A stretch of DNA of 64,000 nucleotides, taken from positions 682,001 through 746,000 of the forward strand of contig BBSY01000002.1 in NCBI GenBank assembly GCA_000974665.1, read 5' to 3'. Position numbers and translations under genes: made by a program. The notes under the pieces are model-generated. The model worked only from the letters and a program-made list of their open reading frames with translations. It was not told the origin of the DNA and did no database searches. The stretch comes from an alpha proteobacterium U9-1i (GTDB lineage: Bacteria; Pseudomonadota; Alphaproteobacteria; Caulobacterales; Aquidulcibacteraceae). Numbering within the stretch: position 1 is the stretch's first letter; every line of letters begins with the position of its first letter. Shown piece by piece: positions 1 through 64,000 of this stretch.

Positions 1-1244
1 TCATGCGCCGCGCGCGCGCATTGGTGCGCAAGGCCGTGCGCGAAGCGTCATCGCATCGTTCGATCAAGGACGCCGGCAAGGGCGGAGAAGTTTCGGTGCC
101 GTCGGGCAGCGTGCATGAGCCGATGCTGCGGCGCGGCGCGCAAGGCGGCAATCGCGACTACGTGTTGCCGGGCAACAAGAAGTACGTCGAAGGCGATGGC
201 ATCCCGCGCCCAGAGGGCGGTGGCGGGCAGGGCTCGAAGGCGAGCGACAGCGGCGAGGGCGAAGACGAGTTCCGCTTCGCGCTGTCCGACGAAGAATATC
301 TCGATCTCTACCTGGAAGACCTTGAGCTGCCCGATCTAGCCAAGCGGCAGCTATCCGGCGTTGAGTCCGTGCAATGGCGCCAGGCGGGCTTCTCAACCGC
401 CGGCCCGCCGTCGCGCATCTCGGTGCCCCGCACATTGCGGCATTCGATGTCGCGGCGCATGGCGCTGAAACGCCCGAAGCCCGAGGAGATCGAAGCCTTG
501 CGCGCCGAGATCGAGCGGCTGGAGCGCGAGGGCGGGCACTTCGAGGAGTTGGTCAAGCTCCGCGCCGACCTGGAGCTTCGCCTCACCCGCACCAAGCGCA
601 TTCCCTATATCGATCCCGTCGATGTTCGGTATCGCCGGCTTGAATCTGTCCCCAAGCCGATCGCCAAAGCGGTGATGTTTTGCCTGATGGACGTGTCCGG
701 CTCGATGAACGAGCACATGAAGGATCTGGCCAAGCGCTTCTATTCGCTGCTCTACCTGTTCTTGAAGCGCCGTTACGATCACGTCGAGGTGGTGTTCATC
801 CGTCACACGCACGAAGCGCAAGAGGTGGATGAGCAAACCTTTTTCTACTCGCGCGAAACGGGCGGCACCGTTGTGTCCACAGCGCTTTTCAAGATGGACG
901 AGATCGTCCGCGAGCGTTTCCCGATCAGCGATTGGAATATTTACGCCGCGCAAGCCTCCGACGGCGACAACACGTCGAGCGATAACGCTGTGGTGTTGAC
1001 GCAGCTGAAGGATGTGATCCTCCCGATGTGCCAATACTATGCCTATGTCGAAGTCGGCATGGACGACGATGACGATCATCCCGGCGCAGGAGAGCCAAGC
1101 ACGAATTTGTGGCGCGCCTATCGCCGCGTCGGCGATGATCAGCCCTTCGCGATGCGCAAAGTCCGCCACCGCCGGGACATCTACCCGGTGTTCCGCGATC
1201 TGTTCACGCGCCGTCCCGAAGGCGTTTCGTCGGAGGGCGCGTGA
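1..1244 (+). CDS. yeaH: YeaH/YhbH family protein (DUF444), 5' end outside window
   Basis: The visible 413 codons read like the DUF444 family (E. coli YeaH, B. subtilis YhbH), proteins with a von Willebrand A-like domain usually encoded with the serine kinase gene prkA and spoVR and linked to starvation and stress responses. The MIDAS-like motif DVSGSMNE lies near visible residue 229, followed by DGDNTSSDN near residue 320, an arrangement typical of the family. A charged helix (residues about 155-195) precedes the A domain. Family members usually begin with about 20 further residues ahead of the segment RRARALVRKAVREAS, so the first in-window ATG at base 3 is probably internal and the true start lies upstream. 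The stop codon overlaps the spoVR start by one base, indicating translational coupling. The molecular function is not established in the family. Confidence 0.9.
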   Translation, partial: MRRARALVRKAVREASSHRSIKDAGKGGEVSVPSGSVHEPMLRRGAQGGNRDYVLPGNKKYVEGDGIPRPEGGGGQGSKASDSGEGEDEFRFALSDEEYLDLYLEDLELPDLAKRQLSGVESVQWRQAGFSTAGPPSRISVPRTLRHSMSRRMALKRPKPEEIEALRAEIERLEREGGHFEELVKLRADLELRLTRTKRIPYIDPVDVRYRRLESVPKPIAKAVMFCLMDVSGSMNEHMKDLAKRFYSLLYLFLKRRYDHVEVVFIRHTHEAQEVDEQTFFYSRETGGTVVSTALFKMDEIVRERFPISDWNIYAAQASDGDNTSSDNAVVLTQLKDVILPMCQYYAYVEVGMDDDDDHPGAGEPSTNLWRAYRRVGDDQPFAMRKVRHRRDIYPVFRDLFTRRPEGVSSEGA

Positions 1245-2782
1245 TGTTGGGCGATAGCGGCAAGCTGCTCTTCACCGGGCCGGACTGGGATTTCGATCTG
1301 ATCAAGCGCGTGCACGAAGCGTGCGGCGAGGTCGGGATCAAGGAGATGGGGCTCGATCCCTATCCCAACCAGATCGAAGTGATCACAACAGAACAGATGC
1401 TCGACGCGTACGCCTCGACCGGTATGCCCTTGTTCTACCGTCACTGGAGCTTCGGCAAGGAATTCGCACGCAACGAGGCGCTTTACCGCAAGGGCTATCA
1501 GGGTCTCGCCTACGAGATCGTCATCAATTCCAACCCGTGCATCGTCTACATTATGGAAGAAAACTCCGCGACGATGCAGACGCTTGTGCTCGCGCACGCG
1601 GGTTATGGACACAGCCACTTCTTCAAGAACAATTATCTGTTCAAGCAATGGACAGATGCGGACGGTATCCTCGATTACCTTGAGTTCGCGCGTGGCTTTA
1701 TCGCCAAGTGCGAGGACCGCTACGGCATCGGCGAAGTTGAGCGTGTGCTTGACGCAGCGCATGCGCTGCAAAGCCACGGCATTCACCGCTTCCCACGTAA
1801 GCGCATGCCGGACCTGCGCTCCGAGGAGCGCCGCGAGGAAGAGCGCCGCCGGCATGGCGAGCAATTGTTCAACGACCTCTGGCGCACCGTACCGCAAGGC
1901 AAACGCAAGCCCAGCAAGGACGATGATGAGCGCCGCAAAGCTTTGCTCGGCCTTCCCGAAGAGAATTTGCTGTATTTCTTGGAGAAGACGTCTCCGCGGC
2001 TCGCGCCGTGGCGCCGCGAAATCCTGCGCATCGTGCGGTTGATCAACCAGTATTTCTACCCGCAGCGTCAAACCAAAGTGATGAACGAAGGCTGCGCGAC
2101 CTACTCTCACTACAAGATCATGACGCGCCTGCATGAGAAGGGGCAGATCAGCGACGGCTCCTTCCTCGAATTCCTGCACTCTCACACCGCTGTCGTCCTG
2201 CAGCCGCACTTCGATGACCGACGCTATTCCGGCATCAATCCGTATGCGCTGGGTTTTGCGATGTGTTGCGACATCGAGCGCATAGCCACCAACCCGACGG
2301 ACGAAGACCGCGAGTGGATGCCGGACCTCGCCGGCAGCGGCGATGCTTATGGCGCGCTCCGGGACGTCTGGGCGAACTACCGCGACGAAAGCTTCATCTC
2401 GCAATTCCTGTCGCCAAAGGTGATCCGCGATTTCCATCTCTTTCGGGTGAAGGACGAGGAGGACGCCGACGAAATGGAAGTCGCCGCCATCCACGACGAA
2501 CGCGGCTATCGCAATATCCGCCGCGCGCTCTCAAAGCACTACGACGTTGCCTATCGCGATCCCGAGATACAAATCGTCGATGTGGATCTGTTCGCGGACC
2601 GCAAGCTCATCTTGCAGCACAGGGTGCTGAACGGCGTGCTGCTTGAAGAGGGCGACGCGCAAAAGGTGCTGCAGCACGTCGCGGACCTTTGGGGCTACGA
2701 CGTGAAGCTCGTCGAGTTTGACGAAACGCAGAACCGCGCGCTCGCTGAGCACGAAGCCAGCCCAAGGCGCGCTTTCAACTAG
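1244..2782 (+). CDS. spoVR: SpoVR family protein
   Basis: This 512-residue protein matches the SpoVR family (YcgB in E. coli), a cytoplasmic protein of unknown biochemistry that is co-inherited with yeaH and prkA and was first linked to spore cortex formation in Bacillus. Its length is normal for the family. Recognisable segments are the N-terminal GPDWDFDLIKRVHEACGEVG, PLFYRHWSFGKEF, NEGCATYSHY near the middle and QPHFDDRRYSGINPYALGF. The start is taken as the ATG at 1244, which shares one base with the upstream TGA; a GTG directly before it would add one residue. It is the last gene of the yeaH-spoVR unit. Its TAG stop shares the palindrome CTAG with the convergent DUF885 gene. Confidence 0.93.
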   Translation: MLGDSGKLLFTGPDWDFDLIKRVHEACGEVGIKEMGLDPYPNQIEVITTEQMLDAYASTGMPLFYRHWSFGKEFARNEALYRKGYQGLAYEIVINSNPCIVYIMEENSATMQTLVLAHAGYGHSHFFKNNYLFKQWTDADGILDYLEFARGFIAKCEDRYGIGEVERVLDAAHALQSHGIHRFPRKRMPDLRSEERREEERRRHGEQLFNDLWRTVPQGKRKPSKDDDERRKALLGLPEENLLYFLEKTSPRLAPWRREILRIVRLINQYFYPQRQTKVMNEGCATYSHYKIMTRLHEKGQISDGSFLEFLHSHTAVVLQPHFDDRRYSGINPYALGFAMCCDIERIATNPTDEDREWMPDLAGSGDAYGALRDVWANYRDESFISQFLSPKVIRDFHLFRVKDEEDADEMEVAAIHDERGYRNIRRALSKHYDVAYRDPEIQIVDVDLFADRKLILQHRVLNGVLLEEGDAQKVLQHVADLWGYDVKLVEFDETQNRALAEHEASPRRAFN

Positions 2783-4614
2783 GCGCGTTGCTGCGCGACA
2801 TAGCCATCGATCACGCGGCCCAAAACCGTCATCGGCACGTTGCCGCCTTTGACGAGAGCGTCGTTGAACTTACGGAAGTCATAGCGGGCGCCCAATGCGG
2901 TTTGCGCGCCGGCGCGCAGTCGGTTGATCGCGCTGTGGCCAACTTTGTAACCGCACGCCTGCGCCGGCCAGGCGCAATAGCGATCCACCTCGCTTTGAAC
3001 TTCGTCGGCGCTCGATCCGTTGTTGGTGACGAACCATTCGATCGCTTGCGCGCGCGTCCAACGCTTCGCATGCAAGCCGGTATCCACCACGAGCCGGCAT
3101 GCGCGAAACGCCAGCGATTGCAGATAGCCAAGCCTGCCGACGGGGAAGTCCTCATAGACGCCAAGCTCATCGGCGATCTGCTGCGCGTAGAGCGCCCAGC
3201 CTTCGGTGTAGGCGTTGAAGCCAAGCAGCGAGCGGATCAATGGCTGTGCGAACGTATATTCGCCCTGCCACACGTGACCGGGGATTGCTTCGTGATAGGT
3301 GAGGTCAGCTAGGCCGAAACGGTTGTGCAGCGCGGGTGTGCGCAGATTGATCCAGAAATGCCCGGGCTCGCGCCCATCGACGCTGCCCGCGCCACCATAG
3401 GCGCCGGGCGCGCCATCTTCGATGGCCGGATCAATGCGAACCACTTCGAGAAAGCCTGGCACCAGTGTTTCAAACGCCTGCGGCATCCGCGCGCGAATGT
3501 CAGCGATCTTCTCTTCGATGAACGCCATGATCTCGGCGCGCCCTACGTCGCCTTCGGCGAATTGATAGCGCGGATCGTTTCCGAGCGCCGTCATACGCGC
3601 GCCAACGCCGCCTTCGGTGTAGCCCACGCTCCGCAAAATCGGGTCCATCCGTGCGTGCAGTTCGCGCAACTCTTCGAGGCCCATCTCGTGGACTTCGTCC
3701 GGCGTCATGTTCGTCGTCGTGCCAGCACGCAGCGCCCAAGAATAATATTCTTCGCCCTGCGGCAGTTTCCAAGCGCCAGCGTCGCTGTTGGCTTGTGGCC
3801 TTGTCGCTTCTAGCGCGGCGAGCTGGCGATTGAGCGCCGGCATGATGCGCTCGCGGGCAATACGCGCGGCGCGGCTGGTATAATCGCCGGCAACATTGGC
3901 GGTTGCGGTACGTGTGCCGAGGGACGTGACGATGCCCCATTGGTCCGAAGGCGCCGCGAGGCTCGCGCGCATCTGCGTTACGGCTTTGTTGAGCAGGAAA
4001 TCCGGCAACACGACGCCGCGTGCGTGATCGGCGCGCACGCGCTCAGTCTCGCCATCGAGGCTGTGCGCGTAGGATCCCATGCGCGAAAGGTAGGAGTCCG
4101 CATCCTCACGGGTGCGGATCTGGTGGCTCGAATCGAGGAACGAAGCGATCTCGTAGAACGCGCCGACATTCTGAGATACGACGTACGGCGTGTTGCGGTA
4201 CGACCAATTGGAATTGAGTATCGCCACGTCGCCGTAGGGAAACGCGAATCCTTCAAGTGCGAGTTCGTGAACGGTGCGGACGACATCCAAATGGATGCGC
4301 ATGTCGGCGCTCATGGGCGTCTGGTTGAGGCGGCTGAGCCGGCTCAGCGTATCGCGTGCGCCGCGCTCGATGGCGTCTTGCCCCTCGGGCGAGCGATCCT
4401 GCAATCTTGATTTCAAGCGCGACCGCGCTCCCGTATCGACACCGGCGCTGGATGCGCCTTCCGGATACGCGGCGAGGAGCCTTTCGGTGGTGCGGTCGAG
4501 AAGGCGCTGTCCCGCTGCGTCCGGCGGCAGCGCTGCTTCGGCGGCGCCGGGAATCGATTGCAGCGCAAGGGCTGCGGCGCTTGTGGCGAGAAGGGAGCGG
4601 CGATCCAGATGCAT
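2779..4614 (-). CDS. DUF885 family exported protein, putative metallopeptidase-like
   Basis: A 611-residue protein of the DUF885 family, common and multicopy in Caulobacterales and sphingomonads. The family carries a zinc-peptidase-like HExxxxH motif, seen here as HEAIPGH at residues 441-447, with a downstream ALYAQQ helix typical of the group. The N-terminus DRRSLLATSAAALALQSI followed by AEA looks like a Tat-type signal (twin arginine, hydrophobic stretch, AxA cleavage site), so the mature protein is probably periplasmic. The start at 4614 is preferred over an upstream in-frame ATG at 4671 because it places the twin-arginine motif close to the N-terminus. Substrate is unknown. Peptidase activity is inferred from the motif only. 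Confidence 0.85.
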   Translation of the reverse strand: MHLDRRSLLATSAAALALQSIPGAAEAALPPDAAGQRLLDRTTERLLAAYPEGASSAGVDTGARSRLKSRLQDRSPEGQDAIERGARDTLSRLSRLNQTPMSADMRIHLDVVRTVHELALEGFAFPYGDVAILNSNWSYRNTPYVVSQNVGAFYEIASFLDSSHQIRTREDADSYLSRMGSYAHSLDGETERVRADHARGVVLPDFLLNKAVTQMRASLAAPSDQWGIVTSLGTRTATANVAGDYTSRAARIARERIMPALNRQLAALEATRPQANSDAGAWKLPQGEEYYSWALRAGTTTNMTPDEVHEMGLEELRELHARMDPILRSVGYTEGGVGARMTALGNDPRYQFAEGDVGRAEIMAFIEEKIADIRARMPQAFETLVPGFLEVVRIDPAIEDGAPGAYGGAGSVDGREPGHFWINLRTPALHNRFGLADLTYHEAIPGHVWQGEYTFAQPLIRSLLGFNAYTEGWALYAQQIADELGVYEDFPVGRLGYLQSLAFRACRLVVDTGLHAKRWTRAQAIEWFVTNNGSSADEVQSEVDRYCAWPAQACGYKVGHSAINRLRAGAQTALGARYDFRKFNDALVKGGNVPMTVLGRVIDGYVAQQRA

Positions 4615-4681
4615 AAGTGAGCCTCGTGTTGGCGCGAAGCTCAACATTTCTCGCACGCGGCGCAACCGCAAAATGACGAAC

Positions 4682-5983
4682 CTAGGCGCCTATACGGGCC
4701 AAACCTTCGGCGATCGCCGGATCGACGCGCACGTCGCGTTCGCTCAACGGCCGCGCCAGGCGCAGACCTTCCATGCTTCGCGCACGCGAGAGCGCTACAT
4801 AAGTTTGTCCCGGCGCAAAGGCGCCGCGCCCGAGATCAATCTCAACCGCGTCGAGCGTCATGCCCTGGGCCTTGTGGATCGTCAGCGCCCAGGCATGGGC
4901 GAGCGGGAATTGCACGTACTTGAATTCCTCCTTTACCTCCATGCGGTTTTCAGTGGCGTTCCAGCTCCAGCGCGCTTGCGGCCAGATCGCCCGCTCGACG
5001 TCCACATCATCGCCAGCATCGAGCGCGACCGTGACGATCTCCTCTTCCAGCGCCTTCACCGTACCGAGCGAACCGTTCACCCAGCGGCCCTCGGGGTCAT
5101 TCTGTGTGAAGATCACGCGCGCGCCGGTCTTCAGCACAAGTTCGATCGGCGCCGGGAAGCGATCGGCCATGTGCTTGGGCTTCTCGCCCTCGAAGCCGCC
5201 GGAATATTTCGCCGAAACGCCGGAGAGCGATTGCAGGCCGCGAATGTTGTAACTGTCAGCGACCGCGTTGGTGGCGCAGAGGAGCACCGGTTTCTGCGAG
5301 AGCGAACGATCGAGACACTCACCGTTCAAGGTTTCGATCGCGTCCGCGACGCCGCGTTGCTCGCGTATAGCGGAGAGCAACGCGATGAAGTCTCGATCGG
5401 TTTGGCGATGGACTTCGGTAAGCTCAACCGCCGTCATCGGCGCGTCGCGTAGAGCATGGGCGGAGAATGCGTACGGGGTCTGATAACCCGCGTCCTCCAG
5501 CAGCTGATTGTCTTCGCCGCGGACGACGGGCGGCAGTTGGTAAAAGTCGCCAACCAGCAGCATTTGCACGCCGCCAAACGGCCGCTGCGATTTGCGCGCG
5601 ACCTTGAGATGCTGATCCATCGCGTCGAGCGTGTCGGCGCGGAGCATCGAGACTTCATCGATGATCAGGCGTTTGAGCGCCCGCGCCGTGCGCGTGAAGA
5701 ACCAGTTCGGCTTCTCCAAATTGCCAATCAGTGGCCGCGGCGGAAATCCGAAGAAGGAATGCACCGTCTGGCCGCCAATGTTCATGGCGGCGAGCCCCGT
5801 CGGCGCCAGTACGGCTTGGGGCGTGCCCTCGTCCTCCGAAACCAACGCGCGAACGAAATGAGACTTTCCGGTGCCGGCGCGGCCGGTGACCAGCACGACC
5901 GGCGTTCGCTGCGCCAACGCTTCGCGCGCGTCGAGCACGGCCTGGTCGGGCGCTTTCTGCGGAACGACTGAGGGAATCGCCAT
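4682..5983 (-). CDS. Pif1-like ATP-dependent DNA helicase (superfamily 1B)
   Basis: The 433-residue protein has the helicase order of the Pif1/RecD-like SF1B group. Walker A GRAGTGKS is at residues 34-41, motif Ia APTGLAAMNIGGQTVHSFFG follows, and Walker B LIIDEVSM is at 106-113. A Q-containing motif III (LLVGDFYQLPPV) comes next, and near the C-terminus come LTIHKAQGMTLDAVEIDLG and YVALSRAR (motifs V and VI). Such proteins translocate 5' to 3' on single-stranded DNA and unwind structured or forked DNA. It is a compact bacterial version without an obvious accessory domain. It stands alone, with a 67-bp gap to the DUF885 gene. The cellular role cannot be read from the sequence. Confidence 0.85.
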   Translation of the reverse strand: MAIPSVVPQKAPDQAVLDAREALAQRTPVVLVTGRAGTGKSHFVRALVSEDEGTPQAVLAPTGLAAMNIGGQTVHSFFGFPPRPLIGNLEKPNWFFTRTARALKRLIIDEVSMLRADTLDAMDQHLKVARKSQRPFGGVQMLLVGDFYQLPPVVRGEDNQLLEDAGYQTPYAFSAHALRDAPMTAVELTEVHRQTDRDFIALLSAIREQRGVADAIETLNGECLDRSLSQKPVLLCATNAVADSYNIRGLQSLSGVSAKYSGGFEGEKPKHMADRFPAPIELVLKTGARVIFTQNDPEGRWVNGSLGTVKALEEEIVTVALDAGDDVDVERAIWPQARWSWNATENRMEVKEEFKYVQFPLAHAWALTIHKAQGMTLDAVEIDLGRGAFAPGQTYVALSRARSMEGLRLARPLSERDVRVDPAIAEGLARIGA

Positions 5984-6052
5984 GCGCCTCTATACAGAAG
6001 CGCGCGCCGCAGCGCTAAGGCCGCGGCGCTTGACGCTGTTTAACCGCCGAAA

Positions 6053-8671
6053 TTATCGGCTCCGGGCGCCCACAAAGGCGCTCACCTCGTTGACCCGCCG
6101 CTCGCGGGTCTGCAACCGCTCGTTCATGTTGGCGTAGGTTGCTTCGGGCACGCGCCGCGCCGTCGCCGGGATCGAGTCGATATACGCACGGATACGGCGC
6201 AACATAGCGGGGTCGTTGGAGGCTGCGCCGGCGTTCGGCAGGAAGCTCCGCAGCGAGAACGGATCGAGCCGGGCGGTCAGCTCCGCGGGGTGCGCCTCGG
6301 CAAACGCGTACGCCATGTCCGGGTGATTGCCGCCGACGGCGAGGATCATATTTGGACCGAGCGAGGCGTTCACGTCTTCAGTGAAGACGATGTCGTTCAG
6401 CACGCGTTGCGCCAGCACTGGATCGCGCGTGTTGGCAAGCGCGCCGTAAAGCGTTTGCTTTTCCAAAGTCTCGGTCGCCGCGCGGGCGCGGCTGAGCATA
6501 TCGTCGAATACATCCGGCGTGGCGGCGCCGCCCACCGCGCCAAGCACTGCGCCGCGCACCGCCCCGTCGATTTGGCCAGAGCGATAGCGGCGCAACGCTT
6601 CCGCTTGGAAGGCGGGATCTTCAAGCGCGGACAGGGTGCCGATCAAGGCGGCGCGCAGAATGCTGGTGTTGTCGGACTCGCCTTCAACCTTCGCCCATCC
6701 CACGCGACGGAACACGGGATTGAGCAGCCCGCGGGCATAAGTGCGGAAGCGCGCGCGGCGAGGATCGTCGCGCGTGTAGAGTGCGTCCATCGCGCCGAGT
6801 TCGCCAGCGATCGTCGCCCAGACATTGGGATCGCCGTCGGCGCGTACGCGCCGCGCCAGTGTAAGGAAATCCGATGCGGGGATCACGCCGGCGCGGCCCA
6901 GCGCGCGGACATCATAAAGAATGCCAAGTTGATCAGCGGGCGCGATGCGAGCGAAATTCTGCGCCAGGCGATCGAAGGCGGCGCGCGGATACTGCACGCG
7001 ATAATAGCCGATCTGGTCAGGGTTCACGATAAACGGGCCGCAGCCATCGGCGTTCAATGTCGCCGTGCGGCTTTCGCCGGTCACGGTTTCTGCACGGCCT
7101 TGGCCGTCCAAACGCTGCACGCGCACCGGCACGCGCCACAATGGCGCCGCGCGCGAAACCGGCAGCGACGTAAACTCGCCTTGGCGCAACGTCAGCGCTT
7201 GCGCGTTGTTGCGGCACGCGGCCGCTTCGACGTTCACCAACGGCACGCCCGGCTGACGCGTGAAATCATCGGCGATCTGGCGAACCGGGCGGCCCGCCGC
7301 GGTTTCGATCGCATCCCAGAATTGCGAGCTTACGGTGTTGCCATAGGCATGCTGTTGCATGTAGGCGCGCACGCCCTGGCGGAACGCATCCTCGCCGACA
7401 TATTCCTCCATCATTCGCACCACGGCATAGCCTTTTTGGTACGTGATCGCGTCGAAGGCCTGGTTGGCTTGCTCTACGTCGGCGATCGGTACGATCACCG
7501 GATGGGTCGAGGGGCGCGCATCGAGAAGCATCGCCGCCTGCCGCTGACCTTGCGCCTGGTCCCAGATGTTCCACTCCGGATGCAGCGCGTCGGTCACTTT
7601 GTTTTCCATCCAGCTCGCGAAACCTTCGTTCAGCCAGATGTCGTCCCACCATTGCATGGTCACCAGATCGCCGAACCACATATGCGCGATCTCATGCGCG
7701 ACAGTTGTGTAGATGAACTGGCGCGTGAACTCCGAGGTCGTCTCCGGATCGACGAGCAGATATTGCTCGAAGAACAGGATCGCGCCCCAGTTTTCCATGG
7801 CCGCGAAGCCGCCGCCGCCAGGCGCCGCGATAATGTCGAGCTTTGGCAGCGGGTAGGGTGTGCCGAAATATTCGTTGAACCAATGCAGCGTTTCGACGCC
7901 CGCTTGCAGCGCAAATCGTCCCATCTCAATGTCGCCGCGCTTCGTGATGATGCTCACCTCGACGCCATCGACGGTTTGTGAAATGCGTTCGAAATCGCCG
8001 ACGCCCAGGAACATCAAATAGGTCGGCATTGACGGCGAAGGCGCAAACCGCGTGCGCTTCATGCCGTTCGCCAGCATTTGCGACGAAGCTTCAGGCATGT
8101 TGGAGATGACGCCGCGATTGGCCGGCGCGATCACGCTGATGTCAAACACGGAACGGAACGCTGGCTCGTCGAAGCTTGGCACGAAGCGCCGCGCGTCCGC
8201 CGCCTGGAATTGCGAGACCAGCATGCGGCCCGTGCCGCCGCCTTCGATGTCATAATCCTGCGCGAATAGGCCCTGCGCCTGGCGATAAATTTGGCCCCGG
8301 TAGGCGATGCTGAGGCGATGGGTGCCGACGGCGACGGGACGGCGTCCAAAGCTCATGTGCAAAGTTTGATCGCTCGCCTGATAGCGTGTGCTCGTCGCGC
8401 CGACGCCATTGAGGCTGATCCGGCCGAATTCCATATCGAGCGCGTTGACGACGATCTCCTGCTGCGGCGAGAGCACCTCAATTTCGATCGTCACCTCGCC
8501 GGCAAGCGTCAAATTTTCGGCGTCCGGCGTCACCACCATGTCATAGCGCAACGGGCGCACCTGATCGGTGAGCCGCACTTGGCCTTGGGCGTTGGTGCGC
8601 GGCGCATCCTGGCCCGAAGCCGGAACCGCGAGCGCCAAGCTCATCATGGCGGCGAGCAACAAACGTTTCAT
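6053..8671 (-). CDS. M1 family metallopeptidase (aminopeptidase N-like), exported
   Basis: An 872-residue zinc aminopeptidase of family M1. The zinc site is HEIAH at residues 326-330 with the third ligand Glu349 in the WLNEGF segment, spaced exactly as in the family. The substrate-binding exopeptidase motif appears as AAMEN at 290-294, one Gly-to-Ala change from GAMEN. The N-terminus (MKRLLLAAMMSLALAVPASG) is a Sec signal peptide, so the enzyme acts in the periplasm or on the cell surface. The C-terminal half, about residues 520-860, matches the ERAP1-like helical domain of larger M1 enzymes. It likely removes N-terminal residues from peptides. It is monocistronic here. Confidence 0.93.
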   Translation of the reverse strand: MKRLLLAAMMSLALAVPASGQDAPRTNAQGQVRLTDQVRPLRYDMVVTPDAENLTLAGEVTIEIEVLSPQQEIVVNALDMEFGRISLNGVGATSTRYQASDQTLHMSFGRRPVAVGTHRLSIAYRGQIYRQAQGLFAQDYDIEGGGTGRMLVSQFQAADARRFVPSFDEPAFRSVFDISVIAPANRGVISNMPEASSQMLANGMKRTRFAPSPSMPTYLMFLGVGDFERISQTVDGVEVSIITKRGDIEMGRFALQAGVETLHWFNEYFGTPYPLPKLDIIAAPGGGGFAAMENWGAILFFEQYLLVDPETTSEFTRQFIYTTVAHEIAHMWFGDLVTMQWWDDIWLNEGFASWMENKVTDALHPEWNIWDQAQGQRQAAMLLDARPSTHPVIVPIADVEQANQAFDAITYQKGYAVVRMMEEYVGEDAFRQGVRAYMQQHAYGNTVSSQFWDAIETAAGRPVRQIADDFTRQPGVPLVNVEAAACRNNAQALTLRQGEFTSLPVSRAAPLWRVPVRVQRLDGQGRAETVTGESRTATLNADGCGPFIVNPDQIGYYRVQYPRAAFDRLAQNFARIAPADQLGILYDVRALGRAGVIPASDFLTLARRVRADGDPNVWATIAGELGAMDALYTRDDPRRARFRTYARGLLNPVFRRVGWAKVEGESDNTSILRAALIGTLSALEDPAFQAEALRRYRSGQIDGAVRGAVLGAVGGAATPDVFDDMLSRARAATETLEKQTLYGALANTRDPVLAQRVLNDIVFTEDVNASLGPNMILAVGGNHPDMAYAFAEAHPAELTARLDPFSLRSFLPNAGAASNDPAMLRRIRAYIDSIPATARRVPEATYANMNERLQTRERRVNEVSAFVGARSR

Positions 8672-8790
8672 GCACGATCTCCCGGGCCCGTTCTAAGAGG
8701 CCTGCGGAATGCGCGCGAATGTGTTTGCGATGAACGCCCGATTTGGGCGGATCAGCGCCCGCGTGCATTTGCCGTCGCAGCTTGTTCGGA

Positions 8791-10071
8791 TCAGACGCCG
8801 TCGAGCGCTTGCGCCAAATCCGCGATCAAATCTTCCGGATTCTCCACGCCGACCGAAACGCGGATCAGCGCCGGCGTGATGGAAAAGCGCGCCAGATCCG
8901 CTGGCGGCATGCCCGAGTGCGTCATCGCCGCGGGGTGAGACGCGAGCGTCTCCGTACCGCCAAGGCTCACCGCGAGCTTGATCACCTGCAGGCGGTCAAG
9001 CAGCTTGAACGCAGCTTCTTCGCCGCCCTTCACTTCGAACGAGAACGTCGATCCCGCGCTCTTATTTTGCTTTTCGTGGATCGCGCGGTCGGGATGATCC
9101 TTTGGCAGGAAGTCTAGGAACCAGACGCTTTGGATCTTCGGATGGTCGCGCAGGAACTCCGCCACCTGCCTTGCGCCTTGCGCACCCGCATCCATGCGCA
9201 GCTTGAGCGTTTCGAGCGAACGCATCAAAAGCCACGCCGTGTGCGGATCGCACATCGTGCCGAGCGTCGAGCGCATGCGGCGCACCGGCGCCATCATCGC
9301 TTTCGTGCCCGAGGCGCCGCCGGCAATCAGATCGGAGTGGCCGCCGACGTATTTCGTAAGCGACATGGTGACGATATCCGCGCCATGCGCGAGCGGCGTC
9401 GAGAAAATTGGCCCCAGCATGGTGTTGTCGACAATCACCGGCGGGCGATGACCATCATGCGCCAGCATTTCGGATGCTTTGCGCACAGCGGCGATATCAA
9501 CCAGCGCGTTGGTGGGGTTTGCTGGCGTCTCGATGAAGATGGCGCCCACGCGGCCTTTCTTCTTGGCTTGCTCGGCTGCCTTGAAAATCGCCTCCGGCCC
9601 ATGTTCGGCCTCAAACCCGACTTGGCTGATGCCGAATTCCGGAAGGATTGAATGGATCAGAGTTTCCGTGCCGCCGTAGATCGGCTGACTCTGCAGCACG
9701 ACATCGCCAGGGCGCAAGAACGCCCACAAACACGTCGAAATCGCCGACATGCCGGAGCCGAACGCCAAGCTCGCTTCCGCTTCGTCCCAAATCGCCAAGC
9801 GATCTTCGAGCACTTCGAGGTTTGGATTGTTGAAGCGCGAGTAGATGAGGCCAGGCTCTTCATCCGGGCCAAGTTTCCGCCGGCCTTGCATGGTGGCGAA
9901 GAAGTCCTTGCCGTGTTGGGCCGAGCGAAACACGAAGGTCGAGGTTTGGAATTGCGGTGGCTTCAGCGAGCCTTCCGACAACATCGGATCGTAGCCGTAA
10001 CCCATCATCAGGGTTTCGGGTTTCAGCGGGCGATTGCCCAGATTGCGCTTACGCCAAGTTTTTTCAGCCAC
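8791..10071 (-). CDS. Cystathionine gamma-synthase family PLP enzyme
   Basis: A 426-residue enzyme of the Cys/Met-metabolism PLP family (fold type I). The PLP lysine is Lys240 in the segment SLTKYVGGHSD. Other family signatures are FGSGMSAIST, an AIFIETPANPTN stretch and the substrate-binding AVSLGGTETLASHPA near the C-terminus. The family includes cystathionine gamma-synthase, cystathionine beta- and gamma-lyases, O-acetylhomoserine sulfhydrylase and methionine gamma-lyase, and sequence alone does not decide between them. The start is GTG at 10071 with a well placed GGAGG upstream. A role in methionine or cysteine interconversion is the safe reading. cysK lies elsewhere in the window at about 46 kb. 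Confidence 0.88.
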   Translation of the reverse strand: MAEKTWRKRNLGNRPLKPETLMMGYGYDPMLSEGSLKPPQFQTSTFVFRSAQHGKDFFATMQGRRKLGPDEEPGLIYSRFNNPNLEVLEDRLAIWDEAEASLAFGSGMSAISTCLWAFLRPGDVVLQSQPIYGGTETLIHSILPEFGISQVGFEAEHGPEAIFKAAEQAKKKGRVGAIFIETPANPTNALVDIAAVRKASEMLAHDGHRPPVIVDNTMLGPIFSTPLAHGADIVTMSLTKYVGGHSDLIAGGASGTKAMMAPVRRMRSTLGTMCDPHTAWLLMRSLETLKLRMDAGAQGARQVAEFLRDHPKIQSVWFLDFLPKDHPDRAIHEKQNKSAGSTFSFEVKGGEEAAFKLLDRLQVIKLAVSLGGTETLASHPAAMTHSGMPPADLARFSITPALIRVSVGVENPEDLIADLAQALDGV

Positions 10072-10152
10072 CGAGGCCTCCGGGATTCGATTCTCCCGGT
10101 TCTCGGCTTCAACGGCGGCGATTTCAATGCCCGAGCGGCGGATGGCGGGCGG

Positions 10153-10770
10153 TTAGAGCGTCCAGCTTGCGTCGGCGGCAGCCGGTGTCGGCAATTTGGC
10201 GGTGAGCGCCAGCGTCGCGTCGACGTGGACGGGCGGCAATTCAACCCCGACCAGCGCACCAAAGACGCCGTCATCACCGAGTGGGCGCCGCGCGGGGTGC
10301 GCATGAAAAACCGCGAACTTCGACCAGTCCGAGCGCGTTAGGGCCTCTGGTTCCTGTTGCGCCGTTGCGAACGCCATCGCCACGCGTCGGCGCGCCGGAA
10401 TGATGGGCGCGTCGTCCCACAGCGAACCCGACGCCAACCGCGATAACGCATCGTTCACGGCGTCGCCCACGATCTGTGGAACGCGCCCCGTTACGCACAG
10501 ACGCAGCGTTTGCGTGTAGGTGAGGCCGGAGAACTCCACGCAGCGCAAAGTCACATCGAAGGCGCGCCCGGCATCCGCCGTCAGCGTTTCATCGTGCGGC
10601 ACCGTGATGATGCCGGTCTCGCGTTCGATCGCGAACCGCCCGCCCGCGTCGTCAAGCAACGTGAAGCCCGCCGCAAGCGGATCATCGCCCGCTGGCGCAT
10701 CGACAAACGCCTGCGCTTTCTCGACCGGGATCGAGTCAAAGCGGCTGGCGAAATCGTCCGACGTGCTCAT
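10153..10770 (-). CDS. Hypothetical protein, cadherin-like N-terminal segment
   Basis: A 205-residue soluble protein that I do not recognise. There is no signal peptide or membrane segment. Residues about 32-58 (FTLLDDAGGRFAIERETGII) resemble one strand-turn unit of cadherin-like repeats, in which 'F.ID..TG.I' is the usual motif, but calcium-binding residues of true cadherins are not evident. The remainder is low in charge pattern and unremarkable, with a C-terminal Ala/Pro-rich tail. It lies between the trans-sulfuration enzyme and the aldehyde dehydrogenase on the same strand with 81- and 65-bp gaps, so it may be separately transcribed. Codon use and GC are like the neighbours. No function is assigned. 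Confidence 0.6.
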   Translation of the reverse strand: MSTSDDFASRFDSIPVEKAQAFVDAPAGDDPLAAGFTLLDDAGGRFAIERETGIITVPHDETLTADAGRAFDVTLRCVEFSGLTYTQTLRLCVTGRVPQIVGDAVNDALSRLASGSLWDDAPIIPARRRVAMAFATAQQEPEALTRSDWSKFAVFHAHPARRPLGDDGVFGALVGVELPPVHVDATLALTAKLPTPAAADASWTL

Positions 10771-10835
10771 CCGGCGGACTTTGCCGCATGACGGCTAACG
10801 GCCCGTGAAGGTGGCGTTTTCGTTGTGTTTACCGA

Positions 10836-12272
10836 TCAGGCCTGTTCGCCCCAGCCGATCGCCGCTTTCACTTCGAGAAACTCTTCCATGCCAAAATGCC
10901 CGCCTTCGCGCCCCAGGCCCGATTGCTTGTAGCCGCCGAACGGCGTGCCCATGCCGCCGAACGCGCCATTGATGTGGACGTTGCCGGCGCGCAGCTTGCG
11001 CGCGACTTTGCGAGCGCGCTCCTCGGAGCCCTGCACGTACGCCGCGAGGCCATACGGCGTGTCGTTGGCGATTTTGATCGCTTCTTCTTCGGTCTCGTAC
11101 GGAATGATCACCAGCACCGGGCCGAAGATTTCTTCGCGCGCGATGGTCATGTCATTGGTGACGTTCGCGAACACCGTGGGCTTCACGAAGTAGCCGCGGT
11201 TGTGCCCGTCCGGCCGGCCCGGACCGCCGGCGGCGACTTTCGCGCCTTCGTCGATGCCCTTCTGCAGCAAGCTTTGCACCTTGGTGAATTGGTTGCCATT
11301 GGCGAGCGGGCCGATCGCGCCCTTCTCGGCGCTCTCGGGCACCTGCACCTTGATCGCGTTCGCGGTCGCCGCGGCGATTGCGACGACTTCGTCGTAGCGC
11401 GACTTTGGCGCCAGCATCCGCGACGGCGCGTTGCAGCTTTGGCCGGTGTTCGTCGCCATGTGCATCATCGAACGCGCGACGCTCTTTTGCAGATCGGCGT
11501 CGTCCAGGATGATGTTCGGGCTCTTGCCGCCGAGCTCAAGCGCGACCTTCTTGATGCCCTTGGCGCACGCTTCCATCACCGCCGTGCCGGCGCGCGTCGA
11601 GCCCGTGAAACTCATCATGTCCACGTCGGGGTGCGCCGAAAGCGCGGCGCCGACACCAGGGCCGTCGCCGTTCACAAGATTGAACACGCCCTTCGGCACG
11701 CCAGCTTCGTCAAGAATTTCCGCGAACAGCACCGCGTTCAACGGCGCGAGTTCAGAGGGCTTCAGCACCATGGTGCAGCCGGCGGCGAGCGCGGGACCTA
11801 CCTTCGCGCACACTTGGTTCATCGGCCAATTCCACGGCGTGATCATGCCGATGACGCCGATCGGCTCCTTCAAGATGCGCCGGCCGGCGCCGTAATCGCT
11901 TTCGAACGCGAATGTATCGAGCTGCTTGCGCGCGTCGATCAGATAGCCAAGCCCAGCCGGCGCCTGCGAGCTCTGCGCGAGCGGGGCGGGGGCGCCCATT
12001 TCCATGGAGATGGTTTCAGCCATCTCGCCCATGCGCCGCTGATAAACGGCGATGATCTTGTCCAGCAGCGCCTTGCGCTCATCGACGCTGGATTGGCTCC
12101 AGCTTTCGAACGCGCGCTTGGCGGCTGCGACAGCTTTGTCCACGTCGGCGGCCGAGCCGAGCGAGATGCGCCCGCACGGCTCCTCGTTGGCCGGATTGAT
12201 CACGTCATGCGTGCGCGGCTTCACCGGCGGGACCCATTGGCCGTCGATGTAGAAATTGAGCTTCTCACGCAT
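10836..12272 (-). CDS. Aldehyde dehydrogenase family protein
   Basis: A 478-residue NAD(P)-dependent aldehyde dehydrogenase. Catalytic Cys280 is in NTGQSCNAPSR, the general base Glu246 in ALELGGKSPN, and the oxyanion Asn148 in TPWNWP. The cofactor loop SFTGSTRAG is present. Length fits the family. The start at 12272 (MREKLNFYIDG) is chosen over an extension to 12299 because family members begin close to the first beta strand. Substrate is unknown: the sequence resembles the broad group acting on aliphatic or aromatic aldehydes, and the neighbours give no pathway. A nested palindromic repeat lies immediately upstream at 12301-12400. Confidence 0.92.
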   Translation of the reverse strand: MREKLNFYIDGQWVPPVKPRTHDVINPANEEPCGRISLGSAADVDKAVAAAKRAFESWSQSSVDERKALLDKIIAVYQRRMGEMAETISMEMGAPAPLAQSSQAPAGLGYLIDARKQLDTFAFESDYGAGRRILKEPIGVIGMITPWNWPMNQVCAKVGPALAAGCTMVLKPSELAPLNAVLFAEILDEAGVPKGVFNLVNGDGPGVGAALSAHPDVDMMSFTGSTRAGTAVMEACAKGIKKVALELGGKSPNIILDDADLQKSVARSMMHMATNTGQSCNAPSRMLAPKSRYDEVVAIAAATANAIKVQVPESAEKGAIGPLANGNQFTKVQSLLQKGIDEGAKVAAGGPGRPDGHNRGYFVKPTVFANVTNDMTIAREEIFGPVLVIIPYETEEEAIKIANDTPYGLAAYVQGSEERARKVARKLRAGNVHINGAFGGMGTPFGGYKQSGLGREGGHFGMEEFLEVKAAIGWGEQA

Positions 12273-12300
12273 GGGGGTGCTCCGATGATCAAACCACATT

Positions 12301-12400
12301 CGTCATCCCGGCTGACCGAAGGGAGAGCCGGGACCCAGGGATCAAAGGTCGCTTCGTTTGCCCTGGGTCCCGGATCACGCTCCGCGTGTCCGGGATGACG
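12301..12400. repeat. Nested palindromic repeat element (CGTCATCCCGG type)
   Basis: A 100-bp element with two nested inverted repeats. The outer arms CGTCATCCCGG (12301-12311) and CCGGGATGACG (12390-12400) are perfect, and the inner arms CCGGGACCCAGGG (12328-12340) and CCCTGGGTCCCGG (12361-12373) are perfect. It fills most of the gap between the divergent aldehyde dehydrogenase and trmB genes. Elements beginning CGTCATCCC and ending GGGATGACG are dispersed in many alphaproteobacterial genomes; that this is one of them is from general knowledge. It could form a cruciform, or a long RNA hairpin in the 5' leader of either gene. Confidence 0.85.
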
Positions 12401-12437
12401 GTTTCGTTCTATATGGCCCGATCAGCGACGGACACCA

Positions 12438-13208
12438 ATGGACCATCCGCCCCTCCGCACCTTCGGCCGCATGAAAGCCCGACCGCTCAAGCCACGCCAA
12501 CAGGCTTTGGTGGAGGAGCTGCTGCCGCACTTGGCTGTGCCGGCGGAGGGGATGATTGACATTGAGGCGCTGTTCTCCCCCTCCCCCATGGATCGACCTT
12601 TGGGGGAGGGGGCAGGGGGTGGGGTGAAACTCCGCGCGTCGAGCCTCACCCCGCCCCCCAACCCCCTCCCCTCGAGGGGAGGGGGAGCTGTCCTTGAAAT
12701 CGGCTTCGGCGGCGGCGAGCATCTCGTCGCGCAAGCCGCCGCACATCCCGAGCAACTTTTCATCGGCGCCGAGCCCTTCCTCAACGGAATCGGCTCATGC
12801 CTCCGCCACATTGAGGAAAGCGGCGTGCAGAACGTGCGCCTCTGGCATGGCGACGCCCGTGACGTGGTCGCGCGCCTGCCGGACGCCTCGCTGGACCGCT
12901 GCTACATTCTTTTTCCCGATCCCTGGCCGAAGCTGCGTCACCACAAGCGCCGCCTCATCCAACCCGATTTCCTGGCCGAACTCGCGCGCGTGCTGAAACC
13001 TGGCGCCGAGGTACGGTTCGCGACCGATTGGGCCAACTACGCCGAATGGACCTTGGACATGTTTCACAAGGAACCCCGCTTCACCTGGCTCGCCGAACGC
13101 GCCGACGATTGGCGCAAAGCTTGGGAAGGCCATGTGCCGACGCGGTATGAGCAAAAGCGCTTGGGCGATTGCGCGCCGGTTTGGCTTAGATTCAGGTTGG
13201 ACCGCTAA
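12438..13208 (+). CDS. trmB: tRNA (guanine-N7-)-methyltransferase with in-frame repeat insertion
   Basis: TrmB makes m7G46 in tRNA using SAM. The 256-residue product carries the family motifs LEIGFGGGEHL (SAM site, residues 86-96), FIGAEPF, DRCYILFPDPWPKLRHHKRR (the FPDPWPK..H.KRR signature) and a C-terminal TRYE..R segment. Unusually, residues about 47-84 are encoded by a palindromic repeat element at 12575-12687, giving a Pro/Gly-rich stretch between the N-terminal arm and the first Rossmann strand, where other TrmB proteins have only a few residues. The frame is kept through the insertion, so the gene looks functional. The ATG at 12438 is followed directly by an N-terminus rich in basic residues. 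Confidence 0.9.
   Translation: MDHPPLRTFGRMKARPLKPRQQALVEELLPHLAVPAEGMIDIEALFSPSPMDRPLGEGAGGGVKLRASSLTPPPNPLPSRGGGAVLEIGFGGGEHLVAQAAAHPEQLFIGAEPFLNGIGSCLRHIEESGVQNVRLWHGDARDVVARLPDASLDRCYILFPDPWPKLRHHKRRLIQPDFLAELARVLKPGAEVRFATDWANYAEWTLDMFHKEPRFTWLAERADDWRKAWEGHVPTRYEQKRLGDCAPVWLRFRLDR
12575..12687. repeat. CCCCCTCC/GGAGGGGG palindromic element inside trmB
   Basis: A 113-bp element with a hairpin at each end: CTCCCCCTCCCCC pairs approximately with GGGGGAGGGGG (12575-12612), and CCCCCTCCCCTCGAGGGGAGGGGG forms the 3' hairpin (12664-12687). The middle has GGGGGTGGGGTG facing CACCCCGCCCCCC. The same architecture occurs between rpsO and pnp at 21725-21855. Here it lies wholly within trmB and is translated in frame as about 38 residues. 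Confidence 0.85.
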
Positions 13209-13218
13209 GGTCGCGGCC

Positions 13219-13710
13219 ATGAGCCAGTTTCGTTCGAAGTTTTTCAGTGCTTGCGCCATCGCCGCGAGTGTTTGGGTGTCGGCCTGCGCATCGGCGCCCG
13301 CGTCCGCACCGACCGAGGTTCGCCAGATCGTCTCGACCACATCCTTCGGCATGTGCGTTGGCTATTGCACGACGCGGCTTGAGATCAGCGAAGGGCAGGC
13401 GGTGTTGATCCGCGAAGCGCGCGGCGGCCGTGGCGCGCCGCAGAATTTGCCCGAGCAACGCTTCGCGGCGCCGCTGAGCGCTGCCGAATGGCAGGACATT
13501 GCGCGTCTCGCCGCGAGCACGAACCTGCAAAGCCTGCCTGACGTCATCGGCTGTCCCGATTGCGCCGACGGCGGCGCGGAAACGCTAACCATAAATGGCG
13601 CGGGCTCGGAGACCGTGACCTTCGATCACGGCGCGACGGTTCCACAGGCGCAGCCGCTTTTGGATCGCGTCCGCGCGCTGCGCGAGCGATTGATGCCGAA
13701 AGAGGGCTGA
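13219..13710 (+). CDS. Small lipoprotein, DUF6438-like
   Basis: A 163-residue predicted lipoprotein: a hydrophobic leader ends in VSAC (lipobox, acylated Cys about residue 18), followed by an Ala/Ser/Pro linker. The mature part has FGMCVGYCTTRLEISEGQAV, a pattern like the 'FGxCPxYxxxIxxDG' opening of DUF6438 proteins, and a CPDC pair near residue 115, so two cysteine pairs may form disulfides in the periplasm. The family link is by eye and moderate. The ATG at 13219 is preferred over an ORF extension into trmB because it places the signal sequence at the N-terminus. A strong terminator hairpin follows at 13773-13802. Confidence 0.72.
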   Translation: MSQFRSKFFSACAIAASVWVSACASAPASAPTEVRQIVSTTSFGMCVGYCTTRLEISEGQAVLIREARGGRGAPQNLPEQRFAAPLSAAEWQDIARLAASTNLQSLPDVIGCPDCADGGAETLTINGAGSETVTFDHGATVPQAQPLLDRVRALRERLMPKEG

Positions 13711-13772
13711 CAAAGCCTCTCGGAGCGGTTATATCGCCTCCAACACATCGCTGATGCCTCCGATGGAGGTTC

Positions 13773-13802
13773 AGCGGCGGGCCAAAAGCCCGCCGCTTTT
13801 TT
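13773..13802 (+). terminator. Rho-independent terminator or attenuator between lipoprotein gene and rimP
   Basis: A perfect 10-bp stem, AGCGGCGGGC / GCCCGCCGCT, with loop CAAAA and a run of six T residues. It closes the lipoprotein transcript. Because rimP begins directly behind it and no promoter is obvious in between, it may also act as an attenuator in the leader of the rimP-nusA-infB operon. Confidence 0.85.
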
Positions 13803-14481
13803 GTTACCGGTCGCCCGGTATTTTGGGAGCCCGCCGCTGCGGACCACGAACCCACTCGAAGAGCGCGTCGTCGCTCTCTTGGAACCGGACGCCGAGGCGC
13901 TCGGCTATCGGTTGGTGCGCGTGCGTCTGCTCGGCAACCGCCGCAAAACACTGCAGATCATGGCTGAGCGCATCAGCGACGGTGATTTCAACAGCGGCGA
14001 TTGCACCAAGCTGGCGCGCCGCGCCAACGAAGCGCTCGAACCGATCGAGTACGATAGCCTCGAAGTGTCGTCGCCCGGCATCGATCGCCCGCTGATGCGC
14101 ATCGAGGATTTCACGCGCTTCATCGGCCACATGGCCAAGCTTGAAACAACCGCGATGCTCGACGGGCAGAAGCGCTTCAAGGGCGAGATCGTGTCGGTTG
14201 ATGGCGACGTCATCTCCCTCAAGACCGAGCAGGGCGAGCCGAAGATCAAGTTCTCGGCGCTGCACGACGCCCGCCTCGTGCTGACAGACAAGCTGATCGA
14301 AGAAGATTTGCGGCGCGCGAAAGCCGTCGAACGTGATTTTCCTCCCCCGCTTGCGGGGGAGGTGTCGCCGCAGGCGACGGAGGGGGCGGCTGACGCTTCC
14401 CCCCTCAGTCATCGCGCTGCGCGCACTGACAGCTCCCCCGCGCGCGGGGGAGCAAACAAGACGAAGAGGAAAAACACATGA
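13801..14481 (+). CDS. rimP: Ribosome maturation factor RimP with repeat-encoded C-terminal tail
   Basis: RimP binds the 30S subunit during assembly. Family features are LEERVVALLEPDAEALGY, a GDCTKLARRANEAL segment, LEVSSPGIDRPL and a C-terminal SH3-like barrel (FKGEIVSVDGDVISL). The frame opens with TTG at 13801, but that codon lies in the T tract of the preceding terminator. An in-frame CTG at 13837, seven bases after GGGAG, gives a more natural N-terminus (RTTNPLEERV). From about codon 179 the frame runs through a palindromic element (14341-14451), adding a roughly 48-residue Pro/Ala-rich tail absent from typical RimP. The stop overlaps the nusA ATG as ATGA. Confidence 0.88.
   Translation: MLPVARYFGSPPLRTTNPLEERVVALLEPDAEALGYRLVRVRLLGNRRKTLQIMAERISDGDFNSGDCTKLARRANEALEPIEYDSLEVSSPGIDRPLMRIEDFTRFIGHMAKLETTAMLDGQKRFKGEIVSVDGDVISLKTEQGEPKIKFSALHDARLVLTDKLIEEDLRRAKAVERDFPPPLAGEVSPQATEGAADASPLSHRAARTDSSPARGGANKTKRKNT
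14341..14451. repeat. CCTCCCCCGC palindromic element in the 3' end of rimP
   Basis: The 5' hairpin CCTCCCCCGCTTGCGGGGGAGG (14341-14362, here 22 bp) and 3' hairpin CTCCCCCGCGCGCGGGGGAG (14432-14451) flank a middle with GTCGCCGCAGGCGAC and an inverted repeat around CAGTCATCGCGCTGCGC. It is the same type as the element at 61109-61216. It is read in frame as the last part of RimP. Confidence 0.82.
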
Positions 14482-16103
14482 GCACCGGCATTTCCGCAAA
14501 CCGGATGGAAATTCTGCAGATCGCTGATGCGGTCGCGCGCGAGAAGTCGATCGACAAAGAGATCGTTATCGAAGCGATGGAGCACGCGCTGCAAAAGGCC
14601 GCGCGCTCGCGCTACGGCGCTGAGCACGACATTCGCGCCTCGATTGACGTGAAAACCGGCGAAATGACGCTGAAGCGCGTGATGACGGTGGTGGACGATA
14701 GCGTTCTCGATCCAGAAACGCGGCCCTTCAATCCGTCGACTGACATCATGCTCGACGTCGCCCGAAAAACCGATCCGGAAGCGGCGCTCGGCAAGACCTA
14801 CGAGGAATTGTTGCCGCCGATCGAATTCGGCCGCGTCGCCGCGCAAACCGCCAAGCAGGTAATCAATCACGAAGTCCGCGAAGCCGAGCGCGAGCGTCAA
14901 TTCGGCGAATATAAGGATCGCATGGGCGAGATCATCAACGGCGTCGTCAAGCGCGTTGAGTTCTACAACGTCATCGTCGATCTCGGCCGTGCGGAGGGCG
15001 TGATCCGCCGTTCCGAGGCCATTCCGCGTGAAAACCTCCGCGTGGGCGATCGCACGCGCGCTTACATTTACGACGTGCGCCGCGAAACCAAGGGCCCGCA
15101 AATCTTCCTGTCGCGCGCCAAGCCGGAATTCATGGCGCGTTTGTTCGCGCAGGAAGTGCCTGAAGTTTATGAGGGCGTGATCGAGATCAAAGCCGCCGCC
15201 CGCGATCCGGGCTCGCGCGCCAAAATCGCCGTGCTTTCGCACGATTCCAGCATTGATCCGGTCGGCGCGTGCGTGGGTATGCGCGGCGCACGCGTGCAAG
15301 CGGTCGTCGGCGAATTGCAAGGCGAGAAGATCGACATCATTCCGTGGTCGCCCGATCCGGCGACCTTCATCGTCAACGCTTTGCAGCCGGCGGAAGTGTC
15401 GAAGGTGGTGCTTGATCCGGAAGACGCGCGCGTCGAAGTGGTTGTGCACGAAGCACAGCTTTCGCTCGCCATCGGCCGCCGCGGTCAGAACGTGCGCCTC
15501 GCCAGCCAGCTCACCGGTTGGTCGATCGATATCCTCACCGAAGCCGAGGAATCCGAGCGCCGTCAGAAGGAATTCGCGACCCGCACCGAACTCTTCATCA
15601 AGGCGCTGGAAGTGGACGAAATGTTCGCTCAGCTGCTGGCCTCGGAAGGCTTCGAAACGGTCGAGGAAATCGCCTATGTCGACGCGAACGAATTGGCGGT
15701 TATCGAAGGCCTTAACGACGAGATTGCCGAGGAACTCCAAGCCCGCGCGCGCGACTTCCTCGACAAGCTCGCCGCTGAACTCGAAGCCAAGCGCGTCGAA
15801 CTCGGCGTTGAGGATACGCTTGCGGCCGTGACCGGCCTCAATGGCCAGATGCTCGTGGCGCTCGGCGAAAAGGGCGTGAAGACGCTCGACGATTTCGCTG
15901 GGCTTACGGGCGACGATCTGCGTGGCTGGTTCGAAACCAAGAATGGTGAGCGCGTGCGCGAGCCGGGCGTGCTCGAAAGCTTCGAACTCACAGCGGAGGC
16001 GGCTGACGCTTTGATCCTGACCGCGCGCGTCGCCGCGGGCTGGATCGACGCCCCGGCGCAAGACGAGGAACCGGTTGGCGAAAACGACAACCAAGACGCT
16101 TGA
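14478..16103 (+). CDS. nusA: Transcription termination/antitermination factor NusA
   Basis: A 541-residue NusA, which binds RNA polymerase and nascent RNA to modulate pausing, termination and antitermination. Order: N-terminal RNAP-binding domain (1-125), S1 domain (GEIINGVVKRVEFYNVIVDL, about 150-215), tandem KH domains (VGACVGMRGARVQAVVGEL and AIGRRGQNVRLASQLTGW, about 250-360), and C-terminal helix-hairpin-helix acidic repeats (about 375-520), as in other alphaproteobacteria. It starts within the rimP stop (ATGA) and ends overlapping the ylxR-like gene by 29 bases, so the operon is translationally coupled. Confidence 0.97.
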   Translation: MSTGISANRMEILQIADAVAREKSIDKEIVIEAMEHALQKAARSRYGAEHDIRASIDVKTGEMTLKRVMTVVDDSVLDPETRPFNPSTDIMLDVARKTDPEAALGKTYEELLPPIEFGRVAAQTAKQVINHEVREAERERQFGEYKDRMGEIINGVVKRVEFYNVIVDLGRAEGVIRRSEAIPRENLRVGDRTRAYIYDVRRETKGPQIFLSRAKPEFMARLFAQEVPEVYEGVIEIKAAARDPGSRAKIAVLSHDSSIDPVGACVGMRGARVQAVVGELQGEKIDIIPWSPDPATFIVNALQPAEVSKVVLDPEDARVEVVVHEAQLSLAIGRRGQNVRLASQLTGWSIDILTEAEESERRQKEFATRTELFIKALEVDEMFAQLLASEGFETVEEIAYVDANELAVIEGLNDEIAEELQARARDFLDKLAAELEAKRVELGVEDTLAAVTGLNGQMLVALGEKGVKTLDDFAGLTGDDLRGWFETKNGERVREPGVLESFELTAEAADALILTARVAAGWIDAPAQDEEPVGENDNQDA

Positions 16104-16830
16104 TGGGGGCGCTGACGCCCCCGAACAAAGCAAACCCGCTGGCCGGGAGCGCCGCTGCGTAGCCACGCAAACGGTGCTTCCGGAAGCGCGCCTGATCCGT
16201 TTCGCGCTTGGCCCCGACAACCTGCTTGTGCCAGACGTTGCGGCCAAGCTGCCGGGACGCGGCGTTTGGGTCGGCGCGCGCCGTGACCTCGTCGAACACG
16301 CACGGCGCAAAGGCGGCTTCGCTCGCGCGCTCAAAACGTCGGTAAATGCGCCCGAAACCTTGGCAGATCAGACCGAGGCGTTTTTGGCGAAGCGTTGCCT
16401 CGATTTCATAGGCCTGGCTAAGCGGGCGGGCGCCATCGCGATCGGGCAGACTCAGGTCGACGCTGCAATCCGCGAACGGCCGTCCAAACTGATGATCGAA
16501 GCAGAAGATGGCGCCGAGGAGGGTCGCGAAAAGCTGATGAGCCTCCATATAGGGCTCTGGGGCGCGCCACCGCCTGCAATTGGCTGCTTTTCCGCGTCGG
16601 AATTGGCGATGGCGCTGGGCCGGGATCGTGTGATACACGCATCCCTGCTTCAAGAGCGCTTGGCGGTGGCTTTGGCGGCTGAGATTGGCCGTCTTGCGGG
16701 TTTCCGCGCCATCGTACCTGCCTCTTGGCCCACACCCTGGCGCTCTTTTGGTCTGGGACTGGGCGGCGCGGACGCCGGATCCCCCGAAGGATTAGGCGGC
16801 GCGACGAGCACTTCGGCTTTGGAAGACTGA
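16075..16830 (+). CDS. YlxR (DUF448) RNA-binding protein with C-terminal L7Ae-like domain
   Basis: A 251-residue fusion of two RNA-binding domains. Residues about 24-90 match YlxR/DUF448 ([30 protein letters not shown]), a family now tied to RNase P modulation in Firmicutes. Residues about 105-200 resemble an L7Ae/YlxQ fold ([20 protein letters not shown]). The same fusion sits between nusA and infB in many alphaproteobacteria. The start is TTG at 16075, supported by GAGGA five bases upstream, and lies inside nusA in another frame. The tail after residue 210 is low-complexity and ends 26 bases before the infB start. The RNA target here is unknown. Confidence 0.88.
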
Positions 16831-16856
16831 CGCAACGGATTGGCGAACACCACTGC

Positions 16857-19457
16857 ATGACTGACGGTTCAGAACAGAAAGATACCGGCCGCAAGCCGCT
16901 GACGCTCACGCGCACCGCGAGCGCCGGCACCGTGCGGCAAAGTTTCTCGCACGGCCGCACCAAGCAGGTGACGGTCGAAGTGCGCGAGAAGCGTGCGATC
17001 ACCCGTCCTGGTCAAGCAGCGCCGGCGCCAAGCGCGCCTGGCCCTGGCGTGCCGCCGCCGATCGTGAAGGCGGCGAAGCCCGCAGCGCCCGCGGCCCCTG
17101 CCGAGCCTGCGCGCCGTCCGGCCACCGATGGCCGTGGGGTTGAGATCAGCGGCGAAGAAGCGCGCCGCCGCGAAGAGGCCGTTCGCAATGCGATGGCCGA
17201 GCGCGAAGCGCGCGACGCGAAAGCGCGCGCCGAAGAAGAACAACGCCGCGCGCTCGACGATGCGCAGCGCCGCAAGGCTGCAGAGCAAGCCGCTATCGAA
17301 GCGGAGGCCGAAGCGCGCCGCCGCGCCGAAGAAGCCGCGGTTACGGCTGAAGAGGAAGCCGCGCGTCCGCGTCCCGCCGCCGGCCAAGCGCCAGGTCAAG
17401 CCGCGCCCACGGCGCAGCAACCGGCCGGCCGCAACAACTCGGAATTGCTCGGCGAACTTGGCGGACGCTTGAAGTCCGCCGCGCGCCGTCCCGTCGCGCC
17501 CGTGCCCGTAAAGCCGGCGAAGAAGGGCGAACCCAAGCGCCGCGAAGGCCGCCTCACGCTCGACATGGTCGAGCGTGAGGTCGCTGGCGACGATGACCGC
17601 GTGCGTTCGCTCGCGGCGTATCGCCGTGCGCAGCAGAAGGAAAAAGAGCGCCGCGCCAAGATGATGGGCGGCGGTGAGCGCGAGAAGGTCGCGCGCGAAG
17701 TGATCATTCCGGAATCCATCACGGTTCAGGAGCTCTCGAACCGCATGGCGGTGCGCGTGGCCGACATCATCAAGTTCATGATGCGCCAGGGCCAAATGCT
17801 GAAGCAGAGCGACGAGCTCGACGCCGACACGGCCGAACTGATCGCGACGGAACACGGTCATAGCGTTCGCCGCGTCGCCGAATCCGACGTCGAAGAGGGG
17901 CTCGCCGGCGATATCGTCGATGACGACACCAACCTCGAACCGCGCCCGCCGGTCGTGACTGTGATGGGCCACGTCGACCACGGCAAAACCTCGTTGCTCG
18001 ATGCGCTGCGCCAGACTGACGTCGCCTCGGGCGAGCACGGCGGCATCACCCAGCATATCGGCGCCTACCAGGTCCGCCTGAAGGACGGCCAGCGCGTCAC
18101 CTTCCTCGACACGCCGGGCCACGCGGCTTTCTCCGCGATGCGCGCGCGTGGCGCGAAGGTAACCGACATTGTCGTGTTGGTCGTCGCAGCGGACGACGGC
18201 GTCATGCCGCAGACGATCGAAGCGATTCATCACGCGCGCGCCTCCGGTGCGCCGATCATTGTCGCCATCAACAAAGTCGACAAAGACGACGCCAATCCAA
18301 CGCGTGTGCTGACGGATCTGCTTCAACACGAGATCGTCACCGAAACTCACGGCGGCGATACGTTGAGCGTTGAAGTCTCCGCGCTGAAAAAGACCGGCCT
18401 CGACAAGTTGGTCGAGACCATCTTGCTTCAATCCGAAGTGCTCGATCTGAAGGCAAACCCGGATCGTCCGGCCGAGGCCACGGTGATTGAGTCCAAGCTC
18501 GACAAGGGCCGAGGCACGGTCGCCACGGTGCTGATCCAGAGCGGCACGCTCAAGCGCGGCGACATCGTGGTTGTCGGCGCCCAGATTGGTCGCGTTCGCG
18601 CGATCACGAACGAGCGCGGTCAGCAATTGCAATCCGCTGGCCCGTCCGAGCCCGTCGAGATCATGGGTCTCGAAGGCGTGCCGGAGCCAGGCGACACACT
18701 GAACGTGGTCGAGAACGAAAACCGTGCTCGCGAAGTCGCCAATTATCGCGGTCGAGCGAAGAAACTTCGCACCAGCGGCGGCGGTACGCGCACGGGCACG
18801 TCGCTCGAAAGCATGATGGCGAAGTTCAAGGATTCGACAGCGAAAGAGTTGCCGCTGCTGATCAAAGCCGACGTTCAAGGCTCGGCCGAAGCCATTGTCG
18901 GTTCGCTGGACAAACTGGCGCACGAGGAAGTCCGAGCGCGCGTGGTTCTCTCCGGTGTTGGCGCGATCAACGAATCTGACGTGCAATTGGCGAAGGGTTC
19001 AGGCGCCCCGGTCATCGGCTTTAATGTGCGTGCGTCCAAGGAAGCGCGCGACTTGGCCGAGCGCGAAGGCGTCGAGATCCGCTACTACGCGATCATCTAC
19101 GACCTGATTGACGACATCAAAGGCGTCATGTCCGGCATGCTCGCGCCGCACACGCGCGAAACCTTCCTCGGCAACGCCCAAGTGCTCGAAGTGTTCAACA
19201 TTTCGAAGGTTGGCAAGGTCGCCGGCTGCCGCGTCACCGATGGCGTGGTCCGCAAGGGCGCGAAGGTTCGTATCCTGCGCGACAATGTCGTGATCCAAGA
19301 AATGGGCGTGCTGTCCACCTTGAAGCGCTTCAAGGAAGAGGTGAACGAGGTCGTCAATGGCCAGGAATGCGGCATGAGCTTCGGCCAATTCCAGGACATC
19401 AAGCAGGGCGACGTGATCGAGTGCTTCAATGTCGAAGTGGTTCAGCGATCGCTCTGA
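16857..19457 (+). CDS. infB: Translation initiation factor IF-2
   Basis: An 867-residue IF-2, the GTPase that brings initiator fMet-tRNA to the 30S subunit. The N-terminal third is a long Ala/Glu/Arg-rich helical linker (about 85-210) before the IF2-N domain ([20 protein letters not shown]). The G domain begins with GHVDHGKT at residues 371-378, followed by DTPGHAAF and NKVDKDDA. Domains II, III and the C-terminal fMet-tRNA binding domain follow, with the conserved QGSAEA. The ATG at 16857 ([12 protein letters not shown]) is chosen; an in-frame extension upstream would overlap the ylxR-like gene by over 100 bases and is not IF-2-like. Confidence 0.97.
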
Positions 19458-19464
19458 GGCGGCC

Positions 19465-20061
19465 ATGCGGGGATTGATGTTCGCCGCCGCTTTGATCGCG
19501 GCGGTTTCAGTCACAGGCTGCGATAGGCGCGACTCACGCAATGAGACGCCGACCGTGCGCGCCTCTACGGTGGTTGAGCCGGAAACCCGCGTCGATTCCG
19601 TGCCGCAGGAAGAGCCGGCGGTCGCGCGCTCGCAGTGGCGCGCCGCTAACGAGCAAGCCCGCTCCGTCGTCGGCAATTTGCGTGTCAGCCTGCAAGGCGC
19701 GCGCGGCGGCCCGGTGGTGTTCGCGTTCGCCAATGGTGTGACGGTGACCGCGCAGCCGATCTCCGTGGTGGCGGCGGACTCGCGCTCCGGTTCGGGTGGG
19801 CAAAGCTTCGCCGCTTTGATGGGCGGCGATCCGCGCGTCGATGCGTATCTTTACCGGGTGCTGACGGAGAACCTTTCCCGTAGCGCCACGCAGGGCGGCC
19901 TTTGCGCCGCCGATACCACGCGCCACATCGCTGTGAGCGAATTCGTGGATGGCTCCGGCCGCTGGGTGTTCAAGATCGCTGCGTTCAAGAGCGAAGCGCC
20001 TCCCGGCGTCGCCGGCGAGGATCCGCTGTTCTGCAGCGCGTACGCGTTCGCATCGCAATAG
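19465..20061 (+). CDS. Unknown lipoprotein embedded in the infB-rbfA interval
   Basis: A 198-residue protein with a lipoprotein signal (MRGLMFAAALIAAVSVTGC, lipobox VTGC) and a long charged linker. Two cysteines in the mature domain (LCAADTT and LFCSAYAF) could pair. I do not recognise the domain. It starts 7 bases after infB and stops 2 bases before rbfA, so it is a genuine part of the transcript and not a gap-filling ORF. This position is normally empty between infB and rbfA in other bacteria. A role in the envelope, coordinated with translation capacity, is conceivable but not shown. The ATG at 19465 puts the signal peptide first; an upstream in-frame ATG would overlap infB. Confidence 0.7.
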   Translation: MRGLMFAAALIAAVSVTGCDRRDSRNETPTVRASTVVEPETRVDSVPQEEPAVARSQWRAANEQARSVVGNLRVSLQGARGGPVVFAFANGVTVTAQPISVVAADSRSGSGGQSFAALMGGDPRVDAYLYRVLTENLSRSATQGGLCAADTTRHIAVSEFVDGSGRWVFKIAAFKSEAPPGVAGEDPLFCSAYAFASQ

Positions 20062-20063
20062 AG

Positions 20064-20477
20064 ATGAAGCGCCGCGGACACCGTGATGGCGGCCAGGCCG
20101 GGCCGTCGCAACGCCAGTTGCGGGCGGCCGAACTCGTACGCCATGCGCTCGTGGAGATTCTGTCGCGCGAAGATTTGCGCGATCCGGATTTGCAGAACGC
20201 GTCGATCACGATCGGGGAAGTGCGCGCTTCGCCGGATCTCAAGCATATGACGGCGTTCGTCGCGCCGCTCGGCTCTGGAGACGCCCGCGCGATCGCCGCA
20301 GGCCTCAACCGCATCGCCAGCTTCGTGCGCGGACGTCTGGCGCGCGGCATTGATCTCAAGTTCACGCCTGAGCTGCACTTTCAGCCGGACGTTTCGTACG
20401 ACGAAGTCCGTCACATCGATGAATTGCTGGCGAGCCCCGAGGTCGCGCGTGATCTGAAGCGCGGGGACGGCGAATGA
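20064..20477 (+). CDS. rbfA: Ribosome-binding factor A
   Basis: A 137-residue RbfA, a KH-fold protein that binds the 30S subunit near the 5' end of 16S rRNA late in assembly and is important in cold adaptation. Family segments are [40 protein letters not shown] and the C-terminal [21 protein letters not shown]. The ATG at 20064 follows the lipoprotein stop by two bases and is preceded by GCAATAGAG, a weak ribosome-binding site. The stop overlaps the truB start as ATGA. Confidence 0.95.
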
Positions 20478-21433
20478 GCCGCCGCAAGAAGGGTGAGGAA
20501 ATCTCCGGCTGGGTCGTTCTCGACAAGCCCGACAACATGACCTCCACCCAGGCGGTTTCCGCCGTTCGCCGTATCTTCAACGCTCAGAAGGCTGGCCACG
20601 CCGGGACACTCGATCCGCTGGCTTCCGGCATTTTGCCGATTGCATTGGGGGAGGCGACCAAGACCGTGCCTTGGCTGATGGAGGCGGAGAAGACCTACCT
20701 CTTCACCATCAAATGGGGCGCCTCCACCGATACTCAGGACCGGGAAGGCAAGATCACCGCCGAGAGCGACGTGCGCCCGACGCCAGAGGCGATCCGCGAA
20801 GCGCTCAAAGGCTTCCTTGGCGAGATCGAGCAGGTGCCGCCGCAATTCAGCGCGGTGAAGGTCGATGGCGAGCGGGCCTACGATCTCGCCCGCGCCGGCG
20901 AAGCGGTGGAACTGGAGCCGCGGCAGGTGGTCGTCTACGAGGCCGAATTGGCCGGGACCGAAGGCGCCGACCTGGCCACGGTTCGGGTCCGCTCTGGAAA
21001 GGGCTTTTATATCAGGGCGCTGGTGCGTGATCTCGCCGCCGTATTGGGTGCGGAAGCCCACGTCTGGCGGCTCCGCCGGGCTGCGGTCGGGCCCTTCCAC
21101 GAGGCCGATTCGGTGTCTCTCGACGCGCTTGTGGATTTAGGTCATAAGGGCGCCGCGTTCGAACGCCTCAGACCCGTTGAGACCGCGCTGGCCGACATCC
21201 CGGCGCTGGCCGTCAATGGCGAAGATGCTTTCAAGCTCAGACAAGGACGGCCTGTCGTTCTCCTTCCGCATGTGATGGAGGCGCTCAAGCCGAAATTCCG
21301 CGATCGCACCATTGCCGGACAGGACGCGTCCCGTGCGGCTTTGGCCCTTTTCGAGGGGCGTGCGGTGGCGCTGGGCGACGTGCGGGCCGGCCAGTTCAAG
21401 CCAACCCGCGTCTTTCAACTCAAGGACCTATAG
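20474..21433 (+). CDS. truB: tRNA pseudouridine(55) synthase TruB
   Basis: A 319-residue synthase that converts U55 of tRNA to pseudouridine in the T loop. The catalytic Asp47 is in [16 protein letters not shown], the family signature. [14 protein letters not shown] is the conserved N-terminal motif and [13 protein letters not shown] the conserved third motif. The C-terminal extension (about 250-319) is like that of other proteobacterial TruB proteins. It is translationally coupled to rbfA by an ATGA overlap and followed 9 bases later by rpsO with a GAGGAG ribosome-binding site. Confidence 0.96.
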
Positions 21434-21442
21434 AGGAGTCCG

Positions 21443-21712
21443 ATGTCGATTTCAGCAGAGCGCAAATCCGCGCTCATTAAAGACAATGCGCAAGGTTCAA
21501 AGGACACCGGCTCGCCGGAAGTCCAGGTGGCTATCCTGTCCGAGCGCATCACCAATCTGACCGAGCACTTCAAGGCTCATAAGAAAGACAACCACTCGCG
21601 CCAAGGCCTTCTCAAGATGGTCTCGCAGCGTCGTCGGTTGCTCGACTATCTGAAGAACAACGACACGAAGCGTTACACCGCTTTGATCGAAAAACTGGGT
21701 CTGCGCCGCTAA
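21443..21712 (+). CDS. rpsO: 30S ribosomal protein S15
   Basis: An 89-residue S15 primary binder of the 16S rRNA central domain. Diagnostic stretches are [35 protein letters not shown] and [11 protein letters not shown]. It has GAGGAG eight bases before the ATG. It precedes pnp, the usual rpsO-pnp order, but here a palindromic element of about 130 bp separates the two. Confidence 0.98.
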
Positions 21713-21724
21713 GCGCGACCTGCT

Positions 21725-21855
21725 CCCCCTCCTCTTGAGAGGAGGGGGCGGGGGGTGGGGCGAGGCCCCACCGTTGCCAGCTTACGCAACAGCCGAAATT
21801 CCGAAGCGTGGAGTTTCACCCCACCCCCTAACCCCCTCCTCTCAAGAGGAGGGGG
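21725..21855. repeat. CCCCCTCC/GGAGGGGG palindromic element between rpsO and pnp
   Basis: A 131-bp element with CCCCCTCCTCTTGAGAGG..GGGGG at the 5' end (21725-21748) and a matching hairpin at 21832-21855. Between them lie GGGGGGTGGGG and CCCCACCCCC facing each other. It is the same architecture as the element inside trmB. In the transcript it would form strong hairpins in the rpsO-pnp spacer, where RNase III processing controls pnp in E. coli. An effect on pnp is inference. Confidence 0.85.
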
Positions 21856-21935
21856 AATTCGGCGCAGCAGAATCCGCTGTTGCGCATGCCGCTACGGCCG
21901 CCGGAGCATCGGCTCATCGGCCTGGAGTAAGATGT

Positions 21936-24173
21936 ATGTTCGATACCAAATCCGTTTCTCTTGATTGGGCCGGGCGCAAGCTCACGCTCGAAACCGGCCG
22001 CGTGGCCCGCCAGGCCGACGGCGCCGTGTTCGCCACCTGGGGCGAGACCGCGCTGCTCGCGACGGTCGTCTACGCGAAGGAAGCAAAGCCAGGTCAAGAC
22101 TTCTTCCCGCTGACCGTGAACTATCAAGAGAAGTATTTCGCCTCCGGCCGCATTCCCGGAGGCTTTTTCAAGCGCGAAGGCCGCCCGACTGAACGGGAAA
22201 CGTTGCTGTCGCGCCTGATCGATCGCCCGATCCGCCCGCTGTTTGTCGATGGCTTCAAGAACGAAGTTCAAGTCATCATCACGGTTTTGAGCTGGGACAA
22301 CGAGAACGAGTCCGACCTGCTCGCCATGGTTGCTGCTTCAGCAGCGCTGACGATTTCCGGGGTGCCGTTCATGGGCCCGATCGCCGCGAGCCGCGTGGGC
22401 TGGATCGACGGCAAGCCGCACTTGAACCCGACGATCGAGCAAATGAAGACGAGCGACCTCGATCTGGTCGTCGCCGGCACCGCCAACGCGATCATGATGG
22501 TCGAGTCGGAAGTGAAGGAACTCACCGAAGCGCAAATGCTTGAAGCGCTCTCGCTCGCGCACAAGGGCATGCAGCCGGTGATCGACGCGATCATCGATCT
22601 CGCCGAGAAGGCCGGCAAGGAGCCGTTCGACTTCGCGCCCGCCGATCACTCGGCGCTGCAAGCCAAGATCACGGGCCTCGTCGGCGCCGATCTCGCCACC
22701 GCCTACAAGGTGACGAAGAAGGACGAGCGTTACGCTGCCGTTGGCGCGCTGCGCGACAAGGCAAAGGCCGCGCTGGTGAAGAGCGACGCGAACCCGGACG
22801 GCGCCGACGCCAACGTGTTCAAGGAAGTGTTCAAGGCGGTCGAAAGCGAAGTCGTCCGCTCGCGCATCGTCAAGGAAAAGGGCCGCATCGACGGCCGCCC
22901 GGTCGATAAGGTGCGCCCGATCGAAAGCATGGTCGGCTTCTTGCCGCGCACGCATGGTTCGGCGTTGTTCACGCGTGGTGAAACGCAATCGATCGTCGTC
23001 GCCACCCTCGGCACCGGCGAAGATGAGCAATTCATCGACGCGCTCGGCGGCACCTACAAGGAGCGCTTCATGCTCCACTACAATTTCCCTCCCTACAGCG
23101 TCGGTGAAACTGGCCGTATGGGCGGCGCTGGCCGCCGGGAAATCGGCCACGGCAAATTGGCGTGGCGGGCGATGAAGGCAGTGCTCCCGACAGCCGAGCA
23201 ATTCCCGTACACGGTGCGTCTCGTTTCCGAGATCACCGAGTCCAATGGCTCGTCGTCAATGGCTACGGTTTGCGGTTCGTCGCTGGCGCTAATGGATGCG
23301 GGCGTGCCGATTTCGGCGCCAGTCGCCGGCGTCGCGATGGGCCTCATCCTCGAAGATTACGGCTTTGAAGTTCTGACCGACATCCTCGGCGACGAAGACC
23401 ATCTCGGCGACATGGATTTCAAGGTCGCCGGCACGCAGAAGGGCATCACCTCGCTGCAAATGGATATCAAGGTCGCCGGCATCACCGAGGAGATCATGAA
23501 GGTCGCCCTCGAGCGTGCCCACGGCGCCCGCCTTCACATTCTCGGCGAAATGGCGAAGGCCATGGACGCGCCGCGTGGTGAAGTTGGCAAGAACGCCCCG
23601 CGCATCGAGCAGATCAAAATCCCGACCGATAAGATCCGCGACGTGATCGGCACCGGCGGCAAGGTGATCCGCGAGATCGTGGAAAAGACCGGCGCGAAGG
23701 TGAACGTCGAAGACGACGGCACGGTGAAAGTGGCCTCCGCCAACGCCGAGTCGATCGAAGCGGCGATCAAGTGGATCAAGTCGCTGACCAGCGAACCGGA
23801 AGTCGGCCAGATCTACGAAGGCAAGGTCGTGAAGGTGATGGAGTTTGGCGCCTTCGTGAACTTCTTCGGCGCCAAGGACGGCCTCGTCCACGTCAGCCAG
23901 CTCGCGCGCCAGCGCGTCGAAAAGCCGGGTGATGTGGTCAAGGAAGGCGACACCGTGAAGGTGAAGCTCCTGGGCTTCGACGATCGCGGCAAGACGCGCC
24001 TTTCGATGAAGGTTGTCGATCAAGCCACCGGCGCTGACCTGACCGCGGAACTCGGCGAAGAGGCCGAAGATCACGGCCCGCGCGGCGACCGTCCGCCGCG
24101 TGGCGATCGTGGCGACCGCGGCCCGCGCCGCGACCGCGGTGATCGTCCGCGTCGCGAAAGCTCGGGCGACTAA
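21936..24173 (+). CDS. pnp: Polynucleotide phosphorylase
   Basis: A 745-residue PNPase, the phosphorolytic 3'-5' exoribonuclease of the RNA degradosome. Two RNase PH domains (about 10-230 and 310-530; segments [20 protein letters not shown] and [13 protein letters not shown]) are joined by an all-helical linker. A KH domain ([20 protein letters not shown], about 560) and an S1 domain ([20 protein letters not shown], about 625) follow, and the Arg/Gly/Asp-rich tail [13 protein letters not shown] is typical of alphaproteobacterial PNPase. The ATG at 21936 is supported by GGAG 9 bases upstream; an ORF extension to 21735 only reads through the palindromic element and is rejected. Confidence 0.97.
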
Positions 24174-24195
24174 GCCTCAAACGCATGCGCAAACG

Positions 24196-24229
24196 GAAAG
24201 CCCGTCCCGAAAGAGGCGGGCTTTCTTGT
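24196..24229 (+). terminator. Rho-independent terminator after pnp
   Basis: GAAAGCCCG (24196-24204) pairs with CGGGCTTTC (24217-24225), followed by TTG. It closes the long rimP-pnp transcription unit. Confidence 0.8.
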
Positions 24230-24246
24230 GCGTATGATCGCGGCAG

Positions 24247-24864
24247 TCACGCCGCTTTAGCGAACCAGAGCCGGCTCCACGTCACGCCAGCCACATAGGG
24301 CGAGTGAAAATCCTCGGAACTCACCGCGTGCAGCCCAAAGCTCGCCGCCAGAGCAATGGTTTCATCGGCGCCCACCTCGAACATGCGCCGCCCCTCGGGC
24401 ACGGGCCCGTGCCGCAAGCTCATCATCAATGATCCGCCACGGCGCACTAAAGCCGCGACCCCAGGCATCATCCGCGCCCGCTCGGTGGCATCGAAATGCA
24501 TCCACACCGCCGACATCCAAACCAGATCGAACGCGCGGCCGCAAACAGAGTCCAAGCCCGGTAGGCCATCGTCGATCCATTCTATGCTTGGATCGGGATG
24601 CAGCAGCATCGCACCTTCGCGCAGCTCTCGCGTTGGCTCGATCGCTGTCACCCGATCACCGCGCGCCGCGAACCAGGCCGCGTCGCGGCCGGTCCCAGCG
24701 CCGATGTCGAGAACGTCGAGCGGCGCCGACGGAATGAGATGCGCGACGCGAAAATGCGCGCCGTCGAAACCGATTTGCTCATACCGCTTCAGCAGGACAG
24801 GCGCTTCGGCGGCGTAGCCTTGCGCGCTGGCCAGCGGCGGCTTGCCCAGCCGATCAGACGCCAA
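24247..24864 (-). CDS. Class I SAM-dependent methyltransferase
   Basis: A 205-residue Rossmann-fold methyltransferase. Motif I is VLDIGAGTGRDAAWFAARG (about 50-68) and the acidic end of strand 2 is AIEPTREL; a post-II FDLVWMSAVWMHF follows. The start is TTG at 24864 with GAGGA eight bases ahead. There is no target-recognition domain, and the neighbours (pnp on the other strand, a DUF2007 gene upstream and divergent) do not suggest a substrate. The family group resembles small-molecule or UbiE-like methyltransferases. Confidence 0.82.
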   Translation of the reverse strand: MASDRLGKPPLASAQGYAAEAPVLLKRYEQIGFDGAHFRVAHLIPSAPLDVLDIGAGTGRDAAWFAARGDRVTAIEPTRELREGAMLLHPDPSIEWIDDGLPGLDSVCGRAFDLVWMSAVWMHFDATERARMMPGVAALVRRGGSLMMSLRHGPVPEGRRMFEVGADETIALAASFGLHAVSSEDFHSPYVAGVTWSRLWFAKAA

Positions 24865-24997
24865 TGTTCATTTCCTCGAGACCGCGCGGGTTGGCGTGCA
24901 GTCCGCCTTGGGAGGCAACGAATATAGCGACCTCAAGCAGAATTGTCTCGCCGGCAGCCGGCCCACTTTTCGCCGCTTGCCACGTTATGCTGCCGCC

Positions 24998-25231
24998 ATG
25001 TCTGATCTCGTCATCATTGCGCGCTTTTCCTCACGCGCCGAAGCTATTGTCGCGCAATCCATGTTGCGAGCTGCGGGAATCGATACGCTCATGCCGGACT
25101 TCAACGTGCTGATGGCGGAATTCGACCCGTCCATGATGGAGCACGGTTGGCGGCTTATGGCGCACGCCGATCATGCCGAAGAAGCATGTGCGATCCTAGC
25201 GGATGCAGAAGCACCGAGGCGCGACAGCTAG
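24998..25231 (+). CDS. DUF2007-like small protein
   Basis: A 77-residue protein with the opening VIIARFSSRAEAIVAQSMLRAAGI, typical of DUF2007 (putative signal-transducing) proteins, whose beta-alpha-beta fold resembles GlnB/ACT-like modules. LMAHADHAEEACAIL is the second family segment. No enzymatic motif is present. The ATG at 24998 is selected because the upstream in-frame extension is not family-like. Its TAG stop shares CTAG with the convergent membrane-protein gene. Confidence 0.72.
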   Translation: MSDLVIIARFSSRAEAIVAQSMLRAAGIDTLMPDFNVLMAEFDPSMMEHGWRLMAHADHAEEACAILADAEAPRRDS

Positions 25232-25638
25232 TCTCGCGTTCTTGCCGGCCAAGCCACGAGAAGGCCAAGTAGGGCGGGCGCGGTTATCAGCGCAAGGTCA
25301 AAGCCTAGCCGATTGGCATGCCCTTGAGCCATATCCGCGCCGTGCATCAGTGCGTGCAATAGCGGAAAGGCCGCGCCCGCCGCTGCAGCTCCCCATTGGC
25401 TTGGCTTCAACGCAAACAGCAGAAAGCCGAACGCACTCGCCAGAAACGCCCAGCCGACATCGGCGATGAAATGCGCGCCCGGCAATGGCCCCTCGATCGC
25501 GCGCCCCACCACGAATGAAAGCCAGCCGCGCGGATCGAGCAGCATGAACACCGCATTGGCGCCGTGAAACAGCGCTAGCGCAATCGCACCCAATCGTCGC
25601 AAACCCGCCTCCGTCGCGGAGAGGCTACCGGCGCGCAC
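25228..25638 (-). CDS. Small integral membrane protein of unknown function
   Basis: A 136-residue protein with about four hydrophobic segments: GAIALALFHGANAVFMLL, FLASAFGFLLFALK, a central Ala/Gly-rich AAAAGAAFPLLHAL and ALITAPALLGLLVAW. There is no recognisable motif beyond the membrane topology; the HALMHGADMAQGH loop holds three histidines. The start is GTG at 25638. It converges on the DUF2007 gene with overlapping stops and lies 49 bases before the fabI stop on the same strand. Confidence 0.65.
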   Translation of the reverse strand: MRAGSLSATEAGLRRLGAIALALFHGANAVFMLLDPRGWLSFVVGRAIEGPLPGAHFIADVGWAFLASAFGFLLFALKPSQWGAAAAGAAFPLLHALMHGADMAQGHANRLGFDLALITAPALLGLLVAWPARTRD

Positions 25639-25687
25639 TCAATTTCAAAAGGTCCAGTTGGCGCGCTGAGGCGGCGCCACTTGGGGC

Positions 25688-26503
25688 TTAAGGCTCAACC
25701 CCGTCCGGCACGCCCACGACGTGGAAGCCGCCGTCGACGTGAATGCATTCGCCGGCGACGCTCTTGCCCAGATCGCTCAGCAACCACAGTGCGCACCCGG
25801 CGACGCCTTCCATGCTGGTGTCTTCCTTCAGCAGGCTCCAGTCCCGCGCCGTCGTCATCAGCTGCTTGCCGCCGGAAATACCAGCCATGGCGAGCGTGCG
25901 CATGGGCCCCGGCGAAACCGCATTCACGCGAATGCCCTTCGGCCCAAGGTCGCGCGCCGCGTAGCGGGTGGATGCTTCAAGCGCGGCTTTGGCCACGCCC
26001 ATCATGTTGTAGTTCGGCACGACCCGCTCGCTGCCTTGATAGGTCAGCGTGATGATCGAGCCGCCGTTCGGCATGATCGCGCTCGCGCGCTTGCAGCAAT
26101 CGACAAACGAGAAGGCGGAGATGTCCATCGCCTGCTTGAACATCTCACGTGTCGTGTTGTCCACGAACGAGCCCTTGAGCGCGCTTTTGTCGGCGAAGGC
26201 GATCGCGTGGACCAGAAAGTCGATCGTGCCCCACTGCGCTTTCAATTCGGCAAAAGCCTTATCCATCGACGTATCGTCGCTGACATCAGCTTGGATCATC
26301 AGCTTCACGCCGATGGATTCGGCCAGCGGACGTACGCGCTTTTCCAGCGCTTCGCCTTGAAACGTGAATGCGAGCTCCGCGCCTTGCAGCGCAAGTTGCT
26401 TGGCGATGCCCCAGGCGATGGAGTGGTCGTTGGCGACGCCCATCACAACGCCGCGTTTGCGGGCCATCAGATTGCCTTTCGGCAGCGCCCATTCGTCGGC
26501 CAT
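25688..26503 (-). CDS. fabI: Enoyl-[acyl-carrier-protein] reductase (NADH)
   Basis: A 271-residue FabI, which reduces trans-2-enoyl-ACP in the last step of each fatty-acid elongation cycle and is the target of triclosan. The cofactor loop GVANDHSIAWGIAKQL is near the N-terminus, the catalytic Tyr-x6-Lys is in NYNMMGVAKAALE, and VSPGPMRTLAMAGI matches the substrate-binding loop. The ATG at 26503 has GGAGG correctly spaced. fabA and fabB lie about 1.2 kb away on the same strand, with two stress-type membrane genes between, so the usual fabA-fabB-fabI unit is split here. Confidence 0.95.
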   Translation of the reverse strand: MADEWALPKGNLMARKRGVVMGVANDHSIAWGIAKQLALQGAELAFTFQGEALEKRVRPLAESIGVKLMIQADVSDDTSMDKAFAELKAQWGTIDFLVHAIAFADKSALKGSFVDNTTREMFKQAMDISAFSFVDCCKRASAIMPNGGSIITLTYQGSERVVPNYNMMGVAKAALEASTRYAARDLGPKGIRVNAVSPGPMRTLAMAGISGGKQLMTTARDWSLLKEDTSMEGVAGCALWLLSDLGKSVAGECIHVDGGFHVVGVPDGVEP

Positions 26504-26627
26504 GCGAGCCTCCTGCTGATGCTAAAATAGCTGTCAGCACTTGGCAGATCGGGTGCGATTGGGTCAAGCGCGCACGCCGCATTTCGCCTTATTTGCCGGC
26601 GCTAAAGTGGCCTCACGGTCGTGTGAC

Positions 26628-26652
26628 GGAACCCTCATATCCGCGAAACGTT
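26628..26652 (+). promoter_or_regulatory. EcfG (general stress sigma factor) type promoter
   Basis: GGAAC at 26628-26632 and CGTT at 26649-26652 with exactly 16 bases between, matching the published EcfG/SigT consensus GGAAC-N16/17-CGTT of the alphaproteobacterial general stress response. Transcription would start near 26659 and reach the small membrane protein gene at 26707. Confidence 0.75.
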
Positions 26653-26706
26653 TCCTCCTCAGCTGGATAAACAGCGCGCGTGAGCGCGCGCCCGAAGGAG
26701 GACGCT

Positions 26707-27174
26707 ATGATCGATTATAGAGACGTGGATGAGCGTGATACCGAGGTTCAGCGCGACGAAAATGGCATGATCATTTTGTCGAGCGAGCGTCGGGTAGAAC
26801 CGCCGCCGAAGAGCGGTGGACTTGCCGGCGTGATTTTCGCGGCGGCGTTGGTCGCGACGGGTGTTGGCGGATATTTCTGGATGCAGAATGCGCCGCAAGA
26901 ACCTGAGATCGCCGCCATCGAAGAGCCGATGCCCGTACAGCGGCAGCAACTCGCGCTGAACGATGCGCAGCCTGCAGCGGAAGCGCCTATCCCACCTGCG
27001 GCGACGGCGGCTCCGGCTCAACGTCAAGCCGCGCCACGCGCAAGCGCTTCGCCGCCATCGCAGCAGCGTATGCCGGAGCCAGTCCCTGACACCGTTCCGC
27101 CGATTGCGCCGCAGACCGATCCAATGGCGCCGCCGCCGGCGCTTGATCTCAACACGCCGCCGACCGGCGAATAA
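26707..27174 (+). CDS. Single-span membrane protein with Pro/Ala-rich tail, predicted EcfG target
   Basis: A 155-residue protein with an acidic cytoplasmic N-terminus (MIDYRDVDERDTEVQRDE), one membrane helix (GLAGVIFAAALVATGVGGYF, about 38-57) and a long Pro/Ala/Gln-rich region that would lie in the periplasm. The start at 26707 is set by a strong GAAGGAGG eight bases upstream. Such proteins are often of unknown function in Caulobacterales and sphingomonads. An EcfG-type promoter precedes it, so it is probably induced under general stress. It is followed by a terminator at 27185-27214. Confidence 0.75.
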   Translation: MIDYRDVDERDTEVQRDENGMIILSSERRVEPPPKSGGLAGVIFAAALVATGVGGYFWMQNAPQEPEIAAIEEPMPVQRQQLALNDAQPAAEAPIPPAATAAPAQRQAAPRASASPPSQQRMPEPVPDTVPPIAPQTDPMAPPPALDLNTPPTGE

Positions 27175-27184
27175 CAAACACTCC

Positions 27185-27214
27185 AAACGCCGCCTGCGAA
27201 AGTAGGCGGCGTTT
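27185..27214 (+). terminator. Rho-independent terminator
   Basis: AAACGCCGCCT and AGGCGGCGTTT form a perfect 11-bp stem with loop GCGAAAGT; the last bases of the stem supply the T residues. It isolates the two stress-type genes from each other. Confidence 0.82.
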
Positions 27215-27228
27215 CACTGTGCGCGGAA

Positions 27229-27254
27229 GGAACCGCGCCGCGCGGCGTGGCGTT
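27229..27254 (+). promoter_or_regulatory. Second EcfG-type promoter
   Basis: GGAAC at 27229-27233 and CGTT at 27251-27254, spacing 17 bases, again within the EcfG consensus. It lies 32 bases before the ATG at 27287, with GGAG at 27276-27279 as ribosome-binding site. Confidence 0.72.
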
Positions 27255-27286
27255 GCTCGCAGCGAAGGGGCTCTAGGAGAAGAACT

Positions 27287-27610
27287 ATGGCCGAACATCG
27301 CGAAACCCACATCTCGCGCGACGAAGATGGTCGCGTCATCGATCGCGAAGTTATCGTGGAACGCAAGCGAAAGGGCGGCGGCTTCGGTTGGGGCATGCTC
27401 TTTAGCTTGGTGCTCATCATCGTCGTGATCGTCGCCTTCGCTTACAATCAAGGGTCGTTCCAACAGGCCGGCGTCGAAGCCGACCAGGCGACAGCTCAGC
27501 TAGAGCAACAGGCCTCAACCGCAGCCGAGAATACCGGTAATGCGCTTGAGCAAGCGGGCGACAACGCCCAGCAGGCCGCCAACAACATCAGCGACGAAAC
27601 GTCGAACTAA
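27287..27610 (+). CDS. Small single-span membrane protein, predicted EcfG target
   Basis: A 107-residue protein: a charged N-terminus (MAEHRETHISRDEDGRVIDR), a basic stop-transfer-like KRKGGG, a strong hydrophobic helix (MLFSLVLIIVVIVAFAY, about 37-53) and a Gln/Ala/Asn-rich periplasmic helix that could form a coiled coil. No family function known. The N-terminal 'E..D.DG..I.' pattern resembles that of the preceding gene (DENGMIILSSERR), suggesting the two are distant relatives or share a targeting segment. The promoter is of EcfG type. Confidence 0.75.
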   Translation: MAEHRETHISRDEDGRVIDREVIVERKRKGGGFGWGMLFSLVLIIVVIVAFAYNQGSFQQAGVEADQATAQLEQQASTAAENTGNALEQAGDNAQQAANNISDETSN

Positions 27611-27634
27611 CCCCTCGTCGAGGCGTGGCTGACA

Positions 27635-27666
27635 GAACGCCGGCTTTCTCCAGGGAGCCGGCGTTC
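27635..27666. terminator. Bidirectional hairpin between stress gene and fabB
   Basis: GAACGCCGGCT (27635-27645) and AGCCGGCGTTC (27656-27666) form a perfect 11-bp stem between convergent genes. There is no long T tract, so its strength as a terminator is uncertain. Confidence 0.6.
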
Positions 27667-27691
27667 GCATGTCAGCCGTTTCGGACAGCGC

Positions 27692-28906
27692 TCAGGCAGC
27701 GATCTTGGTGAAAGCGAGTGTCGCGTTCGTGCCGCCGAAGCCGAACGAATTGCTCAGCACGCAGCTCAGTTCGCGATCCTCGCGCTTGCGCAAGATCGGC
27801 AGGTCCGCGAAGGCCGGGTCAAGCTCTTCGATGTGCGCGCTCTCACACGCAAACCCGTTTTGCATCATCAGCAGCGAGTAGATGGATTCTTGCACGCCCG
27901 CCGCGCCAAGCGAATGCCCAGTCAACGACTTGGTGCTGGAGATCAACGGCGGTTTCGGCCCGAATACGGCGCGCACGGCTTCCATTTCCTTTACATCACC
28001 AACCGGCGTCGATGTGCCGTGCGTGTTGAGGTAGTCGACCGGGCGATCGAGATATTTCATCGCCATTTGCATGCAGCGCGCTGCGCCTTCGCCTGAAGGC
28101 GCCACCATGTCGTAGCCGTCGCTCGTGGCGCCGTAGCCGGAAAGCTCAGCGTAAATCTTGGCGCCGCGTTTCTTGGCGCGCTGATATTCCTCAAGCACGA
28201 GGACGCCCGCGCCCCCGGCGATCACGAACCCATCGCGGTTGAGATCGTACGCGCGCGACGCCGTCGCAGGCGTCTCGTTGTACTTCGAGCTCATCGCGCC
28301 CATGGCGTCGAACAGGACAGAAAGCGTCCAATCCAATTCCTCGCTGCCGCCGGCGAACATGATGTCCTGGCGCCCGTCGCGGATCATTTCGAACGAATTG
28401 CCGATGCAATGCGCACTGGTCGCGCACGCGGAGCTAATCGAATAATTGACGCCCTTGATCTCGAACGGCGTGGCCAACGTGGCGCTTGCGGTTGAGCTCA
28501 TCGCTTTCGGCACCGCGAACGGGCCTACGCGCTTTGCGCCCTTCTCGCGCGCGGTATCGGCCGCGGCGACGATCGCGCGCGCCGAGGGGCCCCCAGAGCC
28601 CATGATGATGCCGGTGCGCTCGTGCGAAACCTCTTCGGGCTTCAACCCGCTGTCGACGATGGCTTGCTCCATGGCGACAAAGTTCCAGCCGGAGCCTTCG
28701 CCCATGAAACGCATGTTGCGTTTGTCGACCACATCTTCAGGCCGCAGCTGCGGTTCGCCATGGACCTGCGAGCGGAAACCCTTCTCACCGTATTCCGGGG
28801 CTGCGCGGATACCGCTTTTGGCTTCGCGTAAGCTGGCGAGCACTTCTTGTGCGTTGTTGCCGATCGAGGAGACGATCCCCATTCCGGTGACGACGACGCG
28901 GCGCAT
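27692..28906 (-). CDS. fabB: 3-oxoacyl-ACP synthase I (FabB type)
   Basis: A 404-residue ketoacyl-ACP synthase that elongates acyl chains and, with FabA, supplies unsaturated fatty acids anaerobically. Catalytic Cys161 is in [12 protein letters not shown]; the two histidines are in [12 protein letters not shown] and [25 protein letters not shown] and the C-terminal [11 protein letters not shown] are family signatures. The FabB assignment rests on the FabA partner 16 bases upstream and on residue patterns near the active site. The two genes form an operon. Confidence 0.95.
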
Positions 28907-28922
28907 GGGCGCTCCTTGTTGC

Positions 28923-29453
28923 TTATTTCATTCCCGCGGCGAGCTGTTCAGCGCTGAACAGGCCGACCTTGAGATCCTTGGCGCTATAGATAGGAACGCC
29001 ATCGGCTTTCACGACGCCGTCGCCGATGCCCATGTGCAGCGAGCGCTGGATCACGCGCTTCATGTCGATCTCGTAGGTCACGAGCTTGGTCTTTGGCGTG
29101 ATCTGGCCGCGGAACTGAACTTCGCCCACGCCAAGCGCGCGCCCGCGCCCCGGCGAGCCCGCCCAGCACATGAAGAAGCCCACCAGCTGCCACATCGCGT
29201 CGAGCCCGAGGCAACCCGGCATGACCGGATCGCCTTTGAAGTGGCATTCAAAGAACCAACGCTCAGGATTGATATCGTACTCGGCGATCACCTGGCCCTT
29301 GCCGTGTGGGCCGCCGTCCTTGGTGATGCTCGGGATACGGTCGAACATCAGCATCGGCGGGAGCGGCAATTGGGCGTTGCCGGGGCCGAACATCGCGCCT
29401 TCGCCGGAGGCGATCAGCTGTTCGTAGCTCAAACTGGAAGGGCGCTCGGCCAT
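28923..29453 (-). CDS. fabA: 3-hydroxydecanoyl-ACP dehydratase/isomerase
   Basis: A 176-residue FabA, which dehydrates 3-hydroxyacyl-ACP and isomerises trans-2- to cis-3-decenoyl-ACP, the branch point to unsaturated fatty acids. The catalytic pair is His71 ([19 protein letters not shown]) and Asp85 in the same stretch. Length is normal. It is the first gene of the fabA-fabB unit. The upstream gene on this strand is an unrelated lipoprotein 80 bases away. Confidence 0.96.
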
Positions 29454-29533
29454 CTCGCCTCGAGAGAAACTTCGGAAGCGCCCGGCTTACAGGCCGGGGG
29501 CCAAGGCGGCAAGTTGAGCGGCCAGGTTTGCGT

Positions 29534-30076
29534 TCAACGCCGGCGGGCGGCGGGGCGTGGCGGATCCGGCACGCGGGTTTCCGTCAGCACCTTCCACTGG
29601 CCCTCGGCATTGCGCCGCCAGACCATAACGTAGCGGCCTTGAACCGATTCCGAGGCCGACATCAGCTGCGCGTAGCGTCCGCTGGTGACGCCCATATCGC
29701 CGGCGCGGGCCACATGCACGCGGTCCGGTTGCCAGAAAATCGCGGTTGATCCTGCGGCTGTCCCGAGACCGCGCGTAACCTCGTCGACGCCCTGGTAGGC
29801 CTGGCCTGGGCGGATCACCATGCCGTAATCGGCGTCGATCGCTTCGCCGAGCGCTGCGCCCAGACCGCGCGCTTGCGCGGCGGCCTGAAGCTGACGCTCC
29901 AGCTCCAGCAATTGCTGCTCAGGAGGTGGGGTGAACGTGGCCGGTGCGGCTGCCGGCGCCGGCGCCGGCGTCGCGGCCGGCGCGTTGGTTGTGGTGGCCG
30001 CGGGCTGCAAGAATTCCGGCATCGTCTCGCACGCGCCGAGCGCCAGGGCAGCCAGCCCGATGATTAGTATCCGCAT
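29534..30076 (-). CDS. Lipoprotein with SnoaL/DUF4440-like domain
   Basis: A 180-residue predicted lipoprotein. The leader MRILIIGLAALALGAC ends in a lipobox LGAC, followed by an Ala/Pro/Thr linker to about residue 50. The mature domain (RQLQAAAQARGLGAALGEAI, VMVWRRNAEGQWKVLTETRV) has the nuclear-transport-factor-2-like layout seen in DUF4440/SnoaL proteins, in which the last strands read 'W...dGqWki..D'. Ligand and activity are unknown. Codon use is ordinary. Confidence 0.72.
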   Translation of the reverse strand: MRILIIGLAALALGACETMPEFLQPAATTTNAPAATPAPAPAAAPATFTPPPEQQLLELERQLQAAAQARGLGAALGEAIDADYGMVIRPGQAYQGVDEVTRGLGTAAGSTAIFWQPDRVHVARAGDMGVTSGRYAQLMSASESVQGRYVMVWRRNAEGQWKVLTETRVPDPPRPAARRR

Positions 30077-30154
30077 GAAAAACCCCTCAACGTGGTTAAG
30101 GGGAGGGCGCGCGGGCTGACGTGTCGAGAGCTTTCCCGTCAGAGCCGAAAACGA

Positions 30155-30691
30155 TCAAACGCCTGCACAATCCTGAGCCGCCCAGACGTCATCCTTGCCG
30201 ACCCAGCCCACGCGCCCGCCGATTGAAACGCGGCGCCAATCGCCGTGACATCCCGTCAAGGCGCCCACAACGCCGGGCGCAAGCATCGCCAGCGCTGTCG
30301 CGCCCGATTGCGGGTTGCGCCGTAGGGCGACGGCCTGGCCGTCCGGCACGAAGACGGTCCGCCGCGCGTCCAGATTATCCGCGTGCATCCAGACTTCCGC
30401 GCCATCGGGGTCGCGTACACGCCGCCAAGGTCCATCCTCCGCCGTTAGCAGCATCGGCAAGCCGGGCCGGGCATAAATCCAATCGATGCGGTGCTCGACG
30501 CCGGGGCCCTGCCGACCGTTCGCGTTGGTCGCTTTGAGGCTCACGAAACGCGGCAGGCCGCTCGCCGTCGCCGTCGGCGCGTCGGTTTCCGCACCGTTAG
30601 CCATGCCGGCGGCAAAGCTCAAACAGAGGAGGGTGACGGCCGCGATAGGCGCGGCGCTCAACCAGCGGCGCATAGGTCCCATTCCCAACAA
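30155..30691 (-). CDS. Exported bacterial SH3 domain protein
   Basis: A 178-residue protein with a signal peptide (LSAAPIAAVTLLCLSFAAGM, then ANGAE) and two bacterial SH3-like units. The first is around LKATNANGRQGPGVEHRIDW and the second around AVALRRNPQSGATALAMLAP, each ending with W residues (GPWRRVRD and GDWRRVS). Such tandem SH3 proteins bind peptidoglycan or other envelope partners. The start is TTG at 30691, six bases after GGAGG; an in-frame ATG at 30682 or 30673 is possible. Confidence 0.82.
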   Translation of the reverse strand: MLGMGPMRRWLSAAPIAAVTLLCLSFAAGMANGAETDAPTATASGLPRFVSLKATNANGRQGPGVEHRIDWIYARPGLPMLLTAEDGPWRRVRDPDGAEVWMHADNLDARRTVFVPDGQAVALRRNPQSGATALAMLAPGVVGALTGCHGDWRRVSIGGRVGWVGKDDVWAAQDCAGV

Positions 30692-30824
30692 ACCCCTCCA
30701 CGTAAGGGAGAGTTCCGTGAGAGTGGGCGCGGCGCGGTGAAAGCCAGTTTAACGGAACGATGAAAAAAGCGGCGAACGCTGCTGAGGGCTTGGCCCCAGC
30801 TTGGAGGCCGGGCGGGGGTGGGTT

Positions 30825-31823
30825 ATGCGTGACCACATGGCCGCCAAGAAGCTCAAAGTCATCGTCACCCGCAAACTGCCTGAACCGGTCGAAACCCGGC
30901 TCAAGGAATTGTTCGACGCCGAGTTGAACGTCGATGACAAGCCCTTCACCGCCGAGGAACTGGCTGCCGCGATGGCGCGCGCCGACGTGCTGGTGCCGAC
31001 CGTAACCGATCGCATCGATGGCCGCTTGCTTTCGCGCGCTGGCGAGAACTTGCGCCTCATCGCCCAATTCGGCGCCGGGGTGGACAACATTGATGTGCAG
31101 ACCGCCGTGCAGCGCGGCATCACCATCACCAACACGCCAGGCGTCCTCACCGAAGACACCGCCGACATGACGATGGCGCTCATCCTCGCCGTGCCGCGCC
31201 GCATCATCGACGGCGTTCGGGTGATCGAGCAGGACAAGTTCACGGGTTGGAGCCCAACCTGGATGATGGGCCGTCGTATTTGGGGCAAGCGCCTCGGCAT
31301 TATCGGCATGGGCCGCATCGGCCAAGCCGTCGCGCGCCGCGCCAAGGCGTTCGGCCTGCAAATCCACTATCACAACCGCCGCAAAGTGGCGCCGCACATC
31401 GAACAGGAGCTTGAGGCGACATACTGGGACAGTCTCGATCAGATGCTGTCGCGCATGGACATCGTCTCGGTGAATTGCCCGCACACGCCGGCGACCTATC
31501 ACTTGTTGAGTGCGCGTCGCCTGGCGCTGCTGAAGCCGCACGCTTACGTGGTGAACACGGCACGCGGTGAAGTCATCGACGAAGGCGCGCTGGCGCGCAT
31601 GTTGGAAAAGGGCGAACTCGCCGGCGCCGGCCTTGACGTGTTCGAGCACGAACCGGCGATCAACCCGAAGCTCAAGAAGCTGACCAACGTCGTGCTGCTG
31701 CCGCACATGGGCTCGGGCACGATCGAAGGCCGTATCGACATGGGCGAGAAGGTGATCGTGAACATCAAGACCTTCGCCGACGGGCACAAACCGCCCGATC
31801 GTGTCATCCCAGCGATGCTGTAG
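30825..31823 (+). CDS. D-isomer-specific 2-hydroxyacid dehydrogenase (glyoxylate/hydroxypyruvate reductase type)
   Basis: A 332-residue NAD(P)-dependent dehydrogenase. The nucleotide loop is GIIGMGRIGQAVARRA (about 156-171). Catalytic Arg is in NTARGEVIDEGAL, the Glu in the following LDVFEHEPAINP, and the catalytic His in LLPHMGSGT, the order of the family. The sequence is close to the glyoxylate/hydroxypyruvate or D-glycerate dehydrogenase subgroup, but substrate preference cannot be fixed. The ATG at 30825 is used; an ATG at 30837 is an equally plausible start. Confidence 0.9.
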   Translation: MRDHMAAKKLKVIVTRKLPEPVETRLKELFDAELNVDDKPFTAEELAAAMARADVLVPTVTDRIDGRLLSRAGENLRLIAQFGAGVDNIDVQTAVQRGITITNTPGVLTEDTADMTMALILAVPRRIIDGVRVIEQDKFTGWSPTWMMGRRIWGKRLGIIGMGRIGQAVARRAKAFGLQIHYHNRRKVAPHIEQELEATYWDSLDQMLSRMDIVSVNCPHTPATYHLLSARRLALLKPHAYVVNTARGEVIDEGALARMLEKGELAGAGLDVFEHEPAINPKLKKLTNVVLLPHMGSGTIEGRIDMGEKVIVNIKTFADGHKPPDRVIPAML

Positions 31824-31832
31824 CTTGCGGAC

Positions 31833-31877
31833 TTCACCTCCTCCTCGATGGAGGAGATGGCTGCGAAGCGAGGTGAA
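31833..31877. repeat. Short hairpin related to the palindromic elements
   Basis: TTCACCTC at 31833-31840 and GAGGTGAA at 31870-31877 enclose CTCCTCGATGGAGGAG, giving a compound stem-loop between the convergent dehydrogenase and rsgA genes. The CTCC/GGAG arms and the GCGAAGCGAG segment resemble the element at 61109, so it may be a truncated copy. It can also serve as a terminator. Confidence 0.6.
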
Positions 31878-31879
31878 CC

Positions 31880-32956
31880 TCACACGTCGTCGTCGCGGCT
31901 ATATTTGTGCTTGTGCTTGGCGCGTTGATCCTTGTGGATTTGTTTCCACTTGGTGCGGTTGGCGGCCTCCGCAGCCGGATCTTCCTTGCGCACCTCAAAC
32001 GCCAATTCGCGTTGTAGCTTCAGGTACGATTGCCAACGTTCCGCGCTCAAGCTGCCGTCGGCCAACGCCGCCAGGATGGCGCAGCCCGGCTCGGACGCGT
32101 GCGTGCAATTGGTAAACTTGCACCCCGGCATAAGCTCCGCGATGTCGGTGAAGCTCTCATCCAAAGCCGCGTCGTCAGCGACGAGCCCAAGTTCGCGCAT
32201 GCCCGGTGTGTCGATCAGCAACGCCCCGCTGGGCAAACGGAACAATTCCCTGTGCGTTGTCGTGTGGCGTCCGCGATCATCCGCTTCACGCACCGCACCC
32301 GTGGACATCAGCGCCGAACCCGCGAGCGCGTTCAGCAGCGTCGACTTACCCGCGCCCGAGCTGCCGAGGAGCGCCGCTGTCACGCCCGGCCGCAGCCATT
32401 GATCGAGCGCCTGAAGCCCTTGGCCCGTCAGCGCCGATAGCGTCACCACCGGTGCGCCGGCCGCAATGTCGGCGACGGCTTGGCGTTCGCCCGCAACATC
32501 GGCGCTCAAATCCGCTTTGGTCAGCACGATCACAGGCGTCGCCCCGCTGTCGCGCGTCGCCACCAAATAACGTTCCAATCGGCGCGGATTGAGATCGTTG
32601 TTCAGCGAGGCGACAAGGAACGCGATGTCGACATTCGCCGCGACAATCTGCACGCCCACGCCGCCGGCGGCGCGACGTGAGAACGTGCTTTTCCGCGGCA
32701 TCAAAGCCTGGATCAACGCGTCGCCGTCATTGCCAACGCGCTCGATCGCCAACCAATCGCCCACCACCGGATGCTCGCCTTGCGCCGCATCTGCTGCAAA
32801 GCGCCCACTCAGCCGCCCGGCGCATTCGCCTGCTTCGGTCACCAAACGCCAAAGCCCGCGATGGTGCGCAACGACGCGCGCCGCCGACAAGCCTGCCGCG
32901 GCGTGCGGCGCGAATGCCGCCCGCAGTGCGTCGTTCCAGCCAAATTCCTCGATCAT
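31880..32956 (-). CDS. rsgA: Ribosome small subunit-dependent GTPase A
   Basis: A 358-residue RsgA (YjeQ), a circularly permuted GTPase that checks 30S subunit maturation. An N-terminal OB domain is followed by the permuted motifs TKADLS (G4), then GSSGAGKSTLLNAL (G1) and DTPGMREL (G3). The C-terminal zinc site is in MPGCKFTNCTHASEPGCAIL, with Cys-x4-Cys-x-His-x5-Cys spacing as in the family. A basic Lys/His-rich tail ends the protein. It stands alone, convergent with the dehydrogenase gene. Confidence 0.95.
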   Translation of the reverse strand: MIEEFGWNDALRAAFAPHAAAGLSAARVVAHHRGLWRLVTEAGECAGRLSGRFAADAAQGEHPVVGDWLAIERVGNDGDALIQALMPRKSTFSRRAAGGVGVQIVAANVDIAFLVASLNNDLNPRRLERYLVATRDSGATPVIVLTKADLSADVAGERQAVADIAAGAPVVTLSALTGQGLQALDQWLRPGVTAALLGSSGAGKSTLLNALAGSALMSTGAVREADDRGRHTTTHRELFRLPSGALLIDTPGMRELGLVADDAALDESFTDIAELMPGCKFTNCTHASEPGCAILAALADGSLSAERWQSYLKLQRELAFEVRKEDPAAEAANRTKWKQIHKDQRAKHKHKYSRDDDV

Positions 32957-33032
32957 GAATTATCCGAAGGCGCCGGCGCCGAAGGAAGTGTCGGCAACGC
33001 GAGCCAGGATAACAGATTACGAGCGGGCTTGG

Positions 33033-35039
33033 TCAAAACTCCGTCGTGATCGTCAACCGGACGTTCCGCCCAGGAAGCGGCAGTTCGTTCTTCAGGAACG
33101 AGGCGTGCACGCGGCCTTCTTCGTCGCTGAGGTTTCGGCCATCAAGGCGGATGGTGAGGCCGCCATTGTCGCCCGCTGGGCGGAAGGCGAGGCCCGCGTT
33201 CACGAACGTGAAGCCCTCGGTCGGCGTTTCAAATTGCGCGACACGATCCTGTTCCGCCGTGTCGACCACTTCGAGGCGCCCGGTCCAGTATGGGTTTTCC
33301 GCCTCAACACCGAGGGTAAGCGAACGCGGTGGAATGCGTGGCGGGCGCCCGCCGCCGTCGAATTCCGCTTGCACCATGTCAATCGAAGCGTCGCCGCGCA
33401 CAATAAAGCCGCCGGCTTCGAACAATTGCGCGCGCACCGTCATCTCGCCGCCGGTGAACGCCGCGTCGAGCGGCGTAAATTGGAACACAGGCAGCACCTC
33501 CGCATTCGCCGTAAGCGAGGCCAAGATCGGATCGGTGTCGATCACGATGTCTTCGTCGGGGATCGTGCCGGGATCGCTGTACCAAACGAGATCCGTGCCA
33601 AGGAGCGCAACGTAGTCTTCGAAATCGATGCGGAAGATGTTCAGCTCAAAACTCAGCGGCCCGGTTTCGTAGCGTGTCGAAACCTCAAATGAGAGCGCCT
33701 TTTCCTGATCGAGCGCCGCATTGCCACGCTCGTAGTTTGCTGTCGCCAAGTGCGGTCCTTCGGCGAACAACTCGATCGCCGTCGGCGCGCGTTCCGTGCT
33801 CGCGACGGTTGCCCCGACGAACCAGTCCTCTGCCGGGCGGAAGAACGCGCCAAGCGACAAGCTCACATTGTCAAACGACCGCGCGCCGCCGCCTTCATTG
33901 TCGATCTCACGCCGTTCCAATCGCGCGCCGCCTTCCAGGCCCCAAGCGCCACGATCCCAGCGTTCAACGACGAACACGCCTGTATCGCGGGTGTTGGTTG
34001 GCGTGATGAACGCCTCATCGCCCTCAGCCGCAAAGTCCACATCTGTGTATTGCAGGCCGATCGCGCCTTGGAGCTCGCCGGCGCGGTGATGCGTCTCCAA
34101 CCTTCCTTCCCAGCCTTCGCTCGTAAAACGCGTGCCGGCCGCGCCGTCGCCTTCGAACTCGGTGTGTTCGTAGTCGGAGGTCTGGGCGCCGAAATCGATG
34201 CGATCGAACGGGCCAACATCGATTTTGATGTCGCCGCGTGTCTCGTAGCGCGTCTGCTCCATTTCGATGTGGCCGCCGGCTTCACCGGGCGCTTCGGGTG
34301 GCAAGCCGTAATGGTCGCGGGTGTGTTTCAGCGCGGCACCGGCATAGCCCCAATCGCCCAAAGTCGAGCCGCCGATGGCATAGCTGCGCAGCTCGGTCCA
34401 TGAATTCGCCGCTTCTCCAACCGGCGTGTCGTAATCGCCGGTGTCGCGCGCTGCTCCGGTAAAGCGCAGCGCAAGCGGGCCAGCGCCCGCCAGCACGCTG
34501 AGCGCCGCCTGCGTGCCTTCATCGACGGAGGAATAGCTGCCGAGCGCGCTGCCGCTGAGGCCGATACCGGCGCGCGTCGGAATCGATTGGTCGATCACGT
34601 TGACGACGCCGCCAATCGCGTTGCCGCCATAAGCAAGCGCGGCCGCGCCGCGCAGCACTTCGATGCGCTCAGCGTCGAGGCCGTCGGCGGTGACGGCGTG
34701 GTCGGGGCTCGCGGTGGAGGCGTCGATCGCGCCGATGCCGTTCTGCAGCACGCGCACGCGGTCCTCGCCGAGGCCGCGGATGATCGGCCGGCTCGCGCCT
34801 GCGCCGAAGAACGTGGTCGAGACGCCGGGCTGTGCGTCGAGCGTGTCGCCCAAGCCGCCGTTCAAAGTCTGCACGATCTCGTCTCGGCTCAGCGTGGTCG
34901 CGCCTTGCAGGCTTTCGATGGCCGCGCCTTCGAGCGGGGCGGTGACGATCACCTCTGCGTCGTCCGGCCCGGCGTCCTGGGCCATTGCCGCCCCCGGCAA
35001 CAGCATACCGCCAGCCATCGCCGCCAAAACCAGTCGCAT
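33033..35039 (-). CDS. ZnuD-like TonB-dependent receptor, probable zinc uptake
   Basis: A 668-residue outer-membrane receptor: a signal peptide (GGMLLPGAAMAQ), TonB-box-like EVIVTAP, a plug domain with RPIIRGLGEDRVRVLQNGIG and SPDHAV, then the barrel ending in a terminal Phe. The plug sequence, with GAAALAYGGNAIGGVVNVID, resembles ZnuD of Neisseria and relatives, which import zinc. A Zur-like operator 18 bases upstream of the ATG (35057-35082) supports regulation by zinc. ZnuD function here is inference from both facts; the histidine-rich loop of meningococcal ZnuD is not obvious. Confidence 0.82.
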   Translation of the reverse strand: MRLVLAAMAGGMLLPGAAMAQDAGPDDAEVIVTAPLEGAAIESLQGATTLSRDEIVQTLNGGLGDTLDAQPGVSTTFFGAGASRPIIRGLGEDRVRVLQNGIGAIDASTASPDHAVTADGLDAERIEVLRGAAALAYGGNAIGGVVNVIDQSIPTRAGIGLSGSALGSYSSVDEGTQAALSVLAGAGPLALRFTGAARDTGDYDTPVGEAANSWTELRSYAIGGSTLGDWGYAGAALKHTRDHYGLPPEAPGEAGGHIEMEQTRYETRGDIKIDVGPFDRIDFGAQTSDYEHTEFEGDGAAGTRFTSEGWEGRLETHHRAGELQGAIGLQYTDVDFAAEGDEAFITPTNTRDTGVFVVERWDRGAWGLEGGARLERREIDNEGGGARSFDNVSLSLGAFFRPAEDWFVGATVASTERAPTAIELFAEGPHLATANYERGNAALDQEKALSFEVSTRYETGPLSFELNIFRIDFEDYVALLGTDLVWYSDPGTIPDEDIVIDTDPILASLTANAEVLPVFQFTPLDAAFTGGEMTVRAQLFEAGGFIVRGDASIDMVQAEFDGGGRPPRIPPRSLTLGVEAENPYWTGRLEVVDTAEQDRVAQFETPTEGFTFVNAGLAFRPAGDNGGLTIRLDGRNLSDEEGRVHASFLKNELPLPGRNVRLTITTEF

Positions 35040-35056
35040 CGGGATTCTCCCAGTCC

Positions 35057-35082
35057 GTTATATTGTAACGCTACAGTATAAC
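35057..35082. promoter_or_regulatory. Zur-like operator palindrome
   Basis: A 26-bp near-perfect palindrome built from two 13-base half-sites, GTTATATTGTAAC and GCTACAGTATAAC. The first differs at one base from the proteobacterial Zur core GTTATANTATAAC and the second at two. It ends 17 bases before the start codon of the ZnuD-like receptor, where a bound repressor would block transcription. Being derived by eye, the Zur assignment is tentative; a Fur-family relative could bind. Confidence 0.7.
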
Positions 35083-35131
35083 GTCCTACGGGCACACCAT
35101 GCTTCCGGCAAGAGTGTTTTGGCCGGAAGCG

Positions 35132-36700
35132 TCAGATTTCGACGAACAGTGCCGAATAGCCGGCGAGCAGGGCCCCTGAAGGCGCGAGATCCGCATCGCC
35201 TACCCGAAACCGGGTCTTTCCGGACGCCGTGTACGCTGCAGGCGCTGCGCCAAGATTGAAGAGGCACAGCACCCGCTCGCCGCCCGCGCTGCGCTCAAAT
35301 GCCAACACGTCGCCCGGTGCATCGAGCATGCGAATGTCGCCGACGCGCAGCGCCGCGCTGCTTCGGCGCATCGCGATCATCTTCCGTGAAAACGCCAGCA
35401 CCGAATCTGCGTCCGCGTTCTGTGCATCAACCGCAAGCGCCGCGTGGCGCGGATCAAGCGGCAGCCACGCGTCGGGCGCCGCGGTGAACCCCGCCATGTT
35501 CGCATCGCGCACCCAGGGCATCGGCGTGCGTGCGCCGTCCCGCCCGATGCCGCTCGGCCAGAAGGCGATGGCTTCGGGGTCGCGCAAGCGTTCGAATGGC
35601 ACGTCTGCATGAGGCAAGCCGAGTTCGTCGCCCTGATACAGGAACGGCGTGCCGCGAATGGAAAGCAACAACGCAAGCATGAGCTTCGTCCGTTGCGGAT
35701 CGTCCGCCGCGAGCCGTGTCGGCGCGCGGATGACGTCGTGATTGGACAAACTCCACGACGGCCAACCCTGCGCGCCCTCCCACCCAGCCATGGCTTCCTT
35801 GATCACCTCCGACGTCATTGCGCGCGTGCGCAGCAGATAGAACGAATAGGCGGTGTGCAGCCGATCGGCGCCATCGGTGTAGTCGCGCTGCACTTTTAGC
35901 GGCTCCTCGTCCTCGATCTCGCCCACGGAGACCGCGCCGTACCGGTCGAGCAACGCCCGCAGTCGTGCGAGAAACTGCAAAGTCTCCGGTTGCGTGCGCG
36001 TATAGAGTTGACGTTGAAACTGGTGCGGTCGCGGCGGCGCTTTGGCTAAGCCCAGCGAAGGATTGTCGCGCAAGTGCGCGTCGTGAACGAAGAAGTTCAC
36101 GACATCGAGACGGAAGCCATCAACGCCGCGTTCGAGCCAGAAACGAGCCACATCCAACAGCGCGTCCTGCACCGCCGGATTGCGGACGTTGAGGTCAGGC
36201 TGCTCCGGCAAGAAATTATGCAAGTAATATTGCCGGCGGCGCGCATCCCACGTCCACGCGCAACCGCCAAACATGGCTTGCCAATTGTTTGGCGGCGCGC
36301 CGTCGGGCTTCGCATCGGCCCACACGTACCAATCGGCCTTGCTGTTCTCACGGCTGGCGCGGCTTTCCGTGAACCACGCGTGCTGATCCGACGAGTGCGA
36401 CCACACCTGGTCGATGATCACCTTGAGCCCGAGCTCGTGCGCGCGTTTGATCAGCGCGTCCGCGTCAGCGAGCGTGCCGAACAGCGGATCGACGTCGATA
36501 TAGTCCGAAACGTCGTAGCCATAATCCTTCATTGGTGAGCGAAAGAACGGCGAAAGCCACACCGCATCGCAACCAAGCTCGGCGATGTGGTCGAGTTTCT
36601 CGATCGCACCCTTCAGGTCGCCGACGCCGTCGCCATCCGCATCGCGGAAGGAGCGGGGATAGATCTGGTAGATGACAGCGCCGCGGAGCCAATCGGACAT
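35132..36700 (-). CDS. GH13 alpha-glucosidase (alpha-amylase family)
   Basis: A 522-residue glycoside hydrolase 13 of the alpha-glucosidase/oligo-1,6-glucosidase type. Conserved regions: DQVWSHSSDQH (region I), GFRLDVVNFF with nucleophile Asp199, acid/base Glu261 in SVGEIEDE, and LSNHD with the transition-state Asp322. The start at 36700 (MSDWLRGAVIYQIYPRSF) is preferred over an upstream extension. There is no signal peptide, so it acts in the cytoplasm on imported maltose or isomaltose-type sugars. Two tandem TonB-dependent receptors lie upstream on this strand beyond a terminator, but no sugar-uptake motif links them. Confidence 0.93.
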   Translation of the reverse strand: MSDWLRGAVIYQIYPRSFRDADGDGVGDLKGAIEKLDHIAELGCDAVWLSPFFRSPMKDYGYDVSDYIDVDPLFGTLADADALIKRAHELGLKVIIDQVWSHSSDQHAWFTESRASRENSKADWYVWADAKPDGAPPNNWQAMFGGCAWTWDARRRQYYLHNFLPEQPDLNVRNPAVQDALLDVARFWLERGVDGFRLDVVNFFVHDAHLRDNPSLGLAKAPPRPHQFQRQLYTRTQPETLQFLARLRALLDRYGAVSVGEIEDEEPLKVQRDYTDGADRLHTAYSFYLLRTRAMTSEVIKEAMAGWEGAQGWPSWSLSNHDVIRAPTRLAADDPQRTKLMLALLLSIRGTPFLYQGDELGLPHADVPFERLRDPEAIAFWPSGIGRDGARTPMPWVRDANMAGFTAAPDAWLPLDPRHAALAVDAQNADADSVLAFSRKMIAMRRSSAALRVGDIRMLDAPGDVLAFERSAGGERVLCLFNLGAAPAAYTASGKTRFRVGDADLAPSGALLAGYSALFVEI

Positions 36701-36763
36701 GCTCGCGGCATGGCGAAAGCCGGCCCCAAATGCAAGCGGCCAACGCGATCCGCACAAAGCAAA

Positions 36764-36791
36764 CGGGCGGACCGGTTTCCCGATCCGCCCG
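36764..36791 (-). terminator. Terminator after the receptor pair
   Basis: Stem CGGGCGGACCG / CGATCCGCCCG, with one mismatch and a short loop, followed on the minus strand by GTTTGCTTTG. It separates the receptor operon from the GH13 gene. Confidence 0.72.
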
Positions 36792-36814
36792 CCGAAGCTT
36801 TCTGCTTCGTATGC

Positions 36815-39220
36815 TTAGAACGACCGCCGCACCGTCACGCCGAAGGTGCGCGGGTTGTTGGTGTGGAAGCCCAGGCGCGCCCGGCCGCCGCGTTCGCGGT
36901 CGAACGCGAGGTCCGCGTTCTCGTCGGTGACGTTGTTGACGTAGACGACCAAAGCCCATTCGGCCGCTTCGATCCCCGCGTTGAGGTTGAGGATCGTGTA
37001 GGCGTCAAGTTCGAGATCAACCTGCGTGATTTCGTTGCCGGTCGCGCCGAGGTACGGCAGGCCCGATTGGAAATTGCGCGGATTGTTCACCTGGTCGCTT
37101 GGTTGGGTGTAGCGGCTTGAGATGTGCTGCACCGAGCCCGCCACGAAGCCTTCGAGGCCAGAGCGCCAATTGTCGAGCGGGAAGTAATAGCCCGCCGTCG
37201 CCGCGATCTGGAATTCCGGCACGGACGGCAAGCGGTTGCCCTCTTGAATGCCGCCGATGACGTTGTTGTTGCCATCGCGAACCGTGGAGTCGAATTGCGC
37301 CTCAACAACGCTGCCCGCGAGCGAGAACTCGAGGCCCGCCATTGGTGTGGCGTTGAGTTCGAACTCGACGCCCGATGAATGCGCTTCCGGCACGTTGAAC
37401 GAAATCCGCGACGAGCAAGAGCCCGCATCAAGCGTGACCTGCAGATCTTGGATGTCGTTGTAGAACGCCGCGGCGTTGAAGCCGAAGCGGCCACGTTGCA
37501 CCTTCACGCCAGCTTCGTAGTTCCATGACGTTTCGTCGTCATAGGACTGGAAGCCTCCAAAGATTGCGGCGTCCTGTGCGGTGCAGAGCGGGAGGTTGAG
37601 CGGATCGTTGACGCCGCCAAGTCGGAAGCCTTGCGAGGCCTGCGCGTTGAGAGTGACGTCGTCATTCCAGTCATAGCTCACGATCACGCGGGGCGTGAAA
37701 CCATCGGACGATGTGGAGTCCGTGCGGTTGTCGCCGTTCGAGAACACGCCGCCCGAAGTGAAGCTGCGCTCTTCTTCAAAGTCGTAGTAACGAACACCGC
37801 CGGTGACAGTGAGGCGATCGGTGAGGTCGTAGCTCGCTTCGCCGAACAGCGCGACTTGCGTGAGGTCATAAGGCAGATCGGAATTGTATGGTGAGTCAGG
37901 GCCGAAGCCGTTCGCGGTTTGCGCCGCCGTTGGGAAATTGTTGTTCGGGTTCGCGTCGTTGTTGACGATCGCCGCATAGGCATTCTGCGCCGCGTCGTAG
38001 CCTGGGGTAGGCAGGCGCTGGGCGTAGACGCGCTCAATATCGGCGTAGAAGGCGCCGACCAACCACTGAAACGGACCAGAGGTGTTGGACGACAGGCGCA
38101 CTTCCTGCGTGATCTGCCGCAATTCGGTTGTGTCACGCAGATTGGAGGGCAACGAAACAGCCGGCGTGGCGAAGCCGAGGTCGATGGTAACGCTGCCCGT
38201 CAACGCACTGGCGTCGCGGCTTACCAGAATGTCCCGATCAATATAGCTGGTGATCGACGTCAGCTCGACGCTGCCGAAATCATAGCCGACGGTCAAATCC
38301 GCCAGCATGGTCTCGTCGGTGAACTCTTCATCCAACAGCAGGAATTGCTCGCGCTCGGCGAAGCTCACCGGCGTGTTGATGAAGGGATTGGCGAAGAGGT
38401 TGAACACTTCCTGGCGGTTGAAGCCATCCACGCTCAGTTCTTGATACACCACGCGTGGCGTGATCGTCAGCGCAGCGTTCGGCTGGAACGTGACCGCCGC
38501 GCGGATGCCCGTGCGTTGGCCGCTGTTCACGTCTTCGGTGCGGCCGCCGCCTTGGCGCAGCGCATCGATGAAGCCAGCGTACTCGGTATGATAGCCGACG
38601 ATACGCAGCGCCGATGAACCGGTGGCCAGCGGTACGTTGACCATGCCTTTCAAATGGCCGCCTGTGCCGCCATCCGTGAGCGTGTTCAAATTGCCTTCAA
38701 TCGAGCCCTCGAACTCGTCGAGGTTCGGCTGGTTGGTGATGTAGCGCACCGTGCCGCCGACTGAGCCCGAACCGTAGAGCGTGCCCTGCGGGCCGCGCAG
38801 CGTTTCGACGCGAGCAAGGTCGTAGAGATCAACGTCCGGCGTGAACAGCGAAAGCGAAATGACGCTCTCGTCGAGATAGACGCCGACTTGCTCTTTGACG
38901 CCCGGTTGGTCGCGCACGATTTGCCCTGCGGACACGCCGCGAAGCGCCACTTGGCTTTGGCCTGGGCCGAGGTTCTGAATGCTGAGACCCGCCACGTTGC
39001 GCGACAGATCTTCCAAGTTCGTGGCGCCCGAGCGCTGGATGTCTTCCTGCGTCTGCGCGTTGACCGAGAAGGGGACGTCTTGGATCGACGACGCACGCTT
39101 CGTAGCCGTTACGATGATCTCCGTCTCTTGGTCGCTCTGCGCGAATGCCGCGGTCGGTGCAGACATCAGCGCCATCGCGGCGCAGGCCGCGAGAAGCAAT
39201 GCTTTGCGTTTCAGTTTCAT
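36815..39220 (-). CDS. TonB-dependent receptor, second of tandem pair
   Basis: An 801-residue outer-membrane receptor. Signal peptide MKLKRKALLLAACAAMALMS..AAFAQ, TonB-box-like EIIVTATKRASSIQDVP, plug with RGVSAGQIVRDQPGVKEQVG and LRGPQGTLYGSGSVGGTVRY, then the 22-strand barrel ending in a C-terminal Phe. The substrate is unknown; this large group in Caulobacterales and sphingomonads handles sugars, aromatics and siderophores. GGGGAGGG stands 8 bases before the ATG. The gap to the preceding receptor gene is 19 bases, so the two are cotranscribed. Confidence 0.9.
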   Translation of the reverse strand: MKLKRKALLLAACAAMALMSAPTAAFAQSDQETEIIVTATKRASSIQDVPFSVNAQTQEDIQRSGATNLEDLSRNVAGLSIQNLGPGQSQVALRGVSAGQIVRDQPGVKEQVGVYLDESVISLSLFTPDVDLYDLARVETLRGPQGTLYGSGSVGGTVRYITNQPNLDEFEGSIEGNLNTLTDGGTGGHLKGMVNVPLATGSSALRIVGYHTEYAGFIDALRQGGGRTEDVNSGQRTGIRAAVTFQPNAALTITPRVVYQELSVDGFNRQEVFNLFANPFINTPVSFAEREQFLLLDEEFTDETMLADLTVGYDFGSVELTSITSYIDRDILVSRDASALTGSVTIDLGFATPAVSLPSNLRDTTELRQITQEVRLSSNTSGPFQWLVGAFYADIERVYAQRLPTPGYDAAQNAYAAIVNNDANPNNNFPTAAQTANGFGPDSPYNSDLPYDLTQVALFGEASYDLTDRLTVTGGVRYYDFEEERSFTSGGVFSNGDNRTDSTSSDGFTPRVIVSYDWNDDVTLNAQASQGFRLGGVNDPLNLPLCTAQDAAIFGGFQSYDDETSWNYEAGVKVQRGRFGFNAAAFYNDIQDLQVTLDAGSCSSRISFNVPEAHSSGVEFELNATPMAGLEFSLAGSVVEAQFDSTVRDGNNNVIGGIQEGNRLPSVPEFQIAATAGYYFPLDNWRSGLEGFVAGSVQHISSRYTQPSDQVNNPRNFQSGLPYLGATGNEITQVDLELDAYTILNLNAGIEAAEWALVVYVNNVTDENADLAFDRERGGRARLGFHTNNPRTFGVTVRRSF

Positions 39221-39239
39221 TTGTCCCTCCCCTTGATTT

Positions 39240-41426
39240 TTAGTTGAAGCTCGCGCTCAGCGAGACGCCCCAGACACGCGGCTCGTTGACGAAGGCCGTG
39301 TTGTTGTTGAAGTCGATGCCGCCGATCACGTTCTCGGCGTCGGTGATGTTGCGGCCGAACACCGCGAATTCGTAGCGATCGTCGGCGCTGCGATAGCCAA
39401 GCCGCAGACCGCCTTCCGCCTGCGCGTCCATCCGATACTCGATGGCGTCGTAGAGGAAGATGTTGGCGGGTCCGCGAACCGTCCAGTCGGTGGACGCGAA
39501 CAGAGTGGCGCCGCTCGCCAGCGGGCGCTCATAGTTCAGGCTGACGTCAAACGTGTATTCCGGCGCCTGAGGAAACGGATTGCCGCTGACGAATGCGTTG
39601 CCCAGGCCGTCGGTGTCATCGAGCACCGTGCATTGGCCGGAGCCGCACGGCGCGATCACCAGGTCCGCGTCCTGAATTTCGGTGTGGTTGTAGGTGTATG
39701 AAGCGTTGACCGAGAGATTGTCGGTGACGATGAACTCGCCTTCAACTTCGAAGCCGTAGCCTTCGCCTTCATCGGCGTTGACGAGCTGGTTGAAATTGCC
39801 GCCGCCGCCAATGGCCGAGAATTGCTGGTCCTCGATCGTGTAATAATAGACCGCCGCATTGAGGCGCACGGTGCGATCGAGCAGGTCCGACTTCACGCCC
39901 GCTTCGTACGACTGGATCACCTCGGAATCCGCGGTCGATGGTGGATTGAAGAAGGCGACGTCACGCGCTTGGATCGTCGGCGCCCGGAAGCCGTTTGCGA
40001 TGCGGGCGTAGAGGTTGACATCCGGCGTCGCTGCGTAGGTCGCGCTCAAATCCCAGCTTACGCGCTCGTCCGATACGTTGACGGGTGCTACCGGGAAGGC
40101 CGTCACGACGCCCACCAGATCCTTCTCATCGGACGTGTAGCGCACGCCGGCTGTAACGGTGAGTTGGTCGGAAAGGTCGAATCCGGCCTGGCCGAATACA
40201 GCCCATGACGTGTTGGTGTGGTTCAACGTCGTGGAGGGCGGGAAGCCAAACGGGCCAACCGTCGTCACGGTTAGGTCCGAGTCGAAATAATATGCGCCGA
40301 CTTGCCAGTTGAACGGTCCAGCTTCGCTGGCGAGGCGCACTTCCTGCGTGAACTGCGTCAGATCGTCGATCGAGTCCTGCGTGTCGGAATCAAACGGGAT
40401 GAAGCCCGGGCCAACGCCGGCGACGCCGCCGTCAATATCGCCGCGTGAACGGCCGTCGAGAGTTTCGTAGGCGCTGATCGAGGTCAGCGTCATGCCGCCG
40501 AAATCGTATGACAACGTCGCCGAGCCGCCGAGCTGGTCGTATTCTTGCGGGTTGCCGCCGCCCTGATTGTAGGACACGCGATCGCGGTCGAAGTTTGAGT
40601 TGAGCTCGTTCGAACCGCTGCTCAGGATGTTGGCGCGGAAGAGGGTGGACGTGCCCTCGTAGCTGCGTGCGTGCACGTTCAGCAGCGCGTCGAAATTTTC
40701 GGTCGGCTCGAGCAGCACTTGCACGCGGCCAGCGAAATCGTCGTAACCGCCAAGCTCCGTCCCGTTGAAGGTGTTGTCGACCCAATCGTCGCGCCGGCGA
40801 TACGCAAACGAACCGCGCGCCGAGACGCCGCTGGCGATCGCGCCGCCGATGGCGCCCTCAAGCGACGCCGTGCCGAGGCTGCCATAACTGCCAAACACGT
40901 TAGCGTCGAATTCGTCGGACGGCCGCACAGAGCGGAAGTGCACGATACCGGCGGGCGTGTTGCGGCCATAAAGCGTGCCTTGCGGGCCGCGCAGAACTTC
41001 AACTTGCTGCACGTCGAAGATGGGGAAAGACTTCAGCGCGACATTTTCCATCACGACGTCGTCCATCAGCACCGACACCGGCTGCGATGCCGCGAGATCA
41101 AAGTCGGTGTTGCCGAGGCCGCGAATGTAAAAGCGCGGCGCTACGCGGCCGTTCGACGATTCAACGTTGAGCCCTGGCGCGCGACCGGCGAGGGCGAGCA
41201 CGTCCGCGCCGCCGGACAGGAGTTCCTGCATCCGCTCGCCGCCGATGGCGGTGGCGGCAATCGGCACTTCCTGCAGGTTCTCACTGCGACGCTGGGCGAC
41301 GACGTAGATCGTGTCGGTCTCGCCGCTGTCTTGGGCGAAAGCCGGCGCGGCGCCAAAAGCTGTGATCGCAATCGCTGCGACCGCGCAGCTGACCATAAGG
41401 CGTTGGAGTGTGTTGCGCGTGCGCAT
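39240..41426 (-). CDS. TonB-dependent receptor, first of tandem pair
   Basis: A 728-residue outer-membrane receptor with signal peptide (MVSCAVAAIAITAFGAAPAF, then AQ), box DTIYVVAQRRSENLQEVP, plug with FYIRGLGNTDFDLAASQPVS and LRGPQGTLYGRNTPAGIVHF, and a barrel ending in FN. It resembles the same broad CirA/FecA-like group as its neighbour but the two are clearly not recent duplicates (different plug loops). It leads the two-gene unit. Upstream, 41427-41516 holds its promoter; a weak palindrome AACCGGTT at 41487-41494 is the only structure I see there. Confidence 0.9.
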   Translation of the reverse strand: MRTRNTLQRLMVSCAVAAIAITAFGAAPAFAQDSGETDTIYVVAQRRSENLQEVPIAATAIGGERMQELLSGGADVLALAGRAPGLNVESSNGRVAPRFYIRGLGNTDFDLAASQPVSVLMDDVVMENVALKSFPIFDVQQVEVLRGPQGTLYGRNTPAGIVHFRSVRPSDEFDANVFGSYGSLGTASLEGAIGGAIASGVSARGSFAYRRRDDWVDNTFNGTELGGYDDFAGRVQVLLEPTENFDALLNVHARSYEGTSTLFRANILSSGSNELNSNFDRDRVSYNQGGGNPQEYDQLGGSATLSYDFGGMTLTSISAYETLDGRSRGDIDGGVAGVGPGFIPFDSDTQDSIDDLTQFTQEVRLASEAGPFNWQVGAYYFDSDLTVTTVGPFGFPPSTTLNHTNTSWAVFGQAGFDLSDQLTVTAGVRYTSDEKDLVGVVTAFPVAPVNVSDERVSWDLSATYAATPDVNLYARIANGFRAPTIQARDVAFFNPPSTADSEVIQSYEAGVKSDLLDRTVRLNAAVYYYTIEDQQFSAIGGGGNFNQLVNADEGEGYGFEVEGEFIVTDNLSVNASYTYNHTEIQDADLVIAPCGSGQCTVLDDTDGLGNAFVSGNPFPQAPEYTFDVSLNYERPLASGATLFASTDWTVRGPANIFLYDAIEYRMDAQAEGGLRLGYRSADDRYEFAVFGRNITDAENVIGGIDFNNNTAFVNEPRVWGVSLSASFN

Positions 41427-41516
41427 GCGTATTCCCCGCGTGAGTGCCGAAATTGCGAGGAATGATACGTATTTATGCGGCGGTTGAACCGGTTTTCGCC
41501 CGCCGGGCGACTGTGG

Positions 41517-43166
41517 TTAAGCGGTCACATTCCACGGCCCAGGGCCGCCGCTCGCGCTGGCAGCCGCCTCGATACGTGTGATGGCAGTGGGCGCCGCGAC
41601 GGCAATGCGCACGTCGCTGGTGGCGACCCATTCCGAAGTGCAGCCTTCGCGCGTTACGCGAAGTGCGCCGTAGCCGCGCCGTCCAACATCGCAAAACGCC
41701 ATGTCCGGGTTAGCGCTCATGAATGCCGCTTCACGCTCGCCCGGCTGCGCGTTTGTGAGCGTTCGCTCGAAGCCTGGCGAGGACACTGAGCCCCCTGCGA
41801 ACTCGATCGCCGCGCGCCGCCCGCCCGCTGAGGGTATGTTGCTGAGCCAGCAATTGTGACTGTCGCCGGCGAGCACGAGCGCATTGCTGGCGTCGCGCGC
41901 GCACGACCCGATGAAACGCTCGCGCGCCGCGCCATAGCCGGTCCAGCCGTCTTGGTTCCAAGAGATGCCAAGCTCGGCCAGCCGCTCGTTGCGGCTCACC
42001 CAATCGCGCGAGCCAGAACCGTCCGGCAGCATGCGTGTTGATCCGGCCCGCCACTTTTGCTCGCCGAGCACCACTTGCTGAGCGATCACCTGCCAGGTCT
42101 GGCCGCGCTCTTTTGAGGCCCGCAGCGTCTCGCCGAGCCATTGCTCCTGCGGCGCGCCGAGCATTGAACGCGCCGGATTGTCGAGCCCATCGCGGCGGAA
42201 CTGTTCGAGCACCGCTTGCGCGTTGGCGCCCGCCTCCGCGAGCCTGTTGGCGAAGGCGCGATAATCCAGCTGTTCGTCGCGGCCGATGAAGCGCGCGTCC
42301 AGCAGCAACACACGCGCCAAATCGCCCCAATCGAAGCTGCGGTACTGGCGATAGCCTGGCCCCGCACGGCGGATCGGCAGCCAATCGTGAAACGCTTTGT
42401 CCGCCGCCGCGACGCGGTCCGCGTATGAACCCTGGTTGGAGAAATGCGCCTGTGCGCCGTCGCGCCACGCATCGTTGGCGATTTCGTGATCGTCCCAAAT
42501 CGCGCAGAGCGGTTTGAGCCGCCGCATCTCCAGCAAATCCGCGTCGAAATGGTGCGACGCGTAGCGCTGATAATAATCCGTAAGCGTCACCGTATCGCCG
42601 CGCGGTTCGATCACGCGCCCTGCCACCATCTCGTCCGGATCGGGATACGCGCCGCGTCGAATTTCATAGATGTAGTCGCCGACGTGGAGCACGACATCGA
42701 TGTCCTCGCGCGCAGCGATGTCGCCAAACGCGTGAAAATAGCCAAAGCCAAAATTCGAGCACGAGGTCAGAGCGGCCGTAAAGCTTCGCACGGACCCCCC
42801 CGGCGCGGTGCGCGTGTGGCCGGTGGGCGAGGCGTCTGAGCCGGAGAGGAAGCGATAGAAATAGCGCCGGCCCGGTTGCAGCCCCGTGACATCGATCTTG
42901 ACGCAGAAATCATTCTCCAACCGCGCCTGGGCGATGCCGGAGCGGGCCACGCGCGCGAACGTCTCGTCTTCCGAAACTTCCCAAGCGATGCGCCCGTCAC
43001 TCGCTGGCACGAAGCGTGTCCAGATGATCACGCTGTCCTGCAGTGGGTCGCCTGAAGCAACGCCGTGCGTGAAGAATCCACGGGAGAGGCCTTGCGCCCA
43101 GCTGGCGCGCGGCAGCGCCGCGAGCGAGGCGCCGGCGAACAGCACACGGCGGTTGAACGTGCTCAC
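41517..43166 (-). CDS. PhoD-type alkaline phosphatase family protein, Tat-exported
   Basis: A 549-residue phosphoesterase of the PhoD group. The start FNRRVLFAGASLAALPRASW is a Tat-like signal (twin arginine, AxA-like cleavage). Metal and phosphate-binding segments include GDYIYEIRRG, IWDDHEIANDAW and, near the C-terminus, LVLAGDSHNCW. Such enzymes hydrolyse phosphodi- and monoesters in the periplasm, commonly with Fe and Ca, and serve phosphorus scavenging. No Pho box was recognised. The start is GTG at 43166, overlapping the upstream hydrolase stop by 4 bases (GTGA). Confidence 0.9.
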   Translation of the reverse strand: MSTFNRRVLFAGASLAALPRASWAQGLSRGFFTHGVASGDPLQDSVIIWTRFVPASDGRIAWEVSEDETFARVARSGIAQARLENDFCVKIDVTGLQPGRRYFYRFLSGSDASPTGHTRTAPGGSVRSFTAALTSCSNFGFGYFHAFGDIAAREDIDVVLHVGDYIYEIRRGAYPDPDEMVAGRVIEPRGDTVTLTDYYQRYASHHFDADLLEMRRLKPLCAIWDDHEIANDAWRDGAQAHFSNQGSYADRVAAADKAFHDWLPIRRAGPGYRQYRSFDWGDLARVLLLDARFIGRDEQLDYRAFANRLAEAGANAQAVLEQFRRDGLDNPARSMLGAPQEQWLGETLRASKERGQTWQVIAQQVVLGEQKWRAGSTRMLPDGSGSRDWVSRNERLAELGISWNQDGWTGYGAARERFIGSCARDASNALVLAGDSHNCWLSNIPSAGGRRAAIEFAGGSVSSPGFERTLTNAQPGEREAAFMSANPDMAFCDVGRRGYGALRVTREGCTSEWVATSDVRIAVAAPTAITRIEAAASASGGPGPWNVTA

Positions 43167-44170
43167 GGCGTCGCCGTCGCGGCGACATTGGCGCGCTGCG
43201 CAAGCAAGAAGGTGCGTACATTCTGCGCGGATTCTTCTGGAATCTCTTCCTGCGGCACGTGGCCGATCCCTTCATAGACGATCAGTTGCGATTGCGGGAT
43301 CGCCTCATGAAACTGGCGCGCATGAGCCACCGGTACGAGATTGTCCATGTCGCCGGAGAGCACCAGTGTCGGCATAGCCAGCTGTCCCAGGCGCTCTGTT
43401 GTCGCCATCGCGCGTCCGTTGAAGTCCAACGAGAGCTGAACAAGGATTTCGCGATGCCCGGGCGCGCGCGACATATCGACATAACGCGCCACCATCGCGT
43501 CATCGACGAGATCAGTCCGTTCCGGAAAGGCCGAGAGCAAGCCCTGGCGGGTCAGCTGCGTGTTGTCGAGGTCACGTAGCAACGGCGCGGCGATCGGATT
43601 ACGCAACAATTTGAAGATCAGTGCTTCGTCATTGGCTTCAGCGCGTTCATCCGGCCAGCCCGAGGCGTCCACCAGAACCAGCGCTTCAACCTGTTCCGGA
43701 TGCGCTAGCGCATATTCCCACGCGACATTGCCACCCATCGAACTGCCGACGATGGCGAAACGCTCCAGGCCTTGCGTGCGCGCAAACTCCGCCACGAGGT
43801 CTCGATAGCCTTCAATGCTGGCTTGATAGCCGGCTGGGGCAGAGGTGAGGCCGTGGCCCGGCAGATCGAGCGACACCAGGCGGAATTGATCGCGCATGTG
43901 CGGCTGCCACAGCTCCCACGTTTGCAGCGACGCGGAAAATCCGTGGATCAGCAGCAGCGTTTGCGCGCCCGGCGTTTGAAGGCCCTCGTCGCGATAATGC
44001 ATGCGCACACCGCCCGGCAGATCGACGTAACGCGACGCGGACGTTTCGTACCGCGCGGCCAAAGTCTCGTAGGGAATGTCCGGCCGCTTGAGCGCGAAAT
44101 AGGCGCCCACCGCGAGCAGCGCGACGAGGCCCACCAACCCCAACAAGCCGCCGATCAACCGTCCCATCAT
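43163..44170 (-). CDS. Membrane-anchored alpha/beta hydrolase
   Basis: A 335-residue hydrolase with an N-terminal membrane helix (MMGRLIGGLLGLVGLVALLA). The core has oxyanion motif LLIHGFSASLQTW, nucleophile Ser in GSSMGGNVAWEYA, acid Asp near SGDMDNLVPV and the catalytic His in GIGHVPQEE. Substrate is unknown: it resembles the broad esterase/epoxide hydrolase group. It is translationally coupled to the PhoD-type gene by a GTGA overlap, so the pair may act together in the cell envelope. Confidence 0.87.
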   Translation of the reverse strand: MMGRLIGGLLGLVGLVALLAVGAYFALKRPDIPYETLAARYETSASRYVDLPGGVRMHYRDEGLQTPGAQTLLLIHGFSASLQTWELWQPHMRDQFRLVSLDLPGHGLTSAPAGYQASIEGYRDLVAEFARTQGLERFAIVGSSMGGNVAWEYALAHPEQVEALVLVDASGWPDERAEANDEALIFKLLRNPIAAPLLRDLDNTQLTRQGLLSAFPERTDLVDDAMVARYVDMSRAPGHREILVQLSLDFNGRAMATTERLGQLAMPTLVLSGDMDNLVPVAHARQFHEAIPQSQLIVYEGIGHVPQEEIPEESAQNVRTFLLAQRANVAATATP

Positions 44171-44212
44171 GCCCGCCTCCCAAGGCGTAGCATCAGCTTC
44201 GAGTGCGGTCCG

Positions 44213-44806
44213 TCAAGCGCGCCAGCCGGCTTTGCGCGCCCAAGCTTCGTATTCCGCGCGTCGTGTGGCGAGATCGCCCGGCGCTGCGTCGCCTTCCGCT
44301 GCGGCCTGAGCGCGCATCGCCGCGATCGTCTCCGTCATTGGCGCGAGCCCGACGCTGGCGCGCCGCTCATCCACGAGCTCCGCTTCCGCAATCGGCGCCG
44401 GGGAGAGCAGCCCGGCGTCATCCCAGTCGAACTGCGTGCCGAACAATTGCGGCCGGCCTTCGAGAACGGCGATGCGATCGGACAGATACGCCGCGTCGAG
44501 CGCATTGGCTTCGCCCTCTGCCACGGCGTCGAGCAGCAACGCCAGGCCGCGCCGTTGCAATGCCGGCGCGCTGATCGCGTGCTGGAGGATCAGGGTCGCC
44601 GCCGCCGCGCCGTCGTCGGTGATCTTCGCGCGGCCGGGCCAGCCCAGCTCGTCGAACACACGATCGAGCAGTAGCGCATTCTCGAGATGGATCGCTTCCA
44701 TCTCGGGATGATAGCCCTCGAACAAGGCGCCGCCTTGCGCGAGCCGCGCGCGCGTTTCCAAATCCCGGCGCGCCGCCGCCACCAGCGCCTCGGCCCAATC
44801 AGTCAT
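44213..44806 (-). CDS. DUF6624-like protein
   Basis: A 197-residue soluble helical protein. The stretch GYHPEMEAIHLENALLLDRV and the WDDAGLLSP segment resemble DUF6624 proteins by eye; the assignment is tentative. It has no signal, membrane or catalytic motif. Its start overlaps the end of the MoeB/ThiF-like gene by 8 bases, so it is made from the same message, but a link to ubiquitin-like sulfur chemistry is not shown. It is the last gene of this two-gene unit. Confidence 0.68.
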   Translation of the reverse strand: MTDWAEALVAAARRDLETRARLAQGGALFEGYHPEMEAIHLENALLLDRVFDELGWPGRAKITDDGAAAATLILQHAISAPALQRRGLALLLDAVAEGEANALDAAYLSDRIAVLEGRPQLFGTQFDWDDAGLLSPAPIAEAELVDERRASVGLAPMTETIAAMRAQAAAEGDAAPGDLATRRAEYEAWARKAGWRA

Positions 44807-45539
44807 GACCGCACACCGGGCAGGCGGGATCGCGCGGGAGTTTCAACGTGCGCGTCTCCGCCTTTAAGCTGTCGTAGATCACCAAGCGCCCAGCAAGGCT
44901 AACGCCCGCCTCGACGACTTCCTTGATTGCCTCAAGCGCCATCATCGAGCCGATGACACCCGTCAGCGCGCCGACAACGCCAACTTGCGCGCATGTTTCC
45001 ACGTCCGGCGGAGTTTCGGGTACGAGGCACCGATAGCAAGGTGCGCCTTTGAACGTCGCCACCTGCCCATCCCAGCGGCCCACAGCGCCGGAAATTAGCG
45101 GAATGCCTAAAGCGTGGCATGCGTCGTTGACTGCAAAGCGCGTCTCGAAATCGTCGGTGCCGTCGAGCACCAGGGTGGCGTGGGCGAGCAGCGAAGATGC
45201 GTTGCCGGCGTGTAGCTTCAAGGCGTGCGCGTCGATCTCGACGTGAGGGTTGAGGGCCCTCAAGGCTTCAACAGCACGCTCGACTTTCGATGCGCCAACT
45301 TCGTCGCTCCGGTACAAGACCTGCCGCTGCAAATTTGAGAGAGAGACGCTGTCGTCATCAATCAGGCGCAGCCGCCCCACGCCGGCCGCTGCGAGATAGA
45401 GCGCCGCCGGCGCGCCCAGGCCACCCGCGCCAACGATCGCAATCGTCGCTGCCTTTAAACGCTGCTGCCCTGGCCCGCCGATTTCCTTCAGGAGGATATG
45501 GCGCGCGTAACGCTCGCGTTCTTCTGCGGAAAGGGCCAT
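44799..45539 (-). CDS. moeB: MoeB/ThiF-type E1-like adenylyltransferase
   Basis: A 246-residue HesA/MoeB/ThiF family protein that adenylates the C-terminal glycine of a ubiquitin-like sulfur carrier (MoaD or ThiS). The nucleotide loop is IVGAGGLGAPAALYL (about 33-47), with DDDSVSLSNLQRQ and the R..K..A pattern following. Zinc-binding cysteine pairs are CYRC and, at the C-terminus, CPVC. No rhodanese domain is present. moeB is a tentative symbol, since ThiF-type and MoeB-type proteins cannot be separated by eye and no moaD or thiS is in the window. Confidence 0.87.
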   Translation of the reverse strand: MALSAEERERYARHILLKEIGGPGQQRLKAATIAIVGAGGLGAPAALYLAAAGVGRLRLIDDDSVSLSNLQRQVLYRSDEVGASKVERAVEALRALNPHVEIDAHALKLHAGNASSLLAHATLVLDGTDDFETRFAVNDACHALGIPLISGAVGRWDGQVATFKGAPCYRCLVPETPPDVETCAQVGVVGALTGVIGSMMALEAIKEVVEAGVSLAGRLVIYDSLKAETRTLKLPRDPACPVCGHD

Positions 45540-45576
45540 GGGCGCTACCTAGGGCGCCGCACCACCTAAAGGAAGG

Positions 45577-46539
45577 TCAAAGCCCGTCGAACAACGCCGT
45601 TGAAAGGTAGCGCTCCGCGAAGGAGGGGATGATCACCACGATCCGTTTGCCCTTGTTCTCCGGCCGTGCGCCCACCTTCAACGCAGCCTGCAGCGCGGCG
45701 CCTGAAGAAATCCCTCCGGGCAAGCCTTCGAGCCGCGCCGCCTCGCGGGCGCGCGCGAAGGCGTCGTCATTGGAAACGGCCACAACTTCATCGAACACCT
45801 TGGCGTCGAGGATCTCCGGTACGAAACCCGCGCCGATGCCCTGAATTTTGTGCGGGCCCGGTTGGCCGCCGGAGAGGATCGGCGACGCTTCCGGCTCCAC
45901 GGCGATGATCTTCAGGTTCGGCAGGCGCGGCTTCAACACTTGGCCGACGCCGGTGATGGTGCCGCCGGTGCCTATGCCGGACACGAAGAAGTCGAGCTTG
46001 CCGCCGGTGTCGTTGAAAATCTCTTCCGCCGTGGTGCGGCGGTGAATGTCCGGATTGGCTGGATTGGCGAATTGCTGCGGCATGATCGAGTTTGGCGTGG
46101 CCGCCAGCAATTCGTTCGCTTTCGCGATCGCGCCGCGCATGCCCTCTGGCCCCGGGGTCAGCACAAGTTCCGCGCCCAACAGCGCGAGCATCTTGCGTCG
46201 CTCCAGCGACATCGTCTCCGGCATGATCAGGATCAACCGATAGCCACGCTGCGCCGCAACGAACGCAAGCGCGATACCGGTATTGCCTGAGGTCGGTTCG
46301 ATCAGCACGCTATCGGGCTTCAGCTTGCCGCTTTGCTCGAGCGCCTCGATCATGGCGACGCCGATGCGGTCCTTCACCGACGCAATCGGGTTGAAAAATT
46401 CAAGCTTGGCCAGAATTTCGGCCTCGACTTTGTGCGCGGCGGCGAGCTTGGAGAGCTTCACCAGAGGCGTATCGCCGATGGTTTGAGTGATGTTGTCATA
46501 GATGCGGCCGCGGCCGGGCTTGTGGTCGGCGTATGTCAC
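45577..46539 (-). CDS. cysK: Cysteine synthase A
   Basis: A 320-residue O-acetylserine sulfhydrylase: PLP-dependent synthesis of cysteine from O-acetylserine and sulfide. The PLP lysine is Lys56 in [11 protein letters not shown]. The Ser/Thr loop is [11 protein letters not shown] and the glycine-rich PLP-phosphate loop [10 protein letters not shown]. The start is GTG at 46539 with AAGGA seven bases ahead; an ORF extension of 80 codons further upstream is not CysK-like and overlaps the next gene's promoter region. It is the closest gene to the E1-like pair on the same strand, though 37 bases apart. Confidence 0.94.
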
Positions 46540-46683
46540 GGGGCTGTCCTTTTCGGCCTGAGCAGGTCTTCTTGCTCCCACATAGGCGTCGGCGTCGAGG
46601 GGGCCAATTTCGAGGCGGCGCCGGAATCGTTTAGCTTGGCTAAAGCCACAAGCCAGCAAGGGGCCGAACATGGGCGTGTCAGA

Positions 46684-47388
46684 ATGGGCTTGATCGATAT
46701 CGTCGCCGGCGCGGCTTTCGTCGCTTGCTGGCTCATCTACGAGCCGTTGCTGGCCCGGATGAACGGGGGACGCGGGCACATCAAGATTGACATGCGCGCC
46801 GTGCGCGAAGGCTGGGTGCGGCGGCTCTTGGCGCGCGACAATCGCATCGTCGATTCCAATCTACTCGGCCACCAACTCAGCTCGGCTTCCTTCTTCGCCT
46901 CGACCAATTTGCTGGTGATCGCGGCGGCCTCCGGCTTGCTGTTTGGCGGCGAGACCATGCTCGGCAATCTTGGCGGTCTCATTCTGATCGCGCCGGCGCC
47001 GGTCTGGTTGCTTGAGGTTAAGATCGCCGTTGTTGTGGTTGTGCTTTCGCTGGGCTTGCTCGATTTCATTTGGGCGATCCGGCAGCTCAACTACTGCCTC
47101 GCCCTCTTCGGCGCCGCGCCAGAGCCACGCGATTCCCAACACCACGAAGCTTTCGTGCGCGCGACCACATCGGTGCTCAATCCGGCCTACAATGCGTTCA
47201 ATCGCGGCGTCCGCGCCTATTATTTCGCGCTCGCCGGCGCAGCGTGGATCGTCTCGGGCTTGGCGATGCTGATCGCGATCGTCGCCGCCTTTGCATTGCT
47301 GGTTCGTCGCCAAACCTCAAGCGAAGCCGCGCTCGGCTTACGCGAAGCGCGGCGTGTGCTTGAGGAAATGCAGCGCCGTCCGGACTAG
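46684..47388 (+). CDS. DUF599 family membrane protein
   Basis: A 234-residue membrane protein of the DUF599 family. Recognisable segments are [39 protein letters not shown] (a cytoplasmic amphipathic stretch typical of the family), [40 protein letters not shown] and the closing [18 protein letters not shown]. Four to five membrane helices are visible. The function of the family is unknown. The ATG at 46684 follows a 144-bp spacer from cysK. Its TAG stop shares CTAG with the convergent permease. Confidence 0.83.
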
Positions 47389-48791
47389 CCCTTCGCCAAC
47401 GCGCTCTGGCGCGCACCCCAGAGCAGATAAACCGGGATGCCGATCGCCATCCAGATGAAGAAGCGCTGGATGGTGCCGCCGGAGAGGCTCGAGAACAGAT
47501 AGAGGCAACCGACAATCGCCAAGGGCGCGACGATCCACGCGATCGGCGTCTTGAACGGCCGCGCGCGGCTTGGATCGCGCACCCGCAGCACCATCAGCGA
47601 CACCGCAACCGCGATGAACGCCGCCAAAGTACCCGCGTTCGCCAGCGCCGCGATCTCGCCCAGGGTCAAAAGGCCCGCCAGCACCGAACACACCAGAGCC
47701 GTGAACAAGGTGATGAACACCGGCGTTCCAAGCTTGGAGTGCACGCGGCTCCACGAGCGCGGTAGCAAGCCATCGCGCGCCATCACCAGGAAGATGCGGC
47801 TTTGCCCGTAGAGAAAGCCCAGGATCACGGTTGGGATGGCGATGATCGCCACGCCACCGATGAGCGCCGCTGCTTCCGGCTGATTCAAGCTGCGCACGAT
47901 CAAGGCGATCGGCTCGCCGCTGGCGCTGAACTCGCGGAAGTCCATCGCGCCGATCGCCGCCGCACCGACAGCCATGTAAAGCGCCGTGCAAATCAACATC
48001 GAGCCGACGATACCGATCGCCAAATCACGCGCTGGATTCTTGGCTTCTTCCGCCGCGGTCGACACAGCATCGAAGCCATAGAACGCAAAGAACATGATGG
48101 CGGCCCCCGCCATGATGCCAACATTGCCGCCATCGGGTTGGGGAACCGAACCCCATCCGAATGGCGCGAACGGCGTGAAGCGGTTGATGTCGAACGCCGG
48201 CAGTGTGATGGCCAGAAACAAGAGCAGGGCGGCGATTTTCAGCACCACGAGGAACGTGTTCACCCAAGCGCTCTCGCGCGTACCAATAATCAGCAGCGCT
48301 GCCACGACGAAGATGATGAACACCGCCAAAGGATTGAAGTGCAGCGCATGGCCAGCGACTTCGCCGAACGGGATCAGCTGAGGAATGTCCAGCCCGATCG
48401 CCGTCACCCATCCCGCCGCATAGCCTGACCAGCCGACCGCGACCGCGCTCACAACCACGGAATACTCGAGGATCAGCGCCCAGCCGACGATCCATGCGAG
48501 CAACTCGCCGAGCGCCGAATACGTATAGGAATACGCGCTGCCCGAAGCCGGCATCATCGCCGCCAGCTCCGCGTAGCAAAGCGCCGCGCACGCGCACACC
48601 AGACCGGCCACGCCAAACGAGACGATCACGCCCGGCCCGGCCATGCCCGCGCCCTGGCCGATCAATGCGTAAATTCCCGCGCCGACGATCGCGCCGACGC
48701 CAAGCGCCACCAGATGCGGCCAGGAAAGCGTGCGCTTCAGGCCATGATCCGCCGGCGCCGCAATCGGCTTCAGCCTGTTCCAAAACGCCAT
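47385..48791 (-). CDS. APC family amino acid permease
   Basis: A 468-residue amino acid/polyamine/organocation transporter with about 12 membrane helices. The first-helix motif GVGAIVGAGIYALIGQGAG is that of the family. The sequence resembles the cationic amino acid transporter (YfnA/CAT) subgroup, with FFAFYGFDAVSTAAEEAKNP (TM6/7 loop) and RDGLLPRSWSRVHSKLGTP. It likely imports amino acids with protons. The substrate is not decided. It is monocistronic, convergent with the DUF599 gene and 38 bases before dut. Confidence 0.9.
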   Translation of the reverse strand: MAFWNRLKPIAAPADHGLKRTLSWPHLVALGVGAIVGAGIYALIGQGAGMAGPGVIVSFGVAGLVCACAALCYAELAAMMPASGSAYSYTYSALGELLAWIVGWALILEYSVVVSAVAVGWSGYAAGWVTAIGLDIPQLIPFGEVAGHALHFNPLAVFIIFVVAALLIIGTRESAWVNTFLVVLKIAALLLFLAITLPAFDINRFTPFAPFGWGSVPQPDGGNVGIMAGAAIMFFAFYGFDAVSTAAEEAKNPARDLAIGIVGSMLICTALYMAVGAAAIGAMDFREFSASGEPIALIVRSLNQPEAAALIGGVAIIAIPTVILGFLYGQSRIFLVMARDGLLPRSWSRVHSKLGTPVFITLFTALVCSVLAGLLTLGEIAALANAGTLAAFIAVAVSLMVLRVRDPSRARPFKTPIAWIVAPLAIVGCLYLFSSLSGGTIQRFFIWMAIGIPVYLLWGARQSALAKG

Positions 48792-48829
48792 CTGATCCCC
48801 CCAGCCAGTTTCAGCCTACGTTGCTTTTG

Positions 48830-49294
48830 TTATGTCCGCCCGGTCGAGCCGAAGCCGCCGGCGCCGCGCGCGCTATCTGGCAGAACCGCGACCTTTTCCC
48901 AAACGCCTTGCGTCACCGGCGCGATCACAATCTGGGCGATGCGTTCGCCGCGTTGGATCGTGAACGGCTCCTGGCCGAGATTGATCAGGATGATTTTCAC
49001 CTCGCCGCGATAATCGGCGTCGATTGTGCCTGGGGTGTTCAGACAGGTGACGCCGTGCTTCAGCGCCAGTCCTGAGCGCGGGCGAATTTGCGCCTCATAG
49101 CCCGCCGGCAGCGCAATGCTGAGCCCCGTCGGCGCCAAGCACCGTTCGCCAGGCTTCAAAGTCAGCGGCTCGCTTTCCGGTACAGCTGCCCGGACGTCCA
49201 TGCCGGCGGAAAGCGCCGTCTCATAAGCAGGCAGCGCCAGACCCTCGAAATGCGGGAGCGTGGCGACTTCGATTTTCACGGTGCGCGTGGTCAT
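48830..49294 (-). CDS. dut: dUTP diphosphatase
   Basis: A 154-residue trimeric dUTPase that keeps uracil out of DNA and supplies dUMP. All five motifs are present: AGMDVRAA (1), [11 protein letters not shown] (2), [12 protein letters not shown] (3), [10 protein letters not shown] (4) and the P-loop-like [11 protein letters not shown] (5). In many alphaproteobacteria dut follows coaBC. Here it lies 2.3 kb away, behind a TMEM175-like gene and an SRPBCC-ArsR pair. Confidence 0.96.
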
Positions 49295-49336
49295 AAGCCC
49301 CGGACTAGTCCGGATTCGCGCGTTTTGGGAGGCCTA

Positions 49337-49708
49337 TTACTTCTGCCGGGCTTTGCGCGCGGCGTATTTGAGGTCGCGCCGGGCTTTTTGCTCGAACGCC
49401 AGGATTTCAGCGGCTTCCGCGGCGGCGCGCTCCGCTTCGACGGCTTCACGCGCCTTGCGCTCAGCTTCCTCGGCCTCAAACATTTCCTTTAAGCGGGCTT
49501 CTTCGGCGCGCGCATTCTTTTCAGCGAGAACGCGGGCCTTGCGCTTTTCCTCGGCCGCGGTGCGCTTGGCCTCGCGGGCTTGCGCCTGGGCCGCGCGCTC
49601 GGCAGCAACGGCCGGGTCAATTTGCGGTTTTGCCTTGAACTTTTCCAGCATCGCCTGCCGAGCCTTCTCGGCGGCTTCTTTACGTTCATTGAAGTTCGGG
49701 ATGCTCAT
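49337..49708 (-). CDS. DUF6481-like helical protein
   Basis: A 123-residue protein almost wholly made of charged helix (EKARQAMLEKFKAKPQ, then Ala/Glu/Arg/Lys-rich repeats). The opening MSIPNFNERKEAAEKARQAM is like that of DUF6481 proteins by eye. It is likely a coiled coil with no enzymatic motif. It has no obvious partner and sits between dut and the TMEM175-like gene on the same strand. The ATG at 49708 is the first start with a GGACGG upstream. Confidence 0.7.
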   Translation of the reverse strand: MSIPNFNERKEAAEKARQAMLEKFKAKPQIDPAVAAERAAQAQAREAKRTAAEEKRKARVLAEKNARAEEARLKEMFEAEEAERKAREAVEAERAAAEAAEILAFEQKARRDLKYAARKARQK

Positions 49709-49836
49709 GCACCGTCCTTGGTCGTGCTCGCGCGGTTCGGGGAGGCGGGCTCATAGCGCAGTTTGAGGCCGCCTTGAACCCCCTCGTTTGGGTTAGACGC
49801 GGCGGCGGCGCGTCGAAGCGGCCCGAATCGTTTGTG

Positions 49837-50592
49837 TCAGCTTTGCGGCATAGGCGCGGGGCGGGTTTTGGCGGGGCGAGGCGTGGTCATCGCGCCTACG
49901 ACAAACATCAGCGGACCGATCAAAAAGTAGAGACCGCCCATCATCGGCGCGATCCGCTGCGGTGCGATGCTGGCGGCCGCGACAACCGCCAGGCCGACGA
50001 AGACGTGCACCATCTGTTGCCAGAACGAAAAACGCGTGAGACGCCGTTCGCCCGCGTTCAGCTCCAGCGCATCCGCCCGGCGGCGCGCGTGCGCGTAGAA
50101 CAGCGCGAACATCAAGAACACAAGCGCGTAGGCCAGCGAGAAAATCACCAGCGCCACGCGCGCTTCGTCGAACGAGAATGGCGGGCTCGGCGCGCCCTCG
50201 GCGACCGACTGAACGAACCGAGACAACATGGTCGCCAGATACTTGAGTGGATAGACGAAGAACAAGATCAGAAACAGCAGCGCCGCGTTCAGTGTCGTCG
50301 TCCAGCCGTCCTCGAGCGCGTACCGTCGGAAATAGAAGTAGTGAGAGTTCCAGATCAGCAGCAGAATTGTGAACGCCGCGGCGAAACCCGGAAACCCCCA
50401 GAGCTGTTCGGTCAAATCCGCGAACGATTGCGGAGGGTCGCTTGAGACGACGAGCAGCGTGAGTGCGAACGCGAACACCATGTCGGACAACGCTTCGACG
50501 CGTGTTGGTTGGTCGCCGCGCCAGCGGAAGTCCTTCTCGCCCTTGAGCGGGTGGTGCTCGCGTATGCTCATGTCCGCATTCGTCATCAGCAT
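49837..50592 (-). CDS. TMEM175/DUF1211 family membrane protein
   Basis: A 251-residue membrane protein with the first-helix signature RVEALSDMVFAFALTLLVV, close to the RxxxFSD motif of bacterial TMEM175 potassium channels. About five to six helices are visible (FAAAFTILLLIWNSHYFYF, LLFLILFFVYPLKYL, LVIFSLAYALVFLMFALFY, FVGLAVVAAASIAP and a last one). The family includes potassium-selective leak channels, but here only the Arg-x3-x-Ser-Asp part of the filter helix is kept. The start may be 50571 instead (MSIREHHPL). It diverges from the SRPBCC-ArsR operon. Confidence 0.8.
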   Translation of the reverse strand: MLMTNADMSIREHHPLKGEKDFRWRGDQPTRVEALSDMVFAFALTLLVVSSDPPQSFADLTEQLWGFPGFAAAFTILLLIWNSHYFYFRRYALEDGWTTTLNAALLFLILFFVYPLKYLATMLSRFVQSVAEGAPSPPFSFDEARVALVIFSLAYALVFLMFALFYAHARRRADALELNAGERRLTRFSFWQQMVHVFVGLAVVAAASIAPQRIAPMMGGLYFLIGPLMFVVGAMTTPRPAKTRPAPMPQS

Positions 50593-50620
50593 TGCGCCGC
50601 TTGTAAAGTCGCCGCGCTTT

Positions 50621-50640
50621 GTATAAGTATAAACTTATAC
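50621..50640. promoter_or_regulatory. Perfect inverted repeat, probable ArsR-family operator
   Basis: GTATAAGT (50621-50628) and ACTTATAC (50633-50640) form a perfect 8-bp inverted repeat with a 4-base spacer. It ends 15 bases before the SRPBCC ATG and is 29 bases from the divergent TMEM175-like gene. AT-rich dyads of this form are typical of autoregulated ArsR-family repressors, and the ArsR gene of the same operon is the natural binder. Confidence 0.75.
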
Positions 50641-50655
50641 GATAGGGGGCGCACG

Positions 50656-51291
50656 ATGAACGATGAGATCGCCGCGTTGGTGGGCGCAGTGGCGCGCGAG
50701 GTCCGAGACGGCGAACGCGACGGCGAACCGGTCCGTACTGTCGTCGCCGCGCGCATCTATGACACCAACATTGAAGACCTCTGGGACGCGCTGACCAATG
50801 CCGACCGCATCCCGCGCTGGTTCGCGCCGATCAGCGGCGACCTCAAACTTGGCGGGCGCTACCAAATTCAGGGCAATGCCGGCGGCACAATCACGCGCTG
50901 CGAGCCGCCGCGCGAACTGGCCGCGACGTGGGAGTTTGGCGGCGGCATGAGTTGGCTTGAAATATCACTCCGCCCCGAAGGCGCCGACCGCGCCCGGCTT
51001 GAGTTGCGCCACATCGCGCCCGTCGATCCGCACTGGGAAAAGTATGGGCCGGGCGCTGTCGGCGTCGGCTGGGATCTTGGCCTTTTCGGCCTCGTTCGGC
51101 ATCTGCAAAACCCCGATGCGGCGCGCCCACCCGAAGGCGACCCATCTTGGATGGCCACGCCCGAAGCCAAATCCTTCATGACGCTGTCGAGCGCAGATTG
51201 GGGACGCGCCGATATCGCCAACGGCGAGGCCGAAGCCACGGCGCGCAACGCAGCCGAGCTGACGCGCAAGTTTTATTGCGGCGAGGCCTGA
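50656..51291 (+). CDS. SRPBCC (AHSA1-like) domain protein
   Basis: A 211-residue protein with the SRPBCC/activator-of-Hsp90 fold. Typical segments: IEDLWDALTNADRIPRWFAP, GDLKLGGRYQIQGNAGGTIT and ATWEFGGGMSWLEISLRPEG. These proteins bind hydrophobic ligands, and with an adjacent ArsR regulator are common in actinobacteria and alphaproteobacteria. The ATG at 50656 is close behind the operator. The stop shares a base with the ArsR start (TGATG), so the two proteins are made in step. Confidence 0.88.
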   Translation: MNDEIAALVGAVAREVRDGERDGEPVRTVVAARIYDTNIEDLWDALTNADRIPRWFAPISGDLKLGGRYQIQGNAGGTITRCEPPRELAATWEFGGGMSWLEISLRPEGADRARLELRHIAPVDPHWEKYGPGAVGVGWDLGLFGLVRHLQNPDAARPPEGDPSWMATPEAKSFMTLSSADWGRADIANGEAEATARNAAELTRKFYCGEA

Positions 51292-51620
51292 TGCACGCTT
51301 TCGATGTTCTCGGCGACCCGGTGCGGCGACGCATCCTTGAAGCGCTCGCCGATGGCGAGCGTTCGTCGGGCGAGATCGTCGAAATAATCCAGGCCGAGTT
51401 CAGCATCAGCCAGCCAGCGGTGTCGCAACATCTTCGCGTGCTGCGAGAAAGCGGCTTCGCCCACGCCCGCGCCGACGGCCCGCGCCGCATCTATCAAGTC
51501 GACGCCGCGCCCATGAAAGCGGTTGATGCCTGGGTCGAACGCTTCCGCGGCTTCTGGGACGTCAAGCTCGACGCGCTGGCGACAGAGGTCGCGCGCGGCA
51601 AGAAGAAGCGAAAGCGCTAA
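51291..51620 (+). CDS. ArsR/SmtB-family winged-helix regulator
   Basis: A 109-residue helix-turn-helix repressor (AFDVLGDPVRRRILEALADG, then SISQPAVSQHLRVLRESGFA as recognition helix and a wing with DGPRRIYQVD). No metal-binding Cys pair is present, so it is likely not a metal sensor but of the SRPBCC-linked group. It overlaps the SRPBCC gene by one base. It probably represses the operon through the palindrome at 50621-50640. Its stop overlaps the coaBC stop (CTAA). Confidence 0.9.
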   Translation: MHAFDVLGDPVRRRILEALADGERSSGEIVEIIQAEFSISQPAVSQHLRVLRESGFAHARADGPRRIYQVDAAPMKAVDAWVERFRGFWDVKLDALATEVARGKKKRKR

Positions 51621-52825
51621 GTCCGCGCCGCGCCTTTGCCGCCGAGCGCTTTGGCGATTTCGCTCGCGAGCTTGCGCGCCACTGCGTCTTTCGCCATGCG
51701 CGGCCATGTTTGCGCGCCGTCGCGGCTGATCAGCAGCACTTGGTTTTCGTCGCCGCCCATCACGTCGCCGGACACATCATTGGCGACGATCCAATCGCAG
51801 CCTTTCTTGGCGATCTTGGCGCGTGCGTGCTCCTCGACCTTTTCGGTTTCAGCCGCGAAGCCAACGACGAGCTTCGGCCGTTTCTTGCCGGGTTTCGAAA
51901 GCGTCGCGAGGATGTCAGCGGTTTCCTCAAGCGCAATCGCGGGCGGAGCGCCGGTGTGATCCTTCTTGATCTTCTCGTCCGCCGGCCGCGTTGGGCGCCA
52001 ATCGGCGACAGCGGCGACCATCACCGCGACATCGAGCGGCAAGGCCGCCTCGCTCGCGGCGAGCATCGCCGACGCACTCTCAACGCGTTGCATTTTCACG
52101 CCGGGCGGGGCGCTGAGGTTGGTCGGCCCGGACACCAGCGTCACCTCGGCGCCCAGTTCAGCCAGAGCTTGCGCGATTGCGTAGCCCTGTTTGCCGCTTG
52201 AGCGATTGGAGATGAAGCGCACCGGATCGATGGGTTCCAAAGTCGGGCCGGCGGTGACGAGCGCGCGCTTGCCCTTCAGTGGGCCATCGTTGAGCAATGC
52301 GAGCACTGCGTCGCGGATTTGCTCGGGCTCTGCCATGCGCCCCACGCCACGCTCGCCGCTCTCGGCCATCTCGCCTTCATTCGGGCCGATGAAGTGCCGG
52401 CCAGCGCCCTGAAGCGTCGCGAAATTGCGCTGCGTCGCCGCGTTCGACCACATGAACGGGTTCATCGCCGGCGCGAACAGCACGGGTTTGTCGCTCGCGA
52501 GCAGCACAGCCGAGGCGAGGTCATTGGCGAGACCGTGCGCCGCCTTGGCCATCAGATCAGCCGTCGCGGGCGCAACGATGACAAGATCGCACTCGCGCGC
52601 GAGCCGGATGTGGCCAACATCAAATTCCTGCGCCTGATCGAATAGATCTGTGAACACCCGTTCGCCGGCGATCGCGCCGGCCGCCAGCGGCGTAATGAAA
52701 CGCTGCGCCGCTTCCGTCATCACCACGCGCACAGCAACGTCCCGCTCACGCAGCCGACGGATCAGTTCGAGGCTCTTATACGCGGCGATGCCGCCGCTGA
52801 TGATGAGGAGGACGCGCTTGCTCAT
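51617..52825 (-). CDS. coaBC: Bifunctional phosphopantothenoylcysteine synthase/decarboxylase
   Basis: A 402-residue CoaBC (Dfp) catalysing two consecutive steps to 4'-phosphopantetheine. The flavoprotein decarboxylase half (1-185) has SGGIAAYKSLELIRRL and the PAMNPFMWSNAA substrate motif. The ligase half has ISNRSSGKQGYAIAQALAEL and a C-terminal KKGCDWIVANDV stretch. The start overlaps the ubiB stop as ATGA, so the ubiE-ubiB-coaBC genes form one translationally coupled unit. Confidence 0.95.
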   Translation of the reverse strand: MSKRVLLIISGGIAAYKSLELIRRLRERDVAVRVVMTEAAQRFITPLAAGAIAGERVFTDLFDQAQEFDVGHIRLARECDLVIVAPATADLMAKAAHGLANDLASAVLLASDKPVLFAPAMNPFMWSNAATQRNFATLQGAGRHFIGPNEGEMAESGERGVGRMAEPEQIRDAVLALLNDGPLKGKRALVTAGPTLEPIDPVRFISNRSSGKQGYAIAQALAELGAEVTLVSGPTNLSAPPGVKMQRVESASAMLAASEAALPLDVAVMVAAVADWRPTRPADEKIKKDHTGAPPAIALEETADILATLSKPGKKRPKLVVGFAAETEKVEEHARAKIAKKGCDWIVANDVSGDVMGGDENQVLLISRDGAQTWPRMAKDAVARKLASEIAKALGGKGAART

Positions 52826-54516
52826 GGGCTAGCATCCGTTTGCGCCGGCTCTTCGGTTTCAGCCGGCGGCGTCAAATCCGCCTGCACATCGACTTGCGGC
52901 GCCGACGGCGTATCCGGTTGCGCGGGCGTTTCAATGGCGGAGGTCGGCTGCGGCTGTCGCGGCTCGCGCGGCTTGGGCTCGCTCGTCAACACCAGCGCCA
53001 GCACCGCGCCGCCGAGCATGCCGATCCAGAACGCCGGCAATTGATACCATTTGCGCTCTTCGCGCGGCGCTTCTGCGCCCACCTTGCGCGCCGCCGCTTC
53101 CACGGCGAGCAGTGTATGCGGCAAACGTCGCAGAGCCGCGAAGCCTTGCGCGGTTTCATCGACCGCGCGGCGCGTTACCGCTTCAGGTCCGAGTTCGCGC
53201 TTCACCCAACGCTCGACGATCGGGCGGGCGGCGTTCCACATGTCGTGATGCGGATCGAGCCCGCGCGCCACGCCTTCGACCTGCACCATCGTCTTTTGCA
53301 GCAGCACAAGTTCCGGCCGCAAATGCATACCGAACATATGGGTGACGTCGAACAGCTGCAGAAGCAGGCGGCTCATTGAGATCGCTTCAGCGGTTTTGCC
53401 AAAGATCGGCTCACCGATGGCGCGCAGAGCCTGCGCGAACTCCTCGACCGTGAATTTCTCCGGCACGTAGCCGGCTTCCTGGTGCACCTCGGCGACGCGG
53501 CGATAGTCGCGACGCAGGAAGCCGTAAAGGATTTCCGCGAGATAGCGGCGTTCCTTGTGGCCGATGCGGCCCATGATGCCGAAATCGACGACCCAGAGCT
53601 TGCCGTCCTTGCCGTAGAGCAGATTGCCCTCGTGCATGTCGGCGTGGAAGAAGCCGTAATCGAGCGCGGCGGCCAGGAATCCACGCGTGAGCGCGATCGC
53701 GAGCTCGCTCTTGTCGGCGCCGGCCTTGTCGAGCGCCGCGCTGTCGGTCAGCGGCACGCCGTCGATCCAGTCGAGCGTCAGCACGCGCTTGGACGAGCGC
53801 GTCCAATCGATTTCCGGCACCGTGAGGAAGCCGTCCTTCTCCGCCACTTCGCGGAACTCGGCGGCTGCGCCCGCTTCGAGACGCAGATCCGTCTCGCGCT
53901 CCGTCGCGGCGATTACCGTGTCGATGAATTGCACCGGCTCCAGCCGGCGCGAGCGCACGGAGAAAAGCTCGATCGCTTGCGCCAGGAAGCGCAACGCCGC
54001 CATTTCTTTCGCCAGCTTCTTTTCAATGCGCGGGCGCAGGATCTTGATCGCCACCACGCCTTGGCGCGGGATGATCGCTTGGTGCACCTGCGCGATAGAC
54101 GCCGCCGCCATCGCTTCCGAGATCGCGCCGAAGATCGTCTCCGTCGCGCCGAGTTCGGAATTGATCGTGTCGAGTGCTGCGGTGCGCGAGAAGGGCGGCA
54201 GCCGATCCTTGAGGCGCCCCATCTCCTGCGCGACGGTGACGCCGATCATGTCCGGGCGCGTCGCGAGAAATTGGCCGACCTTCACGTAGGCCGGCCCCAG
54301 CCGCTCAAGCGCCTTTGCCAAACGCTCGCCGACGCTGCGTCCGCGGCGGCGTTTGGCGATGATCGAAAGCACCGTGTGCGTGGCTTGCAGGCCGGTCGGA
54401 TAGCGGTCGTAATACTCGCTTGGCAGCAGCACGTCGTAGCGCGCCAGCGTCACCGCGACCCGCAACAAACGCCAGATATGGCTGATCCAAGAAAACACTA
54501 AACCGCCCAACCCCAA
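52822..54516 (-). CDS. ubiB: UbiB family protein kinase-like ubiquinone biosynthesis protein
   Basis: A 564-residue UbiB/ADCK protein needed for ubiquinone synthesis, an atypical kinase fold with ATPase activity. The KxGQ motif is in [14 protein letters not shown], the Ala-rich loop in ASIAQVHQA, and the catalytic segment [11 protein letters not shown] then [12 protein letters not shown]-terminal hydrophobic helix ([15 protein letters not shown]) is followed by a Pro/Thr/Glu-rich tail. The start is uncertain: TTG at 54516 overlaps ubiE by 19 bases, or GTG at 54498 shares a base with the ubiE stop. Confidence 0.93.
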
Positions 54517-55271
54517 TGCAGCGCGCAGACGCCGGCGGCCATATTGCGGTAACCAACCCGCTGAAAGCCTGCGTCACGGATCATAGCAGCGAAGGTTTCC
54601 TGATCCGGAAACCGGCGAATGGATTCGACCAGATATCGGTAAGAATCCGCGTCATTCGCCAGCAATTTCCCCAAGGCCGGGATGGCGTTAAAGGAAAAGA
54701 AATCATAAGCCGGCTCGAGCCCGCCTACGGCGAGGCGCGAAAACTCCAGACAGAAGAAGCGTCCGCCAGGCTTCAACACCCGCCGCGCGTCGCGCAAGAC
54801 AGCTGGAATATCGGTGCAGTTCCGGATGCCGAAGCTGATGATGTAGGCGTCCGCCGCCGCATCATCGACCGGCAGATTTTCGGCGTCCCCCTCGTGCCAG
54901 AAGAGCCCATCTTCGCCACGTTTGCGGCCGGCTTCCAGCATCTCGGCATTGATGTCGATGATGTGGATTTCTGGCGGCTCAAGCCCTCGTCGCTGCGCTG
55001 CGCGGTCGCCAAGTTTCTTCAGCCGCCGGGCGATGTCGCCCGTGCCGCCGGCCACATCGAGAATGAGTTCGCCCGGCTGCGGGTTGAGCTTTGCCGCCGC
55101 CGCGTCCTTCCACAGGCGGTGCATACCGCCCGACATGGCGTCGTTCATCAAATCGTATTTCGACGCGACCGACGAAAACACCGCCCGCACCCGCCCAGCC
55201 TTTTCAGCGCGCGGGACTTCCTGGAAGCCAAAGGAGGCCGTATCGCCATCGGTCGTCGGTGGGGTGGTCAT
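54498..55271 (-). CDS. ubiE: Ubiquinone/menaquinone C-methyltransferase
   Basis: A 257-residue SAM-dependent C-methyltransferase that acts in ubiquinone (and menaquinone) synthesis. Family features: [20 protein letters not shown] (UbiE signature 1), [12 protein letters not shown] (SAM loop), SFGIRNCTD and [15 protein letters not shown]. The ATG at 55271 is preferred over an upstream in-frame ATG, which would run into the divergent mutM promoter region. First gene of the coupled ubiE-ubiB-coaBC unit. Confidence 0.96.
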
Positions 55272-55354
55272 GGGCCCGGACCATAGCGGCGAGGCCAGGG
55301 CGGAGCTATATCGAACGCCTATGGTTTTCCGTTCTCTTTCCGACATTTCGCCGC

Positions 55355-56209
55355 ATGCCTGAGTTGCCGGAAGTCGAAACCGTGCGGCGCGGCCTCGCGC
55401 CGGCTTTGGTCGGCCGGCGCATCAAGCGCGCGCAAACCAAGCGCGCCGATCTGCGGTTCCCGTTTCCGGAGCGCTTCGCCGCGCGCCTCAAGGGCCGGCG
55501 CATCGACGCGCTGACGCGGCGCGCGAAATATCTTGTCGCGCAGCTCGATGACGGCATGGTCTGGATCACGCATCTCGGCATGACGGGGCGCTGGAGCGTC
55601 ATCGGCGCCAAGCGCCAGCCAGGCGATTTCTACTACGCCGAACCCACCGATCCCACGCACACGCATTTCGTGATGGAGACAGAGGAGGGAAATAAGCTCG
55701 AGTTCAACGATCCGCGCCGCTTCGGCTACATGGATCTGATCGCCGCCGACGCATTCGACACGCATCCGTTCTTCAAGGCGATGGGGCCCGAGCCGCTCGG
55801 CAACGAGTTTCATCTGCCGTATCTGAAGCACGTCTTCGCGAACAAGAAGGCGCCGGTGAAAGCGGCGCTGCTCGATCAGCGCGTCGTCGCTGGTCTCGGC
55901 AACATCTATGTCGTTGAGGCGCTACATCGCGCCGGCATCAATCCGACGCGGCCTGCAGGACGCATCTCAGCTCAACGCCTGGAGCGCTTGTTCCACGCCA
56001 TCCGATTGGTCCTCGAAGAGGCGATCGAAGCCGGCGGCTCAACGCTCAGCGACTATGCCGCCGTCGACGGCGCGCAAGGCGGCTTCCAACATCGCTTCCG
56101 CGTCTATGATCGCGAAGGCGAGTCGTGCCCCACGACGGATGGCGGAACCATTGTCCGTGCGGTGCATGGCGGCCGCTCGACGTTCTGGTGTCCGCGCTGC
56201 CAACGTTGA
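55355..56209 (+). CDS. mutM: Formamidopyrimidine-DNA glycosylase with altered zinc finger
   Basis: A 284-residue MutM (Fpg), which excises 8-oxoguanine and nicks the strand. The start [14 protein letters not shown] supplies the catalytic Pro2 and Glu3. The helix-two-turn-helix [19 protein letters not shown] is intact. The C-terminal zinc finger is odd: it has Cys258 ([10 protein letters not shown]), then CPRC (Cys279, Cys282), but the usual second cysteine after Cys258 is missing. The sequence read at 56126-56143 is unambiguous, so this is a true deviation or a sequencing error. It is divergent from ubiE, the usual arrangement in this class. Confidence 0.93.
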
Positions 56210-56704
56210 TCATTGATCGTAGTCGCGGAGCCTTTGATACAGATCGATCGCGCGCTGCGCCGTTGTATCACGCACGCACTGCGCCGCGAGTACGCGCGCC
56301 AACGAGCCGCCCTCGTAGAACAACGCGTCATAGCTGCATCGCGCTTCGGTCCATTGCTCGCCGATCGCAAGCGCCCGGTCGAGCGCCGCGACTTGCGCCG
56401 CGCTTTCGCGCGCGCGCAATGTCGAGGCCGATTCCTGAAGGATGCCGACCCAAGCGCTGTGTTCGCGCGATGTGCAAGAAACCATGCCGCCCGTCGATGA
56501 CGCGCCGGCTTCGCCCATGTCGTCGCCGCAGCGTGCTGTGATCGCACCGATGCACGCGCGTGGATCGCCGTCTGGCGCGGCGTTCTCGGCCAAGCACACG
56601 TTCAACGTTCCAAAGTCCGATCCGCCGCTGCGCGCTTCAGCCGGCGCGGGCGTGGCGCAGGCCCATTGCATGATGAGAACAGAAGCAAGGACCAGCACGC
56701 GCAT
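56210..56704 (-). CDS. LprI-like exported protein (DUF1311-like)
   Basis: A 164-residue protein with a signal sequence ([17 protein letters not shown]; the WAC could be a weak lipobox) and a cysteine-bearing domain. The pattern C...ARCGDDMG...[16 protein letters not shown] resembles DUF1311/LprI proteins, in which 'M..C...E...W' precedes a helix; LprI is a lysozyme inhibitor in mycobacteria. Whether this one inhibits lysozyme is unknown. Its stop directly abuts the mutM stop with no base between. ATG at 56704 chosen as the signal peptide begins there. Confidence 0.75.
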
Positions 56705-56794
56705 GACGACCTCCGCCCGATGTGGCGTCAGCATGGCCCAGAGTGGCGTTTCTGCCGATTGATTTTCCCACCCGCCCAGCGCATGGACAGGCTC

Positions 56795-57568
56795 ATGGCT
56801 TACGAAAACATCCTGGTCGAAACCGATGGCGGCGTCGGCGTTATTCGTCTGAACCGCCCGAAGGCGCTAAACGCGCTCAATAATGATTTGATCGCCGAGC
56901 TTTCGGCGGCGCTGGACGCGTTCGAGGCCGACGACGCCATCGGCTGCATCGTGTTGACCGGCTCCGAGCGCGCGTTCGCCGCCGGCGCCGACATCAAGCA
57001 AATGGCTGACGGCCAATTCTCGGATTTCTACAAGCGCGATCCGTTCGCGAACCTCGAACGCGTACCGCGTACCCGCAAGCCGCTGATCGCAGCCGTTGCG
57101 GGTTATGCGCTGGGCGGCGGCTGCGAACTCGCCATGATGTGCGATTTCATCATCGCTGCGGACACCGCCAAATTCGGCCAGCCGGAGATCACCTTGGGCG
57201 TGATGCCGTCCTGGGGCGGCTCGCAGCGGCTCACCCGCGCGATCGGCAAGGCCAAGGCCATGGATCTCAATCTGACGGGCCGCATGATGGACGCCGCCGA
57301 GGCCGAGCGCTCAGGCCTGGTCGCCCGCATCGTCCCGGCCGACAAGCTCATGGACGAGACCATGGAAGCGGCGCGCAAGATCGCCGGTTTCGGCCGCCTG
57401 GCCGCGATCGCCAACAAAGAGGGCGTCAACGCCGCATTCGAGACATCCCTAAACGAGGGGCTGAAGCTTGAACGACGTCTGTTTTACGGGCTTTTCGCCA
57501 CCCACGACCAAAAGGAAGGCATGGCCGCCTTCATCGAGAAACGCCCCGCCAAGTTTGAGCACAGGTGA
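56795..57568 (+). CDS. Enoyl-CoA hydratase
   Basis: A 257-residue crotonase-fold enzyme that hydrates 2-enoyl-CoA in beta-oxidation. Oxyanion-hole segments are [14 protein letters not shown] and [18 protein letters not shown]. The two catalytic Glu positions are in GGGCELAMM and [20 protein letters not shown]. Length is that of mitochondrial-type ECH. In many alphaproteobacteria this gene lies just ahead of rpsT-dnaA, as here. The ATG at 56795 is used; an in-frame ATG at 56783 would add four residues. Confidence 0.92.
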
Positions 57569-57573
57569 CCCAT

Positions 57574-57602
57574 TTGACGCCGCCCACGCGGGGCCCTATA
57601 CC
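57574..57602 (+). promoter_or_regulatory. Probable sigma-70-type promoter for rpsT
   Basis: TTGACG at 57574-57579 and TATACC at 57597-57602 with a 17-base spacer, directly after the enoyl-CoA hydratase stop and 50 bases before the rpsT ATG. Confidence 0.5.
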
Positions 57603-57651
57603 CCCGCGCTTCGTCCGCGAAACAAGCTTCTGATCTGGAAATCTACTCCCC

Positions 57652-57924
57652 ATGGCGAACACCAAGTCCGCAGAAAAAGCCGCCCGCAAAATCGCCCGTC
57701 AAACGGCGGTCAACAAGGCGCGCCGCTCCTCGGTCAGGACGTCATGGCGCAATGTGGAAGAAGCGATCGCCAAGGGCGATGGCAAGGCCGCGACGGATGC
57801 CTTGAAAGCTGCGGAATCCGCGACGATGCGCGCCGTTTCGAAGGGCGTTGTCCACAAGAATAACGCGAGCCGGAAGGTGTCGCGCTTGGCCAAGCGCGTG
57901 AAGGCCGTCAGCGCCTCGAAATAG
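57652..57924 (+). CDS. rpsT: 30S ribosomal protein S20
   Basis: A 90-residue S20, a helical 16S rRNA binder. Typical: [38 protein letters not shown] and [20 protein letters not shown]. It stands alone behind its own promoter, followed by a non-coding leader of about 400 bases before dnaA. Confidence 0.97.
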
Positions 57925-58326
57925 ACCATTCACGGCGTCATCGCGACGTCGTCTACGTTTCACAAATACGCAAGAATCCAGAGCTTTCGCGTCCGTAACG
58001 GGTCCGTTGCGAACGTCGATTTATGCTCCGCGTACCCACATACCATCCACACGGCGTAGCACGTTTTTCCCGCATAAAATCAAGACTCTAGTTTCCACAG
58101 AAAAACTTTCACATCCTTAATCAGAGGTGAATGTTTCGGCCTTGACGGAGGCGAGAAGCGTGAGCAAAGTTCGCTGGTCCGGCGAACATATCGCCCTACG
58201 CAGTTCCATCCCAAACCGATGAGGTTGCATCGGCCGGAAAGCCTATCCGGCCCGAACGGGAGAGGTGTGTGCGCCGGACAGGGGCAAGCTGATGACGACC
58301 AACAATAGGTCACACGCGGGGGTGCT
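57925..58326. promoter_or_regulatory. Non-coding dnaA upstream region, possible promoter/origin-like segment
   Basis: No supportable gene lies here. It has two GANTC sites (GAATC 57974-57978, GACTC 58084-58088), which are CcrM methylation targets if CcrM is present. There are two loose DnaA-box-like nonamers, CCATCCACA (58043-58051) and GTTTCCACA (58091-58099), each 7/9 to TTATCCACA, and an AT-richer stretch at 58073-58135. These fit a methylation-controlled dnaA promoter and a long 5' leader. An origin of replication is possible but not supported by box clusters. No clear sigma-70 -10/-35 pair and no terminator for rpsT is visible. Confidence 0.5.
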
Positions 58327-59733
58327 ATGGAAATGGAAGAACCCGCCCGCCGTTCTACGGCGGGTACCAGTGTCGCGCGCGCTTACGAAATGGCGCGCAA
58401 AGAGCTTCTAACCGAATTCGGAGCTGATTTCTTCAAAGCCTACATCGAACCGCTTCGCCTGGTCGCGGAGTGGAACGGGTCTGTGTTGTTCCGCGCCGGC
58501 TCTCGCGTCGCGCAGGACCGCTTGCGGCAGCAGGTGCAGCACCGCCTTGAAGCGCGTTTGAGAAACCACGCACCGAGCGCCGGTCCGGTTGAGATCCTGC
58601 TCGATCAGGAATTTCCCGAAGACGTGCGCTCGCTTGTCGATGCGCGCATTGAGGAAGCTCAAGCCAAGGTGGCGCAGCCCGCGCCATCCGATCACCCGCT
58701 CTCTTACACATTCGACACGTTCTGTTCGGATGAAAGCAATCATCGCGCGCTCACTGTCGCGCAGATGATCGCCGCTGGCGCCGGTCTTGCGTTTCCAATC
58801 GTGCTCATTCATTCGCCACCCGGCGGCGGCAAGACACATTTGCTGAACGCGATTTCACACTTCGCCGCGCACAACACGCCGGATCGCAAAGTGTTGCTGA
58901 TGACGGGCCAGGAATTCCTGGAATCGTTCCAGAGCGCGTTGCACAAAAAGCGCGACAGCTCGTCTTTCAAAGACATGGTGCGCGCGCCGGACTTGCTGCT
59001 GATCGACGATTTTCAGCGTATTTGCGGCAAAAAAGCCACTGAAGAGGAAGCGTTCGACACGATGAGCGAACTGACGCGCCGCGGCGGTCAAGTCGTTCTC
59101 GCCGCTGATCATGGCGCCGAAGGCCTAGCCGGTTTGGATGAGGCCTTGCGTGCGAAGTTGAAAGGCGCAACATCTTGCGAGATACACGAACCGACAGCCG
59201 CGCTCCGTCGCCGCATTGTCGAGATGCGTATGAAGCATTATGCGCGTGTCACTCCGGGCTTTCGTGTTGCACCGGCGGCGCTCGACATGATCGCGGAGCG
59301 CATGCATGTGAGCGGACGGGAGCTTGACGGCGCCGTCAGTCAGCTCGTCATTGAGTTCAAGATCGCGGGAGGGACAGAAGTGACCGTTGAAGCTGCCGCC
59401 AATGCACTGCAAGGAAAATTGTCTGACGGCATCGACCGTCGCATTACTGTGCAGCTCGTGCAGAAGGTGGTCGCGCGTTATTTCAACATGACGCCGCAAC
59501 AGCTTCTGGAGCGCACGCGCCGCCACGCCATTGCGCGGCCACGGCAATTGGCGATGTACCTCGCCACCAAGATGACCCACGCCTCGTTGCCGGATATCGG
59601 CGCGCGCTTCGGTGGGTTCGATCATACCACAATCATGTACGCCCGTGACCGCATCGCCGAGCTCGCGGAAACCGACATCAAGCTGAAACAGGACATCGAA
59701 ATGCTGATGCGCCTGATCCGTCGAGAGCCGTAA
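58327..59733 (+). CDS. dnaA: Chromosomal replication initiator DnaA, divergent
   Basis: A 468-residue DnaA: domain I (about 15-90), short linker, AAA+ domain III (about 125-345) and DNA-binding domain IV (about 370-468). The AAA+ P-loop reads SPPGGGKT (163-170) rather than GGxGxGKT, and Walker B is LLLIDDFQ (223-230). The arginine-finger position has Lys277 and the position matching E. coli Arg281 is Ala273; sensor II Arg331 is kept. Domain IV has ARPRQLAMYLATKMT and GGFDHTT (429-435), with Phe431 where most DnaA have Arg. rpsT upstream and dnaN downstream mark this as the main dnaA locus. The ATG at 58327 is preceded by a weak GGGGGTG. Confidence 0.92.
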   Translation: MEMEEPARRSTAGTSVARAYEMARKELLTEFGADFFKAYIEPLRLVAEWNGSVLFRAGSRVAQDRLRQQVQHRLEARLRNHAPSAGPVEILLDQEFPEDVRSLVDARIEEAQAKVAQPAPSDHPLSYTFDTFCSDESNHRALTVAQMIAAGAGLAFPIVLIHSPPGGGKTHLLNAISHFAAHNTPDRKVLLMTGQEFLESFQSALHKKRDSSSFKDMVRAPDLLLIDDFQRICGKKATEEEAFDTMSELTRRGGQVVLAADHGAEGLAGLDEALRAKLKGATSCEIHEPTAALRRRIVEMRMKHYARVTPGFRVAPAALDMIAERMHVSGRELDGAVSQLVIEFKIAGGTEVTVEAAANALQGKLSDGIDRRITVQLVQKVVARYFNMTPQQLLERTRRHAIARPRQLAMYLATKMTHASLPDIGARFGGFDHTTIMYARDRIAELAETDIKLKQDIEMLMRLIRREP

Positions 59734-59737
59734 CAGA

Positions 59738-59780
59738 GCATTTTCCGACGAAGTGGATGCCGGTTCGGCGCAGAAAATGC
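59738..59780. repeat. GCATTTTC palindromic dispersed element
   Basis: Perfect arms GCATTTTC (59738-59745) and GAAAATGC (59773-59780) flank GACGAAGTGGATGCCGGTTC. Elements of the form GAGCATTTTCCGACGAAGTGG are dispersed in many Rhizobiales and relatives (general knowledge). It follows the dnaA stop within 5 bases. Confidence 0.72.
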
Positions 59781-59883
59781 GACCAATCGGAAATCCGGCC
59801 CAAAATCTGGACGAGGATGCGCGTTCCAACGCAAAACCTTGTCTTGAGGGCTTGGGCTTCGCGCCGCTTCTGCTAATTTCCCT

Positions 59884-59923
59884 CCCCCTGCGGGCGCCGA
59901 CTCAGGCGCACGCAGGGGGTTTT
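59884..59923 (+). terminator. Rho-independent terminator after dnaA
   Basis: CCCCCTGCG (59884-59892) pairs with CGCAGGGGG (59911-59919), followed by TTTT. A smaller GGCGCC..GGCGC hairpin lies inside the loop. It separates dnaA from dnaN. Confidence 0.8.
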
Positions 59924-59980
59924 GGTATGTGAAGCCCCACGCGCGATCGCTTTGGGGCAGACCCAAGGGATAGGTTTGCG

Positions 59981-61099
59981 ATGCGGCTGACGATCGAGCG
60001 CTCGGCGCTCCTGAAAGCGCTCAACCACGTGCAAAGCGTCGTCGAACGACGCAACACCATCCCGATTTTGTCGAACGTGCTGATGTCGGCGCAAGGCGAC
60101 ACACTCAAACTCACCGCCACCGACCTCGACATCGAGATTTCCGAAGCCGCGCCCGCCGAGGTGGAGCGGGCAGGGCAAACAACCGCGCCCGCGAGCTATC
60201 TCTACGACTTCGTCCGCAAGTTGCCGGAAGGCGCGCCGGTGAAGCTCGACGTTTCGGGCGACGATCCGCGACTTTTCATCTCCGCCGGCAAGTCGCGCCT
60301 GCATCTGCCGATCCTGCCTGCGGGCGATTTCCCGTCGATGCCGTCGGATGGGTTTGAAACTCGCTTCGATGTCGAGCCGACCGAGCTCGGCCGCCTCATC
60401 GACAAAACCCGCTTCGCAATCTCCACTGAAGAGACGCGCTACTATCTCAACGGCATTTTCATGCACACCGTGCAACAAGACGGCGCCACAGTGCTGCGCG
60501 CCGTCGCGACGGACGGTCACCGTCTGGCGCTTGCCGATTCAGATGCGCCAAAAGGCGCGCAGGGCATGCCTGGGGTGATCGTGCCGCGCAAAACCATCAA
60601 CGAGCTGAAGCGTTTGCTTGATGACGCCGCTGATCATGTCGAGGTCTCGGTGTCTTTGCAGAAAATCCGCTTCGCACTCGGCGACGCTGTGCTGACCTCG
60701 AAACTCATCGACGGCTCGTTCCCGGAATACGCCCGCGTCATTCCGAAGGGCAATTCGAAGAAGCTCGTGCTCGACAACAAGGTTTTCGCTGAAGCCGTCG
60801 ATCGCGTCGCCACCGTCTCCGCCGAGCGTTCGCGTTCGGTGCGCCTCGCCATCGAGAAGGACAAGGTGACGCTCACCGTCAACAATCCCGACGCTGGCGT
60901 CGCCACCGAAGATCTACCGGCCGAGTATGCCGACGACAGCCTCGAGATCGGGTTCAACGCGCGCTACCTGCTCGACATCGCCGGCCAGGTCGAAGGTGTG
61001 AACGCCGTGTTCGAACTCGCGGACTCCGGCTCGCCGACGCTCGTCCGCGACGAAGCCGACGACCGCGCACTCTACGTGCTGATGCCGCTGAGGGTGTGA
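59981..61099 (+). CDS. dnaN: DNA polymerase III sliding clamp (beta subunit)
   Basis: A 372-residue beta clamp with three repeated domains. Segments: ALNHVQSVVERRNTIPILSN (domain 1), FAISTEETRYYLNGIFMH (domain 2), RAVATDGHRLAL and the C-terminal YVLMPLRV, which is typical of the clamp. It tethers DNA polymerase III to DNA and recruits repair and regulatory proteins, including those that inactivate DnaA-ATP. It is 247 bases from dnaA behind a terminator, so it has its own promoter. Confidence 0.97.
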   Translation: MRLTIERSALLKALNHVQSVVERRNTIPILSNVLMSAQGDTLKLTATDLDIEISEAAPAEVERAGQTTAPASYLYDFVRKLPEGAPVKLDVSGDDPRLFISAGKSRLHLPILPAGDFPSMPSDGFETRFDVEPTELGRLIDKTRFAISTEETRYYLNGIFMHTVQQDGATVLRAVATDGHRLALADSDAPKGAQGMPGVIVPRKTINELKRLLDDAADHVEVSVSLQKIRFALGDAVLTSKLIDGSFPEYARVIPKGNSKKLVLDNKVFAEAVDRVATVSAERSRSVRLAIEKDKVTLTVNNPDAGVATEDLPAEYADDSLEIGFNARYLLDIAGQVEGVNAVFELADSGSPTLVRDEADDRALYVLMPLRV

Positions 61100-61108
61100 T
61101 GGACTTTT

Positions 61109-61216
61109 CCTCCCCCGCTAGCGGGGGAGGTGCGAGCGAAGCGAGCGGAGGGGGAGCATCCTTCGGCCTTTGCACCGCCCCCCTCTGGTATCGCGCCGCG
61201 CGCGCCGACGGCCCCT
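61109..61216. repeat. CCTCCCCCGC palindromic element between dnaN and recF
   Basis: A perfect 5' hairpin CCTCCCCCGC / GCGGGGGAGG (61109-61130, loop TA) leads into GCGAGCGAAGCGAGC and a degenerate 3' half ending near CCCCTCCGCGAGCGG. It matches the element in the tail of rimP in type and length. Confidence 0.75.
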
Positions 61217-61232
61217 CCGCGAGCGGACGAGC

Positions 61233-62372
61233 ATGATCCGCCTTTCCGTATCGCAGCTCACGCTCACCGATTTCCGCAATCACGCGGCGCTCGAACTCGC
61301 GCTTGACGCGCGTCCCGTGTGCCTGTTCGGCCCCAACGGCGCTGGCAAAACCAATCTGATCGAAGCGCTCACCATGCTCGCGCCGGGAAGGGGTTTGCGC
61401 GCTGCGGGGCTCATGGAAGTCGCGCGCGGCGGCGGTGGTGAGCGCGCGCAGCCGTGGGCGGTGTTCGCGCGCATCGTCAGCGACGGCGAGGAGACCATCG
61501 TTGGGGCCGGCGCCGAGCGAACGCCCGAGGGCGGCTTGAAGCGCGTCACCCGCCGCGACGGCCGCCCCGCCACCGCTTCCGAACTCGGCGATGCTGTACG
61601 CATGACGTGGCTCACGCCCGCGATGGACCGTCTTTGGTCCGGCCCCGCCGGCGACCGGCGCAAATTCTTTGATCGCCTCACATTGTCCCGCGCGCCCGAG
61701 CACGGCCAGGCCGCCGTGGCGTACGAACGCGCTTTGCGCGAACGCACGCGGCTCTTAAGCGAGCGCGTGTTCGACGATGCCTGGCTTAGCGGCCTCGAGC
61801 GCGAGATGGCCGCGCACGGCGCCGCCATCGCCGCCGCACGCGTTGAGACACTCGCGCGTTTGCAGGAGGCGATCGACGCGCGGCCTGACGGCGCGTTCCC
61901 GAAAGCCGTGCTTGCGCTTGAAGGTTTGCTTGAGAACCGCTTCGCCAACGGCGCAAAAAGCGCCGATGTCGAAGAAGATTTCACCGAATTGCTGCGCGAC
62001 GTTCGCCCGCGCGACGCCGGCGCCGGGCGCGCGCTTGATGGCCCGCACCGTTCCGATTTGCTCGCGCGTCACGCTGGCAAGGATATGCCGGCTGACCAAT
62101 GCTCGACCGGCGAGCAGAAGGCGCTGCTGATCGGCCTTTCCTTGGCGCAAGCACGCGCGTTGGCCGACGATCCGGGCGCCGGTCCCGCGCTGATCCTCAT
62201 CGACGAAGCCGCCGCGCACCTCGATTCCATCCGCCGCGCGGCGCTCTACGAGGAATTGCTCGCCGGCGCGGGCCAAGCGTGGCTCACCGGCACGGATGAA
62301 AACCTGTTCGAAGCGTTCGGCGCACGCGCGCAGCGCTTCGAGGTGCGTGATGGTAAAGTGAGCGCGGCATGA
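61233..62372 (+). CDS. recF: DNA replication and repair protein RecF
   Basis: A 379-residue SMC-like ABC ATPase that helps load RecA at gaps. Walker A is FGPNGAGKTNLIEAL (about 29-43), the signature motif is STGEQKALLIGLSLAQA, and Walker B is LILIDEAAAHLD. Arm region 90-250 is rich in Ala/Arg as in other RecF proteins of this class. The ATG at 61233 is preferred over an extension into the palindromic element upstream. It overlaps the following gene by 4 bases (ATGA). Confidence 0.95.
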   Translation: MIRLSVSQLTLTDFRNHAALELALDARPVCLFGPNGAGKTNLIEALTMLAPGRGLRAAGLMEVARGGGGERAQPWAVFARIVSDGEETIVGAGAERTPEGGLKRVTRRDGRPATASELGDAVRMTWLTPAMDRLWSGPAGDRRKFFDRLTLSRAPEHGQAAVAYERALRERTRLLSERVFDDAWLSGLEREMAAHGAAIAAARVETLARLQEAIDARPDGAFPKAVLALEGLLENRFANGAKSADVEEDFTELLRDVRPRDAGAGRALDGPHRSDLLARHAGKDMPADQCSTGEQKALLIGLSLAQARALADDPGAGPALILIDEAAAHLDSIRRAALYEELLAGAGQAWLTGTDENLFEAFGARAQRFEVRDGKVSAA

Positions 62373-63031
62373 CCATGGACGGACGCCCGTCTCGTCTTTC
62401 GGACATCCGGCTCTTCGCCGGGATGTCCCATAGCTATCTCGAAGGCTTCGAGGAGGTCACGGCGTTTGCCAGAAGGATGGCGTGGTTCCTGAACGGCGAA
62501 GAATTCAGCATCGGCGCCCACACGCATATGTACGTGTTCTTTTCACCAACCACGCCGATCGGGACCGCGAGTGTCGTCGAACAGGGTATGGATTGGTGGT
62601 TCCGTTACACATATGTCGGGGCGCCGCGCGAATTGGCGCGCTCGCCCGAAACGTCGTTGCTCCTGGAGGAGGGCGTCATCGCCGCGCTAAAGGCAAATCG
62701 TCCGGACAAGGCCGAACTTATTGATGCTGCCGCCGCCACCGTTCGCGCTCATGGAGAGCGCATGCGGTTTCTCCTCAAGTTCAAGGAAACGAAGGCTTAT
62801 GTGGCCGAGACGGCCTTCACCATCAGCGAACGCGAGCCCGCGAAAGTACGGACGCTTCGCACCGAAAAATCGACGGGTGCAATGTTCGATTCACCTCCGA
62901 TCCTCGCCATTGATGCGCGCGTCCATGTGAACGAATCCCTGGGTATCCCGTTTTCTGAGTACGCGCCGTGCTCGGAGCGCCCGCCTATATCCAAGATCGT
63001 CAAATGGCAGGGCGTCGTTTCCCCAGCGTGA
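62369..63031 (+). CDS. Unknown protein translationally coupled to recF
   Basis: A 220-residue soluble protein that I do not recognise. It has no signal peptide, membrane helix or nucleotide motif. Features: SHSYLEGFEEVTAFARRM near residue 20, an HTHMYVFFSPTTPIG stretch, a WWFRYTYV aromatic patch and a long charged middle (ERMRFLLKFKETKAYVAETA). Three proline/cysteine residues cluster at the C-terminus (APCSERPPI). The ATGA overlap with recF argues that it is a true gene expressed with recF. Confidence 0.65.
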   Translation: MTMDGRPSRLSDIRLFAGMSHSYLEGFEEVTAFARRMAWFLNGEEFSIGAHTHMYVFFSPTTPIGTASVVEQGMDWWFRYTYVGAPRELARSPETSLLLEEGVIAALKANRPDKAELIDAAAATVRAHGERMRFLLKFKETKAYVAETAFTISEREPAKVRTLRTEKSTGAMFDSPPILAIDARVHVNESLGIPFSEYAPCSERPPISKIVKWQGVVSPA

Positions 63032-63083
63032 CCAGTGACATCAGGCACGGCTTTGAGGCACGATGTGCGTCAGAGGAAACGCC

Positions 63084-64000
63084 ATGTCGTCGATCTGGGA
63101 TTACGAGTACGACTACGACCCGAACGAAGATGCGTGGTCGGCCGATCTCACAACCATGGACGTCAGCGTCGCCGAGCGCTTCCGCGACGACAACATGTGG
63201 CCGTTCTTCGCGCGTCTGCGGCGCGATGCGCCGGTGCATTTCTGCCCGGAAAGCCGCTTCGGCCCGTATTGGTCGGTGACCAAATTCAACGACATCATGC
63301 ATGTCGAGACCAACCACAGAATCTTCTCGTCAGAGCCGGCGATCACCATCTTCGACCAGATGGAGGATTTTCCATTGCCGATGTTCATCGCGATGGATCC
63401 GCCGAAGCATGACGTGCAACGCAAAACCGTGAGCCCGATCGTCGCGCCCGACAATCTCGCGAAGCTGGAGCCGGTCATCCGCCAGCGCGCGGGCCAGTTG
63501 TTGGATGAAGTTCCGCGCGGCGAGGAATTCAATTGGGTCGATAAAATATCCATCGAGCTGACGACTCAAATGCTCGCGACATTATTCGATTTTCCCTGGG
63601 AAGATCGCCGCAAGCTCACCCGTTGGTCGGACGTCGCGACCGCCGGGCCGGGTTCGGGTATCGTTGAAAGCCAGGATCAGCGCCGCGCAGAATTGTTGGA
63701 GTGCCTGGCGTACTTCACCGAGCTCTGGAACGATCGCGCCAAGAAAGATCCGCAGCCTGACCTGATCTCGATGCTCGTGCACGGCGAGAACACGCGCAAC
63801 ATGGCGCCTCAGGAATATCTCGGAAACCTGATCCTGCTGATCGTCGGCGGCAACGACACGACACGCAATTCCATGACCGGTTCGCTCTATGCGCTCAACA
63901 AATGGCCGGACCAGCAAAAGAAGTTGCGCGAGAACCCAACGCTCATTCCGTCACTCGTCTCTGAAACGATCCGCTGGCAAACGCCGCTCGCCCACATGCG
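63084..64000 (+). CDS. CYP153-like cytochrome P450, 3' end outside window
   Basis: An open frame of 305 codons to the window edge encoding the N-terminal two thirds of a bacterial P450. The I-helix motif VGGNDTTRNSMTG and the K-helix ETIRWQTPLAHM (ExxR) are present; the heme-binding Cys loop would lie beyond the edge. The NDTTRNSM and ETIRWQTPLAHM wording is like that of the CYP153 terminal alkane hydroxylases. The ATG at 63084 follows CAGAGGAAAC, a reasonable ribosome-binding site. The gene is cut by the window, so partners (ferredoxin, reductase) cannot be seen. Confidence 0.85.
   Translation, partial: MSSIWDYEYDYDPNEDAWSADLTTMDVSVAERFRDDNMWPFFARLRRDAPVHFCPESRFGPYWSVTKFNDIMHVETNHRIFSSEPAITIFDQMEDFPLPMFIAMDPPKHDVQRKTVSPIVAPDNLAKLEPVIRQRAGQLLDEVPRGEEFNWVDKISIELTTQMLATLFDFPWEDRRKLTRWSDVATAGPGSGIVESQDQRRAELLECLAYFTELWNDRAKKDPQPDLISMLVHGENTRNMAPQEYLGNLILLIVGGNDTTRNSMTGSLYALNKWPDQQKKLRENPTLIPSLVSETIRWQTPLAHM

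Follow-up and report, generated by a model that had tools for sequence, protein, structure and literature searches.

Results

A palindromic element lies within the trmB reading frame

The window, a 64,000-nucleotide stretch of the genome of the alphaproteobacterium U9-1i (contig BBSY01000002.1, positions 682,001 to 746,000), contains on its forward strand the trmB gene (12438–13208), which codes for tRNA (guanine-N7)-methyltransferase, a protein of 256 amino acids. Inside the gene and on the same strand, at positions 12575–12687, lies a palindromic repeat element of the REPIN-like doublet type, which we named class I. The element is open in the trmB frame, and the reading frame continues unbroken across it. 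The GC-rich palindrome itself covers positions 12577–12685 and is composed of three forward-strand stems: a left hairpin (12577–12612, 12-bp arms and a 12-nt loop), an inner stem (12615–12658, 13-bp arms GGGGGTGGGGTGA and TCACCCCGCCCCC separated by an 18-nt spacer), and a right hairpin (12662–12685, 10-bp arms and a 4-nt loop). A sequence-only reading of this DNA had described a double hairpin that is translated in the trmB frame; the palindrome and its open frame are real, but the stems number three, not two. The calculated fold of positions 12570–12692 has an energy of -87.3 kcal/mol, compared with a mean of -63.5 kcal/mol for shuffled sequences (z -5.54; none of 200 shuffles equalled it). 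A search of Rfam with the element returned hairpin look-alikes only, all of which scored below the gathering scores. A further inverted repeat, of the CGTCATCCCGG...CCGGGATGACG type, was seen by eye at positions 12299–12402, between an aldehyde dehydrogenase gene and trmB.

The element contributes 39 residues to TrmB, at a place where uninserted relatives (for example, that of genome G057) have about 7. The earlier estimate of about 38 added residues was too high as a net gain, which is about 32. The Pfam domain Methyltransf_4 (residues 85–241, E 9.1e-47) is whole, and the motifs on both sides of the element are intact, as the sequence-only reading had stated. Relatives of the TrmB core with solved structures, identified by sequence, are PDB entries 3dxx, 2fca, and 7nyb. 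An AlphaFold model of TrmB (53 sequences) has a mean pLDDT of 88.3 overall; the block means are 62, 51, and 58 for residues 51–60, 61–70, and 71–80, respectively, and 87–98 for the blocks past residue 80. The opening strand of the Rossmann core is formed by residues 84–88. According to the model, the element is located in a loop that is predicted to be disordered, directly before the SAM-binding strand. Since a loop of this kind should be permissive, the enzyme is probably still made.

Copies of the element across the genome

A BLAST search of the 4.05-Mb genome that holds the window (G000) with the trmB element yielded 61 pieces at E<=1e-3, which were assigned by eye to 22 places; a further place, L217, was seen separately. 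The 18 class I loci that were printed have in common a C-rich and a G-rich arm and a GGGGG(T/C)GGGGTGA-like inner stem, with a variable spacer between them. By a script pattern, 16 of 20 class I loci are doublets and four are singlets. Over the script-read class I loci, one third of the six frames are open.

Open reading frames were listed for 21 loci (20 of the 22 places, and L217), and 20 of them were scanned against Pfam; the places C1:102820 and C2:1462676 and other ORFs fell outside the scan, and the survey concerns one repeat family. Most of the approximately 22 places appear to be intergenic, and in-frame intragenic copies were found, among the 20 ORFs scanned, in three genes, which were named from domains and motifs: trmB, rsmE (Methyltrans_RNA, 3e-37), and mtaB (Radical_SAM and UPF0004). 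In addition, a copy of the family forms the C-terminal tail of a DUF559 protein, another immediately precedes the likely start of a pseudouridine-synthase gene, and yet another lies within the upstream portion of an open frame coding for an alpha/beta hydrolase. The remaining class I copies examined are seemingly intergenic or fall in ORFs without a Pfam domain. A class I copy is indeed present, as the sequence-only reading had stated, between rpsO (21443–21712) and pnp, at about 21722–21855 (strand unassigned; gene names by eye). In two loci, the element's right arm, GGGGAGGGG (L006, about 1637–1645) and GAGGAGGGGG (L008, about 1540–1555), is located just 5' of the apparent start codons of genes for an FAD-binding enzyme and a prephenate dehydrogenase, respectively; because of this proximity, the right arm may act there as a ribosome-binding site. 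Clusters of palindromic copies, spaced by about 0.1–1.5 kb, were observed at L204, L205, L206, L207, and L208, in genomes G000, G013, G014, and G003.

The window contains a second palindromic element (14337–14453, forward strand), which encodes the C-terminal tail of the rimP ORF (13801–14481). It was picked up by a repeat search and by its hairpins, and is matched by a class III query (see below) at G000:C2:696341-696386. The RimP domains stop at residue 162 of 226, ahead of the element-encoded tail. A copy of the rimP-type repeat at positions 61105–61154 adjoins an ORF that ends at 61099 and was recognized by eye as a sliding-clamp-like DNA polymerase subunit.

Distribution of inserts at the trmB site

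The trmB gene was matched in 29 of 30 genomes of the genus and in 59 of 60 genomes in a search of the family, G010 giving no match. The site of the element was read in 29 genomes of the genus, in four of the sister genus g3, and in 24 other family members; G047 and G048 were missed by the motif used. The named relatives in this survey are mostly metagenome bins. By eye, a recognisable element peptide is present in 22 of the 29 genus genes, including those of G006 and G019, where a contig ends inside the element. Among the other seven, G005, G016, G025, and G026 have a short remnant, and G023, G024, and G028 have none. The frame is continuous through the site in 26 of the 29 genes; the exceptions are the two genes cut by contig ends and that of G022, where the frame is broken and nusA of the same assembly is also split by a stop. 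An element-like peptide was recognized by eye in all four genomes of the sister genus, two of which carry remnants with no fold signal (z near 0), and in none of the 24 other family members. The fold z at this position was -2 or lower in 19 of 29 genomes of the genus, one of four in the sister genus, and one of 24 elsewhere in the family; for a few genomes of this survey, the folded stretch was cut or its limits came from a fallback rule. No insert at the site was found in 35 further alphaproteobacterial rows (L081–L137) of a 53-row alignment. In species with a remnant or no insert, TrmB is otherwise matched over its full length.

That relatives might have the segment as ordinary, non-repetitive sequence can be ruled out: the segment is a repeat of the genome, and its peptide is found in 22 of the 29 genus genes and in none of the 24 outside. 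The distribution of element-like sequence over the genus and its sister suggests that the site has been occupied since around the time of their split. We dropped the view that G024 was never inserted, as a DNA tree of trmB alone joins G024 with the element-bearing G011 (95/82). The G024 sequence SPAEGPLV is similar to SPARGEGLV at the end of the element; judging by this likeness and the position beside G011, G024 has likely undergone a near-complete loss of the insert.

Turnover of element classes at the trmB site

The trmB inserts were sorted by eye into class I (the type found in the window), class II, class III, and others. For every class, the genomes that bear it in trmB also have copies of it at other places, among the matches listed. 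Places matched by the class II query (the complete 100 rows) were compared with those matched by the class III query (the 150 rows listed). Among these listed matches, at least 34 overlaps had the two queries on opposite strands; same-strand overlaps numbered 0. Most overlaps are about 37 nt long, and five, among the matches listed, reach 60 nt or longer. Direct comparison of the inserts, forward versus reverse, gave 22 versus 63 for G020 and G011, 26 versus 58 for G020 and G015, and 43 versus 62 for G018 and G011. By both comparisons, class II and class III are one family in opposite orientation.

To place the classes on a phylogeny, a tree was built from the cores of TrmB, NusA, RsmE, and MtaB (1299 columns; 18 of 35 inner branches starred, eight open); it superseded an earlier tree from the TrmB core and NusA, the resolution of which was poor. 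The class of the insert differs between the close relatives G004 and G008 (100/97), between G013 and the pair G001 and G022 (99/96), and between G003 and the pair G006 and G020 (clade 100/99), and one 100/100 clade mixes no insert, remnant, class II, and class III. The fewest class changes, as a bare count without a chance level, are five over 15 genomes, and seven after G004 and G041 are added.

Inserts and cores were also compared pairwise in the 12 genomes whose insert is full and of class I, II, or III. In same-class pairs the insert exceeded the core in nucleotide likeness in 16 of 19 cases (means 0.83 versus 0.77), while in different-class pairs this was so in nine of 47 (means 0.72 versus 0.77). 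Insert identity is inflated because the stems are runs of G and C. A separate comparison with fourfold sites of the core in 19 chosen pairs had pointed to unusual conservation of the insert and was dropped, since inserts of different classes also win it (46 of 47). Descent can be recognized at the site as well. The class I inserts in trmB of G000, G009, G012, and G014 have short spacers that appear to share a common ancestry. New insertion would therefore not account for every pair of inserts, and descent and renewal are both at work. The inserts of G011 and G015 are 91% alike across 141 nt. Between G009 and G014, one pair of the inner stem was seen by eye to have changed from a wobble to a mismatch, which makes drift visible too.

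Inserts in rsmE and mtaB

The rsmE gene was matched in 29 of 30 genomes of the genus, and the insert site was read in 27. Ten genomes have a fold z of -3.8 or lower at the site; the next is G006 (-3.68), with a site of normal length. By eye, at least three kinds can be told apart among the folded inserts: class I in G000 and G023 (matched by the class I query), class II/III in G004 (matched by the class III query), and a palindrome of the GGACCGCCGGCG type in G011, G013, and G018. For mtaB, 28 loci were found; the site could be extracted in 13, and 15 were unreadable with the anchors used. The 13 sites include five folded inserts (z -3.3 to -8.9), seven short sites, and one ambiguous site. Relatives thus have other palindromes, or none, at the rsmE and mtaB sites. 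Uninserted mtaB genes have about 10 codons at the position of the element, and a clean insertion that left a visible target duplication is therefore not what is seen.

Discussion

We consider it highly probable that the trmB segment is an in-frame copy of a palindromic repeat, which is accommodated in a permissive loop, at a site that has been rewritten since, and that selfish spread is the probable cause. The element consists of two inverted stem-loop units and a spacer, like a REPIN or BIME, with its other copies mostly intergenic, and is hosted by the TrmB loop that joins the N-terminal helices to beta-1 of the Rossmann fold. The site shows several forms of rewriting: shrinkage to short remnants, loss in frame, a switch of class, and reversal of the same family; these could have arisen by new insertion, by inversion across the terminal repeats, or by gene conversion with other copies. 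The sites in rsmE and mtaB behave in much the same way. The likely driver would be selfish spread combined with survivorship at tolerant loops, rather than a benefit to the enzyme.

The common spacers of the four class I inserts and the close likeness of the G011 and G015 inserts are also what a single ancient insertion, since altered by mutation only, would leave behind; the classes would then be diverged descendants, with no later arrival of elements. Common origin is likewise the explanation favoured for RPE-4, RPE-6, and RPE-7 by the authors of the R. japonica study, who still allow for hotspots (PMC3767692). A single insertion would not be expected to place class II and class III in opposite orientation in close relatives, to provide every class with extra copies elsewhere in the genomes bearing it in trmB, among the matches listed, or to make inserts more alike than cores predominantly within a class, and we regard it as rather unlikely. 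An ordinary Pro/Gly-rich linker, or an assembly artefact, can hardly be the answer: GC-rich hairpins do assemble poorly, and the contigs of G006 and G019 stop at the site, but the same DNA is repeated genome-wide and occurs in many separate assemblies, with the frame intact in all but the three genes named above.

A very unlikely alternative is that the element is kept for a benefit, its RNA hairpins or its Pro/Gly loop aiding the gene or the enzyme, for example through mRNA stability or through cis regulation by an RNA-modifying enzyme. Conservation is higher in paired than in unpaired columns (0.91 versus 0.65, 0.84 versus 0.59, and 0.89 versus 0.66 for classes I, II, and III, respectively), pairs changed on both sides number 3, 3, and 4 (in 5, 3, and 4 sequences), and all three interior copies found in the window's own genome are in RNA-modification genes. 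The same pattern would arise without function in trmB from conservation of stems family-wide, and the coincidence of three RNA-modification genes was noticed post hoc. Moreover, broken pairs occupy 8 of 165, 11 of 120, and 4 of 160 cells in classes I, II, and III, and TrmB is otherwise fully matched in the three species that lack the insert and in the four that have only a remnant. Unlikely, too, is the broader view of trmB, rsmE, and mtaB as standing landing sites that differing palindromic elements would repeatedly re-seed in frame. On this view, a preference for RNA-modification genes would recur across Alphaproteobacteria, the Rickettsia list likewise including trmB and tRNA ribosyltransferase-isomerase, because the mRNA hairpin or the encoded loop affects the function of these enzymes.

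Palindromes that code for protein are familiar from Rickettsia (PMC2229807), and the analogy with them, drawn from the sequence alone, holds for in-frame insertion into a gene. The accompanying supposition that such an insertion was undescribed for this gene was mistaken: Table 1 of PMC3767692 places RPE-6 (of R. japonica, R. conorii, and R. africae) and RPE-7 (of R. felis) inside tRNA (guanine-N(7)-)-methyltransferase. According to the same paper, the genes with Rickettsia palindromic elements also include that for tRNA ribosyltransferase-isomerase, and the group of element changes at one locus among orthologues, for which hotspots were weighed against common origin. As with RPE-4, RPE-6, and RPE-7, the palindromes are in frame in conserved genes and belong to differing groups per species at one locus; we count as a further likeness the solvent-exposed positions reported for those elements (PMC3767692). 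Unlike them, as judged from their published description, the elements studied here are GC-rich REP-like doublets of the Hyphomonadaceae, for which reversal of orientation at a single site is seen.

REPs are known inside genes of several bacteria, including tRNA pseudouridine synthases in several species, and differing REPs occur at about one recB site in two Xanthomonas species (PMC3733652). REP doublets within ORFs are a trait shared with those GTAG/CGTC REPs; no GTAG or CGTC tag was seen by eye at the family ends in 18 loci, and the main text of that paper makes no mention of Caulobacter. An inverted pair of units with a less conserved spacer, scattered intergenically, is shared with the REPINs of PMC3116915. 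The latter are linked to RAYT genes, whereas here the sole Y1_Tnp (PF01797) match has no hairpin of the family in the surrounding 3318 bases. This RAYT-type gene (L141:1459-2109, 216 aa) stands alone; a RAYT may act from elsewhere in the genome. Enterobacterial RU elements (PMC2759123) are similar as small repeats with open frames within annotated genes, and are another type of element. No description of the present family was found in titles and abstract openings of the literature on in-frame palindromes of Alphaproteobacteria, REPs at orthologous sites, TrmB, translated repeats, and Terricaulis.

Judged by its sequence, the trmB case is a known kind of intragenic palindrome, presumably translated, in which turnover of the site is unusually clear. 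It adds a new lineage, an apparently undescribed repeat family, three RNA-modification genes in one genome, and clear evidence for turnover of both class and orientation at one site. A single position in a housekeeping enzyme can thus be rewritten in frame by differing mobile-type repeats, opposite orientations included, as is seen here outside Rickettsia and in a genus sampled at about 30 species. The question of hotspot versus divergence raised by the Rickettsia authors (PMC3767692) thereby becomes testable, and the genus provides natural TrmB variants with very unequal loop lengths at one site.
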